A program made the translations under genes and the position numbers. DNA of 47,853 nucleotides from NCBI GenBank assembly GCA_002457235.1, contig NTJV01000001.1:1-47853 (forward strand), in the 5' to 3' direction. The DNA comes from Puniceicoccaceae bacterium MED-G32. GTDB taxonomy: Bacteria; Verrucomicrobiota; Verrucomicrobiia; Opitutales; Coraliomargaritaceae. Below, piece after piece: positions 1 through 47,853 of this stretch. Every line of letters starts with the position of its first letter. The first letter of the stretch is position 1. A model generated the notes under the pieces. The model was given only the letters and a program-made list of their open reading frames with translations. It had not been told where the DNA came from and searched no databases.

Positions 1-2
1 AT

Positions 3-542
3 GATACAATTGAATCACATATTGAATCTTTTTTATTGAATCCGCTTTTGCATAGAGAAGACTCACCAAAAGATTTAGACGGATTGATGATCGTGATTCA
101 GGGTAACCAATCTTTAGAGTTATCGATTATTCATAAGGTAGCTTCTCTCATTGCTGAAAATTTTAATTTTAAAAAGGATATTTTAATTTCGGCCTACATA
201 GATGACTCCTTAATCAATTCACTTAAAATTAGTGTTTTTGGGAAAGCTGAAATTGATCAAATCGTTAATCCTAAAGATCTTAAGGATGACTTATTTTCAG
301 ATGATGAATCCAGATCGGAAAAAATATTGGATAAGAAAAAATCGCCTAATCTCTTAAAAGTGCACCGCTCTAAGCTAGGTAAAAAAAGAGAAAAAGAAGT
401 CGATGACCAAAAAGAGTTTGCATTTATTGACAAAGAAGAAGACCGAGGTTATTTTGTAGACTCTAGCATAACACTGTACAAGGGCATCAATTTAGATCGT
501 CCTACTTACCTAAGAAAAGGTATTAAAGTAAAATTTAAATAG
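3..542 (+). CDS. ftsZ: Cell division protein FtsZ, C-terminal part (5' end outside window)
   Basis: The frame is open from the window edge, so only the last 179 or so residues are present. The visible part aligns by eye with the FtsZ C-terminal domain: an NPLL segment, a DGLMIVIQG strand (normally GxLINITGG), a helix, then ILISAYIDDSLINSLKISVFG, which corresponds to the family's NIIFGAVIDE...IxVTVIATG. A charged Lys/Asp/Glu-rich linker of about 80 residues follows. The tail LDRPTYLRKG matches the FtsZ conserved C-terminal peptide (D-x-P-x-F/Y-L-R) that binds FtsA, ZipA or similar partners. FtsZ is the cytoplasmic tubulin-like GTPase that forms the division ring. The GTP-binding half lies upstream of the window. 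A TTG inside the frame at 36 is not the true start. The SCO gene follows after 17 bases and may be cotranscribed. The body is divergent, but the C-terminal peptide makes the call fairly firm. Confidence 0.85.
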   Translation, partial: DTIESHIESFLLNPLLHREDSPKDLDGLMIVIQGNQSLELSIIHKVASLIAENFNFKKDILISAYIDDSLINSLKISVFGKAEIDQIVNPKDLKDDLFSDDESRSEKILDKKKSPNLLKVHRSKLGKKREKEVDDQKEFAFIDKEEDRGYFVDSSITLYKGINLDRPTYLRKGIKVKFK

Positions 543-559
543 ATAATAATATAACTGAA

Positions 560-1420
560 ATGATGAAGCCCTATTTTTTGATCGTTTTATGTTTGTCCAT
601 CTCTAGCGTGCAAGCAGTACAAGGAAGTTTTATAAGTGCGCTAGTTGAAGACAGCTCAGAAAAGCATACTTTATATCATGTAAAAATACTTGATTCAGAA
701 ATTGATGAAATCGAATCGGGCAAAAAATATAATTTTCGAGTCGGGCTAGGTGACCAATCCGACCAATATGTCGGTCGAGAAATTCATGCCAATGCAGTTT
801 ATTATTCAAATCGATGGCATTTAGAATCTATCTTTCCAATTACTGGTGTTGGATCAAAAGCATATAATGATTTGAACGAAAAATTTCATCGTATGGTTAA
901 GCCAATGAGTCGGAGAAATTTTGTTCAAGAAGAAGATTATATTATAGCATTTTCTGGAATTAACCAAGAGGGAGATTTTTTTCAGTTTAAAGATTTTTTG
1001 GGTAAAGTTGTGGTCATTAATTTTATTTTTACACGTTGTCAGGCAATGGAAATGTGTCCTGCTTCAACAATGCGCATGTCTTTGCTTCAAGATAAAGCTA
1101 GAGAAATGGGCTTAGATGGTTTGCACTTACTTTCAATTACATTTGATCCTGAATATGATTCACCAGGGATTTTAAAGCAGTATGCCAATTCTTATGACAT
1201 TGAATTTGATACTTTTACCTTAATGACGGCAAAGCCTCTCTGGGTAGAGGACCTAATGCGATATTTTGGAATCATTACGATGGAACAAGATGGCACAATT
1301 AATCACACTATGGCTACCTTGCTCATCGACCAAAAAGGTCGTATACATTATAGGAAAGAGGGTTCCGTTTGGAAAGTGGATGATTTTTTAACTAGGGCTC
1401 AAGAACTATTAAAAAAATAA
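560..1420 (+). CDS. SCO1/SenC/PrrC-family copper chaperone (thioredoxin fold)
   Basis: This 286-residue exported protein has a signal peptide at about residues 1-20 (hydrophobic, ending VQA). Residues 25-95 form a small beta-rich module that I could not assign. A SCO/thioredoxin-like domain spans about 125-285. The copper ligands are visible: Cys160 and Cys166 in FTRCQAMEMCP, and His249 in TINHTMATLLID. The Cys spacing is CX5C rather than the textbook CX3C. SCO proteins deliver copper to, or reduce, the CuA site of cytochrome c oxidase on the outer face of the inner membrane. The next gene starts one base after the stop and encodes a membrane-anchored HxHP protein, so the two probably act together in copper handling. 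No Shine-Dalgarno is visible, and a second ATG follows directly at 563. Confidence 0.85.
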   Translation: MMKPYFLIVLCLSISSVQAVQGSFISALVEDSSEKHTLYHVKILDSEIDEIESGKKYNFRVGLGDQSDQYVGREIHANAVYYSNRWHLESIFPITGVGSKAYNDLNEKFHRMVKPMSRRNFVQEEDYIIAFSGINQEGDFFQFKDFLGKVVVINFIFTRCQAMEMCPASTMRMSLLQDKAREMGLDGLHLLSITFDPEYDSPGILKQYANSYDIEFDTFTLMTAKPLWVEDLMRYFGIITMEQDGTINHTMATLLIDQKGRIHYRKEGSVWKVDDFLTRAQELLKK

Positions 1421-1421
1421 G

Positions 1422-2309
1422 ATGAAAATTTTAATAAATAGACGCAGACAAAGCGTGTTGGCAATCACGGGTATTTTTATTGTACTTTATTTTGTGATGC
1501 GATTTTTGCCTGATTCGGAGTGTGGTTTTTTACATTATGAAGAAGTAGTTAATGAAAATGGCGAAGTTGAATATTGCGCGACAAATAGTGCAGGATTTAT
1601 TGATCTAGTTCAATTGGATTACCCCGTTGAATTGCCGATGAAATGGAACTCAGAAACAAATGAAGGTGAGCTTTCATTACAGTTAGATGGGGGACGTTTT
1701 CTTTTACCGCATGAACTCGCGTTTACGCATACGAAACAGATGCATTTGTTGTTTATTGATGAAAGCTTAGAGGATTATCATCATATCCATCCACAGTCTG
1801 AAGATATGGGAAGAGTATATCGCTTTGACTTTAGTCCTAAAAATGGAGGAAAATATACAGCTTATGCAGAAGTAGTACCGAAGCGTACCCGTAGACAATT
1901 AATTGCAACTAATGTTTTAGATGTAGATGGTACTGTGGAGGAGAAAGACTTTTATCGTAAAACGAATGACATACAAAACTCGCTTCGCTTTAAATTAGAA
2001 CAGGTTCCAGAAAAGTTGAAAGTTAATCAAGATTATCGTTTTAAGTTAAAAGTTCGTGATGTTGAGGGCAATAAAGTGCCTTTAGAAACCATAATGGGTG
2101 CTAAAGCACATATGGTAGCATTTGATGCCGAACAACGAGGCTTTGCACATATGCATCCAATCGAAGATATATTGGTTGAAGCAAATGAGGTGGACGATTT
2201 GAGTTTTCTATTTAATGTGCCCCGAAAAGGTTGGTATCGTTTATTTGCACAAGTCCAAAAAAATGGAGAATCTATTTATGCACGTTTTGACCTTGAGGTG
2301 AGCAATTAA
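1422..2309 (+). CDS. Membrane-anchored periplasmic protein with two HxHP modules (putative metal binding)
   Basis: I do not recognise a named family. The 295-residue product has a basic N-terminus and one membrane segment (about residues 11-29), so the rest is probably periplasmic. A Cys pair (Cys34, Cys52) follows the anchor. The remainder contains two related modules. The first has Met107-His108, then YHHIHP (His120, His121, His123) and a GKYTAYAEV strand. The second has His230-Met231, then AHMHP (His243, His245) and a GWYRLFAQV strand. The repeated Met/His pair, HxHP and GxYxxxAxV pattern indicates duplication of a beta-sandwich unit and suggests copper or another soft metal as ligand. It lies one base downstream of the SCO gene, which supports a role in cytochrome oxidase copper supply. 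The metal role is inference. Confidence 0.7.
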   Translation: MKILINRRRQSVLAITGIFIVLYFVMRFLPDSECGFLHYEEVVNENGEVEYCATNSAGFIDLVQLDYPVELPMKWNSETNEGELSLQLDGGRFLLPHELAFTHTKQMHLLFIDESLEDYHHIHPQSEDMGRVYRFDFSPKNGGKYTAYAEVVPKRTRRQLIATNVLDVDGTVEEKDFYRKTNDIQNSLRFKLEQVPEKLKVNQDYRFKLKVRDVEGNKVPLETIMGAKAHMVAFDAEQRGFAHMHPIEDILVEANEVDDLSFLFNVPRKGWYRLFAQVQKNGESIYARFDLEVSN

Positions 2310-2321
2310 CTATTAGCCGAT

Positions 2322-3167
2322 TTATTTGGCAGTGAATCCTATCAATTGAATCTTATATTTTTCTGCAGCTTTCAAAACCTCAGCTTTATCAATTATTATT
2401 ACTGAGTTTTTTTCTAATACGGCTGTTTTTATTTTTAGATTTTGCAAGAGCTCTAAAGTTTGTAGACCAAAAACTGGAATATCAAAGCGACAATCTTGGT
2501 TTTTCTTTATCGTTTTAAAGAAAATCAAGTTATTCAATTTTAAATCGCCTACGCGTTTAAGCATTTTATTGGTACCTTCAAATGCTTCTACAGCTATGAC
2601 AGTTTTATCTTTTATGACTATACCTTGCCCGATGTTTAATTGAGCAATATTTTTAGCCATATTTATCCCAAATTCCAAAATATCAGATGAAGGTTTTTTC
2701 TTAGTTAAGGTCATTAAGCCTTCTGAGGCAAGATGGTCATCTAAAAACGATCGTGCATCCAGCACATTACATCCTTGATTATTAATTTCTTCAACAATCG
2801 ATCCAAAAATAGTTTCCGCATTTAACTCTTTGAGTTTAGCCAACATTGATATTAATTTTATATCTGGGTTTAAGTCTTTAAAGAGTCGAGTAGGCTTTAT
2901 TTGTCCTGCCATAATCACATATTTGCTCTCTAACGATTTTAAAGTTTTAAGTAATTGATTTACTTTTCCTAAATCCAGAGAAACATGGTCTTCATCAGGG
3001 AATAAATTAATTAGCGAATCCTGTGTTTCGCCTCTAATTGAAATTAATTTGAGGGGAATGCCCTTATTTTTAATAATTTCAGTTAATAGTGCAGGGTAGC
3101 GGCCTTTACCTGCAATTAAGGTAATGGCTTCTCGGTTATAACCTGTAGGTAAGAATTTTGAGTCCAT
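2322..3167 (-). CDS. lpxI: UDP-2,3-diacylglucosamine pyrophosphatase LpxI
   Basis: This 281-residue protein, formerly of the DUF1009 family, hydrolyses UDP-2,3-diacylglucosamine to lipid X and UMP in lipid A synthesis, replacing LpxH in many non-enteric bacteria. Family features run in order: the N-terminal IAGKGRYPALL glycine/proline motif (about residues 18-28), VIMAGQIKP near 95-105, VEAFEGTNKML (the AxEGTD signature) near 192-202, and KTIKKNQDCRFDIPVFG (the K...QDxRxDxPxxG signature) near 218-234. The length is typical. The start codon overlaps the stop of the upstream FecR-like gene by one base (TAATG), so translation is probably coupled. It is the last gene of the leuS operon and converges on the HxHP gene with only 12 bases between the stops. 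Confidence 0.93.
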   Translation of the reverse strand: MDSKFLPTGYNREAITLIAGKGRYPALLTEIIKNKGIPLKLISIRGETQDSLINLFPDEDHVSLDLGKVNQLLKTLKSLESKYVIMAGQIKPTRLFKDLNPDIKLISMLAKLKELNAETIFGSIVEEINNQGCNVLDARSFLDDHLASEGLMTLTKKKPSSDILEFGINMAKNIAQLNIGQGIVIKDKTVIAVEAFEGTNKMLKRVGDLKLNNLIFFKTIKKNQDCRFDIPVFGLQTLELLQNLKIKTAVLEKNSVIIIDKAEVLKAAEKYKIQLIGFTAK

Positions 3168-4006
3168 TAGTCTTTTGAGTCTTTAAATTCAAGTTTTTGA
3201 AATGATCTTGGTCGAATGAAGTTTTGATTATAAAAATCTTTTATGCTAATCAACTTAGCTTTAGCAGCACTTTGAGAAGATCTTTCTTCTGGGGTAAAGA
3301 TAACACGATTATTTTCAACAGAAATAGAATCCTTTAATAAGTTCCATTGGGAAGGGGCCTCGGATAAATCTGCATCATAATTATCGATTGAATTTTTCAA
3401 ATTATAAGAATCGATCACATAATAACTTGGGGCATTTATGTGTTTGATTGAATTATTTGATTTTAAACTAATGTTTCCCTCATAGAGTGCAATGTGTAAT
3501 ATATTGTAGCGATATGATATAACGGCTATTGCTGAATATAATTCTAACTTGCTATCTGGTAGATGAATTTCAAAAATCGACAAAGGAGAAATAATATTTG
3601 ATTTAACGACTATTGTACCTTCATCAAGAGTGCTCTTGAAATTGGATATTGAGGGCTCGCGATCAAAACGGACGTCTCTATCTGTAAATGTGTCCTGTTG
3701 GAAAGATTGAATACTGAATTGTGTACTTTCTAATATACCAAATGTTGTGTTATTGGATAGTTTGAAGAATACATAATCACGATCTCCGGTGCTGATTAAG
3801 GTATCAGAGTTGAGGATAATCGAATCGTGAAGACGAATAGAATGAGTGGTCGTACTATTTTTAAAATTAATAGAATTTCCCGCTACACTTGTAATAAAAG
3901 CTGTGCCAAATCTTTGATTTTTGATAGCAGGAGCGGCTTCAAGATTCATTATGAATAATGAATTAATTAAACAATACGAAAAGACTAGTTTCACTTGGGA
4001 GATCAT
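3167..4006 (-). CDS. Exported FecR-domain-like protein
   Basis: This 279-residue protein starts with a short positively charged and hydrophobic signal peptide (about residues 1-25, ending LEAAPA). Residues 30-125 resemble the FecR beta fold: a generated-signal region, ILNSDTLISTGDRDYVFFKLSNN (the family's G-D-x-v-x-T-G-x-x-S-x-v-x-L motif) and an LESTQFSIQ strand. No transmembrane helix follows, so it is periplasmic or secreted and not a classic FecR sigma regulator. The C-terminal 80 residues are polar and unassigned. It lies between leuS (3 bases upstream) and lpxI (1-base overlap), so it is cotranscribed with both. Its function is unknown. FecR-domain proteins of this exported kind are common in planctomycetes and verrucomicrobia. 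Confidence 0.65.
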   Translation of the reverse strand: MISQVKLVFSYCLINSLFIMNLEAAPAIKNQRFGTAFITSVAGNSINFKNSTTTHSIRLHDSIILNSDTLISTGDRDYVFFKLSNNTTFGILESTQFSIQSFQQDTFTDRDVRFDREPSISNFKSTLDEGTIVVKSNIISPLSIFEIHLPDSKLELYSAIAVISYRYNILHIALYEGNISLKSNNSIKHINAPSYYVIDSYNLKNSIDNYDADLSEAPSQWNLLKDSISVENNRVIFTPEERSSQSAAKAKLISIKDFYNQNFIRPRSFQKLEFKDSKD

Positions 4007-4009
4007 TTC

Positions 4010-6595
4010 CTATTTCACCACAAAATTTACAATTTTATTGGGCACATAAATTTCTTTAACGAGAGTCTTGCCGGACAATTGGGACTGAACACGTTCACTT
4101 GCTTTGGCTTTATTGAAAGCATCTTCTTTTGTATGGTCTTTAGGCAATAAGGCATCACCTCGGTGCTTCCCATTCACTTGGAAAATTATCTTTACGGTGG
4201 AAGCGACTAATTTTTCTTTATTTGCTTGTGGCCATGATTGCTCACTAATCGATGATTCGTGGCCTAAAAGCGACCAAAGTTCTTCAGCTATATGCGGAGC
4301 CAGTGGTGCAATCAGTTGAAGGAATGTTTCGATAACTGATTGAGGAATAGATTCCGATTTAGAGAGTTGATTAATCAAGATCATCAATTGGGAGATAGCG
4401 GTATTAAATCCTAGATTCTCGTAATCGTTCGTGACTTTTTCTATGGTTTGATGGAGTAACCGCTCGGATTCGTCGTCAAGTGGTTTTGAATTAGAAGCAT
4501 CAATAATCGGATTGAGGGTATTGTCGTTATCGATAATAACGATACGCCAGAGTTTTCTCAAGAATCGAGCAACCCCCTCGATACCTTTTGTATTCCAAGG
4601 TTTCATTGCTTCGAGAGGTCCGAGGAACATAAGGTAGAGTCTTAAGGTATCTGCTCCGTAGGCATCAATTATGACTTCAGGGTTTACTACATTTCCCCTG
4701 CTTTTTGACATTTTTTCACCATCTTCTCCCAAAATGATACCTTGGTGAAAAAGCTTTTTAAAAGGTTCGGGTTCTGAGACAATTCCAATTTCAAAAAGAA
4801 CATGATGCCAGAATCTAGCATAGAGTAAATGAAGGACAGCGTGTTCAGCTCCACCTATATAGAGGTCGGGTGCTTTCCAATAAGATTCAATTTCTGGATC
4901 GATCAGTTGCTCAAAATTTTTTGGATCCATGTAGCGCAAATAATACCAACAGGATCCTGCCCACTGTGGCATGGTATTTGTCTCGCGCGTACCACAAACG
5001 GTATTTTCATTAGGCTCTGTGAACGTTTCTCCAGTTTCTTTATGAAAATGAACGTTAAGCCATTGCTCAGCTTTTGAAAGTGGGCTTTGTCCATCAGGTG
5101 ATGGCTTATAACTTTCAATGGATGGCAATTCTAAGGGAAGAGAATCATTTGGAAGCACAACGGCATATCGCTTTTCGCCATGAATTTGTGAATGTATGTC
5201 GGTAGCTTCGGGTTTGAAGGCATCATTGACTTTTTGATAATCTTCAAAACTTAGCCAGATAATTGGGAAAGGTTCACCCCAGTAGCGTTGTCTTGAAAAT
5301 AACCAATCACGTAATTTGTAGTTCACTTCAACAGAGCCTGCATTTTCGGTTTCCAAAAATTGGATGATTGCTTTTTTAGCCGACTCGGAGTCCATACCAT
5401 TGTATTTCTCTGAGTTGATAAGGTTACCCGATTGAGTAAAAGCCTGAGTTAGCTGACCAGTTTCGTTTTTATCGGCAGAGCCCCCGTCATCAATGACCTG
5501 AATGATTTCAATCCCGTATGTATTTGCAAATTCAAAGTCGCGTTCATCATGAGCAGGCACAGCCATAATGGCACCTGTTCCATAAGAAACTAATACATAA
5601 TCAGCTATCCATATTGGAATACGTTTTTGATTTACGGGATTAATTGCATATGCACCTAAGGAAACGCCGCTTTTTTCTTTATTTAATTCGGCACGTTCTA
5701 GATCCGATTTAGTTTTTGCTTTAGCAATATAAGCATTAACTGTGTCCTGTTGATTTTGATGAGTGATTTTTGCAACTAAAGGATGTTCTGGAGCTAAGAC
5801 TACATAGCTTGCTCCGAATAGTGTATCAGGACGAGTGGTGAAAACATCAATCCTTTCATCGGGATTGTCTTCAATGGCAAAGGATACTTTTGCCCCTTCT
5901 GAACGGCCGATCCAATTAGCTTGAAGTCGTTTAGTTGAATCTGGCCAATCTAAATTATCGAGTCCTTTTAAAAGTTTATCAGCAAATTTGGTTATATGAA
6001 GTACCCATTGACGGATAGGTCGACGTTCAACAGGGAAGTTGCCTCGTTCAGACCGAGCACCTTCATTAGTTTGAAGCACTTCTTCATTTGCCAATACAGT
6101 ACCGAGATCAGGACAAAACCAAACAGGTTTTTCTTCAACATACGCTAGACCTTTTCTGAATAACTGGATGAATATCCATTGGGTCCACTTAAAATAGTTA
6201 GGATCTGTAGTGTTAATTTCCCTTTCCCAATCATAGCATAGTCCAATTTGTTTCAATTGTTGTTTGAAATTCTCAACATTTGTTTGGGTGGTTTCTTTTG
6301 GATGTTTGCCCGTTTTGATTGCGTATTGTTCAGTCGGTAAACCAAAAGCATCCCATCCCATTGGGTGAAGTACGTTATAACCCTGAGACTTTCTAAAGCG
6401 TTTGTAGGCATCACTCGCCGTATAGCCTTCAGGGTGCCCTATATGAAGACCCGCACCGGAAGGATAGGGAAACATGTCTAAAATATAGAATTTGGGTCGA
6501 CTATCAAAATCAATTGCCTTGAAGGTCTTATTATCAGACCAATATTTTTGCCACTTGGGCTCTATTTTTGAAAAGTTATATTCGGAATTTTGCAT
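4010..6595 (-). CDS. leuS: Leucyl-tRNA synthetase
   Basis: This 861-residue class Ia synthetase charges tRNA-Leu in the cytoplasm, and its length is normal for bacterial LeuRS. The HIGH-type motif is in PYPSGAGLHIGHPEGYTASD (about residues 43-62). The CP1 editing domain shows TTRPDTLFGASYVVLAPEHP and the conserved AVPAHDERDFEFA. The KMSKS loop is DGEKMSKSRGNVVNPE, and the C-terminal anticodon-binding domain ends with VNGKHRG and the family's small C-terminal domain. It is the first gene of a minus-strand operon leuS - FecR-like - lpxI with gaps of 3 and -1 bases. ATG at 6595 is used; no Shine-Dalgarno is visible in the AT-rich leader. Divergent from the gene at 6721. Confidence 0.98.
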   Translation of the reverse strand: MQNSEYNFSKIEPKWQKYWSDNKTFKAIDFDSRPKFYILDMFPYPSGAGLHIGHPEGYTASDAYKRFRKSQGYNVLHPMGWDAFGLPTEQYAIKTGKHPKETTQTNVENFKQQLKQIGLCYDWEREINTTDPNYFKWTQWIFIQLFRKGLAYVEEKPVWFCPDLGTVLANEEVLQTNEGARSERGNFPVERRPIRQWVLHITKFADKLLKGLDNLDWPDSTKRLQANWIGRSEGAKVSFAIEDNPDERIDVFTTRPDTLFGASYVVLAPEHPLVAKITHQNQQDTVNAYIAKAKTKSDLERAELNKEKSGVSLGAYAINPVNQKRIPIWIADYVLVSYGTGAIMAVPAHDERDFEFANTYGIEIIQVIDDGGSADKNETGQLTQAFTQSGNLINSEKYNGMDSESAKKAIIQFLETENAGSVEVNYKLRDWLFSRQRYWGEPFPIIWLSFEDYQKVNDAFKPEATDIHSQIHGEKRYAVVLPNDSLPLELPSIESYKPSPDGQSPLSKAEQWLNVHFHKETGETFTEPNENTVCGTRETNTMPQWAGSCWYYLRYMDPKNFEQLIDPEIESYWKAPDLYIGGAEHAVLHLLYARFWHHVLFEIGIVSEPEPFKKLFHQGIILGEDGEKMSKSRGNVVNPEVIIDAYGADTLRLYLMFLGPLEAMKPWNTKGIEGVARFLRKLWRIVIIDNDNTLNPIIDASNSKPLDDESERLLHQTIEKVTNDYENLGFNTAISQLMILINQLSKSESIPQSVIETFLQLIAPLAPHIAEELWSLLGHESSISEQSWPQANKEKLVASTVKIIFQVNGKHRGDALLPKDHTKEDAFNKAKASERVQSQLSGKTLVKEIYVPNKIVNFVVK

Positions 6596-6720
6596 TTCAA
6601 TAATTTAACATTTTTGAAAAAGAAGTATTTAGAGTTGTCTTCGTGATTTCGTCAACGTTTCGCTTGAGTTCATAGTTGCATCAGCATATATTTAACGTCA
6701 ATAGTTTCTCTATATTATTT

Positions 6721-7326
6721 ATGCGAAGTATTTTGCTCAGTTTAAAGCGAGTGGGTCATTTTTTCTTGTTGATTGTATTTATCAGCCACAATTGCTCTGC
6801 TATCGAATCTTCTCCTATAAAGAAAAATGGAAATCTTTTAGGTAAGGATAAATTTCAGCAAAAAAAGCACGTCTCATCGGATAAATTTTTACAATTTGAA
6901 AAAAAATCAAATTCTAGGGATTTTGATAAAAAATTCTCACGAAAGGAAATTCGTTTAGAGACTTGGGATAAGCATTTTTCAGATATTGGACAAAAGAAGA
7001 TTTTTTCTGATAAATCAAATTCTAGTTTTAATAAATCCTTGGATAAAAATATCCGTAAGATGAAGAATATAGAGATTAACGAATCGAATTGGAGTCAACA
7101 CTTAGCTAAAATTCGCAAAGATGCAGGAATAAACCTATCCCAAGAGTCCCATATACTAGATAATAAAGAATCCTATAATTTAGTTTTACAAAATATGGGT
7201 TATTTTGAGGAGATGGCCGAAAAGATGGATTTAAAATCAATCAACCGTTATCAATTTAGAAGTAATCGTCCAGAAGGTGACATCCCTGTAGATAATGTTG
7301 CGGAGAATGCGGAAAGCATGAATTAA
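6721..7326 (+). CDS. Unrecognised exported basic protein with repeated WxxH segments
   Basis: I do not recognise a family. ATG at 6721 is preferred over a TTG at 6676, because it gives a standard signal peptide (MRSILLSLKRVGHFFLLIVF, cleavage near CSA). The mature part, about 175 residues, is very rich in Lys, Ser, Asp and Asn and low in hydrophobic residues, so it is probably extended or disordered. Two segments resemble each other: ETWDKHFSDIGQKK (mid-protein) and SNWSQHLAKIRKDAG (about 35 residues later), both of the form WxxHxxxI followed by basic residues. The C-terminus is acidic. It stands alone between the divergent leuS and the antiporter gene 81 bases downstream. It could be a surface or periplasmic structural protein of this lineage, but no function can be given. 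Confidence 0.6.
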   Translation: MRSILLSLKRVGHFFLLIVFISHNCSAIESSPIKKNGNLLGKDKFQQKKHVSSDKFLQFEKKSNSRDFDKKFSRKEIRLETWDKHFSDIGQKKIFSDKSNSSFNKSLDKNIRKMKNIEINESNWSQHLAKIRKDAGINLSQESHILDNKESYNLVLQNMGYFEEMAEKMDLKSINRYQFRSNRPEGDIPVDNVAENAESMN

Positions 7327-7407
7327 TATTTGCGTTTTATTAAAGATTTTAGTTTTAAATCTTCTCAATTCATTATTGTTAGCTAAATTAACATATCTAA
7401 TTTTCCT

Positions 7408-8985
7408 ATGAATAAAATCCAATTCTTTCTTATCTGTATTCTATCGCTTTCTTTTGGGCAGTCTTTAGTCCATGCGGGTGGCGCTGTTGAAAAAAAGTCT
7501 TATGCTTTTCCTACGGAACTTTCTCAATATCAATTGATAGAAGAAGAGTATTCTAAGGAAAATGCGAGCGACTCAAAAGAATTAACATTATTAGAACGTT
7601 TGAAATTACGTGCGTTGGTTGATCCCATCAACATCATTGCTACTCTCTTATTTTTTGGGGCGATTCTGCATACTTTTGCTGCAGGATATTTTATGAAATT
7701 GTCTCATAAGCTAGAGGACTCGCATAAAGCTAAGTTTTCAGGACAGGAGTCATTTTATGTAGATGGGAAACATCCGGTAAACTTTAAAGCAAAATTATTT
7801 CACTTTTTAGGAGAAGTAGAGGCTATATTTGGGATTTGGGTTTTGCCATTGCTAATCGCAATTACGGTTTTTCATGGATGGGATGTGGCAACTTATTACA
7901 TCGATTCACGCAATTTTACTGAACCTTTATTTGTGGTTGTAATTATGGCTATTGCGGCATCGCGTCCTATTATTATCTTTTCAGAAAAAGCACTCAGCTT
8001 CTTTGCTCAATTTGGTAAAGGATCGATTTCTGCTTGGTGGCTTTCAATTCTTATTGTAGCACCTTTGTTGGGGTCTTTCATCACTGAACCTGCGGCAATG
8101 ACAATAGCAGCGATGCTTTTAGGACAACAATTTTATCATCATGACCCTTCTAATACTTTTAAGTATGCAACATTAGGTCTCCTTTTTGTAAACATTTCAG
8201 TTGGCGGTACTTTGACTCATTTTGCCGCACCACCTGTTTTGATGGTGGCGAGTAAATGGGGTTGGGATGTGCCATTTATGTTCAGTAATTTTGGCTGGCG
8301 CGCTACTTTAGGAATTATCATTGCAACAGCACTTTACTATGTCTTGTTCAAAAAAGAGTTCAAAGAATTAGAAGCAAAATGCCAAAAACAATCAGGAGAA
8401 GTTGAAACTGCTAATGTTGTATCGGCTCCAGTTTGGGTGATTGTGATTCACTTACTATTTTTAGTCTGGACAGTGTTTACTTTACATCATCCTGCATTAT
8501 TTATCGGTGGATTCTTAACCTTTATTGCTTTTACAATCGCTACGGATCATCACCAAAATGCGATCAGCTTAAAATCACCGCTTTTAGTTGGATTCTTCTT
8601 GGCTGGGTTGGTCACACATGGTGGCTTGCAAGGCTGGTGGATTGAGCCTGTGCTTTCGATGCTTTCTGAACAAATGTTGTTTTTTGGTTCAACAATTTTG
8701 ACAGCTTTTAATGATAATGCGGCGATTACTTTCTTAGCTTCCCAAGTACCTGCTTTTGATCTAAACTATGCTAAAGATATAGAATTAGCTAAATCGTTAC
8801 AATATGCAGTTGTTGCAGGGGCAGTAACGGGAGGCGGTTTAACTGTTATTGCGAATGCACCAAATCCCGCTGGGCAGAGTCTTCTTAATCGTTTCTTCAA
8901 AGGTGGTATTTCTCCTTTGAATCTATTTTTAGCGGCTCTTTTGCCAACTTTGATTATGGTGGTTGTCTTTATAATTATTCCATAG
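7408..8985 (+). CDS. Putative Na+/H+ antiporter (PF07399-type, ion transporter superfamily)
   Basis: The product is a 525-residue polytopic inner-membrane protein with about 11-12 hydrophobic segments after an N-terminal signal-like helix (residues 1-23, ending HAGG). Conserved-looking membrane motifs are EPAAMTIAAMLLGQQ (about residue 226), NISVGGTLTHFAAPP (about 262), LAGLVTHGGLQGWW (about 397), LTAFNDNAAITFLASQ (about 431) and GGGLTVIANAPNPAG (about 473). The paired half motifs with Asn/Asp and small residues resemble the NhaD/ArsB-type ion transporter fold and the putative Na+/H+ antiporter family found in Chlamydiae and Verrucomicrobia. The probable role is Na+/H+ exchange for pH and salt homeostasis, as expected in a marine organism. 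Ion specificity is inferred from family only. polX follows 26 bases downstream. Confidence 0.8.
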   Translation: MNKIQFFLICILSLSFGQSLVHAGGAVEKKSYAFPTELSQYQLIEEEYSKENASDSKELTLLERLKLRALVDPINIIATLLFFGAILHTFAAGYFMKLSHKLEDSHKAKFSGQESFYVDGKHPVNFKAKLFHFLGEVEAIFGIWVLPLLIAITVFHGWDVATYYIDSRNFTEPLFVVVIMAIAASRPIIIFSEKALSFFAQFGKGSISAWWLSILIVAPLLGSFITEPAAMTIAAMLLGQQFYHHDPSNTFKYATLGLLFVNISVGGTLTHFAAPPVLMVASKWGWDVPFMFSNFGWRATLGIIIATALYYVLFKKEFKELEAKCQKQSGEVETANVVSAPVWVIVIHLLFLVWTVFTLHHPALFIGGFLTFIAFTIATDHHQNAISLKSPLLVGFFLAGLVTHGGLQGWWIEPVLSMLSEQMLFFGSTILTAFNDNAAITFLASQVPAFDLNYAKDIELAKSLQYAVVAGAVTGGGLTVIANAPNPAGQSLLNRFFKGGISPLNLFLAALLPTLIMVVVFIIIP

Positions 8986-9011
8986 GCCCGTCTAATGATT
9001 AGGCATTTATT

Positions 9012-10754
9012 ATGGATAAAGCTCAAATCATAGGCATCCTCAAAGATATTTCAGTCTTTCTTGAGTTGAAGGGAGAGAATAGTTTTAAAATTCGGGCTTA
9101 TCAAAGTGGTGCTCGTGCATTGGAGCGTTTAGAAGATAATTTTGATAATATCGTTAAAGAAGGTAAAATCGCTTCATTACAAGGAATTGGGCAGGCCTTA
9201 GCTTTAAAAATTGAGACCTTGTATCATGAAAGTCACTTACCTTTTTATGATAATTTGAAGGCTTCAATTGCTCCTGGCTTAATTGAGTTTCTTGATATCC
9301 CTGGTCTTGGAGGAAAAAAAGTTAAACACATTCATGATGCACTCGGTATAGAGACAATCGAGGCACTAAAAGAAGCCTGTGAATCAGGAACAATTGAGGC
9401 ATTGGATGGTTTTGGGGCGAAATCAGCGGAAAAAATTCTTTCAGGAATTGCGAATCGGGAAGCTTACGGAAAAAGGCATTTGTGGTGGAGTGTTCAAGAA
9501 TTTGTTCAAGAAATTGTTTCAGGATTGGAAGCCCATGCTTTAGTAAAACGAGCATCCGTTGCAGGTAGCTTTCGCAGGCGTTTAGAAACCGTGGGAGACT
9601 TAGACTTTATCGTAGCTTCTGATACACCAGAGCCAATTATGGATTGGTTTACAGAAATTGAGGGTGTGAAAGAAATAACGGCTAAAGGAGAAACGAAATC
9701 GAGTGTGCGTTTTGAAAACGGAATCCAAGCGGATCTAAGGATCGTGACTGAGAAGGAGTTTGTCTTTGCATTACATCATTTCACTGGCTCAAAAGACCAT
9801 AATGTAATGATGCGTCAACGAGCTTTGTCTAGAGGCTATCGTCTGAGCGAGTGGGGTATTTTTGACAAGGATTCAGGAGAGAATATTCCAATAGAAGAGG
9901 TCAATCTTATTCAAACGGAAGCAGATTTATTCAAATTTTTTGATTTAGAGATGATTGAGCCAGAGTTGAGAGAGGGCTTAGGTGAAATTTTAGCAGCAGA
10001 AAATAAAAAGTTACCTAGACTCATTGAGAGTAATGAGATCAAAGGAGTTTTCCATAATCATACCACACTTTCTGATGGAATGAATACTTTAGATGAAATG
10101 GTTGAACAGGCAGAATCACTTGGATGGTCTTACCTTGGTTTTGCCGATCATTCCAAATCGAGTGTTCAAGCCAATGGATTAAATGAAGAGAGAGTACATA
10201 AGATGATTGAGCAGATACAATCTTTCAATGAATCAGGAAGCTCTTCAGTGACTGCTTTTTCAGGCATAGAGTGCGATATCTTAAAGGATGGGACTTTAGA
10301 TTTGGATGAATCCGTTTTAGGCCAATTGGATTACGTTGTTGCATCGGTTCATTCAAGTTTCAGCCAGTCAGAAGAAGAAATGACGCAGAGAGTGATTCGA
10401 GCTATTGAAAGCCCTTCGGTAACTATGTTAGGACATCCTACAGGCAGGCTATTATTACGACGGGAAGGCTATCAAATAAATATTTCTAAAGTTATTGATG
10501 CTGCCATAGCAAATAAGGTGATTATAGAAATTAATGCAAATCCTCAGCGTTTGGATATGGATTGGCGTTTTTGGAAGCAGGCTGTTCAACGTGGATTAAT
10601 GTGTTCAATCAATCCAGATGCCCATTCGATTAAGAATTTGGGCTACTACGAAGCGGGGGTAAATATAGCTAGAAAGGGATGGGTTGAGGCGAATAGCCTT
10701 TTAAATACGAGAGATACTGATGGCATAAAGCGTTGGTTCTCAAAAAGATTATGA
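9012..10754 (+). CDS. polX: DNA polymerase/3'-5' exonuclease PolX
   Basis: This 580-residue family X polymerase carries a C-terminal PHP domain, the usual bacterial PolX architecture and length. Residues 1-150 hold the 8-kDa-like domain and helix-hairpin-helix elements ([39 protein letters not shown]). The nucleotidyl transfer site is [18 protein letters not shown] (Gly-Ser plus the DxD pair) with a third Asp in GIQADLRIV. The PHP domain begins near residue 344, and its metal ligands are intact: [35 protein letters not shown] and NPDAHS. Both polymerase and exonuclease activity are therefore expected, with a role in base excision repair gap filling. It lies between the antiporter gene and rny on the same strand. 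Confidence 0.96.
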
Positions 10755-10838
10755 TAATCTAAGGAAAAACTTTCTCTTGAAATTTGTAGAATTTTAAGTT
10801 TCTATAATAACCCTTTCGTGTAACCCCAGCGAATCTTA

Positions 10839-12365
10839 GTGAGTCTTTTGGCTCAAAATATATTAGATTTTATGAATGCTGACACGATTATCACCTTTGC
10901 ATTAGGGCTTATTCTTGGTATTGGGCTTCTTATGATTTTTACTAGTCGACAGACCCGATTATTAAAGAAGAATCTTAAAAAAGATGCAGAAATCAGTATT
11001 AAGGAAAAGTCCTTAGTACTTAATGAAAAATTAGCGAAACAAGAATTAGATATTCAAAGTAAAGAAAGTGAATTAGAACGAAAAATAAATACTTCGAATC
11101 AATTGGAAAAAGAGTTAGAGAAAAAAGTAGAGAATTTTAGTTTACAGGAAAATGAACTGCTAAAAGAGCAAAAGTCTTTAGATGAAGCAAAATATAACGC
11201 AAAGAAGTTAGAGCGTTTTTATCGATTAAAGTTACACCAAATTACACAAATGAGCCAAAAAGAGGCGAGGCAACTTCTTTTACAGGCCACTGAGAAAGAT
11301 TGTGAAGCAGAAATTCAATTGATTCGTAGAGAGAAATTAGGGCGTTCAGAATCTGACATAAATGCTGAAGCTCGTAGATTGTTGCTAGCAAGTATGCAGA
11401 GGTTGTCGAGCCAAGCTATGAATGATGCTACAGCGACATTAGTTCAAATTCCTAATGAAGAATTTAAAGGACGAATTATTGGAAAAGAAGGACGGAATAT
11501 ACGAACCTTTGAACATGCTACAGGGACTACCCTAATGATGGATGAGTCTCCAGATTCGGTTCTAGTTTCATCATTTGATCCTGTGCGCAGAGAAATTGCT
11601 CGCATAGCTCTTGAAGCTTTAGTGCGGGATGGGCGTATTCATCCAGCAAATATTGAGGAAACTGTAAAATCGTCTGAAGATGCTATTTTATCTAGCATGG
11701 TGGAGGTTGCTGAGAAAGCGATACTTCAACTGAGATTGAATGATGTCTCACATGATGTTTTAACCACTTTAGGGCGTTTGAATTACCGACTATCGAATAA
11801 TCAAAATACTTTGGAACATTCGATAGAAGTGTCTAATTTTTGCGCTTTGCTTGCTGCAGAACTGGGTTATGATGTAAATGTGGCAAAACGAGCTGGTTTA
11901 TATCACGATATCGGAAAGGCATTAACTGAAGAGGGGCATGAAAGTCATGCGATAGCAGGTGCTAATTTTATGAAGAAACATGGTGAAAACGATTTAGTGG
12001 TAAATGCAATTGCAGCCCATCACAAAGAAGTTGAGCCAGAAAGTGTTTATGCCAGTTTAGTAATGATTGCAGATTCTATCTCTGCGACTCGACCAGGTGT
12101 GAGAACCTCTTCTGTTGACGGATTCTATCAGCGAGTAAAATCGATTGAGCAGATTGCTAAAGAGCAGCAAGGGGTAGAGGATGCCTATGCTATACAAGCG
12201 GGCAAAGAACTACGTGTGATTGTCAAACCAGAGATTGTTGATGACTCTGGTTGTCGGCAAATTGCTCGAAGAATACGTTCTCGAATTGAAAATGAATTGT
12301 CTTATCCTGGAGTTATTGAAGTTACTGTTATACGTGAGCAACGTTTTAATGAAACAGCTGTATAA
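10839..12365 (+). CDS. rny: Ribonuclease Y
   Basis: This 508-residue endoribonuclease initiates mRNA decay and is tethered to the inner membrane. An N-terminal transmembrane helix ([19 protein letters not shown]) precedes a long coiled coil rich in Lys and Glu (about residues 45-165). A KH domain follows near 205-270 ([16 protein letters not shown]), then an HD phosphohydrolase domain (about 330-425) with [18 protein letters not shown] and AIAAHHKE. The C-terminal [10 protein letters not shown] is typical. The GTG at 10839 gives eleven residues before an in-frame ATG at 10872, which could equally be the start. Neither has a clear Shine-Dalgarno. The stop overlaps the start of the DUF481 gene by one base (TAATG). 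Confidence 0.96.
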
Positions 12366-13393
12366 TGAAATTTAAATTAATCTACATCTATCTTTTATTT
12401 GTACCTCTCTTATTTTCTACCAATAATCTAAAGCTTGTTCTACATTCAGGTGAGATTTTGATTGGTCAGTCGAATTCAAGCATTACAGAAGACGTTTACC
12501 TTATTAATTCAGATATTTTAGGTGAAATAAGTATATCGAAGGATAAGGTAAAATCATTTGATGTACTTACAAATGTTGGAAACAAAGAGTCTGAAAAAGT
12601 GGAATTAAGCGAACCTGCTAATTATACTACAGCCAAACAAAAAAATGAAATTAAAAACATTAAGAAAGGGCCTCAGGCTCATTTGATTTCAGATTTATAT
12701 GGGAAAGTGAAATTATTAGATGCACCAAAATCGTGGAGTGGAAATTTGCGAATTGGAATGAATTTATCATTTGGTGATAGGGAATACACCCATACCTATC
12801 TGCGGGGAAAGTTAAAAGTTCAAGAACGGGATAGTCCTCATCTTTTTCAACTATCTGGAGAATATAATTTTCGTGAAACAGAACAAATTGATGGGAGTCA
12901 ATATGTGTCTCAGGATCGTTATCATTTAAATTTTATTTATCGATGGTTCTATTCTGATCGATGGTTTTTTCAGAATGCATCCAGTTATCGTACCGATAAA
13001 TTAAAGGGTATTAATAATGAATTACAAAATATATTGGGCTTTGGTTATCGTAGTACCTTCTTTGATACCTTAGAGTTTTTGATTGGTTCTGGGGTTGGTT
13101 TTCAAGATCGCTCAATCGTTGGGCTTGTCGAAGAATCCCCTGTAGTCATCAATGTATTCCAAGAATTGAATTGGAAACCAACAAAACGAATGAAATTAAA
13201 CCAAACGCTTTATTTTTTCCAAAATCCTGATGAAATAGACATCTATAATTATGAATTTATTTTAGCTGTTAATTATCGCTTCACTGATTTGCTAGGTTTT
13301 GAAATGCGATATTTTATTGATTTTGATAGCGGCATTACGGAAAGTATTAAAAAGGACTCTCGCTTCCAAAACGCTTTGATTTTTTACTTTTAG
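12365..13393 (+). CDS. DUF481 outer-membrane beta-barrel protein
   Basis: This 342-residue exported protein has a signal peptide at residues 1-19. Residues 20-70 read as a small beta domain (LVLHSGEILIGQ, ILGEISISKDKVKSFDV), the type often placed before DUF481. From about residue 115 it shows alternating aromatic and polar beta strands typical of the DUF481 salt-induced outer membrane protein family: WSGNLRIGMNLSFGD, YLRGKLKVQ, FQLSGEYNFRETE, DRYHLNFIYRWFYSDRWFFQNAS, LGFGYR and GSGVGFQD. It ends in Phe after a hydrophobic strand (FQNALIFYF), which matches the outer-membrane beta-signal. The start overlaps the rny stop by one base, so translation is coupled to rny, and rdgB starts 3 bases after its stop. 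The function of DUF481 is unknown. Confidence 0.8.
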   Translation: MKFKLIYIYLLFVPLLFSTNNLKLVLHSGEILIGQSNSSITEDVYLINSDILGEISISKDKVKSFDVLTNVGNKESEKVELSEPANYTTAKQKNEIKNIKKGPQAHLISDLYGKVKLLDAPKSWSGNLRIGMNLSFGDREYTHTYLRGKLKVQERDSPHLFQLSGEYNFRETEQIDGSQYVSQDRYHLNFIYRWFYSDRWFFQNASSYRTDKLKGINNELQNILGFGYRSTFFDTLEFLIGSGVGFQDRSIVGLVEESPVVINVFQELNWKPTKRMKLNQTLYFFQNPDEIDIYNYEFILAVNYRFTDLLGFEMRYFIDFDSGITESIKKDSRFQNALIFYF

Positions 13394-13395
13394 GT

Positions 13396-13995
13396 ATGAT
13401 AAAGATGGTTCTAGCTACAGGTAATGAGCATAAGGCTGAAGAATTTGAAGATTTATTTGCCGGTAGTAAATTCAAGGTGTTTTCTGCAGCTAAATTTGGT
13501 GGAATGCCTAAGGTCATAGAAAATGGAAAGACTTTTCAATCGAATGCTTACCTTAAAGCATTTGCATTATCTAAACAGCTAAAGAAGAAGCATTGGGTAA
13601 TTGCAGATGATTCTGGATTGGAAGTCGATTACTTAGACGGTGCACCTGGCATTTATTCTGCTCGTTATGCCGGAACTAAAGCTAGTGATTCAGATAATTT
13701 AGATAAGTTACTTGCGGATTTAGACGGCGTTTCAAAATCAAAAAGACAGGCAAGATTTCGGTGTGTATTATGTCTTATCGATAAAGATGCTGGTACTTAC
13801 TATTTTGAGGGTACCTGCGAAGGAAGCATTAATTTAAAGCCAAAAGGGAAGTCTGGATTTGGCTATGATCCAATTTTTATACCAGATGGATATAAAACTT
13901 CGTTCGCTGAGTTGGGTGAATCAATTAAATCTCAACTGAGTCATAGGGCAAAAGCGGTTATCTGCTGTAAGAAGTTTTTTAAAAAGAAGTTTTAG
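13396..13995 (+). CDS. rdgB: Non-canonical purine NTP pyrophosphatase (RdgB/HAM1)
   Basis: This 199-residue cytoplasmic house-cleaning enzyme hydrolyses dITP, XTP and ITP to monophosphates and keeps deaminated purines out of DNA and RNA. Family motifs are LATGNEHKAEEF (S/T-x-N-x-x-K) at the N-terminus, ENGKTFQSNAYLKA, the catalytic stretch WVIADDSGLEVDYLDGAPGIYSAR (shown in part), GKSGFGYDPIFIPDG and a C-terminal AELGESIKSQLSHRAKA. The length is standard. It follows the DUF481 gene by 2 bases, making an apparent rny-DUF481-rdgB unit. Its stop overlaps the convergent proC stop by 4 bases. Confidence 0.97.
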   Translation: MIKMVLATGNEHKAEEFEDLFAGSKFKVFSAAKFGGMPKVIENGKTFQSNAYLKAFALSKQLKKKHWVIADDSGLEVDYLDGAPGIYSARYAGTKASDSDNLDKLLADLDGVSKSKRQARFRCVLCLIDKDAGTYYFEGTCEGSINLKPKGKSGFGYDPIFIPDGYKTSFAELGESIKSQLSHRAKAVICCKKFFKKKF

Positions 13996-14798
13996 TTCTT
14001 AGCCAATTCTATTGAGCGTTTTTTCGCACTCAAGACGGCAGCTTCAATTAATGCCCTAAAATCGTTTTCACTTAATGTATTGAGTGCGGCTTCTGTTGTT
14101 CCACCTGGAGAGGTCACAGCGTTTCTAAGGTCTTCAGGGGAAGATTCACTTTTTTTGAGAAGTTTTGCTGAACCAAGGACTGTTTCTATAGCGAGAGTTT
14201 TTGCTAAATTGCCATCTAGTCCTACTTTAGTACCTGCATCTATCAGTGCTGAAATAAACTCAAAAACATAGGCGGGTCCGCTGCCAGAAAGTGCGGTAAT
14301 CGCGTCAATTTGTGACTCACTAACTGAGTGTACTGTGCCTAGTGCACCTAAAATACGTTCTATCAATTGCAATTCTTCCGTTTCAAGAGGGTTTAAGGTA
14401 GCATATGCGGTAGAGCCACACCCGATTTGTCCAGGAGTATTAGGCATACTTCGTATAATATTTTTTACTCTCGGAAAAGATTCACTCAAGCGTCTTATCG
14501 GAGTACCCGCTAAAATGGAAATTAACGTAATATGTGCAGCTTGTTCTAAGATACTGGAATTAATTTGATCTAATTGTTGTGGCTTGCAGGCTAAAACTAG
14601 TGTTTCAACTTCTGGAACTAATGGAAGGAGTGAATCTACTGCGGTGATACCACTTTCTTGAGCTAAAATGGTTGCTGTGTCATCGTCACCAGATGTGCAA
14701 ACGATTTCATCGGATGTGTAGACTTTCTTTTGAATTAAGCCTTTTACAATTGCAGTTGCCATTCTACCTGCTCCGATGAATGCAATTTTCTTTTTCAT
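13992..14798 (-). CDS. proC: Pyrroline-5-carboxylate reductase
   Basis: This 268-residue enzyme catalyses the last step of proline synthesis, NAD(P)H-dependent reduction of pyrroline-5-carboxylate. The N-terminal Rossmann motif is IAFIGAGRMATAIVKGL. ACKPQQL, RSMPNTPGQIGCGSTAYA and the C-terminal signature ALSGSGPAYVFEFISALIDAG followed by VTSPGGTTEAAL are all typical. The start overlaps the stop of the upstream RDD gene by four bases (ATGA), so it is the distal gene of the rluB-folD-RDD-proC operon. Its length is normal. Confidence 0.97.
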   Translation of the reverse strand: MKKKIAFIGAGRMATAIVKGLIQKKVYTSDEIVCTSGDDDTATILAQESGITAVDSLLPLVPEVETLVLACKPQQLDQINSSILEQAAHITLISILAGTPIRRLSESFPRVKNIIRSMPNTPGQIGCGSTAYATLNPLETEELQLIERILGALGTVHSVSESQIDAITALSGSGPAYVFEFISALIDAGTKVGLDGNLAKTLAIETVLGSAKLLKKSESSPEDLRNAVTSPGGTTEAALNTLSENDFRALIEAAVLSAKKRSIELAKN

Positions 14799-15433
14799 AG
14801 TGATCCCTCTACTTTCTTAAGAAGCATTTGATTTAATTTATATTCGTCAATGACTTTAGTTTGGCTGATGAGATCATGTCCCCATTGTTTACTCTTATGA
14901 AAACGTTTAGTCAGTGCTGCTACTAGAAAAAGAAGAGGAAAGAAATAAAACAAGAGAACGGTTTTTGAAATTGCTCGAATGCCCGCATGAAAAATGGGTA
15001 TCGAATCTCTAGGAGTGAGTGTTATGGTTTTAAGATTAAATATCTTCTTACCCATCGAACTACCTTTGAAAAGGGTATCACAAAGCACAAAATAGAGGAT
15101 AAAAATAATTGAAAAAGATTCGGTAATGAGCAGGAGAATCGATTGTGCTGAATCATTTAGGATGGGAGCAGCTGTTGTACTGTTAGTTTCTGCCCAAGCT
15201 ATATAAGCTTCAAGCCAATCATTAAGTGCTTCTAATGAAAAAGAGGGATTCAATGGAAGGATGACCTGCAAGATAATTAAGGTCGCTAGCAACACTACCA
15301 GAATGTAATCCAAAAGAAAAGCGAGTCCCCTAAAGGCTATCGAAGGCTCAGGGAGATTGTCTGAATCTAGGCTGATGATAAATGCTTTTTTATTATCTCC
15401 CTTATTATGACTGTCTTGATCCAATTCTGGCAT
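14795..15433 (-). CDS. RDD-family integral membrane protein
   Basis: This 212-residue protein has the RDD-domain pattern. AFRGLAFLLDYILVVLL forms the first membrane helix with the Arg and Asp signature. A second helix (about residues 105-120) is followed by FKGSSMGKKIFNLKTITL, the conserved G-x-S-x-G-K-K/R loop. A third helix (LLFYFFPLLFLVAALT) and the Lys/Arg-rich FHKSKQWGHDLISQTKVI tail complete the domain. RDD proteins are inner-membrane proteins of mostly unknown role, some linked to Na+/H+ exchange. It overlaps proC by 4 bases and lies 19 bases after folD, so it is cotranscribed with both. Confidence 0.85.
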   Translation of the reverse strand: MPELDQDSHNKGDNKKAFIISLDSDNLPEPSIAFRGLAFLLDYILVVLLATLIILQVILPLNPSFSLEALNDWLEAYIAWAETNSTTAAPILNDSAQSILLLITESFSIIFILYFVLCDTLFKGSSMGKKIFNLKTITLTPRDSIPIFHAGIRAISKTVLLFYFFPLLFLVAALTKRFHKSKQWGHDLISQTKVIDEYKLNQMLLKKVEGSL

Positions 15434-15452
15434 ATTTAATCTGAATGCTAAA

Positions 15453-16325
15453 TTATGAATTCATCGCTTTAAATGCTTTGAGTGTATTTTGCATAAGCAT
15501 CGCTACAGTCATAGGGCCGACCCCGCCAGGGACGGGGGTGATGTGTTCACATAAAGGTGAAACTGTATCAAAATCTACGTCTCCAACTAGGCGAGTACCA
15601 GATTTTTTTGTAGCATCGGGTATTCTATTGATCCCAACATCAATTATTGAAGCTCCAGGTTTGACCATATCTTTAGTAACAAAGTGTGCTTTCCCTATGG
15701 CAGCAATCAATATGTCAGCTTGTCTAGTGATATCAGCAAGGTTTTGTGTTCGAGAATGACATACAGTAACCGTTGCATTTCCCGGTGTCCCTTTGCGAAC
15801 CATCAATAATGTTGCTGGCTTCCCCACAATCTGACTACGACCCAGTACAACGACATGTTTGCCTTCAGTTTCAATTTGACTTCGTTTTATCAATTCTACG
15901 ATTCCAGCTGGGGTGCATGCAACAAACCCAGAAGCATCTTCTTGACAGAGTTTTCCAATGTTAAGCGTATGAAATCCATCCACATCTTTTTGAGGGTCAA
16001 CTTGATTAAAAGTCGCGGTTTCATCAATATGCGTTGGTAAGGGAGCTTGAATCAAAATTCCGTTTACGGTATCATTTGCATTATACGTCTTAATGACGGC
16101 AAAAAGTTCTTCTTGAGTGATTGATTCCGGCAGAACAGTCAATTCAGCATGGATGCCGATGGCTTCAGCCGTTTTTTGTTTCTTGCGAACATAAGATATT
16201 GAGGCAGGGTCTTCGCCAACTCGAATAAAAGCTACGGTAGGCTTGTCTTTGCCGAGTTGACCAACTTCTTTCTTTAAGTCTTCAATGATATCTTTAGCGA
16301 TTTTGTTTCCGTCGATTATATTCAT
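15453..16325 (-). CDS. folD: Bifunctional methylenetetrahydrofolate dehydrogenase/cyclohydrolase FolD
   Basis: This 290-residue cytoplasmic enzyme interconverts 5,10-methylene-, 5,10-methenyl- and 10-formyl-tetrahydrofolate. Visible signatures are [15 protein letters not shown] with the catalytic Lys, [42 protein letters not shown], the NADP-binding [17 protein letters not shown] and the C-terminal [16 protein letters not shown] (shown as [16 protein letters not shown] here). Its length is standard. It is the second gene of a minus-strand operon, 30 bases after the rluB-like gene and 19 bases before the RDD gene. Confidence 0.98.
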
Positions 16326-16355
16326 GATGTCTGTTCTAATTTTTTGCGAAGTTGC

Positions 16356-17087
16356 TTATCCTAGCAAGCGTTCAATGTCTTTTTTGCTTAATATTTTTAT
16401 TCCGCCTTTAGCTATGTTCTTAAGCTGTATTTTCCCGATTTGAATTCGAACCAATTTTTTTACATAATAACGGTGAGCTTCAAATAAGCGTCTTATTTCT
16501 CTTTTTTTCCCATGCGAAAGGTGCACTTCTAATTTTCTTTGATCACCTTCTTTACCGGTAGGCGCAGGAATGATTTTATCGGCTTTTAAAAAATCACCTT
16601 CAAATTCAATACCTTCTAGGAGCTTGGGGATGTCGTTTGGCTTAAGATCTTTGTTTAAAGTGACTCGGTATCGTTTAATGATATTAGCTGAAGGATGAGT
16701 GAGTTGATTAGCTAAAGCACCGTCATTGGTTATGACAAGCATACCCTCGCTATCTTTATCGAGACGGCCCGCACAAAAGAGCCGTTTTTTTTGTAAATCA
16801 GAGGGGAGTAGATCAAATACGGTTTGTGTCGCAAATGGGTCGCTATTACTACAAATGATTCCTTTTGGCTTGTTTAAGATTAGGGTGATAGGAGTCTCTT
16901 TAGCTTTAAGTATCGGTTTATTATTTACAAAAATAGCATCTGTTGTGAGTGCTTTTGTGCCAAGTTCTATAGTTTTTCCGTTGACCCTTACTTTGCCTGC
17001 TTCAATTAGCTTTTCTGCTTCTCTTCGTGAACATATTCCTGCGTTGGCTATTATTTTTTGGACTCTCTCTGGTTCTATGGAATTCAT
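16356..17087 (-). CDS. Ribosomal large-subunit pseudouridine synthase (RluB/RsuA family)
   Basis: With the ATG at 17087 the product is 243 residues. An S4 RNA-binding domain (about residues 7-55; RVQKIIANAGICSRREAEKLI) is followed by the RsuA/RluB catalytic domain. The catalytic Asp is Asp110 in CAGRLDKDSEGMLVITNDG. NKPKGIICS and KKREIRRLFEAHRYYVKKLVR are typical. It isomerises one uridine in rRNA, and RluB (23S helix 89 region) is the likely subtype, though RluE, RluF or RsuA cannot be excluded by eye. The frame is open upstream to 17150, but those 21 residues have no family counterpart, so the internal ATG is preferred. It is first in the operon with folD, RDD and proC, and divergent from fabG. 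Confidence 0.93.
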   Translation of the reverse strand: MNSIEPERVQKIIANAGICSRREAEKLIEAGKVRVNGKTIELGTKALTTDAIFVNNKPILKAKETPITLILNKPKGIICSNSDPFATQTVFDLLPSDLQKKRLFCAGRLDKDSEGMLVITNDGALANQLTHPSANIIKRYRVTLNKDLKPNDIPKLLEGIEFEGDFLKADKIIPAPTGKEGDQRKLEVHLSHGKKREIRRLFEAHRYYVKKLVRIQIGKIQLKNIAKGGIKILSKKDIERLLG

Positions 17088-17164
17088 ATATATGCTTGAT
17101 AATGATGAAATAAGGTTTGTTAAGGGAAATTTTGTTTTTCTAGCTTGCACTAGAAGCTAATTAT

Positions 17165-17194
17165 TTGTCTATTCATTTTTTCATAAATTATATT
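17165..17194 (+). promoter_or_regulatory. Candidate sigma-70-type promoter of fabG-acpP-fabF
   Basis: TTGTCT at 17165-17170 and TATATT at 17189-17194 are separated by 18 bases, immediately upstream of fabG (ATG at 17203). The predicted transcription start would fall about two bases before the ATG, implying a near-leaderless mRNA, which fits the missing Shine-Dalgarno. The surroundings are very AT-rich, so chance matches are likely. Confidence 0.3.
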
Positions 17195-17202
17195 TTTTAA
17201 CT

Positions 17203-17949
17203 ATGTCAGATCTCGAAGAGAAAAAAATTGCATTAGTAACAGGAGCAGGACGAGGTATAGGAAAAGCAATCGCTTTGACTTTGGCCGAAGAAGGCTACCA
17301 CATCATTTGTGTGAGTCGCTCGGAATCTTCATGTGGTGCAGTTGCAAAGGAAATTGAGTCTAGTGGTGGTTCCGCAGAAGCTCATGCTTTAGATGTGTCT
17401 GATGCCTCTTCCGTTGAAAAGGCTTGTGAAGCTCTTCTAGAAAAACATGGTTTAATTAATATTTTAGTCAATAATGCTGGAATTACTAAGGACAATCTGG
17501 TCTTCAGAATGGGCGAAGAAGATTGGGATGCGGTTCTGAATACAAATTTAAAAAGTGTTTTTACATTCGCAAAGCATCTTGCTCGTCCAATGACACGTAA
17601 GCGCTGGGGGCGAATTATTAATATTGCTTCTGTGATTGGGCTTATTGGAAATGCAGGTCAGGCAAATTATTCTGCTGCAAAAGCAGGAATCATAGGGCTT
17701 TCAAAGAGTTTAGCTAAGGAATTTGCTGCCAGAAATGTTACAGTTAATGTGGTCGCACCTGGCTTTATTGAGACGGATATGACTAGTATTTTGAGCGAAG
17801 AGCAAAAAACATCTATTTTAGGAGTGATCCCAATGAAGCGTATGGGTAAAGCTTCAGATATTGCAAATATTACAACATTTTTAGCATCTGATAAATCGGA
17901 TTATATCACTGGACAGGTTTTTACTGTTGACGGTGGTATGGTGATGTGA
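17203..17949 (+). CDS. fabG: 3-oxoacyl-[acyl-carrier-protein] reductase
   Basis: This 248-residue short-chain dehydrogenase performs the NADPH-dependent reduction step of fatty acid elongation. The TGAGRGIG nucleotide motif is at residues 13-20 and NNAG at 90-93. The catalytic triad is Ser143, Tyr156 and Lys160 (IASVIGLIGN...NYSAAKAG), and the C-terminal YITGQVFTVDGGMVM is characteristic of FabG. It heads a fabG-acpP-fabF cluster on the plus strand with gaps of 28 and 32 bases. That order is common in bacterial fatty acid clusters. Here fabD, fabH and plsX are absent from the flanks. Confidence 0.97.
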   Translation: MSDLEEKKIALVTGAGRGIGKAIALTLAEEGYHIICVSRSESSCGAVAKEIESSGGSAEAHALDVSDASSVEKACEALLEKHGLINILVNNAGITKDNLVFRMGEEDWDAVLNTNLKSVFTFAKHLARPMTRKRWGRIINIASVIGLIGNAGQANYSAAKAGIIGLSKSLAKEFAARNVTVNVVAPGFIETDMTSILSEEQKTSILGVIPMKRMGKASDIANITTFLASDKSDYITGQVFTVDGGMVM

Positions 17950-17977
17950 TGAAAAAACTAACAATAAATTATAACTT

Positions 17978-18232
17978 ATGGCTGAGCAAACTATAGAAGA
18001 AAGAGTTCGATCAATTATTGTTGATCAACTAAACGTAAATGAAGAACAAGTAACCTTAGAGGCATCATTTATTGATGACCTAGGTTGTGATTCACTCGAT
18101 AATGTAGAATTAATCATGGCTTTTGAAGAAGCCTTTAGCGATGAAATTGATGGCGAAATTCCTGAAGCAGATGCTGAAAAGCTCACTACAGTAGGGGATG
18201 TTGTTAAATATATTTCAGAAAAATCTGAATAA
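17978..18232 (+). CDS. acpP: Acyl carrier protein
   Basis: This small acidic protein of 84 residues carries growing acyl chains on a 4'-phosphopantetheine arm. The attachment site is Ser39 in [19 protein letters not shown]; most ACPs read DSLDTVELVMALEE. The N-terminal [15 protein letters not shown] and C-terminal [14 protein letters not shown] helices are typical. It lies between fabG and fabF. In addition to FabG and FabF it would serve the lipid A acyltransferases, one of which begins at the right edge of this window. Confidence 0.98.
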
Positions 18233-18264
18233 AGGTCCAAGGACCGCTTTAGTTACTAGTTTCA

Positions 18265-19521
18265 ATGTCTAAAGATACCACTGCACCTAGAGTTGTTGTT
18301 ACGGGATTAGGAACAATTAATTCTCATGGTATCGGTATAGAAAAACTTTGGGACGGTGTTTTATCAGGGGTAAGCGGTATTCGTAAGATTGAGTCTTTTG
18401 ATGTTAGTGAATTAACATCGAAGGTAGGAGCTGAGGTCTTAGAATTTGAGGTCTCTGATTTTATGGATGTCAAAGAGGCTCGCAGAAATGATCGTTTTAC
18501 TCATTTCGCAGTAGGGAGTTCTCGCCTTGCTGTTAAAGACGCGGGCATCGATCTTGAGGCTCTCGATGCTGAGCGTTTTGGAATTTATATTGGCTCAGGT
18601 ATTGGTGGACTACAAACCATCCACGATCAGACAGCCCGCCTTATTGAAAGAGGTCCACGTAAGGTGTCACCTTTTATGATTCCTTCATTAATCGGAAATA
18701 TTGCTAGTGGAGTAGTAGCCATTGAACTTGGTGCTAAAGGGCCTAATTTTGGGATTGTAAGTGCCTGTTCTTCTGCAACTCATTCAATCGGTGAAGCCTA
18801 TTATGCGATTCGTAACGGGAATGCAGATGTTATGATAGCAGGAGGTAGTGAAGCAGCGGTTTGTCAATTAGGCTATGCTGGTTTCTGTTCGATGAAAGCT
18901 ATGAGTACTAAATATAACGAAACACCTGAACTAGCCAGTCGTCCATTTGAAATGGGGCGCGATGGATTTGTTATGGGTGAAGGTGCTGGAGTCTTGATTC
19001 TGGAAACCTTAGAACATGCACAAGCTAGAGGTGCGAGAATTTATTGTGAAATTGGGGCTTATGATGCTAGCTGTGATGCATTTCATATTACTTCTCCTGA
19101 TCCAGAAGGCAAAGCATTAGGAAAATCTTTGAAAGCAGTTGTCAAAAAATCAGGGCTTACTAATGAATCTATTGATTACATTAATGCGCATGGAACATCT
19201 ACTCCGTACAATGATAAATTTGAAACTGCGGCTATTAAAGAGGCCTTTGGTGAGCATGCTAAGGATATTTTAATCAGTTCAACAAAATCAATGACTGGGC
19301 ATTTGCTTGGAGCTGCTGGAGGTATTGAATCAGCGATTTGTGCTAAAGTGATTCATGAAGGTAAGGTACCTCCAACGATCAATTTAATAGAACCTGATCC
19401 TGATTGTGATTTGGATTATGTTCCAAACCAAATGCGCGAAGCCAAGGTGGATGTAGCGATATGCAATAATTCTGGGTTTGGCGGTCATAACGCAGTTCTT
19501 TTATTTCAAAAATTATCTTAA
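18265..19521 (+). CDS. fabF: 3-oxoacyl-[acyl-carrier-protein] synthase II
   Basis: This 418-residue condensing enzyme elongates acyl-ACP with malonyl-ACP. The Cys-His-His active site is visible: Cys168 in SACSSATHSIGE, His309 in NAHGTSTPYND and His346 in KSMTGHLLGAAGG. The start VVVTGLGTINSHG and end NNSGFGGHNAVLLFQK are diagnostic. Length and context after acpP fit FabF rather than FabB. A short perfect inverted repeat (GGTCC AA GGACC) lies in the 32-base gap before the gene, with a loop too short for a hairpin. Confidence 0.97.
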   Translation: MSKDTTAPRVVVTGLGTINSHGIGIEKLWDGVLSGVSGIRKIESFDVSELTSKVGAEVLEFEVSDFMDVKEARRNDRFTHFAVGSSRLAVKDAGIDLEALDAERFGIYIGSGIGGLQTIHDQTARLIERGPRKVSPFMIPSLIGNIASGVVAIELGAKGPNFGIVSACSSATHSIGEAYYAIRNGNADVMIAGGSEAAVCQLGYAGFCSMKAMSTKYNETPELASRPFEMGRDGFVMGEGAGVLILETLEHAQARGARIYCEIGAYDASCDAFHITSPDPEGKALGKSLKAVVKKSGLTNESIDYINAHGTSTPYNDKFETAAIKEAFGEHAKDILISSTKSMTGHLLGAAGGIESAICAKVIHEGKVPPTINLIEPDPDCDLDYVPNQMREAKVDVAICNNSGFGGHNAVLLFQKLS

Positions 19522-19572
19522 TTTGAGTCAGTTTAATCTTTAAATTTAAACTTTAAGATTTATTCTTAGAAT

Positions 19573-21108
19573 ATGCGTTTTTTCTTCAAGCTACTGAGTG
19601 GAGCTGCATTTGGGATTGCTGTACTCCCTTACATCGTTATCCCGAAATTACCAATGCCAGAGGGCTGTAATTTGTTAAGTCCTTATTTTAGTTATACTGA
19701 TGTTGATTTGTTGGTGGATCGAACTTATCACGATGAAGCAACAGGAGAAAATATATTAGAACATGAGATTTTAGAGACGATTATCCAAGAGGTGGAATCG
19801 GCAGAGACATTTCTCATTATAGATTTCTTTTTGTGGAATGAGTGGCAAGGACGGTTTGCTGAAAATGATGGGCAAGAGCTTACACCTCTAGGGAACAATT
19901 TAGCTGAGGCAATTATTGAAAAGCGTAAAACGAATCCCGAAATGCCTATTTTAATCGTTACTGATCCAATTAATCGGCTCTATGGAGGTAATGACCCACA
20001 GTTTTTTCAAGCATTTGAAGAGTTAGGGATACCTGTTGTTTATACCGATTTATATAAACTACCTGATTCTAATAAAATCTATTCTAAACAAGTACGCTTT
20101 TGGTCTAAGTTTTACAACCTAGGCTCTAACAATAACCAGTTCCGGATCTTTCCGAATGTCGTTGAATCAAAAGCGGAACGCTTATCCTTTTCACAGTTTT
20201 TTAAAGCCTTACATTTAAAAGCAAATCACCGAAAAATTGTGATTTCTGGCTATAGAAATAGTCCATCAAAAATGATAATCGGAAGTTTCAATCCATCCGA
20301 TGCAAGTTCATTTAACTCAAACTTATCCGTTTCTGTTTCGGGACCTGTTGCCGATTATGCTGCTCGTTCAGAGATTGCTATTGCCGAATGGTCTGCCCTC
20401 AAACCAGAAAATTTAGTAGGTAAACGTTTTGCATTAGAAGATGCATTTAGGCGAATGGATAAAGCTCTTCTTCCTCAAAATCATTTTAATCAATATTCCA
20501 GCCGAAAAACGGGTATTCGTTTTATAAGTGAAGGTGCTACTTACCAAGTGATATCTAATTTATTTGAGGATGCTAAAAAAGGTACAGAAATTGATATAGC
20601 GATGTTTTATTTGTCAGATCGTAAAATCATTAAGGCCATAAAGTCTGCGGCAAAAAGAGGTGCTAAAATCCGTTTACTGCTCGATCAAAATAAAAATGCA
20701 TTTGGCTTTAAGAAGTTAGGTGTGCCAAATCGAAGTGTTGCTGATGAATTGATGCAAATGGATGAAGTCGATTCGATTCAAATTCATTGGGCTTCAGAGA
20801 AATCTCGAGGGCAGTATCACTCTAAGGCTATTCGTATTTATGACGACAAACGGGATATTCTTTTCCTTGGTTCTTCTAATTTAACCCATAGATCGATTAA
20901 TAACTTTAATTTAGAAGCCAATGTTTTGTTTAATGATGTTATTACTATTAACAACGAATTCGACCTCTACTTTGAGAGTGTTTGGGATAATTCTTTAGGG
21001 TTTGAGGAAAGCTTAGAATATAAAGCACTCAAAAATCCTAAATGGATTCAGTATCTTCGATTATTTTTTTATCGAGTACAAGAATGGACACAGTTTTCTA
21101 CTTACTAG
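19573..21108 (+). CDS. Membrane-associated phospholipase D-like (cardiolipin synthase-type) protein
   Basis: This 511-residue protein has an N-terminal hydrophobic anchor (about residues 5-25) and two PLD-like halves. The first half has His219-x-Lys221 in HRKIVISG followed by GSFNPSD. The second has His416-x-Lys418 in HSKAIRIYDD followed by LGSSNLTHRS. In the strict HxKx4D pattern the Asp position is Gly in the first half and Tyr in the second (with Asp one position later), but the catalytic His and Lys are present in both. This supports a two-domain PLD-superfamily phosphotransferase or phosphodiesterase, such as a cardiolipin synthase, acting at the membrane. Substrate is not certain. It follows the fab cluster after 51 bases and overlaps the convergent RNase III-like gene by 11 bases at its 3' end. 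Confidence 0.8.
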   Translation: MRFFFKLLSGAAFGIAVLPYIVIPKLPMPEGCNLLSPYFSYTDVDLLVDRTYHDEATGENILEHEILETIIQEVESAETFLIIDFFLWNEWQGRFAENDGQELTPLGNNLAEAIIEKRKTNPEMPILIVTDPINRLYGGNDPQFFQAFEELGIPVVYTDLYKLPDSNKIYSKQVRFWSKFYNLGSNNNQFRIFPNVVESKAERLSFSQFFKALHLKANHRKIVISGYRNSPSKMIIGSFNPSDASSFNSNLSVSVSGPVADYAARSEIAIAEWSALKPENLVGKRFALEDAFRRMDKALLPQNHFNQYSSRKTGIRFISEGATYQVISNLFEDAKKGTEIDIAMFYLSDRKIIKAIKSAAKRGAKIRLLLDQNKNAFGFKKLGVPNRSVADELMQMDEVDSIQIHWASEKSRGQYHSKAIRIYDDKRDILFLGSSNLTHRSINNFNLEANVLFNDVITINNEFDLYFESVWDNSLGFEESLEYKALKNPKWIQYLRLFFYRVQEWTQFSTY

Positions 21109-21418
21109 ATTTTTTCCGGATATAGCGTCCTGGTTGTTTGTTCTGCTTTTGCCTTTTAATGAAATTAGGCAACAACTGTGTTTCAATAAAATGATTGGCA
21201 TTAGCCAAGCCTTCGTTTTCGAAGAGAATCCCAATTTCGCATTCAATTCTTGTTGGCTCTCCAAAATGGGATAAAAATTCATTAGAAGTCATAGCCTGAA
21301 ATACTTTTGCTCTTTCTTTACTAGAAATATTGGTTTGCTCTAAAATCCATCGTCGAGCGAATAAGGCTAGTACGGCATCGCCAACCCAGGCAAAGTTTCT
21401 TTTTTCTTCAAGTGTCAT
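21098..21418 (-). CDS. Stand-alone RNase III-domain protein (Mini-III-like)
   Basis: The product is 106 residues, far shorter than RNase III (about 220), with no double-stranded-RNA-binding domain. FAWVGDAVLALFARRWIL holds the conserved GDAVL with Asp14. FQAMTSNEFLS matches the family's second helix region, and IECEIGILFENEGLANANHFIE matches the E-x-x-x-G...G...A signature with Glu59. The Glu four residues before Asp14 in classical RNase III is Ala10 here, and the position three before Glu59 is Thr, both as I recall for Mini-III. A role in rRNA maturation is plausible, as Mini-III processes 23S rRNA termini in Bacillus. The C-terminus is very basic, which may help RNA binding. It is 7 bases downstream of polA and likely cotranscribed. 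Confidence 0.72.
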   Translation of the reverse strand: MTLEEKRNFAWVGDAVLALFARRWILEQTNISSKERAKVFQAMTSNEFLSHFGEPTRIECEIGILFENEGLANANHFIETQLLPNFIKRQKQNKQPGRYIRKKSSK

Positions 21419-21425
21419 GGATTTA

Positions 21426-24212
21426 TTAATGAGCTTCTAACCAATTATTGCCAATGCCTATATCTATTTCAAGTGGGCAGTTTAAATCGATGGCGTGCAC
21501 CATTTCTGTTTTGAGTATTTCTTTTAGTGGAGATTCTTCATCGGGGTGTAAATCAAAAATAAGTTCATCGTGTACTTGTAGTAGCATTTTTGAATGTAGT
21601 TTTGCATCTGTCATTTTTTTCGAAATACGAATCATAGCAATCTTGATTAAATCAGCAGCAGTTCCTTGGATAGGCATATTGATAGCGTTTCTTTCTGATG
21701 CAGCACGAATACTGCCATTGGATGAGTTGATATCTCTAAGGTAGCGTCTGCGGCCGAGTAGGGTGGTCACATAACCATCTTTACGAGCCTTTTCTACTTG
21801 TTGCTTAATGTAGTTTTGAATCGTGGGGAATTGCTCAAAGTAATTATCAATGATCGCTTGTGCTTCTGTTCGCGAAATCGTACCAAGTCTTTGTGCTAAG
21901 CCAAAAGCGGAAATACCATATGGGATGCCAAAGTTAACCATTTTTGCCGTACTGCGTTGTTCACGACTCACATCGTTTAAAGGTATTTCAAATATTTTTG
22001 CGGCAGTAGAGGCATGAATATCTTGTTTATCATTGAAAGCTTGAATCATACTCGAGTCTTCAGAAAGTGCGGCAAGGATTCGGAGTTCAATTTGAGAGTA
22101 ATCGGCACTCAAAATTTTCCAATCAGTCTGTCGTGGAATGAATGCTTTACGTATTTTTTTCCCGTTTGCTGAACGAATAGGAATGTTTTGTAAATTAGGA
22201 TTGTTGGAGCTGAGTCGACCTGTTGAAGTTTGCACCTGCCCAAAGTTTGTGTGAATATGTTGGGTTTTCGTGTTAATTGTATGAGGTAGCGCATCAATAT
22301 AAGTACTGACCAATTTGTTAAGTTGTCTATATTCTAACAGAGCAGCAGCGATTCTGTGCTTGGTGGCTAAACTAGAGAGTGTTTGTTCGTTCGTTGCATA
22401 TTGGCCGGTTTTAGTTTTCTTGGGCTTTTCAGATAGTTTAAGAACTTCAAAAAGTATGACTCCGAGTTGTTTAGGTGAATTCAGGTTAAATTCTTGTCTT
22501 GCAGTTTCATAAATTTCACTGCGAAGTTTCTCGATTTCAATAGATAAGGTATCCCCAATATTTTTCAGAGTCTTTACACAAATATTAATGCCTTCTTTTT
22601 CCATGGCAATGAGTACAGGCAGAAGAGGCATTTCAATGTTATAAAAGACTTCAGATTGTCCCAATGATTCCAATTGCGGTTCAAGTAATTGCCATAATTG
22701 AAAAGTAATGTCGGCATCTTCAATGGCGTAATTAGTGAGTTTATCAATTTCGATGGATTCGTAATCAATAGGCTCTCCTTTTTTTGCATTAGGAGCCAGT
22801 TCAGAGAAAGGTATGGTCTTATATTGAAGGAGGTTTTCCGCTAGGATATCCAAATTGTGCCTTTGCTCAGGTTCAATAAGGGAATGGGCAATCAATGTGT
22901 CATAACATGTGCCTTTGATGGGACAGCCGTGATTCTCCAATATAGAGATATCATACTTTAAATTATGACCAATTTTTGTGGTAGCCTCGTTGCCAAATAT
23001 CTCTCTGAGAAAATCCTTGTCTTCTTCCTTGTAGGGCAAGAACCAGCCTTTGTTAGTTTGGGTGACAAAGGCAATCCCTTTAAGTTGAGCATTATGTGTA
23101 TCTAAAGAGTCGGTTTCTGTATCGAAAGCGAATATTTGGCTAGCTTTGATTGATTCCACTAAAGCCTCTTTTTCACCTTGGGTTTTTATCAAAATATACT
23201 GGGCAGGTATATCCTTTAGAGTTTTAAAGCTGTGTGTGCTTTCTGGAAGAAGCTCGGTTTGGAGAGACGTTGATTTAGAATCATTTTCTGACTCCGATTG
23301 GAGAGAGAAATTTTCTTCAGAGTCTTTTCCAATCTGAAAGTTTTCGCCGAATAATCGACGTCCGAGTGTTCGGAATTCTAATTCAGAAAAAAGACTTTCC
23401 AATTGCTCCTTAGAGGGATCATTTAAAGTGTAGTCGTCCCAATTATATATCACGGGAACTTGCTTGTTAATAATGGCTAATTCCTTGGAGAGTTTAGCTT
23501 GATCAGAGTGACTCTCTAATTGTTCTTTTTGCTTACCTTTGAGTTCATGGGTATGCTCGAGTAAATTTTCAATATTTCCATAGCTTGCTAGTAATTTAGC
23601 GGCTGTTTTAGGTCCGATTCCAGGGACTCCTGGTATATTATCTGATACGTCACCACATAGACCTAACATATCAATAACTTGTTCTGTCTCTCGAATATCC
23701 CATTTTTCAAGTATTTCAGGGATTCCCCAAACTTCCGCACCATCTCCTTTTCTTGAGGGACGATACATTTTGACCTTTTCCGTTACTAGTTGGCCAAAGT
23801 CTTTATCTGGAGTGACCATATAAATGGAGTCAAAGCCTTCATTTTCTGCTTTATGTGCGAGCGTGCCAATAATGTCATCGGCTTCATAGCCGTCCATTTT
23901 GATGATAGGTATATTAAATCCTTGAGCGATAGTTTCGATGTAAGGAAGGGCAATACTCAAATCCTCAGGCATGGCTTCTCTATTTGCTTTGTATTCTGGA
24001 TGAAGTTCATGTCGTGCGGTGGGTGCGGAGGTATCAAAGGCAATGGCTAAGTGAGTCGGTTTTTGCTTTTGAATTAAATCAATTAATGTTGCGGTAAAGC
24101 CATAAGCAGCCGAGGTATTCATACCTTTTGAATTAAAAATCGGACTGCGTATCAAGGCGAAGTGGGCTCGATAGGCAAGTGCCATGCCGTCCAATAAAAA
24201 TAATTTTTTCAT
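21426..24212 (-). CDS. polA: DNA polymerase I
   Basis: This 928-residue three-domain PolA performs Okazaki fragment processing and repair synthesis. The 5'-3' nuclease domain (about residues 1-290) shows LLDGMALAYRAHFA, AFDTSAPTARHE, GYEADDIIGTLA and GIGPKTAAKLL. The 3'-5' exonuclease (about 325-515) keeps its metal motif FAFDTETDSLD and IGHNLKYD, so proofreading is expected. The polymerase domain has motif A DYSQIELRILAAL, the O-helix RSTAKMVNFGIPYG and motif C QVHDELIFDL. Length is normal. It lies in the minus-strand series tlyA-nadK-cca-polA-RNase III-like, 16 bases after cca. Confidence 0.98.
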   Translation of the reverse strand: MKKLFLLDGMALAYRAHFALIRSPIFNSKGMNTSAAYGFTATLIDLIQKQKPTHLAIAFDTSAPTARHELHPEYKANREAMPEDLSIALPYIETIAQGFNIPIIKMDGYEADDIIGTLAHKAENEGFDSIYMVTPDKDFGQLVTEKVKMYRPSRKGDGAEVWGIPEILEKWDIRETEQVIDMLGLCGDVSDNIPGVPGIGPKTAAKLLASYGNIENLLEHTHELKGKQKEQLESHSDQAKLSKELAIINKQVPVIYNWDDYTLNDPSKEQLESLFSELEFRTLGRRLFGENFQIGKDSEENFSLQSESENDSKSTSLQTELLPESTHSFKTLKDIPAQYILIKTQGEKEALVESIKASQIFAFDTETDSLDTHNAQLKGIAFVTQTNKGWFLPYKEEDKDFLREIFGNEATTKIGHNLKYDISILENHGCPIKGTCYDTLIAHSLIEPEQRHNLDILAENLLQYKTIPFSELAPNAKKGEPIDYESIEIDKLTNYAIEDADITFQLWQLLEPQLESLGQSEVFYNIEMPLLPVLIAMEKEGINICVKTLKNIGDTLSIEIEKLRSEIYETARQEFNLNSPKQLGVILFEVLKLSEKPKKTKTGQYATNEQTLSSLATKHRIAAALLEYRQLNKLVSTYIDALPHTINTKTQHIHTNFGQVQTSTGRLSSNNPNLQNIPIRSANGKKIRKAFIPRQTDWKILSADYSQIELRILAALSEDSSMIQAFNDKQDIHASTAAKIFEIPLNDVSREQRSTAKMVNFGIPYGISAFGLAQRLGTISRTEAQAIIDNYFEQFPTIQNYIKQQVEKARKDGYVTTLLGRRRYLRDINSSNGSIRAASERNAINMPIQGTAADLIKIAMIRISKKMTDAKLHSKMLLQVHDELIFDLHPDEESPLKEILKTEMVHAIDLNCPLEIDIGIGNNWLEAH

Positions 24213-24228
24213 AAGTGGGAGTTTTTTC

Positions 24229-25620
24229 TTAATGTAAGGAATTATGCTTTGCTAAAAGGGATTTTAGATAAATTAAGCCATCGGTTTCGTTATCAAAAAT
24301 TCCATCTAGTTGAGCTTCGAAGCATTCTTTGAGTAGGGTCTTAAATAGTGGACTAGGTTTTAAATTTTCGGAGATTAAATGTCTACCCAATATAATTGGT
24401 TTTGGAGCACTTGCCTTCAATTCTAATTGAAGGGATCGTTCAGCTAACCATTCGCTTACGGGATCTTCCGTGACTTTAATGGGAGGTCTTCCTAATTGAT
24501 CTGCCTTAAATACCCTGATTAATCGGTCGATTCGCTTCACTTTATTGGCTAATCGTCTAATGGCGGAATCACCAGAGTGATTTGTGTATAAATTATGAGG
24601 ACGCATATGTTCAGAAACCAGTGGTAGTACTTCATCAAAGACTTTTTTTTGCTCAGTCATCCTTGCTAGAAATGACTTTGCTACAGCGACACCTTCAACA
24701 TCATGTTGTGGGCTTCGAATTTTGCCGTCATCGCATTGAACGGTGGTTGTGGCTTTACCCATATCATGACAAAGGACGGCTAAGCCGACTATTAAGTCTT
24801 CCCAATCTTCTCCGATTCTATTTTGGGCAAATGCATTCATGCAATGTTTGGTATGTTCCCATACTGTTCCTTCTGGGTGCCATTCAGGATCTTGCTCACA
24901 TTGGGTTAGTGCAGATAATTCAGGAAAATAAGACAGCCACTGACAATCTTCTAAAAACTGTAGTCCGAGGGAGATTGTTTCACCTTTAAGCAATAGTTTT
25001 TTCCATTCTTCCCAAATACGCTCTTTGGGAATTTCATAAGGCGTTAGAGATTGGCATAGCTTCAAAGTCTGGGAGTCAACCGAGAGTTTAAAGCGAGCGA
25101 TAAATTGCATAGCTCTTAAGACTCTTAACGGATCTTCGCTAAATGCAGGGGAAATATGCCGTAAGTGTTTATTGGATAGATCATCGATGCCATTGTAGGG
25201 ATCATAAAGCATTTCTTTGTTAAGATCGTAGCTTATGGCATTTATAGTAAAGTCTCTGCGCAGGGCTGCATCTTTTGGGTGCATGAAAGGATCTCCAGAA
25301 ATTTTAAAATCAGTATGCTTAAGTCCAGTTTTGGATTCTTTTCTAGGTAGACTGATGTCAATAGAATAGCCTTTTAATAGATAAACGCCAAAATTTTTTC
25401 CAACGGTATCAATTTTAAAATTTTTGGATAAAATTGATTCAATAGTTTCCGGAGGCAGTTTGTATATTTCAATATCGATATCTTTGGGAGCGATTCCAAG
25501 AAGACTATCACGAACACAGCCACCGACTAAATAAATTTCAGCACCGTGTTTTTTAAATAATTGAGTGATTTGCTCTACGGCCGATTTCTGTTGATCTGAA
25601 AATTGTTCTAAAAGCTTCAC
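24229..25620 (-). CDS. cca: CCA tRNA nucleotidyltransferase with HD domain
   Basis: This 463-residue class II nucleotidyltransferase has a head domain AEIYLVGGCVRDSLLG (the GGxVRD motif) with DIDIEIY, followed by ALRRDFTINAISYD and RVLRAMQFIARF. It adds or repairs the CCA end of tRNA. The C-terminal half carries an HD phosphohydrolase domain (WEHTKHC, AVLCHDMGKATTT, SEHMRPHNLY), as in bacterial Cca with 2',3'-cyclic phosphodiesterase activity. A poly(A) polymerase role cannot be excluded by eye. The start is GTG at 25620, immediately after the KLLEQF-encoding frame opens and 6 bases from the nadK stop. The gene is between nadK and polA in a tight operon. Confidence 0.92.
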   Translation of the reverse strand: MKLLEQFSDQQKSAVEQITQLFKKHGAEIYLVGGCVRDSLLGIAPKDIDIEIYKLPPETIESILSKNFKIDTVGKNFGVYLLKGYSIDISLPRKESKTGLKHTDFKISGDPFMHPKDAALRRDFTINAISYDLNKEMLYDPYNGIDDLSNKHLRHISPAFSEDPLRVLRAMQFIARFKLSVDSQTLKLCQSLTPYEIPKERIWEEWKKLLLKGETISLGLQFLEDCQWLSYFPELSALTQCEQDPEWHPEGTVWEHTKHCMNAFAQNRIGEDWEDLIVGLAVLCHDMGKATTTVQCDDGKIRSPQHDVEGVAVAKSFLARMTEQKKVFDEVLPLVSEHMRPHNLYTNHSGDSAIRRLANKVKRIDRLIRVFKADQLGRPPIKVTEDPVSEWLAERSLQLELKASAPKPIILGRHLISENLKPSPLFKTLLKECFEAQLDGIFDNETDGLIYLKSLLAKHNSLH

Positions 25621-25626
25621 AATTGA

Positions 25627-26460
25627 TTAGCGTACAGTCGGATCACCCCAATTTAATTTATCTCTAACAATCGAAAAATGTGTATTGGCTTGGTTGTGAA
25701 TGAGAGGAAATTTTTCTTTGGCGAGTTGAATACTGATCGAGCTTAAGGATTTTTTTTTGAAATATTTTTTGCCATCGATCGAGACTAATGGTTCTGCTGG
25801 TAAATCATCAAATAAGACTTCTATAGGTGTTTTTGAATCAAAGATCACAGAACGGTTTCCAAGGGTATGCGGACAAATGGGTGTCATTGCGATAGCTTCT
25901 ACATTTGGGCTTATGATAGGTCCACCAGCGGAAAGATTATAAGCGGTAGATCCAGTGGGTGTAGCAAAGATAAGTCCATCGCAATGGTATTCAGAAATAA
26001 GTCTTTGTTCTGATTTTACTTTTAAGCGAATTAATCCTCGATTTTCGCTTTCTTTGATGACTAGGTCATTCAAAGCAAATGCAGTTTCGCCCGTATTTGA
26101 CTGACAAAAAAGAATAGAGCGTTCTTCGACTGAATAATCTCCTTCAAGAATGGAGGAAAAATCTTCGATTAATTGATTTGGCGTGTAAGTAGCGAGAAAG
26201 CCGAGTTTTCCAATATTAATACCCAGAACTTTTGTTTGACAATGAATAGAGGCATCTAGAACCCCAAGCAAGGTGCCATCGCCACCGATAACACAACATA
26301 AATCAATGTTCTTTAAGCAATCTATCTCTAAAGGGTATTGGGTAATAAACTGAGTTTTCTTTCCTTGAGCCTGTGCAATATCAGCTAGTGCTTCAGCGGT
26401 GGACTGAGCGTTTGGTTTTGATAAGTTAATTACAAATGCTATGCTTTGTATAGGAGTCAT
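25627..26460 (-). CDS. nadK: NAD kinase
   Basis: With ATG at 26460 the product is 277 residues and begins MTPIQSIAFVINLSKPNAQ, matching the family N-terminus. An upstream ATG at 26505 would add 15 residues and overlap tlyA, so it is less likely. The kinase signature GGDGTLLGV is at about residues 61-69. GINIGKLGFLATY, ALNDLVIKES and TGSTAYNLSAGGPIISP are the other conserved NAD kinase motifs. It phosphorylates NAD to NADP with ATP, feeding FabG, FolD and other reductases. Gaps are 20 bases to tlyA and 6 to cca. Confidence 0.96.
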   Translation of the reverse strand: MTPIQSIAFVINLSKPNAQSTAEALADIAQAQGKKTQFITQYPLEIDCLKNIDLCCVIGGDGTLLGVLDASIHCQTKVLGINIGKLGFLATYTPNQLIEDFSSILEGDYSVEERSILFCQSNTGETAFALNDLVIKESENRGLIRLKVKSEQRLISEYHCDGLIFATPTGSTAYNLSAGGPIISPNVEAIAMTPICPHTLGNRSVIFDSKTPIEVLFDDLPAEPLVSIDGKKYFKKKSLSSISIQLAKEKFPLIHNQANTHFSIVRDKLNWGDPTVR

Positions 26461-26480
26461 TTTAAATACAACAGTGTCAG

Positions 26481-27254
26481 TTATTGTTCTGTTGTGACAA
26501 TACATGTTTTTGTCAAACCAACAAGAAATTCTTTATTTCCATCTGTGCCTTTAATAGGTGAATCAATATGCCCAATAATTTTTGAATTAGGTAGTGAATT
26601 TTTGCAAAAGCTGAGGAGATCTTCTAAAACCCTTTGGTGTATTTTTGGGTTTTTTATAATTCCTTTTCCTTCATCAACTTCATGTTTTTCGGCTTCAAAT
26701 TGAGGTTTTATTAATGCGATAAGAATACCATTTTCGCCCAATACTGTCCATACAGCAGGTAGAATTTTTTTTAAAGATATGAAGGATAGATCCATAACGA
26801 TTCTTGGATATTCATCATGTGGTAAGTCGCTAGCTTTTAAATAGCGGGCATTTAACTTCTCTATATTGGTGACTCTGCAATCTTGAATTAATTTATTATG
26901 CAGCTGTGCTCGTCCGACATCAATACACGTGACGTGCTTAGCCCCATTTTGCAAACAGCAATCCGTGAACCCACCTGTAGATGCTCCTACATCTAAGACC
27001 AAACAATCTTGCATGGATATTGAAAACTGTAGAATGAAGCCTTCAAGTTTTTCTCCACCGCGACTGACAAAGCGAGGTGGTTCTATAATTCGAATAGGAG
27101 CGTCACACTGTACCATCTGGCCAGGTTTATCCAGCCTTTGAGTTTCTTGCATGACTTTTCCTGCGAGAATCAAAGCTTTGGCCTTAGAGCGTGAGTCTAC
27201 TAAATTGTTGTCGACTAACCACTCATCTAATCGAAGTTTTTTCTTTTTTGTCAC
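26481..27254 (-). CDS. tlyA: TlyA-family rRNA (cytidine-2'-O)-methyltransferase
   Basis: This 257-residue protein has an N-terminal S4 domain ([23 protein letters not shown], quoted in part) and an FtsJ-like methyltransferase domain with the SAM motif [48 protein letters not shown] and [11 protein letters not shown] are typical of TlyA. These enzymes 2'-O-methylate cytidines in 16S and/or 23S rRNA; some were first called hemolysin A. The start is GTG at 27254. It is first in the five-gene minus-strand group and divergent from rsmJ. Confidence 0.94.
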
Positions 27255-27285
27255 TATTTTAGAGTTCGGATGTATTGAATAGGAT

Positions 27286-27346
27286 GGAGTCTTTATCTCG
27301 ACTTGGTGCTTGCTATATTTAGGTAAATTTTAATTCATAAGACTCC
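27286..27346. repeat. Inverted repeat in the tlyA/rsmJ divergent promoter region
   Basis: GGAGTCTT at 27286-27293 is repeated in inverted orientation as AAGACTCC at 27339-27346, with 45 bases between. It sits between two divergent genes, upstream of rsmJ (27360). It could be a paired operator or a long-range stem. The function is unknown. Confidence 0.4.
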
Positions 27347-27359
27347 ATAACTTAGTTTT

Positions 27360-28199
27360 ATGAAGAGACCAATAGATACATTGATTTGTGTGAATAAGGC
27401 AAACAAAGATTTAGCTGAAGCCTATGCTAAAATTTTAAACATTACTTTCTGTGAAACTGAGTTAGGCGATGAATTGTCTAATAAGGCTTTTGCAAAAAGT
27501 TTATCGAATATAACATCAAAAGACTGCATTATGCTTATGGATGAAGCAGGGCTGCATTTACAAATGTTGCATCCATCTGTCTTTAAAATACAGGTGAATT
27601 TTCTTTCATCACAAATGGAATACAGACGCATAAAGGGTGGTGGAAGAAATCAATTAATTGCTAAGGCAGTAGGACTGAAATCAAATGTATCTCCAGTTGT
27701 TTTAGATGGGACTGCTGGTTTAGGTAAGGATGCTTTTGTTTTAGCCAGTTTAGGTTGCCATGTCTACATGGCTGAGCGGAATCCTTGGGTTCGTCTACTT
27801 TTAGAAGATGGCTTAAGGAGGGCATCTATTATTGCGGAAAATAATCCTGATTTAAAATCTATTCTAGAGCGTTTAAAACTGCTTGGAAGTGATGCTATTG
27901 AGTTATTTAAATCTCAGCATATGGAATCAGTGGGGATTATTTATTTAGATCCGATGTTCCCTCATCCAGAGAAAAGAGCTCTTGTAAAAAAAGATATGCA
28001 AATGTTGCAGTTTCTTGTCGGTGAAGATGAAGATGCTGAAGATTTACTTAACAGTGCCTTATCGACAAAGGTAGAAAGAATAGTAGTGAAACGACCACGA
28101 ACAGATCAGGCGATAGCTTCTAAGCAAGTAAGTTATGTATTAGAGGGGAAGCGAAATCGATATGATATCTATTTACAATCGGGTGAAAGTAGAATTTAA
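27360..28199 (+). CDS. rsmJ: RsmJ-like 16S rRNA (guanine-1516-N2)-methyltransferase
   Basis: This 279-residue class I SAM-dependent methyltransferase of the DUF548 family has GGGRNQLIAKAVG, then the SAM site VLDGTAGLGKDAFVLASLGC and AERNPWVRLLLEDGLRRA. The active loop YLDPMFPHPEKRALVKKDMQ is nearly the same as in enterobacterial RsmJ as I remember it. RsmJ methylates G1516 at the 3' end of 16S rRNA. The family is best known from Gammaproteobacteria, so its presence here is notable and may reflect transfer or a wider distribution. It starts with ATG at 27360 and lies 75 bases before the M29 peptidase gene. Confidence 0.9.
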   Translation: MKRPIDTLICVNKANKDLAEAYAKILNITFCETELGDELSNKAFAKSLSNITSKDCIMLMDEAGLHLQMLHPSVFKIQVNFLSSQMEYRRIKGGGRNQLIAKAVGLKSNVSPVVLDGTAGLGKDAFVLASLGCHVYMAERNPWVRLLLEDGLRRASIIAENNPDLKSILERLKLLGSDAIELFKSQHMESVGIIYLDPMFPHPEKRALVKKDMQMLQFLVGEDEDAEDLLNSALSTKVERIVVKRPRTDQAIASKQVSYVLEGKRNRYDIYLQSGESRI

Positions 28200-28274
28200 A
28201 TAATTTATAATTAGGAATACACATAACGTGTAATAATAATTGAATAAATAACATAACAGAGATAGTTAAAAATA

Positions 28275-29384
28275 ATGGATTCAAGATACTTAAAATTAGC
28301 AGATGTGCTGACTCAACACTCGATTGATCTTAAAAAGGGTGAGAGGGTCTTGATCGATGTATATGATATTCCTGAAGCGATGGTTATAGCTTTGATCCGT
28401 TCAGTGAGGTCAAAAGGTGGCATCCCTTATGTGAATTTGAATAATGGTCGAATTCAGAGAGAGTTGGTTAACCATTTGGACGATGGACAATTTGACCGGC
28501 AATCTGCATGGCAATTACAACAGATGAAAGGAATGGATGGCTACATTGCCATTCGTGGTTCAGATAATATTTACGAAATGTCTGATGTGGATGCCAAGAA
28601 CATGGTGGCTTTTTCTCGATCGATGAAAGCTACATTAGATCATAGGGTGAATAAAACAAAGTGGGTGATACTACGTTGGCCCACTGCGTCTATGGCTCAA
28701 CAGGCATTAATGAGTTCAGAAAGTTTTGCAGATTTCTTTTTTCAAGTTTGTACCTTTGATTATAAGAAAATGAAAAAGGGAATGCTACGATTAGAAAATT
28801 TGATGTCCAAGACGGACAAAGTGGAAATCAAAGGATCAGGAGTAGACTTAAGCTTTTCGATTAAAGGGATTGGTGCGGTTGCTTGTGGTGGGAGTAAAAA
28901 TATCCCCGATGGTGAAGTCTTTTCGTGCCCAGTTAAAAATTCTGTAGAAGGAACAATCTCTTATAATGCACCAACGGTATATCGAGGAATTTCTTTTGAT
29001 AATATTGCTCTAACTTTCAAAAAAGGTAAAATAGTGGATGCAAGGGCGAACAATACAATAGCCCTAAATGAGATTTTAGATTCTGATCGTGGGGCACGAT
29101 TTATTGGAGAATTTGCTATTGGTTTCAATCCATTGATAAAAGAACCGATGCGTGATATTTTATTTGATGAAAAAATATCTGGCTCGTTTCATTTCACCCC
29201 AGGTCAAGCTTATGAGGAAGCAGACAACGGGAACCGCTCGCAGGTACATTGGGATATGGTACATATTCAAAGACCTGAATATGGTGGTGGGTCTATTTAT
29301 TTTGATGGAAAACTTATCCGCAAAGATGGCTTATTTGTTAAAAAAGATCTGCTCTGTCTAAATCCAGATCAGTTATTAGCTTAA
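28275..29384 (+). CDS. M29-family metal-dependent aminopeptidase
   Basis: This 369-residue protein fits family M29 (AmpS / thermophilic aminopeptidase). The N-terminal region [24 protein letters not shown] matches the family start. The C-terminal metal-binding region has [41 protein letters not shown] and [12 protein letters not shown], corresponding to the Glu, Glu, His, Tyr, His and Asp ligands of M29. It removes N-terminal residues from peptides in the cytoplasm, using two metal ions. Length is slightly below the usual 400 or so. Some distantly related proteins of this family act on leucyl or other substrates, so specificity is open. Confidence 0.88.
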
Positions 29385-29424
29385 TCGATGCGAATTCTTA
29401 TATAAGAGTGCCGTATGCACAATT

Positions 29425-30174
29425 TTATAAGCCCGATGCTATAGCTTCTTTTTGAATTTCAGTAAGTGTCTCAATTCCTTGTTTTCCTAAACTAATTAAT
29501 GCATTGAGTTGTTCTTCTGAGTAAGTCGCTTCTTCGCCAGAACTTTGCACTTCAACATATTTGCCTGAACCAGTCATTACAATATTTGCATCCACTTCAG
29601 CATCTTTATCTTCAAGATAATCTAAGTCTAAGATAGGGGTGTCTTTAAAAATACCTGCAGATACGGCTGCGACTGAATCTTTAAATGGATCTTTCTCTAA
29701 TACCTTTTTTGCTATGAGTTTTTGTATGGCAATTTGTGCAGCAATATAAGCACCAGTGATTGAGGCAGTACGTGTGCCACCATCTGCTTGAAGTACATCA
29801 CAATCAATCCACATGGTCTTTGCACCTAATACTTTTAGGTCGATAACAGCACGAAGTGAACGACCAATCAGTCTTTGAATCTCAATAGTGCGACCATCTG
29901 TTTTACCGCGCGAGCTATCCCTTTGTTTACGGTCTAGTGTACTATAAGGAAGCATAGAGTATTCAGCAGTCATCCATCCTCCTTCAACGCCTTGTGCTCG
30001 CATCCAATTAGGTACTTTATTATCGATTGTGCAGGCACAAATGACTTGGGTATTTCCGAATGCAAATAAGACAGACCCTAAAGCATGTGGTGCGATTCCT
30101 GTAGTATAGTGTATCGGTCTTAGTGCATTTAAGGCACGATCATTTGTGCGTTGAAGAGATTCGTTTGAATTCAT
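29425..30174 (-). CDS. rph: Ribonuclease PH
   Basis: This 249-residue phosphorolytic 3'-5' exoribonuclease trims the 3' ends of tRNA precursors. Family motifs are RPIHYTTGIAPHALGSVLFAFGNTQVIC (shown in part), VEGGWMTAEYSMLPYST, RGKTDGRTIEIQRLIGRSLRAVIDL, WIDCDVLQADGGTRTASITGA and VMTGSGKYVEVQSSGEEA. Length is standard. It is a single gene on the minus strand, divergent from trhO by 82 bases and convergent with the M29 gene. With cca and RNase Y it provides tRNA and mRNA 3'-end processing in this region. Confidence 0.97.
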   Translation of the reverse strand: MNSNESLQRTNDRALNALRPIHYTTGIAPHALGSVLFAFGNTQVICACTIDNKVPNWMRAQGVEGGWMTAEYSMLPYSTLDRKQRDSSRGKTDGRTIEIQRLIGRSLRAVIDLKVLGAKTMWIDCDVLQADGGTRTASITGAYIAAQIAIQKLIAKKVLEKDPFKDSVAAVSAGIFKDTPILDLDYLEDKDAEVDANIVMTGSGKYVEVQSSGEEATYSEEQLNALISLGKQGIETLTEIQKEAIASGL

Positions 30175-30256
30175 ATTTTATGATTAATTGGTTTGCCTAA
30201 ATTTTATCGGGTCGATTATTTTGACAACTTATTTTAAATTTTGGCAACCCTCAATA

Positions 30257-31108
30257 ATGGAAGTTTCTAATACAAATAATTCTTGGAAGATTGCAGCTTT
30301 TTACCATTTTACCAAATTTCCAGATTATGAATCATGGGCGGATCGTCTTGTAGAGCATGGTTTATCTGTAGGGTTGCGTGGTACCATTATACTTGCCGAA
30401 GAGGGAATTAATTCAACTTGTTCAGGTTCAGTTGAAGCGATTGATCGCACGATAGAATTAATTCGTTCAGATGAACGCTTTAAATCAATGGAAGTGAAAT
30501 ATTCTTATGCTGACTTTTGCCCATTTCCAAAATTTAAAGTTAAGAAAAAACCTGAGATTGTCACTTTTCGTCAGTCTGGAGCAGATCCGCGAACTACAGT
30601 TGGTGAATATTTAGATCCTAAAGACTGGAATGATTTAATCAGTGACCCAGATGTGATTACAATAGATACAAGAAATGATTATGAAGTGAAAGTTGGGCAA
30701 TTCAAAGGGGCGATAAATCCTAAAACAGATGACTTCACTGATTTTGCTCAATTTGTAGATAAACAATTAATTGAGCACAGAGATAAAAAAATTGCTATGT
30801 ATTGTACAGGAGGAATTCGTTGTGAGCGTTCCACCGCATATTTAAAAGAAAAGGGGTTCAAAGATGTGTATCATCTGAAAGGGGGTATTTTGAAATACTT
30901 AGAAACGATGCCAAAGAAGGAGAGTTTATGGGAAGGAGATTGTTTTGTTTTTGATTATCGAGTAGCTGTGAATCACGATCTCAAGCCAGCATTGTGGAAA
31001 ATTGATCCCACGACTAATTTACCTGAACCAATGAATCCTTTAGAAATTGATAAAATAGCTGAAAGAAGGAGGAGCGGTGCTATTTTTAAAAAGCCTTATA
31101 CATTCTAA
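30257..31108 (+). CDS. trhO: tRNA uridine(34) hydroxylase TrhO (YceA-type rhodanese)
   Basis: With ATG at 30257 the product is 283 residues. The frame stays open upstream to a TTG at 30188, but the extra residues do not resemble the family. The N-terminal region has FPDYESWADRLVEHGLSVGLRGTIILAEEGINST, typical of the family's acylphosphatase-like domain. The rhodanese domain follows with TIDTRNDYEVKVGQF and the active-site Cys in MYCTGGIRCERSTAYL. The family hydroxylates U34 of certain tRNAs to ho5U without a known cofactor. It precedes the pseudopilin block by 46 bases, with no functional link visible. Confidence 0.95.
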   Translation: MEVSNTNNSWKIAAFYHFTKFPDYESWADRLVEHGLSVGLRGTIILAEEGINSTCSGSVEAIDRTIELIRSDERFKSMEVKYSYADFCPFPKFKVKKKPEIVTFRQSGADPRTTVGEYLDPKDWNDLISDPDVITIDTRNDYEVKVGQFKGAINPKTDDFTDFAQFVDKQLIEHRDKKIAMYCTGGIRCERSTAYLKEKGFKDVYHLKGGILKYLETMPKKESLWEGDCFVFDYRVAVNHDLKPALWKIDPTTNLPEPMNPLEIDKIAERRRSGAIFKKPYTF

Positions 31109-31154
31109 GATATTGGTTGCATAAAATTACCAAATTTATTTTGATGAGTGGTTT

Positions 31155-31754
31155 ATGAAATTATTCCCCAACTATCGATGTCTGGTCGGCTATACCCTTG
31201 TAGAGGTCTTGGTTGTACTTGCCGTGATTGTTATTTTGGCGGGAATTACTTTTGGTACTGCAGCAGGTATCCAGTCAGCTCGAATGAAGTCGATTGCTAA
31301 AGCGGAAATTTCGCTTATTTCAAAGTCTTTATCTCGTTTTCATGCAAAGCATGGGGATTACCCGATTACCCAAGGTATAGAAAATAATGCGGTAACCTTG
31401 TCCAAGGCTTTATTAGGGTGGAAAGTTTTTCAAGGAAACCCTGTTCAAATGGTTGATCTAAAAGAGGCACCATCAGATGGAATACGTCCTTTTATTGAGC
31501 TTTCTAAGCTTCTTTATGAAGGAGATTTGCCTTATTCAGATAAAATAATTCCAAGTAATGTACGACTTATTGACCCTTGGGGAAATGCCTATGTTTATGC
31601 TTACAAAGAATCAGAGGAATGGGATAATTTTTCATTTGTACTTTACTCGAAAGGTTCTGACGGAGCGGATGTTAAATTAGAAGCAGATGGGGTACTCAGC
31701 ACTAGTTTTAAAAATTTAAACAAAAATATGGATAATATTTATTTAGAAGATTGA
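31155..31754 (+). CDS. GspG-like major pseudopilin (prepilin-type)
   Basis: This 199-residue prepilin has a cleavage site after Gly12 (LVG / YTLVEVLVVLAV) with Glu5 of the mature protein, then a hydrophobic helix to about residue 35. The soluble part shows the GspG hallmarks HAKHGDYP, LIDPWGNAYVYAY near residue 138 and LYSKGSDGADVK, the calcium-binding region of major pseudopilins. The leader is short and contains Cys9. Glycine precedes Tyr rather than the common Phe, which is tolerated in the family. It is the first of five consecutive pseudopilin genes. Confidence 0.88.
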   Translation: MKLFPNYRCLVGYTLVEVLVVLAVIVILAGITFGTAAGIQSARMKSIAKAEISLISKSLSRFHAKHGDYPITQGIENNAVTLSKALLGWKVFQGNPVQMVDLKEAPSDGIRPFIELSKLLYEGDLPYSDKIIPSNVRLIDPWGNAYVYAYKESEEWDNFSFVLYSKGSDGADVKLEADGVLSTSFKNLNKNMDNIYLED

Positions 31755-31761
31755 TTGAATT

Positions 31762-32349
31762 ATGAATAAAAAAACTCAAAAAGGATTTACGCTTGTAGAA
31801 TTATTAATGGTTTTAGCAGTGGTCGGCTTATTAGCCAGTATACTCATTCCTACAGCCGGAAGTATCCGAGAAAGTGCCTTGAAAACTTTGTGTAAGGCAC
31901 AGCTATCTCAGTATATTAATGCCATCGTACAATTTAAAAGCCAGTATGGTTATTACCCTTTTGCACGTGGTAACAAAGATTATGTAATCGATTTATCGGA
32001 TCCTGAAGTATCACAAGAATTTATTGAGATCATGTCGGGTCGTGATGCTAAGTCTGGAAAGTCAAAAAGTACGGGTGGAAATCGAAAACGCATGTCTTTT
32101 CATGATTTTTCCGAAAATGAATTTTATATATTAGAGGATGATTTGTACTCTCTAACCCAATTAGCTGATCGTTTTAATAATACAAATATTCGTATAATGA
32201 TTGATGGTGATGGAGATGGGTTTATTTACCCTAGACCCTCCATGATTGCCCCTACAAGACCTAGAGCAAAAATTAGAGCAAGTATTACAGCATGGGTTGA
32301 GTCTGATGACTTGGATAAGTTTCCCGCCTATTCTTTATGGGAAAATTAG
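31762..32349 (+). CDS. Second GspG-like pseudopilin with a DGDGDG loop
   Basis: This 195-residue prepilin is cleaved after Gly8 (TQKG / FTLVELLMVLAVVG), with Glu5 present. The N-terminal half resembles GspG (KSQYGYYPFARG corresponds to Y-x-x-x-x-G-x-Y-P). Unlike its neighbour it lacks DPWG, but near residue 148 it has MIDGDGDGFI, an acidic-glycine loop resembling Ca2+-binding DxDxDG elements. It follows the first pseudopilin by 7 bases. The protein may be a variant major pseudopilin or a minor one. The calcium idea is inference from the motif. Confidence 0.85.
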   Translation: MNKKTQKGFTLVELLMVLAVVGLLASILIPTAGSIRESALKTLCKAQLSQYINAIVQFKSQYGYYPFARGNKDYVIDLSDPEVSQEFIEIMSGRDAKSGKSKSTGGNRKRMSFHDFSENEFYILEDDLYSLTQLADRFNNTNIRIMIDGDGDGFIYPRPSMIAPTRPRAKIRASITAWVESDDLDKFPAYSLWEN

Positions 32350-32386
32350 CCACTTATATTTAAGAAGGTTTTAAAGACATTACAGT

Positions 32387-33073
32387 ATGGAGAATCGTCA
32401 CAAAGGATATACTTTAATAGAATTACTCGTTGTTCTCGGGTTAATGACTATCGCTTTCTCCTTTGTTATTGTTAATACCGTTAATGATGAGGGTATGTCC
32501 TTAAAATCGTCTCAACGTATTCTCTCTGCTGTTGCTCAAGGGGTAAGAGGTCAAGCAATCATGAATCAGTCCCCCGCACGTTTGATTATTTATGCGGATC
32601 AGGGTCAAGATAGTGATCAGAATAAATACCTTCGATTTTTTGGTATCGTTACTCAGGATCCCAAAAATCCAAAGAAATGGATTGCTGGTACTGAGGGAAC
32701 CTACTTGCCTAAGGGTATTTATTTTATGCCTGAACTGAGTCAAAGAGCTAATGGGCGAGGTAGGCAAGTTGGTAAAATGCATTTAGAATATCCACGGATT
32801 CGCTCAAAGTTTAATGACCCTAGATACGGTGAAGAATACTATTATTATGAATTTAATGCGAATGGAACTATGGCAGCAAAGTTTGTGAACACTTGGCTAA
32901 TTTTTGGAGCGGGTACATTGGAGCCTAAAGGGAATCGTCAGTTAGATGTTTCTTTCGACAATCCTTCTCAAGAGAGACTAAAATCTGGATTAATCTTCAG
33001 AAAAGTAGGCTCTACTACCTTGGTCACAGATTTTGATCAAATTGATCGTGCCACCCAAAAAAGTGTACGTTAA
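32387..33073 (+). CDS. GspH-like minor pseudopilin
   Basis: This 228-residue prepilin has a cleavage site after Gly7 (RHKG / YTLIELLVVLGLMTIAF) and Glu5. The helix is followed by SQRILSAVAQGVRGQAIMNQSPARLIIYADQ, which resembles the GspH minor pseudopilin pattern of a helix leading to a short-chain beta sheet. The C-terminal soluble half is beta-rich and unassigned. It is the third gene of the pseudopilin run, 37 bases after the second. Confidence 0.8.
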   Translation: MENRHKGYTLIELLVVLGLMTIAFSFVIVNTVNDEGMSLKSSQRILSAVAQGVRGQAIMNQSPARLIIYADQGQDSDQNKYLRFFGIVTQDPKNPKKWIAGTEGTYLPKGIYFMPELSQRANGRGRQVGKMHLEYPRIRSKFNDPRYGEEYYYYEFNANGTMAAKFVNTWLIFGAGTLEPKGNRQLDVSFDNPSQERLKSGLIFRKVGSTTLVTDFDQIDRATQKSVR

Positions 33074-33080
33074 TAAAATT

Positions 33081-33084
33081 GGAG
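33081..33084 (+). promoter_or_regulatory. Shine-Dalgarno GGAG before the fourth pseudopilin
   Basis: GGAG sits 9 bases before the ATG at 33094 and decides the start in favour of that ATG, over an in-frame TTG at 33079 that would read through the Shine-Dalgarno. It is one of the few clear Shine-Dalgarno sequences in the window. Confidence 0.6.
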
Positions 33085-33093
33085 ATAATAAAA

Positions 33094-33741
33094 ATGTTTA
33101 AAAGAAAGCAGAAAAAGGGGTTTAGCTTAATTGAAACAGTATTATCGATTAGTATTTTTTTGGTGATCATTTTAGTTCTGTTGGCTATGCTTGGCCCAGT
33201 TTTATCCTCAGTGGATGAAGTCAAAGAAGCAGATGAAATTTCAACCATAGTAGAATCGCTTAACAGTTTCCTTCAGGCTAATTCAAGTTTAGCAGTCAAT
33301 GGGTCTAATTTTGATTTAATTTATGAAGCAGTCAAATCTCGTGGTTTTGCCACCATTTATGTATTCCGTTCTTATGTTTCTAAAAATTCTCCTAACATTC
33401 AATTATCGATTGGCTTTTCACCGAAAGAAACCACATCTAGCATTCGGATGGAAAGAAGTGCGAAAATATATGATTTCCAAAATGCGGCTGGCCCAATATA
33501 TCGGGCAATTTTAACCAATGGTCCCCAGATGCCTAAGCAGTATTATCGTGATAGGGGCAGATCAGCTAAGCCTCGTTACTATCTCACGACTGACAGATAC
33601 GCGTTTAAAAATAATTATCTTCCCTTAGAAATTTCTTTATTTTCAAATGATCACGGTTTGGAATTTTTAGATAGTATTCAACTCAAGGATATCTTAGAGA
33701 AAAAACCTATTGTAACTTATTTCACTGTAATAAATCGATAA
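33094..33741 (+). CDS. GspI-like minor pseudopilin
   Basis: The start at 33094 gives 215 residues. Processing is predicted after Gly9 (KRKQKKG / FSLIETVLSISIFLVIILVLL), with Glu5. The position between H-like and J-like genes and the FSLIETVLSISIFL segment fit GspI, though its soluble region (about 180 residues) is larger than a typical GspI. It is 20 bases after the third pseudopilin and 12 before the fifth. Assignment to I rather than another minor pseudopilin is by order only. Confidence 0.75.
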   Translation: MFKRKQKKGFSLIETVLSISIFLVIILVLLAMLGPVLSSVDEVKEADEISTIVESLNSFLQANSSLAVNGSNFDLIYEAVKSRGFATIYVFRSYVSKNSPNIQLSIGFSPKETTSSIRMERSAKIYDFQNAAGPIYRAILTNGPQMPKQYYRDRGRSAKPRYYLTTDRYAFKNNYLPLEISLFSNDHGLEFLDSIQLKDILEKKPIVTYFTVINR

Positions 33742-33753
33742 GACCCATGCCCT

Positions 33754-34635
33754 ATGAAATCTAAAGGATTCACATTGATCGAAATCTTGGTAACCACTAC
33801 GATAATGGTTTTGTTAGCGGGGTTTGCGATCCAAATAACAGGACAAGTAATCAATGTTTGGAGTCGTAGTTCTGCAAAATTAGCTACCGTGGCAGAAGCC
33901 CGTGTAGCTATGGATGTAATTGCAAATGATCTAGAAGGGATTGTCTTGAGAAATGATGGATACGAATGGTTTCGAGCAGAAAATGATTTTTTAAAAGAAC
34001 CGGCGAATACCCTATCAACAGCACTAAGGTTTTTTAGTGTGATTAAAGATAAGACAATAGACTCTGAGGGTAGGACAATACCCGGAGATATCTCAGCGAT
34101 AGCTTATAATCTGCATTACGTGAATCCCATAGATGGTTCAAATCAAGGTAAAAAATCCTTTGTTTTATACCGCATGGAAGTCGATCCAGAAAAGACTTAT
34201 AATCTCCTATTAGATCCTTCTAACCGTGAATTTTTGCCCAATAAGAGAAGTTCAATATGGGGACAAGGGAATGTGATTAAGGGGAAAAATGGCGGTAATT
34301 ATCTCGCGATGAATATCGTCAAATTTGAGATTGATTTTCATGTTGAAGATGACGGCGATCGCACAACACCTACCTTATATTTTGAGAGAAGTAAAAAAAA
34401 TCCAAGGCGATCAGTGATTTATGGAGGAAAGTCTGCAACGATTGGTCCACAGGCCAAATTAGAACATTATCAAAGAGCCTTAGCCTACGCGGATATTAAA
34501 TTAACTGTTCTTTCTGATGAAGGTGCTGAAATTATGCGGAATGTTGAACAGCGATCTATGACATCTGAAGAAGTGATTCGCTTACACGGTGAAGAGTTTA
34601 TCCGTAGGGTACACTTTCCTGTTAAGCCGTTTTAG
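33754..34635 (+). CDS. GspJ-like minor pseudopilin
   Basis: This 293-residue prepilin with leader MKSKG and mature FTLIEILVTTTIMVLLAG carries Glu5. The region RVAMDVIANDLEGIVLRND is the helix extension typical of GspJ (usually R-x-x-x-x-x-D-L). The soluble domain is larger than in standard GspJ and contains TPTLYFERSKK and a Lys/Arg-rich stretch. It ends the pseudopilin block, and its 3' end overlaps convergent alaS by 14 bases. No GspK-like gene follows. Confidence 0.8.
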   Translation: MKSKGFTLIEILVTTTIMVLLAGFAIQITGQVINVWSRSSAKLATVAEARVAMDVIANDLEGIVLRNDGYEWFRAENDFLKEPANTLSTALRFFSVIKDKTIDSEGRTIPGDISAIAYNLHYVNPIDGSNQGKKSFVLYRMEVDPEKTYNLLLDPSNREFLPNKRSSIWGQGNVIKGKNGGNYLAMNIVKFEIDFHVEDDGDRTTPTLYFERSKKNPRRSVIYGGKSATIGPQAKLEHYQRALAYADIKLTVLSDEGAEIMRNVEQRSMTSEEVIRLHGEEFIRRVHFPVKPF

Positions 34636-37279
34636 GAGTATAGTTTTTAATTACCTTTGCTAGAGACTTATTTTCAGGTGCACCACCCATAGCGAAATTA
34701 GCTTTTCCGCCACCTCGGCCACCGAGCGTTTCGCAAATTTCTTTTACGATGCTACCAGCATTATAGCCTTGTGCAACAGCCTCTTGTGATAGGGCTGCAC
34801 AAATTTGTGTTTTCCCATTAGTATTTGAAGCCAGTACAACTAAGCCTGAATCGAGTTTAGATAAGATTTGGTTGCCTAAGTTTCTCAAGTCATTGCTGTC
34901 GGATACTATGACACAGCTATGAAGATAAGAAACCTTGTCTCCTATGATTTCTACGCTTTCTGCAAGTTTATCCACTTGCTCGGAGAGTGCTTTTTGATGA
35001 AAGCGTTTAAGTTCTTTCTCTAATTGTTTTTTAGAATCTATAAGGGCATCCACTCGATTTGCTAATTCTTCTGAGTTACAATTAAACTTATTCGCTAATG
35101 CATCGACTTGAGTAAAACGTTCTTCGGCTAAAGTATAAGCAGTTTCTCCACAAATGGCTTCGATTCTTCGTGTGCCCGCCGCAATGCCTGATTCTGAAAT
35201 AATTTTAACAAGGCCAATTTCTCCAGTCGCTTGAACATGAGTCCCTCCGCAAAGCTCTTTAGAGAAACCTCCAATATCCACAACTCTGACTTGATCTCCG
35301 TATTTTTCTCCAAAGACTGCTACCACATCTTCTGGCTTATCTTTGTAGGCTACTTCGTATGTTTCAACGAATGAATTTTTCATAACTTTTTCGTTGATCG
35401 ATTGTTCGATGGCTTGAAGTGTTTTTGAATCAATCGCTTCAAAGTGAGAAAAATCAAAACGCAAACGATTTTCTGTAACACTAGAGCCTGCTTGTTGGAT
35501 ATGTGTACCTAAAGTTGATCGTAAAGCCCAGTTGAGCAGGTGGGTTGCACTGTGGTGTCTTTGTATGGCTTGCCTACGCTCGAGATTGATATTTAGCGAG
35601 ACGGTGCCCTTAAGTGTTTCTTGAGTCTCTACAAGGTGGAGGTAGATGCCATTTTTAACTTGGGTATCAATTACGGAATAAGCCGTTCCGTCATTCGTGG
35701 TTAAGGTACCTGTATCACCTATTTGTCCCCCCATCTCACCATAGAAAATCGTTTGATCCAGGATTATTGCAGAAGTATTTTCATCAACTGATTCAATGGA
35801 GATTATTTCTGCTGAAAATACTTCACTATTGAGATCAAAGCCTTTGAAATCTGTTTTTGTCAGATTGCTATCTTCCGCAGTTAAAACGATTTCTTTTTTC
35901 TGGGATGAGCGTGCTCGTTCTTTTTGTTGATTCATACACGAATCAAAGCCCGATTTATCAATTGAAAGTTTTCTTTCTTCCGCAATCAAAGCTGTGAGAT
36001 CAAAAGGGAATCCATAAGTATCGTACAAAGAAAATGCTTCTTCACCTGTGATAGAGCCTTTTGCACTCATTTTATCAAAGAGTTGTAATCCACGTTCTAG
36101 AGTTTTGTTGAAAGCGGATTCTTCATTGGCAATGACTTTTTCAATGGTAGTTTTTTGGTCTACTAATTCTGGATAAGCAGTACCCATTTGCTTGATTAAA
36201 GTCTTAGACAATTCAGTAAAAAATCCTGAGGGCAAATTGAGCTTTCGACCAAATAATATAGCACGTCTGAGGATGCGTCTTAGGACATAGTTTCGCCCCT
36301 CGTTACTTGGAATAATACCATCAGCAATAGAAAAACTTAAAGTTCTAATATGGTCAGCAATCACACGAAAGGCACAATCGTTGGATTCTGTTTCATTTTT
36401 AAAGGTGCGGCTTTCTGGCATTGTATAGCCATATTTATGAGAACACATACTTTCTATGGCCTCAAATATCGCTTTGAATAAATCACTGTTATAATTACTA
36501 GGGGGATTTGAAAAATCCGTAAATTGTTGGGTTGTTGCCATTATGCCGGCAATACGCTCAAAGCCCATCCCAGTGTCTACGTGCCTAGCCGGTAGAGCTT
36601 GATATGTTCCATCTACAGCGGCGTTTAATTGGATAAAAACAAGATTCCAAATTTCAATACACCAAGGAGAATTCTTGTTAATAAGTGAACCTTGAGTATC
36701 ACCTTCAGGAGTTAAATCTACATGCAATTCGGAGCAGGGGCCGCAAGGTCCAGTTTCTCCCATCATCCAAAAATTATCTTTTTTATTGCCGTAATGAATA
36801 TGGGTTTTCGGATCGAGTCCTTCTTTCTTAAAAATAGCTTCCCAATAATCGTAAGCTTCTTGGTCAAATTCTGAAGGGTCGTTGACATCGGGTTTGTAGA
36901 CAGTGGCATAAAGTCGTTCTTTGGGAAATCCCCATACCTCCGTTAATAATTCCCAAGACCATTCAATAGCTTCTTTTTTAAAATAATCTCCAATGGACCA
37001 ATTACCAAGCATCTCAAAAAAAGTGTGGTGATAGGTATCAAAGCCAACATCGTCCAAATCATTATGTTTTCCGCCAGCTCGAATGCATTTTTGTGAATTT
37101 GCAATTCTCGAGTAAGGCGGACTTGTTTCATTTAAGAAGTAAGGCACAAATTGATTCATGCCTGCATTGGTGAAAAGCAGATTAGGAGAGGTAGGCATTA
37201 ACGAAGCAGACGCAACAACGGTGTGTTTTTTTGCTTCAAAAAAATCAAGAAAAGATTGTCTAATAGCTTCCGATTGCAT
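34622..37279 (-). CDS. alaS: Alanyl-tRNA synthetase
   Basis: This 885-residue class II synthetase is preferred from ATG at 37279; a TTG at 37288 would add three residues. The catalytic domain starts with IRQSFLDFFEAKKHTVV and LLFTNAGMNQFVPYF. The editing domain has HHSATHLLNWALRSTLGTH and the zinc-binding ELCGGTHVQATGEIG. The C-terminal oligomerisation domain ends with AALSQEAVAQGYNAGSIVK and GGRGGGKANFAMGG. It charges tRNA-Ala and removes Ser and Gly. It is the last gene of the sucC-sucD-leuB-alaS series, 15 bases after leuB. Confidence 0.98.
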   Translation of the reverse strand: MQSEAIRQSFLDFFEAKKHTVVASASLMPTSPNLLFTNAGMNQFVPYFLNETSPPYSRIANSQKCIRAGGKHNDLDDVGFDTYHHTFFEMLGNWSIGDYFKKEAIEWSWELLTEVWGFPKERLYATVYKPDVNDPSEFDQEAYDYWEAIFKKEGLDPKTHIHYGNKKDNFWMMGETGPCGPCSELHVDLTPEGDTQGSLINKNSPWCIEIWNLVFIQLNAAVDGTYQALPARHVDTGMGFERIAGIMATTQQFTDFSNPPSNYNSDLFKAIFEAIESMCSHKYGYTMPESRTFKNETESNDCAFRVIADHIRTLSFSIADGIIPSNEGRNYVLRRILRRAILFGRKLNLPSGFFTELSKTLIKQMGTAYPELVDQKTTIEKVIANEESAFNKTLERGLQLFDKMSAKGSITGEEAFSLYDTYGFPFDLTALIAEERKLSIDKSGFDSCMNQQKERARSSQKKEIVLTAEDSNLTKTDFKGFDLNSEVFSAEIISIESVDENTSAIILDQTIFYGEMGGQIGDTGTLTTNDGTAYSVIDTQVKNGIYLHLVETQETLKGTVSLNINLERRQAIQRHHSATHLLNWALRSTLGTHIQQAGSSVTENRLRFDFSHFEAIDSKTLQAIEQSINEKVMKNSFVETYEVAYKDKPEDVVAVFGEKYGDQVRVVDIGGFSKELCGGTHVQATGEIGLVKIISESGIAAGTRRIEAICGETAYTLAEERFTQVDALANKFNCNSEELANRVDALIDSKKQLEKELKRFHQKALSEQVDKLAESVEIIGDKVSYLHSCVIVSDSNDLRNLGNQILSKLDSGLVVLASNTNGKTQICAALSQEAVAQGYNAGSIVKEICETLGGRGGGKANFAMGGAPENKSLAKVIKNYTPKTA

Positions 37280-37294
37280 GGTTATCAAAAATTA

Positions 37295-38392
37295 TTACAT
37301 AGCCTTTAAAATAGCATCGCCCATTGCTTTAGTAGATATCGCTTGATTGCCAAATGCAATATCACCTGTACGAGACCCGGAAGTCACTGCGGATTTCACT
37401 GCGTTCTCAATTGCATTGGCAGCATCATTCTCGCCAAAGCTATAACGAAGCATCATTGCTCCAGATAAAATTTGTGCGCATGGGTTAGCAATACCTTGTC
37501 CTGCAATATCTGGGGCTGTTCCACCAGAGGGTTCATAAAGTCCAAAGGGAAGTTCTAAGCTATTTTTACTAGCACCAAGGCTGGCCGAGGCTAGCATGCC
37601 AAGTGAGCCACAAATCACGCCCATTTCATCCGATAAAATATCTCCAAACATATTTTCTGTAAACAAGACATCAAATTGATTTGGGTCTCTAGCTAATTGC
37701 ATAGCAGCATTGTCCACATACATGTGGCTAAGTTCAATATCTGGAGCGTGTTTTGCAAAATATTCAGTGACAACTTTTCGCCACAAAACAGAAGTTTCTA
37801 GGACATTGGCTTTGTCTACAGAGCAAACTTTTTTCTGACGGCTTTTTGCTGCATCGATAGCCACTTGTGCTATGCGTTCAATCTCGCTCGTTTTGTACAC
37901 CATAGTATCAATGGCAACAGTTTCACCATTTTCTTCGTAAGTTGACTTAGGCTGTCCAAAATAGATTCCTCCAGTGAGTTCACGAATACAAACAATATCA
38001 ATGCCGTTAGGGATACGATTTGTTTTGAGAGGCGATGCTTCGGAAAGTTCACTATAGAGAAGACCTGGTCGTACATTTGCATACAGTGAGAAAGCTTTAC
38101 GAATAGGCAATAGGGCAGCTCGTTCGGGTTGTTCTTTTGGCGGTAACGATTCCCATTTTGGCCCACCTACAGAACCAAATAAAATTGCATCAGATGCTTG
38201 GCATATACGATGTGTGCTCTCTGGAAAGGCAGTTCCATGATTATCTATGGCGATTCCTCCAATGTCCGCTTCTTCATATTCTAATGAAAAGTTATAGCGT
38301 TCACCCGTGGCTTTTAAGATGTCTAGAGCTACGTCCATGACTTCAGGTCCAATTCCATCACCGGGAAGAACTGCAAATTTTAATGATTTCAT
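37295..38392 (-). CDS. leuB: 3-isopropylmalate dehydrogenase
   Basis: This 365-residue NAD-dependent beta-decarboxylating dehydrogenase acts in leucine synthesis and, with citramalate synthase (cimA in this window), in the citramalate route to isoleucine by oxidising beta-methylmalate. Motifs are AVLPGDGIGPEVMDVA, LFGSVGGPKWESLP, RKAFSLYANVRPG, RELTGGIYFGQPK, DKANVLETSVLWR, MYVDNAAMQLARDP and GDILSDEMGVICGSLGMLASA. The VGGPKWE and YFGQPK elements favour LeuB over isocitrate or tartrate dehydrogenase. leuA and leuCD are not in the window. Confidence 0.97.
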   Translation of the reverse strand: MKSLKFAVLPGDGIGPEVMDVALDILKATGERYNFSLEYEEADIGGIAIDNHGTAFPESTHRICQASDAILFGSVGGPKWESLPPKEQPERAALLPIRKAFSLYANVRPGLLYSELSEASPLKTNRIPNGIDIVCIRELTGGIYFGQPKSTYEENGETVAIDTMVYKTSEIERIAQVAIDAAKSRQKKVCSVDKANVLETSVLWRKVVTEYFAKHAPDIELSHMYVDNAAMQLARDPNQFDVLFTENMFGDILSDEMGVICGSLGMLASASLGASKNSLELPFGLYEPSGGTAPDIAGQGIANPCAQILSGAMMLRYSFGENDAANAIENAVKSAVTSGSRTGDIAFGNQAISTKAMGDAILKAM

Positions 38393-38422
38393 AATATAGG
38401 GTTTTTTCTTATTTCAAAATGA

Positions 38423-39307
38423 TCAGCCTGAATAGCAAGTCATTAAAGCATCGGCAATCTTTGATGGGTTTTTTGCAATCTTAACCCCAGCTTCTTCCAT
38501 TGCTTGAAATTTAGCCTCTGCCGTTCCTGCTCCACTTTCTGAAATAATAGCACCTGCATGACCCATTGTGCGACCTTTAGGGGCAGAAGCACCTGCGATG
38601 AAGCCTGCGATAGGTTTAGAAACATGTTCTTTAATATATTGGCAGGCTTCCTCTTCTGCACTGCCGCCTATTTCACCGATCATGATAATTGCATCCGTGT
38701 CAGGATCTTCATTGAATAATTGTACCGCATCTTTTTGTGAGGTCCCGTTAATCGGATCACCTCCAATACCAATACAAGTACTTTGTCCGAGACCTTTTTG
38801 TGTCAGTTGCCAAACTGCTTCGTAGGTAAGTGTCCCAGAACGAGAGACAACACCCACTCGACCTTCTTTATGAATGTAGCCTGGCATAATTCCTATTTTA
38901 CAGTGACCTGGAGTGATAATGCCAGGACAATTCGGCCCTATCAGACGAGTTTTTACTGAGCTTTGATTAAGCTTATGGCGAACTTCTGCCATATCCTGTA
39001 CGGGAATACCTTCTGTAATGCAGACAATTAGCTCAATACCTGCATCAATAGATTCTAAAATGGAATCAGCGGCAAAAGGGGGTGGAACATAGATAACCGA
39101 GGTATTGGCACCGTACTGATTAACCGCCTCATTCACCGTATTGCAAATAGGAACAGTGTTTTCCCATTTTAAACCTCCTTTACCAGGAGTGACTCCAGCT
39201 ACAACATTAGTTCCGTATTCTACACATTGTTGCGTGTGAAAAGTCCCTGCATTTCCCGTGATACCTTGCACTACAAGGCGTGTATTTTTATCCACTAATA
39301 TACTCAT
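38423..39307 (-). CDS. sucD: Succinyl-CoA ligase (ADP-forming) alpha subunit
   Basis: This 294-residue subunit binds CoA and carries the phosphohistidine. The CoA-binding region is [22 protein letters not shown], and [39 protein letters not shown] and [10 protein letters not shown] are typical. The active His is in [12 protein letters not shown]. It pairs with sucC 28 bases upstream. The enzyme makes ATP or GTP while converting succinyl-CoA to succinate in the TCA cycle. Confidence 0.98.
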
Positions 39308-39335
39308 AAAGTTTTATTCAATTTAAATAGGTTTC

Positions 39336-40523
39336 TTACGCAGAAACTTTTTGGGTGATGATTTCAGCCGCTTCAGCAAGACTATCTGCAGAGGTTAATT
39401 CGAGTCCGCTTTCTTTTAAAATGACTTTACCTGCTTCGACATTAGTCCCTTCGAGTCGAACGACTAGAGGAACCGACAAGGATACATTTTTCGCTGCAGA
39501 TACAATTCCTCGAGCAATAATATCGCATTTCATAATACCTCCGAAAATATTTACTAAGATCCCTTTCACATTAGGGTCAGAAAGAATGATTTTGAAAGCT
39601 GCCGTTACTTGTTCCTCGTTGGCACCTCCGCCAACATCGAGGAAATTTGCTGGCTCACCTCCATAGGACTTGATGATGTCCATAGTAGCCATAGCTAAAC
39701 CAGCTCCATTTACCATACAGGCGATATTGCCCTCTAGAGCAATGTAGTTAAGATTATAAGCAGAAGCTTCGACCTCTTTAGGATCTTCTTCATTAGTATC
39801 TCTTAGTTCGGCGATATCAGGATTTTTATAAAGTGCGTTGCTATCAAAACTCACTTTTGCATCGAGTGCTACTAAGGAGCCCTCTTGGTTTGTGACCAAG
39901 GGATTGATCTCAATAAGTTCGGCATTCTTCTCAATAGCCATTTGATATAAGCCGTTAAGGATTTTCGAGAGTTCCTTCACCTGATTACCGCTAAAGCCTA
40001 GTTTGAATGCGATTGAGCGGCAGTGGTGTGGTTTGAGTCCCATATCTAAAGAGACAGGCACACGGATAATCTTTTCTGGGTTTTTTTCAGCAACGGCCTC
40101 AATGTCTATTCCACCTTCGGTTGAAGCGATAATAACCGTTTGTGCGGATTCTCTATCTAGAACAACTGCTAAATAGTATTCGTGCTCAATAGTACTTCCT
40201 TCAGTAAGGTATAAGGTTTGTACCTTACGTCCTTGAGGGCTAGTTTGCTTTGTCACTAGGTGATTGCCTAACATTGCTAAGGCAGCAGATTTAGCCTTTT
40301 CAGGTGAGTCACAGAGTTGAACGCCTCCTTTGTATCCATCGGTGAATGTGCCTTTGCCTCGGCCACCTGCATGAATTTGTGCTTTCACTACAATTAAACT
40401 CTCTGGGTCTAATTGGGCAATGGCGGAATCAATACTTGCTTCATCATTTGCAGAAATCCCTTTGGGAATCGGGACTTTAAATTGATCGAGGAGTGCTTTT
40501 GCTTGGTATTCGTGTATATTCAT
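39336..40523 (-). CDS. sucC: Succinyl-CoA ligase (ADP-forming) beta subunit
   Basis: This 395-residue ATP-grasp subunit starts [22 protein letters not shown] and has [60 protein letters not shown] and [20 protein letters not shown], all hallmark motifs of SucC. It binds nucleotide and forms the heterotetramer with SucD. The gene is first in the sucC-sucD-leuB-alaS run. A TTGACA-like sequence on the minus strand about 50 bases upstream (40573-40578 complement) has no good -10 partner. Confidence 0.98.
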
Positions 40524-40643
40524 ACTGAGTTCTATGAGTTTTTTATATTTTCTCTAGAGTAAGAATTTGGAATGTCAAATAGCCTGCTAAAGTGCAAACA
40601 TTTTAATCTTTTTCTTCAATTTTTTTGTTTGGTTTATACCTAT

Positions 40644-40675
40644 AAAAAAAGCCCTTAGTCAATTTAAGGGCTTTT
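40644..40675 (-). terminator. Rho-independent terminator of fusA
   Basis: The arms at 40647-40657 and 40665-40675 form a perfect 11-bp stem (AAAAGCCCTTA and its complement) with a 7-base loop. Read on the minus strand it lies 35 bases after the fusA stop and ends in an uninterrupted T run. The A-T pairs on both sides could also let it work in the plus direction. It is the clearest intrinsic terminator I saw in the window. Confidence 0.85.
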
Positions 40676-40709
40676 CGTGAAATATTTTTTCTTAATTACG
40701 CTATAAAGC

Positions 40710-42821
40710 TTATTTCTTTTTCGCTTCTTCGCGTTCTTTTACTTCTTTGATCACTGTTTCAGCCACATTTTTTGGAGTGGCGGAGTAGTGTGAGAATTCC
40801 ATCGAGAATTGACCACGACCTGATGTCATTGTTCTAAGGTGGCCGATATAGCCAAACATTTCACTCAGTGGGGCATCCGCTTTAATTCGAATGCCTGTTG
40901 CGTTTGGCTCTTGGCTTTTGATCATACCTCTGCGGCGATTTAAATCTCCGATCACATCACCCATGCTTTCTTCTCCACAGAAAACGTCGAGTTTCATGAT
41001 TGGCTCTAAAATATCTGGTTTTCCTTTTGGAATAGATTGACGGTAGGCTGCTTTAGAAGCGATTTCAAATGCGACTGCAGATGAGTCAACAGCGTGGAAG
41101 GCACCATCTTCAAGGGTAACTTTGATATCCACAGTTGGGTATCCAGCAAGTACACCTTTCTCAAGAGATTTTTTAAATCCTTTTTCAACTGCAGGCCAAA
41201 ATTCTCTTGGAACATTTCCTCCGACCACTTTGGACTCGAATTCAAAGCCTGAACCTGACTCTAATGGCTCGATTGAGTAATCAATTTTCGCAAACTGACC
41301 AGAACCACCAGACTGTTTTTTATGGGTGTAAGAATCATTAATAGGCATAGTGATGGTTTCACGGTAGGCCACTTGTGGTTTCCCGATTTCAGCTTCTACG
41401 CCGTAAGTTCTTTTAAGAATATCAACTTTAATGTCTAGGTGAAGCTCACCCATTCCCTTAAGAATGGTCTCTCCAGAATCTTCGTCTGTCTCAACTTGGA
41501 AAGAAGGGTCTTCAGCAACCATTTTACCAATTGCCGTTCCTAGCTTCTCAGCTTGTCCTTTATCCTTTGGTTTTACCGCAATCGAAATAACTGGTTCAGG
41601 GAACACCATAGGCTCAAGCGTAGCCGGTTTGTTCGGATCACTGAGAGTGTGTCCAGTTTGAACTGATTTCATTCCTAAAAGTGCAACGATATCTCCTGCT
41701 TGAGCTGAATCAACTTCACTCCGATCATCTGCATGCATTTCAATAATACGACCAATTCGTTCTGTTTTACCAGTGAATGTATTCAGTACACTCATACCTT
41801 TTGAAATTTTTCCTGAATAAATTCGAGTGAAAGTCAGAGCACCGTATTTGTCGTCCATAATTTTAAACGCAAGGGCTCTCAAAGGTTTGTTAGGATCGAC
41901 CTCTGCAAATTCGCCCGTTTCATTTCCTTCAGGGTCAACTTCAGGCTGTGGATTCACTTCGGTAGGATTCGGCAAGTAATCAACAACTGCATCGAGGATG
42001 AGTTGAACACCTTTATTTTTGAAAGAAGATCCACAATAGGTTGGGAAAAAGGCTAATTCTCTCGTTCCTTTTCGGATACATTGTTTAAGCACTTCAAGAC
42101 TTGGCTCTTCACCATTTAGGTAAGACTCCATAGCAACGTCATCTTGCTCAACTGCTGTTTCAATGAGTTTTTCACGCCATTCGGCTGCCTTATCGGCCAT
42201 GTCCGCCGGAATATCCTTAATTTCATAATTTTCTGGATTTCCACTATCATCCCAAACCCACGCCTTTTGGGTTAATAAATCAACAACACCTGCAAGTTCG
42301 CTTTCTTCTCCGATTGGTAAAACCATAACAAGTGGGGTAGCACCGAGTACTTTTTTCACTTGTTCAACAACCTTGTAAAAGTCAGCTCCGATTCTGTCCA
42401 ATTTATTAACATAAATCAAACGAGCCACTTTAGATTCATTTGCATAGCGCCAATTGGTTTCGGATTGAGGTTCTACTCCTCCAGATCCACAGAATACACC
42501 AACGCCACCGTCCAAGACTTTTAGTGAACGATATACTTCAACAGTGAAGTCAACGTGCCCAGGAGTATCAATAATGTTAAAGCGGTGAGGCTCAAATTGG
42601 TTATTGCTTCCGTTCCAGAAACAAGTTGTAGCAGCAGATTGGATAGTAATACCTCGTTCTTGCTCTTGCTCCATGAAGTCAGTTGTGGCAGCACCGTCAT
42701 GAACTTCCCCTAGCTTATGAATCTTGCCAGTAAGTTTTAGAAATCGTTCAGTTGTTGTCGTTTTACCTGCATCAACGTGGGCGAAGATACCGATATTTCT
42801 GTAATTATTTAGATCTGTCAT
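40710..42821 (-). CDS. fusA: Elongation factor G
   Basis: This 703-residue translational GTPase moves tRNA and mRNA through the ribosome. The G1 motif is [16 protein letters not shown], with switch [12 protein letters not shown]3 [16 protein letters not shown] and G4 [10 protein letters not shown]. Domain IV has [13 protein letters not shown], and the C-terminal region ends with [21 protein letters not shown]. The length is typical. It stands apart from the usual str operon (rpsL-rpsG-fusA-tuf). Its promoter should lie in the 201-base divergent gap to the SDR gene at 43023, and the terminator follows at 40644-40675. Confidence 0.97.
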
Positions 42822-43008
42822 TGTGTTTTAGAAAATTGATAAGCAGAATTGAATTGTTTCGTTTTGAGTAATTTTTTTAAAAATTCAACACTATTTGTAA
42901 AAAATTAAACGGCGTAGAGTAGAGCCTCTTGTTACTTCTGCAAGCTAGTAAACCTAATTTTTTCCATTTTTAGAATAGGATGGATTTTTTACAATTCTTG
43001 TACAGAAT

Positions 43009-43014
43009 GAGGAA
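43009..43014 (+). promoter_or_regulatory. Shine-Dalgarno GAGGAA for the SDR gene
   Basis: GAGGAA ends 8 bases before the ATG at 43023 and supports that start. The adjacent TATAAT at 43017-43022 directly touches the ATG and is not placed to be a -10 box for this gene. Confidence 0.6.
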
Positions 43015-43022
43015 ACTATAAT

Positions 43023-44465
43023 ATGAATCAAGATAAAGATACAGGATTACCCTTGGTGGCAGTTGCTGGAGGCAGTGGTTTTGTTGGCACGCATTTAAGA
43101 AAAAAATTGGCTACAGGCTTTCGATTTCGAGCACTTACAAGAAGTAGCACGATTGCCCAAGAGAGCCCAGATAATCTATCTACGGAATGGGTGAACTGTG
43201 ACTTGTATTCATTACCTAAGGTCACTGAAGCTTTAAAAGGCTGTAAGTATGGCATTTATTTAGTTCATTCGATGGCCCCTTCCAGTCGCCTTAGGCAAGG
43301 GCATTTTAAAGACCTAGATTTATTATTAGCAGATAATTTTATTCGTGCAGCCGAAGAAGCCGGCTTAGAGCATGTAATTTATTTAAGTGGCATTATGCCC
43401 AATGAATCGGAAAAGCAATTATCGTCTCATTTAAAAAGCCGTTTGGAAGTCGAATCTGTTTTGCGTAGCCGTTCGGTAAAAGTTACTGTTTTGCGTGCAG
43501 GTATTATATTTGGGCCTGGTGGCTCTTCCTTTTCTATCTTAATTAACTTAGTACGTCGTTTGCCGATAATGATTTTTCCTGCTTGGACGCATTCTATGAC
43601 ACAGTCAATTGATATAAATGATGTCTGTCGTGCTTTTCGTTTATGCTTTGAAAGTTCGATTTATAAAGGTGGAACCTTCGATTTAAGTGGTCACAAGCCA
43701 ATGAGTTATAAGCAGTTGGTGAAGCGTGTGGCACAAAAACTCGGACGATCCTTTCTCTCCATTTCAATTCCCTTTAATTTCTTTTTCTTTGCTAAACATT
43801 GGTTGTCTATATTAGGCGGTGTGCCTCTTGCCCTAGCAGAACCGCTTCAAAAAAGCTTGATTCATGATTTGAGATCAGAGCCTAATGCTCTATCTGAGGC
43901 TTTAAAAGATGGACTTACTAGTTTTGATCGTTCGTTTGATCTTTCGGTGTATGGAGATGGTAGTCCTAAGCCAAATCCTCGTAGTAAGACACAAAAGAAA
44001 GATACCAAAGAATTACAGAAACAGTGTCGGGTACGTTCGGTTCAGCGGATGCCTCTTCCTTTAGGTTGGAACTCTCAACAGGTTGCTAGAGAATACAGTG
44101 AATGGTTAACTCGAAAATTCGTTCGTGTGATTTCAGCAAAAATTAACGATGATGGGCGAATTTCTTTTTATCTTATAGGTCGCTTGTTGTTATTAGAGTT
44201 AACCCCAACGCCGTATAGTGTTTCCAATTTAAAACGTAGTGCTTTTTATATTTCTGATGGATGCTTAATGAAAAAAGTTGAGCCTCAAGGGCGTTTTGAA
44301 TTTCGCCTATTTCCTGAAAATAATTGTTTAATTGCAGCCATTCATGGTTATGCCCCAATTTTACCTTGGTGGATTTATTCTTGTACTCAAGCCATCCTGC
44401 ATCTGAGTGTGATGCAATCTTTCTCTCGACACTTGAGACGCCATAATACGACTCTAATGCAATAG
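43023..44465 (+). CDS. Extended/atypical SDR (NAD(P)-dependent epimerase-like) protein with C-terminal DUF2867-like region
   Basis: This 480-residue protein starts with a Rossmann motif VAVAGGSGFVGTHLRK (the GGxGxxG of atypical SDRs). YLVHSMAPSSRLRQGHF, HVIYLSGIMP and VTVLRAGIIFGPGG follow, so it resembles NDUFA9/complex I-associated and NmrA-like proteins. The canonical YxxxK is not evident. The C-terminal 150 residues (about 330-480) are not a known SDR part. GRLLLLELTP and the run APILPWWIYSCTQAILHLSVMQSF remind me of DUF2867, a module found with these SDRs, but the match is by eye. Substrate is unknown. It precedes cimA by 70 bases. Confidence 0.75.
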   Translation: MNQDKDTGLPLVAVAGGSGFVGTHLRKKLATGFRFRALTRSSTIAQESPDNLSTEWVNCDLYSLPKVTEALKGCKYGIYLVHSMAPSSRLRQGHFKDLDLLLADNFIRAAEEAGLEHVIYLSGIMPNESEKQLSSHLKSRLEVESVLRSRSVKVTVLRAGIIFGPGGSSFSILINLVRRLPIMIFPAWTHSMTQSIDINDVCRAFRLCFESSIYKGGTFDLSGHKPMSYKQLVKRVAQKLGRSFLSISIPFNFFFFAKHWLSILGGVPLALAEPLQKSLIHDLRSEPNALSEALKDGLTSFDRSFDLSVYGDGSPKPNPRSKTQKKDTKELQKQCRVRSVQRMPLPLGWNSQQVAREYSEWLTRKFVRVISAKINDDGRISFYLIGRLLLLELTPTPYSVSNLKRSAFYISDGCLMKKVEPQGRFEFRLFPENNCLIAAIHGYAPILPWWIYSCTQAILHLSVMQSFSRHLRRHNTTLMQ

Positions 44466-44535
44466 AGGATTATTTGGTTTTTGTATTGTTTTTTTCATTT
44501 GCTTAATCATTTTCTGAATTTTACTTCTTATAGTT

Positions 44536-46122
44536 ATGGCTAAAAATCTCGTCGAAATATATGATACAACATTAAGAGATGGTTCTCAAGGAGAGGGCAT
44601 TTCATTCACAGTGGCTGCAAAGTTAAGAATTGCAGAAAAGCTGGATCAATTTGGTGTGGATTATATTGAGGGGGGTTGGCCTGGTTCCAACCCACGTGAC
44701 ATGGCATTTTTTGAAGAAGCAAAGCAATTAGATTTAAAACATGCAAAATTAGTAGCATTTGGTTCAACACGTAGAGCAAATTTATCTGCAGCTGAAGATG
44801 CTCAATTGAAACTGCTTCTAGAAGCGGATACTCCAGTTGTGACTATTTTTGGCAAGTCTTGGCTTTTGCATGTTACAGAAATTTTGCGTACGACTCAGGA
44901 AGAGAATTTGCAGATGATTGAGGATTCCGTCCGTTTTTTAACAGAAAATGGAAAAGAGGTCATTTATGATGCCGAGCATTTCTTCGATGGTTATTTAGAC
45001 AATAACGAATATGCTATTGATACTTTAAAAGCAGCTCAAAGAGGTGGTGCAATCAATCTAAGTCTTTGTGATACAAATGGTGGTCGCTTAGTTTCTGAGG
45101 TCCAAGAGATTGTCTCGGCCGTCAAAACGGAATTGAAAGATATTCCGATTGGTGTCCATTGTCACAATGATTCTGGGCTTGGTGTAGCGGTATCTTTAGC
45201 TGGAATTCAGTCAGGTGCTCAATTAGTACAAGGTACGATTAATGGTATAGGCGAACGTAATGGTAATGCAAATTTGACAGCGATTATTCCTAATTTGATT
45301 TTAAAGATGGATCGCAATTTGAATTGTGCATCGAACTTAGAAGATCTAAGGGGTTTATCTCTATTTGTTGATGAGATGTCTAATCAGTCATCAGACCCAA
45401 AAGCACCCTTTGTTGGCTTGAGTTCATTTGCTCATAAGGGTGGGGTGCATGCTGATGCTGCGGCAAAAGTTAAGCATAGCTACGAACACATAAAGCCAGA
45501 ATTGGTAGGGAACAAAACACGTGTTTTAGTTTCGGATATGTCTGGGCGGAGTAGTATCATGATGAAGGCGAAAGAGATCGGACTGGATATTGATTCCCGT
45601 TCTCCAGAATTAAAAGAATTTCTGAATAGCTTAAAAGAGATGGAGTTCAAAGGATATGAATATGAAGCGGCTGACGCATCATTGAAATTGCTCCTTAATA
45701 AGTATATTAAAGGAGAGCCTAAAGCAATTGAGCTGATTGGTTATCGAGTGATGGTCAGCGATCAGGTGGATTTAGGCCGTATTGTTTCGGAAGCTTCAGT
45801 ACAGGTTAAGGTAGGTGATAAAGTGCACCATACAGCCGCAGAAGCGAGCGGGCCAGTTGATGCTTTAAGCGAAGCTTTGAATAAAGCAATTGCTCCAGTT
45901 TTTCCGCAAATCAATGATGTTCGTCTGCTTGATTTTAAGGTGCGTATTCTTGAAAATAAGCATGGGACAGATGCAATCATTCGAGTACATATTGAATCAA
46001 CAGACGGAAATTCAATATGGGGTACTGTGGGTGCAAGCGATAATATCATTGCCGCCGCCTGGGAAGCTTTGCTCGATTCAGTTGAGTACAAGATACAGCT
46101 AGACAGCTCTAAAAGTAATTAA
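44536..46122 (+). CDS. cimA: (R)-citramalate synthase
   Basis: This 528-residue enzyme of the isopropylmalate synthase family has the start EIYDTTLRDGSQGEGISFT and YIEGGWPGSNPRDMAFF, plus CHNDSGLGVAVSLAGIQSGA and NGIGERNGNANLTAIIPNL. KVKHSYEHIKPELVGNKTRVLVS and the C-terminal LeuA-type regulatory domain follow. The GWPGSNPRD signature and length identify citramalate synthase rather than 2-isopropylmalate synthase. It condenses acetyl-CoA with pyruvate, giving a threonine-independent route to 2-oxobutyrate and isoleucine. LeuB in this window serves a later step of that route. Regulation by isoleucine is common in the family. Confidence 0.95.
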   Translation: MAKNLVEIYDTTLRDGSQGEGISFTVAAKLRIAEKLDQFGVDYIEGGWPGSNPRDMAFFEEAKQLDLKHAKLVAFGSTRRANLSAAEDAQLKLLLEADTPVVTIFGKSWLLHVTEILRTTQEENLQMIEDSVRFLTENGKEVIYDAEHFFDGYLDNNEYAIDTLKAAQRGGAINLSLCDTNGGRLVSEVQEIVSAVKTELKDIPIGVHCHNDSGLGVAVSLAGIQSGAQLVQGTINGIGERNGNANLTAIIPNLILKMDRNLNCASNLEDLRGLSLFVDEMSNQSSDPKAPFVGLSSFAHKGGVHADAAAKVKHSYEHIKPELVGNKTRVLVSDMSGRSSIMMKAKEIGLDIDSRSPELKEFLNSLKEMEFKGYEYEAADASLKLLLNKYIKGEPKAIELIGYRVMVSDQVDLGRIVSEASVQVKVGDKVHHTAAEASGPVDALSEALNKAIAPVFPQINDVRLLDFKVRILENKHGTDAIIRVHIESTDGNSIWGTVGASDNIIAAAWEALLDSVEYKIQLDSSKSN

Positions 46123-46141
46123 ATAATTTCTATTCAATTTA

Positions 46142-46420
46142 TTACAATTGAGCAGACTCAGTAGACTGGCGGATTTTTTCTTTCATCGCCGTCTTATTGT
46201 CTTCTTCTAGGCACACATCACAGCACTCAGAATCATTTGAGTTTTCTTCATTTTTAATGAGTTCCCGACACATCTCATGAGTGTCAATGACTTGAGTGTT
46301 ATATTTACCGCAAAACAAACAGCACTTTACGTGCATTTTAATGAATACGCGTTTCCAAGTTGGAAGATCTTGATAGTTCTTTTTATTGAGTGCGCTAGAG
46401 ACCTGTTTACAAGTGAACAT
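46142..46420 (-). CDS. Small Cys-rich zinc-binding protein, putative anti-sigma factor
   Basis: The product is 92 residues with no membrane segment and eight Cys. HVKCCLFC gives the His30-x3-Cys34-x2-Cys37 motif of zinc-containing anti-sigma (ZAS) domains, with Cys4 upstream as a further ligand. A second Cys cluster near 66-70 (ECCDVC) is unusual. It lies 17 bases downstream of an ECF sigma gene, the usual place for a cognate anti-sigma factor. The lack of a membrane helix and the Cys clusters point to a soluble, possibly redox- or metal-responsive regulator. Function is inferred from the motif and position. Confidence 0.72.
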   Translation of the reverse strand: MFTCKQVSSALNKKNYQDLPTWKRVFIKMHVKCCLFCGKYNTQVIDTHEMCRELIKNEENSNDSECCDVCLEEDNKTAMKEKIRQSTESAQL

Positions 46421-46437
46421 TATATTTAAAATTTATC

Positions 46438-47025
46438 TTAGTCTTTATTAATCCAGTTTTCATTGAGAAGAACCTTAAGCTGTTCTCTCGCCCTATGTAA
46501 TATGACCCATAGATAGTTCGGAGAAATATCCATTTCCTTACAAATTTCTTCAGTTGTTTGATCTTCAAGCATTTTTAAAATAAAGGCTTGTTTTAGCGGT
46601 TCTTTTAATTGATCAATGCATTTTCTGAAAACGACCCAAAATTCTTTATTATCAAACTGTTTACGTGGGTTAAATTCCCAAGGATCAGGATTGGTTGTAG
46701 CAATACCACTATATTTAAACCAAAAGCTTTCCATGAGTGCCTCATCTTCTTTATCAATATCTACAGTCTGTGCTTTGATTGATTTCCGAATTTGGTCGAT
46801 GATTTTATTGCGCATGATGCCTCGAAGCCAATATTTGATATCCAGTCGACCATCAAATCGATCCAGCGCTTTAATCCCTGCTAAAAAAGTATCTTGAACA
46901 CAATCTGCGGCAACTTCTGGATTCTTCAGTCGAGACATGGCATATCGATAAAGATAATCACCATACAAATCAACCCACTGTGATGGAGGTGTGATGTTTG
47001 GGTTACCCTTATCGAGATTTGTCAT
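46438..47025 (-). CDS. ECF-type RNA polymerase sigma-70 factor
   Basis: This 195-residue sigma factor has only regions 2 and 4. Region 2 (about residues 18-85) shows YLYRYAMSRLKNPEVAADCVQDTFLAGIKAL and YWLRGIMRNKIIDQIRK. Region 4 (about 130-190) has LPLK-like PLKQAFILKMLEDQTTEEICKEMDISPNYLWVILHRAREQL, a helix-turn-helix for the -35 element. The linker of about 45 residues is rather long and acidic. The Cys-rich gene follows 17 bases downstream, so this looks like a sigma/anti-sigma pair. It is divergent from the LpxL-like gene, with 354 bases between. The regulon is unknown. Confidence 0.9.
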   Translation of the reverse strand: MTNLDKGNPNITPPSQWVDLYGDYLYRYAMSRLKNPEVAADCVQDTFLAGIKALDRFDGRLDIKYWLRGIMRNKIIDQIRKSIKAQTVDIDKEDEALMESFWFKYSGIATTNPDPWEFNPRKQFDNKEFWVVFRKCIDQLKEPLKQAFILKMLEDQTTEEICKEMDISPNYLWVILHRAREQLKVLLNENWINKD

Positions 47026-47379
47026 TTTGCTAAGATTGTTTTACTTATAGTTTGGGTCAACACTACATTGTTTTAATGTATAAATTCCCAAGTTATATTA
47101 AACAAATTGTTATTCTTTAACTTGTGAAGATCGGTTCACAAAAGTCTAAGCCCCAAGAAATGGTGAATATACGCTATAAGTAAAGTTTTACCAGTTAACA
47201 ATTCATGCATTTGAAAATAAAGACGAAAATTGGTTTTAAGGCTGTTTGAAGATTGCAAGTTCTTTATGTGCAACACAAGATGATGTTTCAATGATTTACG
47301 AAGGTTCAACCACAGGATCTGAAGTCGGCTTGTCGCCGATGAAGTCTTTGCCCGCTTGTTCCTAAAGTAGTTTAACATT
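47026..47379. other. 354-base non-coding region between sigma and acyltransferase genes
   Basis: No convincing gene was found. It holds small inverted repeats (TACATT-N5-AATGTA at 47064-47080, and the 7-bp pair listed separately at 47122-47141), the promoter area of the sigma gene and a stretch around 47300-47365 that looks richer in GC than the surroundings (GTCGGCTTGTCGCCGATG). That stretch could be a degenerate intergenic repeat. An 80-codon open frame on the minus strand (47136-47378) has no family resemblance and is likely chance. Confidence 0.5.
47122..47141. repeat. Perfect 7-bp inverted repeat TTGTGAA-N6-TTCACAA
   Basis: TTGTGAA at 47122-47128 and TTCACAA at 47135-47141 with a 6-base centre form a dyad of the type bound by dimeric regulators. 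It lies 97 bases upstream of the sigma factor ATG and 239 bases upstream of the acyltransferase ATG. It is not the exact CRP consensus because the spacing of TGTGA and TCACA is 8, not 6. No T run follows, so it is not a terminator. Confidence 0.45.
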
Positions 47380-47853
47380 ATGTCTAAACACAGAAAAAGA
47401 TCTCTTCTATTTAGGAAATATTCTAGTTGGTTCTCTTCTCGAATTTATATTTTCGTGTTTTTTTTGGTCGAGCGATTATCACTGAAGCATGCCTACCAGT
47501 TGGGTCGATTCTTTGGCAGTTTATTTTTTTACTTATCAAGTCATCGTAGAAAAATTGTTGAAGAAAATGTACGAACTTTGAAAGCTTGGGCAACAAAGCG
47601 GAATCTTAATAATGCACTATTAGATCAAGAAGACAGTGTAATTGCCAAAAAGATTTATCAGTCAAATGCAGGAAACTTCCTTTATTCATTTTCAATGATG
47701 AATAAACCTATTACGACAGTTAAAAAATATCTTAAAATAAAAAACTGTGAATTATTGGAAAAAGCTTATGAAAAAAATAAAGGGGTAATTATGCTTTTTT
47801 CCCATACTGGCCCTTGGGAATTGACTGTCATGATGTCAGAATTAATGCCACCC
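47380..47853 (+). CDS. Lipid A biosynthesis acyltransferase (LpxL/HtrB family), N-terminal part
   Basis: The frame opens with ATG at 47380 and runs to the window edge, giving 158 residues of an enzyme that usually has about 300. A basic N-terminus and membrane helix (YIFVFFLVERLS) are followed by QLGRFFGSLFFYLSSHRRKIVEENVRTL, typical of LpxL, LpxM and LpxP. The catalytic HX4D/E motif is His142-x4-Glu147 in FSHTGPWELTV. It transfers an acyl chain from ACP to lipid A precursors at the inner membrane. Together with lpxI it indicates LPS production. The C-terminal half lies outside the window. Confidence 0.85.
   Translation, partial: MSKHRKRSLLFRKYSSWFSSRIYIFVFFLVERLSLKHAYQLGRFFGSLFFYLSSHRRKIVEENVRTLKAWATKRNLNNALLDQEDSVIAKKIYQSNAGNFLYSFSMMNKPITTVKKYLKIKNCELLEKAYEKNKGVIMLFSHTGPWELTVMMSELMPP

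What the first reader, a model, noticed from the sequence alone, without database searches (positions are those of the whole stretch)
560..2309. SCO chaperone paired with a duplicated HxHP, Met/His-rich membrane-anchored protein
Two genes one base apart encode a SCO protein with a CX5C copper site (Cys160, Cys166, His249) and a protein with two similar modules, each with a Met-His or His-Met pair followed by HxHP and a GxYxxxAxV strand. The arrangement suggests a periplasmic copper-relay pair for cytochrome oxidase assembly in which the second partner is not one I can name. The internal duplication and the Cys pair after the anchor (Cys34, Cys52) are visible directly.
Basis: partly seen in the sequence, partly recalled or inferred. 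Interest (0 to 1): 0.6.

Follow-up and report, generated by a model that had tools for sequence, protein, structure and literature searches.

The report
Unnamed copper-chaperone partner of SCO
Next to a known copper-delivery gene (SCO), marine Verrucomicrobiota carry a gene for an unnamed two-domain, histidine-rich, membrane-anchored protein that comes and goes with the copper-containing respiratory enzyme cytochrome caa3; it is probably the missing second copper carrier for assembling that enzyme, although copper binding has not been measured.

Summary
Window 560-1420 is a SCO protein (CX5C, His249). Window 1422-2309 ("HX") is a membrane-anchored protein with two tandem Ig-like modules that no Pfam or NCBIfam model covers. 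Each module carries the same ligand set with identical spacing, [H/M]-x4-H-x12-H-x-H-P. All eight residues are invariant in 81 of 81 aligned proteins.

In the order Opitutales, HX follows SCO directly in 69 of 80 loci. Where the oxidase cluster lies in the held flanks, the arrangement is [ctaG-cox4-cox3-cox1-cox2-ctaB-(ctaA)]<- ->[SCO-HX-(DUF420)], a caa3 oxidase cluster. Across the order's sampled genomes HX tracks COX2 (34 with both, 7 with neither, 2 discordant). A sister genus that lost caa3 kept SCO at the same ftsZ locus but lost HX. None of 289 Verrucomicrobiota genomes has PCuAC, and YtkA/CtaK is nearly absent.

Related proteins in other phyla often sit beside copper-resistance genes (CsoR, CopA, CopZ). 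There the His ligands persist, but Met225 is Leu.

Most likely HX is a two-site copper metallochaperone that works with SCO to load CuA of cytochrome caa3. Metal binding, transfer and phenotype are untested.

The parts
560..1420 (+). SCO-family protein, 286 aa; thioredoxin-like SCO domain aa 130-261 with CX5C (Cys160, Cys166) and His249
   Evidence: Pfam PF02630 E 6e-20; PDB relatives BsSCO 1on4/1xzo and 4hde; ligands invariant; AlphaFold pLDDT 92.1
617..844 (+). N-terminal OB-like domain of the SCO (about aa 20-95), an eroded CusF-type domain without the MPAMTM copper motif
   Evidence: CusF_Ec PF11604 is significant in the orthologue L028 (E 1.6e-13) and in an HX-less relative L241 (E 7e-15); the motif is present in only 4 of 70 SCOs; five strands in the model
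1422..2309 (+). HX protein, 295 aa: membrane-anchored tandem-module putative copper chaperone, no named family
   Evidence: no Pfam/NCBIfam family; 28 of 38 relatives carry it; AlphaFold model
1440..1505 (+). predicted N-terminal transmembrane anchor (aa 7-28)
   Evidence: helix 7-28 in the model; hydrophobic by inspection
1521..1577 (+). order-specific segment Cys34-x3-His38-x13-Cys52 after the anchor
   Evidence: C52 81/81, C34 76 of 77, H38 78/81; absent from homologues of other phyla; low pLDDT
1617..1949 (+). module 1 (Ig-like), aa 66-176
1728..1793 (+). module 1 ligand motif H103-x4-H108-x12-H121-x-H123-P124
   Evidence: invariant in 81/81; H108, H121, H123, P124 invariant and H103 near-invariant across phyla
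1950..2306 (+). module 2 (Ig-like), aa 177-295
   Evidence: Ig/filamin/A2M-type fold, Z 8-9
2094..2159 (+). module 2 ligand motif M225-x4-H230-x12-H243-x-H245-P246
   Evidence: invariant in 81/81; in homologues of other phyla the His remain but M225 is Leu, except in Legionella
3..542 (+). C-terminal part of an ftsZ-like gene upstream of SCO (synteny marker for the ftsZ-SCO(-HX) locus)
   Evidence: FtsZ_C E 3.4e-4; 79% identical to the ftsZ-like gene of G001

Best explanation
HX is an envelope copper metallochaperone that works with SCO to build the binuclear CuA centre of the cytochrome caa3 oxidase. It holds the place that PCuAC has in Proteobacteria and CtaK in Bacillus. Proposed working: the N-terminal helix anchors HX to the membrane. 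Each of two Ig-like modules holds one copper through a hairpin site, H103/H108/H121/H123 in module 1 and M225/H230/H243/H245 in module 2. HX passes copper to SCO (C160, C166, H249) and/or directly to the reduced CuA cysteines of subunit II. Shown here: gene pairing, linkage and co-loss with caa3, module duplication, invariance of the eight residues, and linkage of homologues to copper-resistance genes. Inferred: copper as the metal, one copper per module, the direction of transfer, and CuA rather than CuB as the target.
For: Gene order: 69 of 80 HX genes directly follow SCO, and where caa3 genes are in the held flanks the order is [CtaG-COX4-COX3-COX1-COX2-CtaB(-CtaA)]<- ->[SCO-HX(-DUF420)]. 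The cluster is caa3 with cytochrome c fused to COX2, CuA motif intact, CtaA, CtaB, DUF420/CtaM and Caa3_CtaG present. Co-occurrence in the order, phylum sample: HX+COX2+ 34, HX+COX2- 1 (the 71%-complete window genome, whose COX1 starts near a contig end), HX-COX2+ 1, HX-COX2- 7 (Fisher p 2e-6, not corrected for kinship). Specificity: three of the four HX-less genomes with COX2 in the closer set (G028, G031, G037) have COX2 reading frames of 245-273 aa, too short for the cytochrome c fusion seen in caa3 frames of about 360-545 aa; the fourth, G004, is 89% complete and also lacks SCO. Natural deletion: genus g4 lost COX2 and A-type COX1; G009 and G020 keep ftsZ-SCO but not HX. Vacant niche: PCuAC in 0/38 and 0/289 genomes with controls positive; YtkA in 0/38 and 11/289 over cut-off, mostly in 720-1250 aa frames. 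Conservation: 8 ligands in 81/81. Homologues: beside CopA, CsoR and/or CopZ-like genes in Staphylococcus, Streptomyces, Gordonia, Paenarthrobacter and Gloeocapsa, in a CopA/multicopper-oxidase region in Pontibacter and beside RND efflux genes in Hymenobacter. Precedent: CtaK and Sco in CuA assembly, with CtaM and CtaG (PMC9145763, PMC13344008).
Against: No metal binding was tested and no coordinates were available to measure whether the ligands converge. In 53 of the 56 COX2-positive genomes of the phylum outside the order there is no HX, so HX is not needed for CuA in general. The copper-resistance homologues show that the fold also serves detoxification. In some members of the window's family HX is not beside SCO (L127, L142, L151, L153, L156).
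Confidence: 0.66

Rival explanations
1. HX is a general periplasmic copper buffer or tolerance protein that protects the membrane and SCO from excess copper, not a chaperone that delivers to CuA. It sits beside the oxidase because both deal with copper.
For: Homologues in other phyla lie in csoR-copA-copZ, multicopper-oxidase and RND efflux loci; the His ligands are the same.
Against: In Opitutales HX is lost with caa3 although the organisms still face copper; HX pairs with SCO and the ctaA/ctaB/ctaG cluster rather than with copA; the Opitutales branch has its own Met225 and Cys34/His38/Cys52 segment.
Confidence: 0.17
2. HX serves CuB/heme a3 insertion in subunit I together with DUF420 (CtaM) and Caa3_CtaG, or helps to assemble the caa3-specific cytochrome c domain, and is adjacent to SCO only by operon history.
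For: DUF420 often follows HX directly; HX goes with caa3, and the order's COX2-positive genomes without HX have short COX2 frames.
Against: A more distant COX1 (probably cbb3-type, which also has CuB) persists in genomes without HX; SCO, the direct neighbour, is a CuA factor in characterised systems (PMC9145763).
Confidence: 0.12
3. HX is a structural or thiol-handling partner: the Cys34/Cys52 segment keeps SCO or CuA cysteines reduced (TlpA-like role) and the His sites are secondary or bind zinc.
For: C52 is invariant and C34 nearly so; CuA assembly needs reduced cysteines (PMC9145763).
Against: No CXXC or thioredoxin fold; the Cys segment is low-confidence in the model and missing in homologues, whereas the His sites are universal.
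Confidence: 0.05

Closest known systems
PCuAC (PF04314) with Sco in CuA assembly
   Same: Envelope His/Met protein proposed to supply copper alongside Sco for subunit II; two coppers in play
   Different: Different motif (H(M)X10MX21HXM in PCuAC; [H/M]x4Hx12HxHP twice in HX); no PF04314 match in any of the 289 genomes, window genome included
CtaK / YtkA (PF13115) with Sco in Bacillus caa3 assembly
   Same: Membrane-attached protein with conserved His/Met, functional partner of Sco, CtaM (DUF420) and Caa3_CtaG; sub-threshold YtkA matches in 7 of 10 HX homologues
   Different: HX has two modules, a TM helix instead of a lipoprotein anchor, and a motif not seen in the three YtkA hits read in this phylum (two have MPGMxM); below the PF13115 cut-off
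SCO1/SenC family (PF02630)
   Same: The 560-1420 product is a member
   Different: CX5C instead of the usual CX3C, and an eroded N-terminal CusF-like domain
Unnamed 'hypothetical proteins' of copper-resistance loci (e.g. WP_001831384.1 beside csoR-copA-copZ in Staphylococcus epidermidis)
   Same: Same two-module architecture and the same His positions
   Different: No Met225, no Cys34/Cys52 segment; found next to copper efflux rather than an oxidase
Zcp (PDB 9mhm, 9mhl and related entries)
   Same: Copper/zinc-binding protein among the top Foldseek matches (E 6e-6)
   Different: 13% identity, TM 0.24, no sequence match; E-values no better than unrelated multi-domain Ig proteins in the same list; organism and function not found in the papers searched

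Membership tests
SCO1/SenC (PF02630) | Thioredoxin-like SCO domain over the curated cut-off | tested here: met
   72 bits against cut-off 22.8; PDB SCO relatives
SCO1/SenC (PF02630) | Two Cys plus distal His copper ligands | tested here: met
   C160, C166, H249 invariant; spacing is CX5C, not the usual CX3C
PCuAC (PF04314) | Sequence match to the PCuAC profile | tested here: not met
   0 of 289 genomes, the window's genome included; not among Pfam hits of the protein
CtaK/YtkA (PF13115) | Match over the curated cut-off | tested here: not met
   Opitutales members: 2 of 27 at best E 0.027; best homologue 25.8 bits against 25.9
CtaK/YtkA (PF13115) | Small beta-sandwich copper-site domain at the membrane, working with Sco | tested here: inconclusive
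   Two Ig-like modules and a TM helix predicted, genes paired with SCO; function not testable here
CtaK/YtkA (PF13115) | Shares the metal motif of YtkA relatives | tested here: not met
   Three YtkA hits of the phylum were read: L221 and L225 show MPGMxM, L220 MPQHGHG; none shows the Hx4Hx12HxHP motif of HX. B. subtilis CtaK itself was not available
Copper metallochaperone (functional class) | Binds Cu and transfers it to a partner protein | not testable with these tools
   Needs protein chemistry
caa3 oxidase assembly factor (functional class) | Genomic linkage to, and co-occurrence with, caa3 | tested here: met
CusF (PF11604), N-terminal domain of the SCO | Profile match and MPAMTM copper motif | tested here: not met
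   Met in orthologue L028 and relative L241 but not in the window protein

The most novel reading that the evidence does not exclude
HX is a new family of CuA chaperone with two unlike sites: an all-His site suited to Cu(II) in module 1 and a Met+3 His site suited to Cu(I) in module 2. One anchored protein could thus supply both coppers of the mixed-valence CuA centre. It would have been recruited from an unnamed, widespread copper-resistance protein family by gaining Met225 and the Cys34/His38/Cys52 segment, filling the PCuAC role in Opitutales.
Probability: 0.25. Interest if true: 0.8.

Novelty: new variant of a known kind. Interest (0 to 1): 0.58.

Why it matters
A Sco protein plus a second small copper protein (PCuAC or CtaK) is generally required for CuA when copper is scarce (PMC9145763), and two apparently unrelated families were named there for the second role. 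No PCuAC was found in 289 Verrucomicrobiota genomes and hardly any YtkA, so how this phylum loads its oxidases is open. HX gives a concrete, testable candidate for one order. The same double His motif marks an unnamed protein family found on plasmids of Bacillota, Actinomycetota, Cyanobacteriota, Bacteroidota and haloarchaea, often beside copper-resistance genes, so characterising one member would annotate many 'hypothetical proteins'.

Tried and rejected
Sequence search of the PDB with the protein, with the Opitutales profile, with the cross-phylum profile and with one homologue gave no convincing relative. Foldseek put Zcp (Cu/Zn-bound structures) at ranks 3-5, but with TM 0.24 and E-values equal to unrelated multi-Ig proteins, so it is only a lead; two paper searches for Zcp found nothing relevant. 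DUF3301 (E 0.13) and gamma-glutamyltranspeptidase (PDB, E 0.04) were dismissed as noise. A loss of the CuA site was suspected from truncated COX2 profile hits (positions 44-92); the alignment shows an insertion before an intact CuA loop instead. HX-like hits outside the order (G209, G264, G287) cover only positions 73 onward, and no SCO or oxidase gene was recognised among their neighbours by eye. A paper search for CX5C Sco found nothing.

Full report
What is there. The window opens with the tail of an ftsZ-like gene (3-542), followed by two tightly spaced ORFs: 560-1420, a SCO protein (PF02630, 72 bits), and 1422-2309, here called HX, which matches no curated family. The genome is a 71%-complete assembly. 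Its nearest named relatives are MAGs labelled Puniceicoccaceae and Opitutia (Verrucomicrobiota).

Anatomy of HX. AlphaFold (27-sequence alignment, mean pLDDT 85.5) gives a helix at aa 7-28, a low-confidence stretch with Cys34 and Cys52, and two beta-sandwich modules. Profile-profile comparison of the two modules gives 97.4% probability, E 1.5e-11. Placing them in register shows one ligand set used twice with the same spacing: H103-x4-H108-x12-H121-x-H123-P and M225-x4-H230-x12-H243-x-H245-P. Counted on the window protein plus 80 homologues, all eight residues are invariant and the pattern [HM]x4Hx12HxHP occurs exactly twice in every protein. Loci for that set were fetched with peptide patterns containing M225, H230 and H121, so those three are partly selected for. 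The 27-member set was found by whole-protein search and shows the same invariance.

Anatomy of SCO. C160, M165, C166, P167 and H249 are invariant. The spacing is CX5C; all HX-paired SCOs have C-x4-M-C-P, whereas several unpaired SCO copies in the order have CX3C (CPAECP, CQAACP, CSQSCP) and others CX5C of another kind. The N-terminal domain is a decayed CusF: the orthologue in L028 still scores E 1.6e-13 to CusF and HX-less relatives keep the MPAMTM motif, but only 4 of 70 HX-linked SCOs do.

Context. In the window genome the pair sits between ftsZ and lpxI. In other families of the order it is divergent from a caa3 oxidase cluster: CtaG-COX4-COX3-COX1-COX2-CtaB(-CtaA) on one strand, SCO-HX(-DUF420) on the other. 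COX2 there carries a fused cytochrome c and an intact CuA motif, and CtaA, CtaB, DUF420 and Caa3_CtaG are identified by Pfam. SCO lies directly upstream of HX in 69 of 80 loci; 4 of the 11 exceptions are at contig edges. Most intergenic distances are under 60 bases or overlapping.

Co-occurrence. In 38 close relatives, 28 have HX. Of four with COX2 but no HX, three have COX2 reading frames of 245-273 aa, too short for the cytochrome c fusion, and one is an incomplete assembly that also lacks SCO. In a phylum sample of 289 genomes, the order splits 34 HX+COX2+, 1 HX+COX2- (the incomplete window genome), 1 HX-COX2+, 7 HX-COX2- (Fisher p 1.9e-6; kinship not corrected). DUF420 follows COX2 in the same way. 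Genus g4 is a natural deletion: COX2 and A-type COX1 are gone, a shorter and more distant COX1 (probably cbb3-type) remains, and in two of its three genomes ftsZ-SCO remains without HX. This ties HX to caa3 rather than to SCO.

The vacant niche. PCuAC is absent from all 38 relatives and all 289 phylum genomes while control genomes score. YtkA is absent from the 38; in the 289 it is found in 11 above cut-off, mostly in frames of 720-1250 aa. [quoted passage not shown] In B. subtilis the CtaK, Sco, CtaM and CtaG group supports caa3 (PMC13344008). The Opitutales cluster holds Sco, CtaM (DUF420) and CtaG homologues, with HX where CtaK would be expected.

Wider family. tblastn against plasmids finds 184 records in many phyla. 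Where neighbours are annotated, homologues lie beside csoR-copA-copZ (Staphylococcus; Streptomyces), a heavy-metal-associated protein and CopA (Gordonia; Gloeocapsa), CopA (Paenarthrobacter), CopA/multicopper oxidase (Pontibacter), RND efflux (Hymenobacter), or near a multicopper oxidase and a copper-binding four-helix bundle protein (Halomarina). Not all do (Priestia, Nostoc). In a 16-sequence cross-phylum alignment H108, H121, H123, P124, H230, H243 and H245 are invariant and H103 nearly so, while M225 is Met only in the Verrucomicrobiota and Legionella sequences. Sub-threshold YtkA matches in 7 of 10 suggest a remote tie to that domain, yet the YtkA hits read in this phylum carry other motifs, MPGMxM in two and MPQHGHG in one.

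Mechanism. Most likely HX is a membrane-anchored copper carrier with two sites that feeds SCO and/or CuA. Copper as the metal rests on homologue context and on the SCO/caa3 linkage; the transfer step, its direction and CuA as target are inferred. The unlike ligand sets (four His; Met plus three His) fit the published use of both Cu(II) and Cu(I) in CuA assembly (PMC9145763), which is the novel reading (probability 0.25).

Limits. 53 of 56 COX2-positive genomes of the phylum outside the order have no HX, so HX is one order's solution, and how the others load CuA is open. Gene context cannot separate delivery from buffering, or CuA from CuB.

Noticed in passing
L105:2341-3627 and other COX2 of the window's family (G001, G008, G012, G014, G017); also L101 (G025): COX2 has an insertion of roughly 20-45 aa immediately before the CuA loop (between MWIQA.. 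and YYYGQCAEYCG); the CuA ligands are intact. It truncates the Pfam COX2 match.
   Followed up: partly
Verrucomicrobiota phylum sample: More than 50 COX2-positive genomes outside Opitutales have no HX and no PCuAC, and almost none has YtkA; how their CuA is loaded is unexplained. The CusF-SCO fusions seen in some relatives are a candidate.
   Followed up: no
window 617-844; L028, L191, L195, L197, L200, L241, L242: SCO with an N-terminal CusF domain; the copper motif MPAMTM is kept in a few lineages and eroded in most HX-paired SCOs, and the domain is lost altogether in G009/G020 together with HX and caa3.
   Followed up: partly
window 1037-1057; L063, L244, L245: SCO CX5C (C-x4-MCP) in HX-paired copies against CX3C in several unpaired copies in the same order.
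   Followed up: partly
L182 and L183 (contigs NHDJ01000036 and NHDJ01000127): One TMED56 assembly yields two HX loci with identical scores (34%, E 2e-48), one at a contig edge; this may be an assembly duplicate.
   Followed up: no
L029 (Legionella lytica plasmid) 5821-6630: The plasmid homologue nearest to HX by score (30% identity) also has the module-2 Met (VMGAFAH), although its neighbours are not oxidase genes.
   Followed up: no
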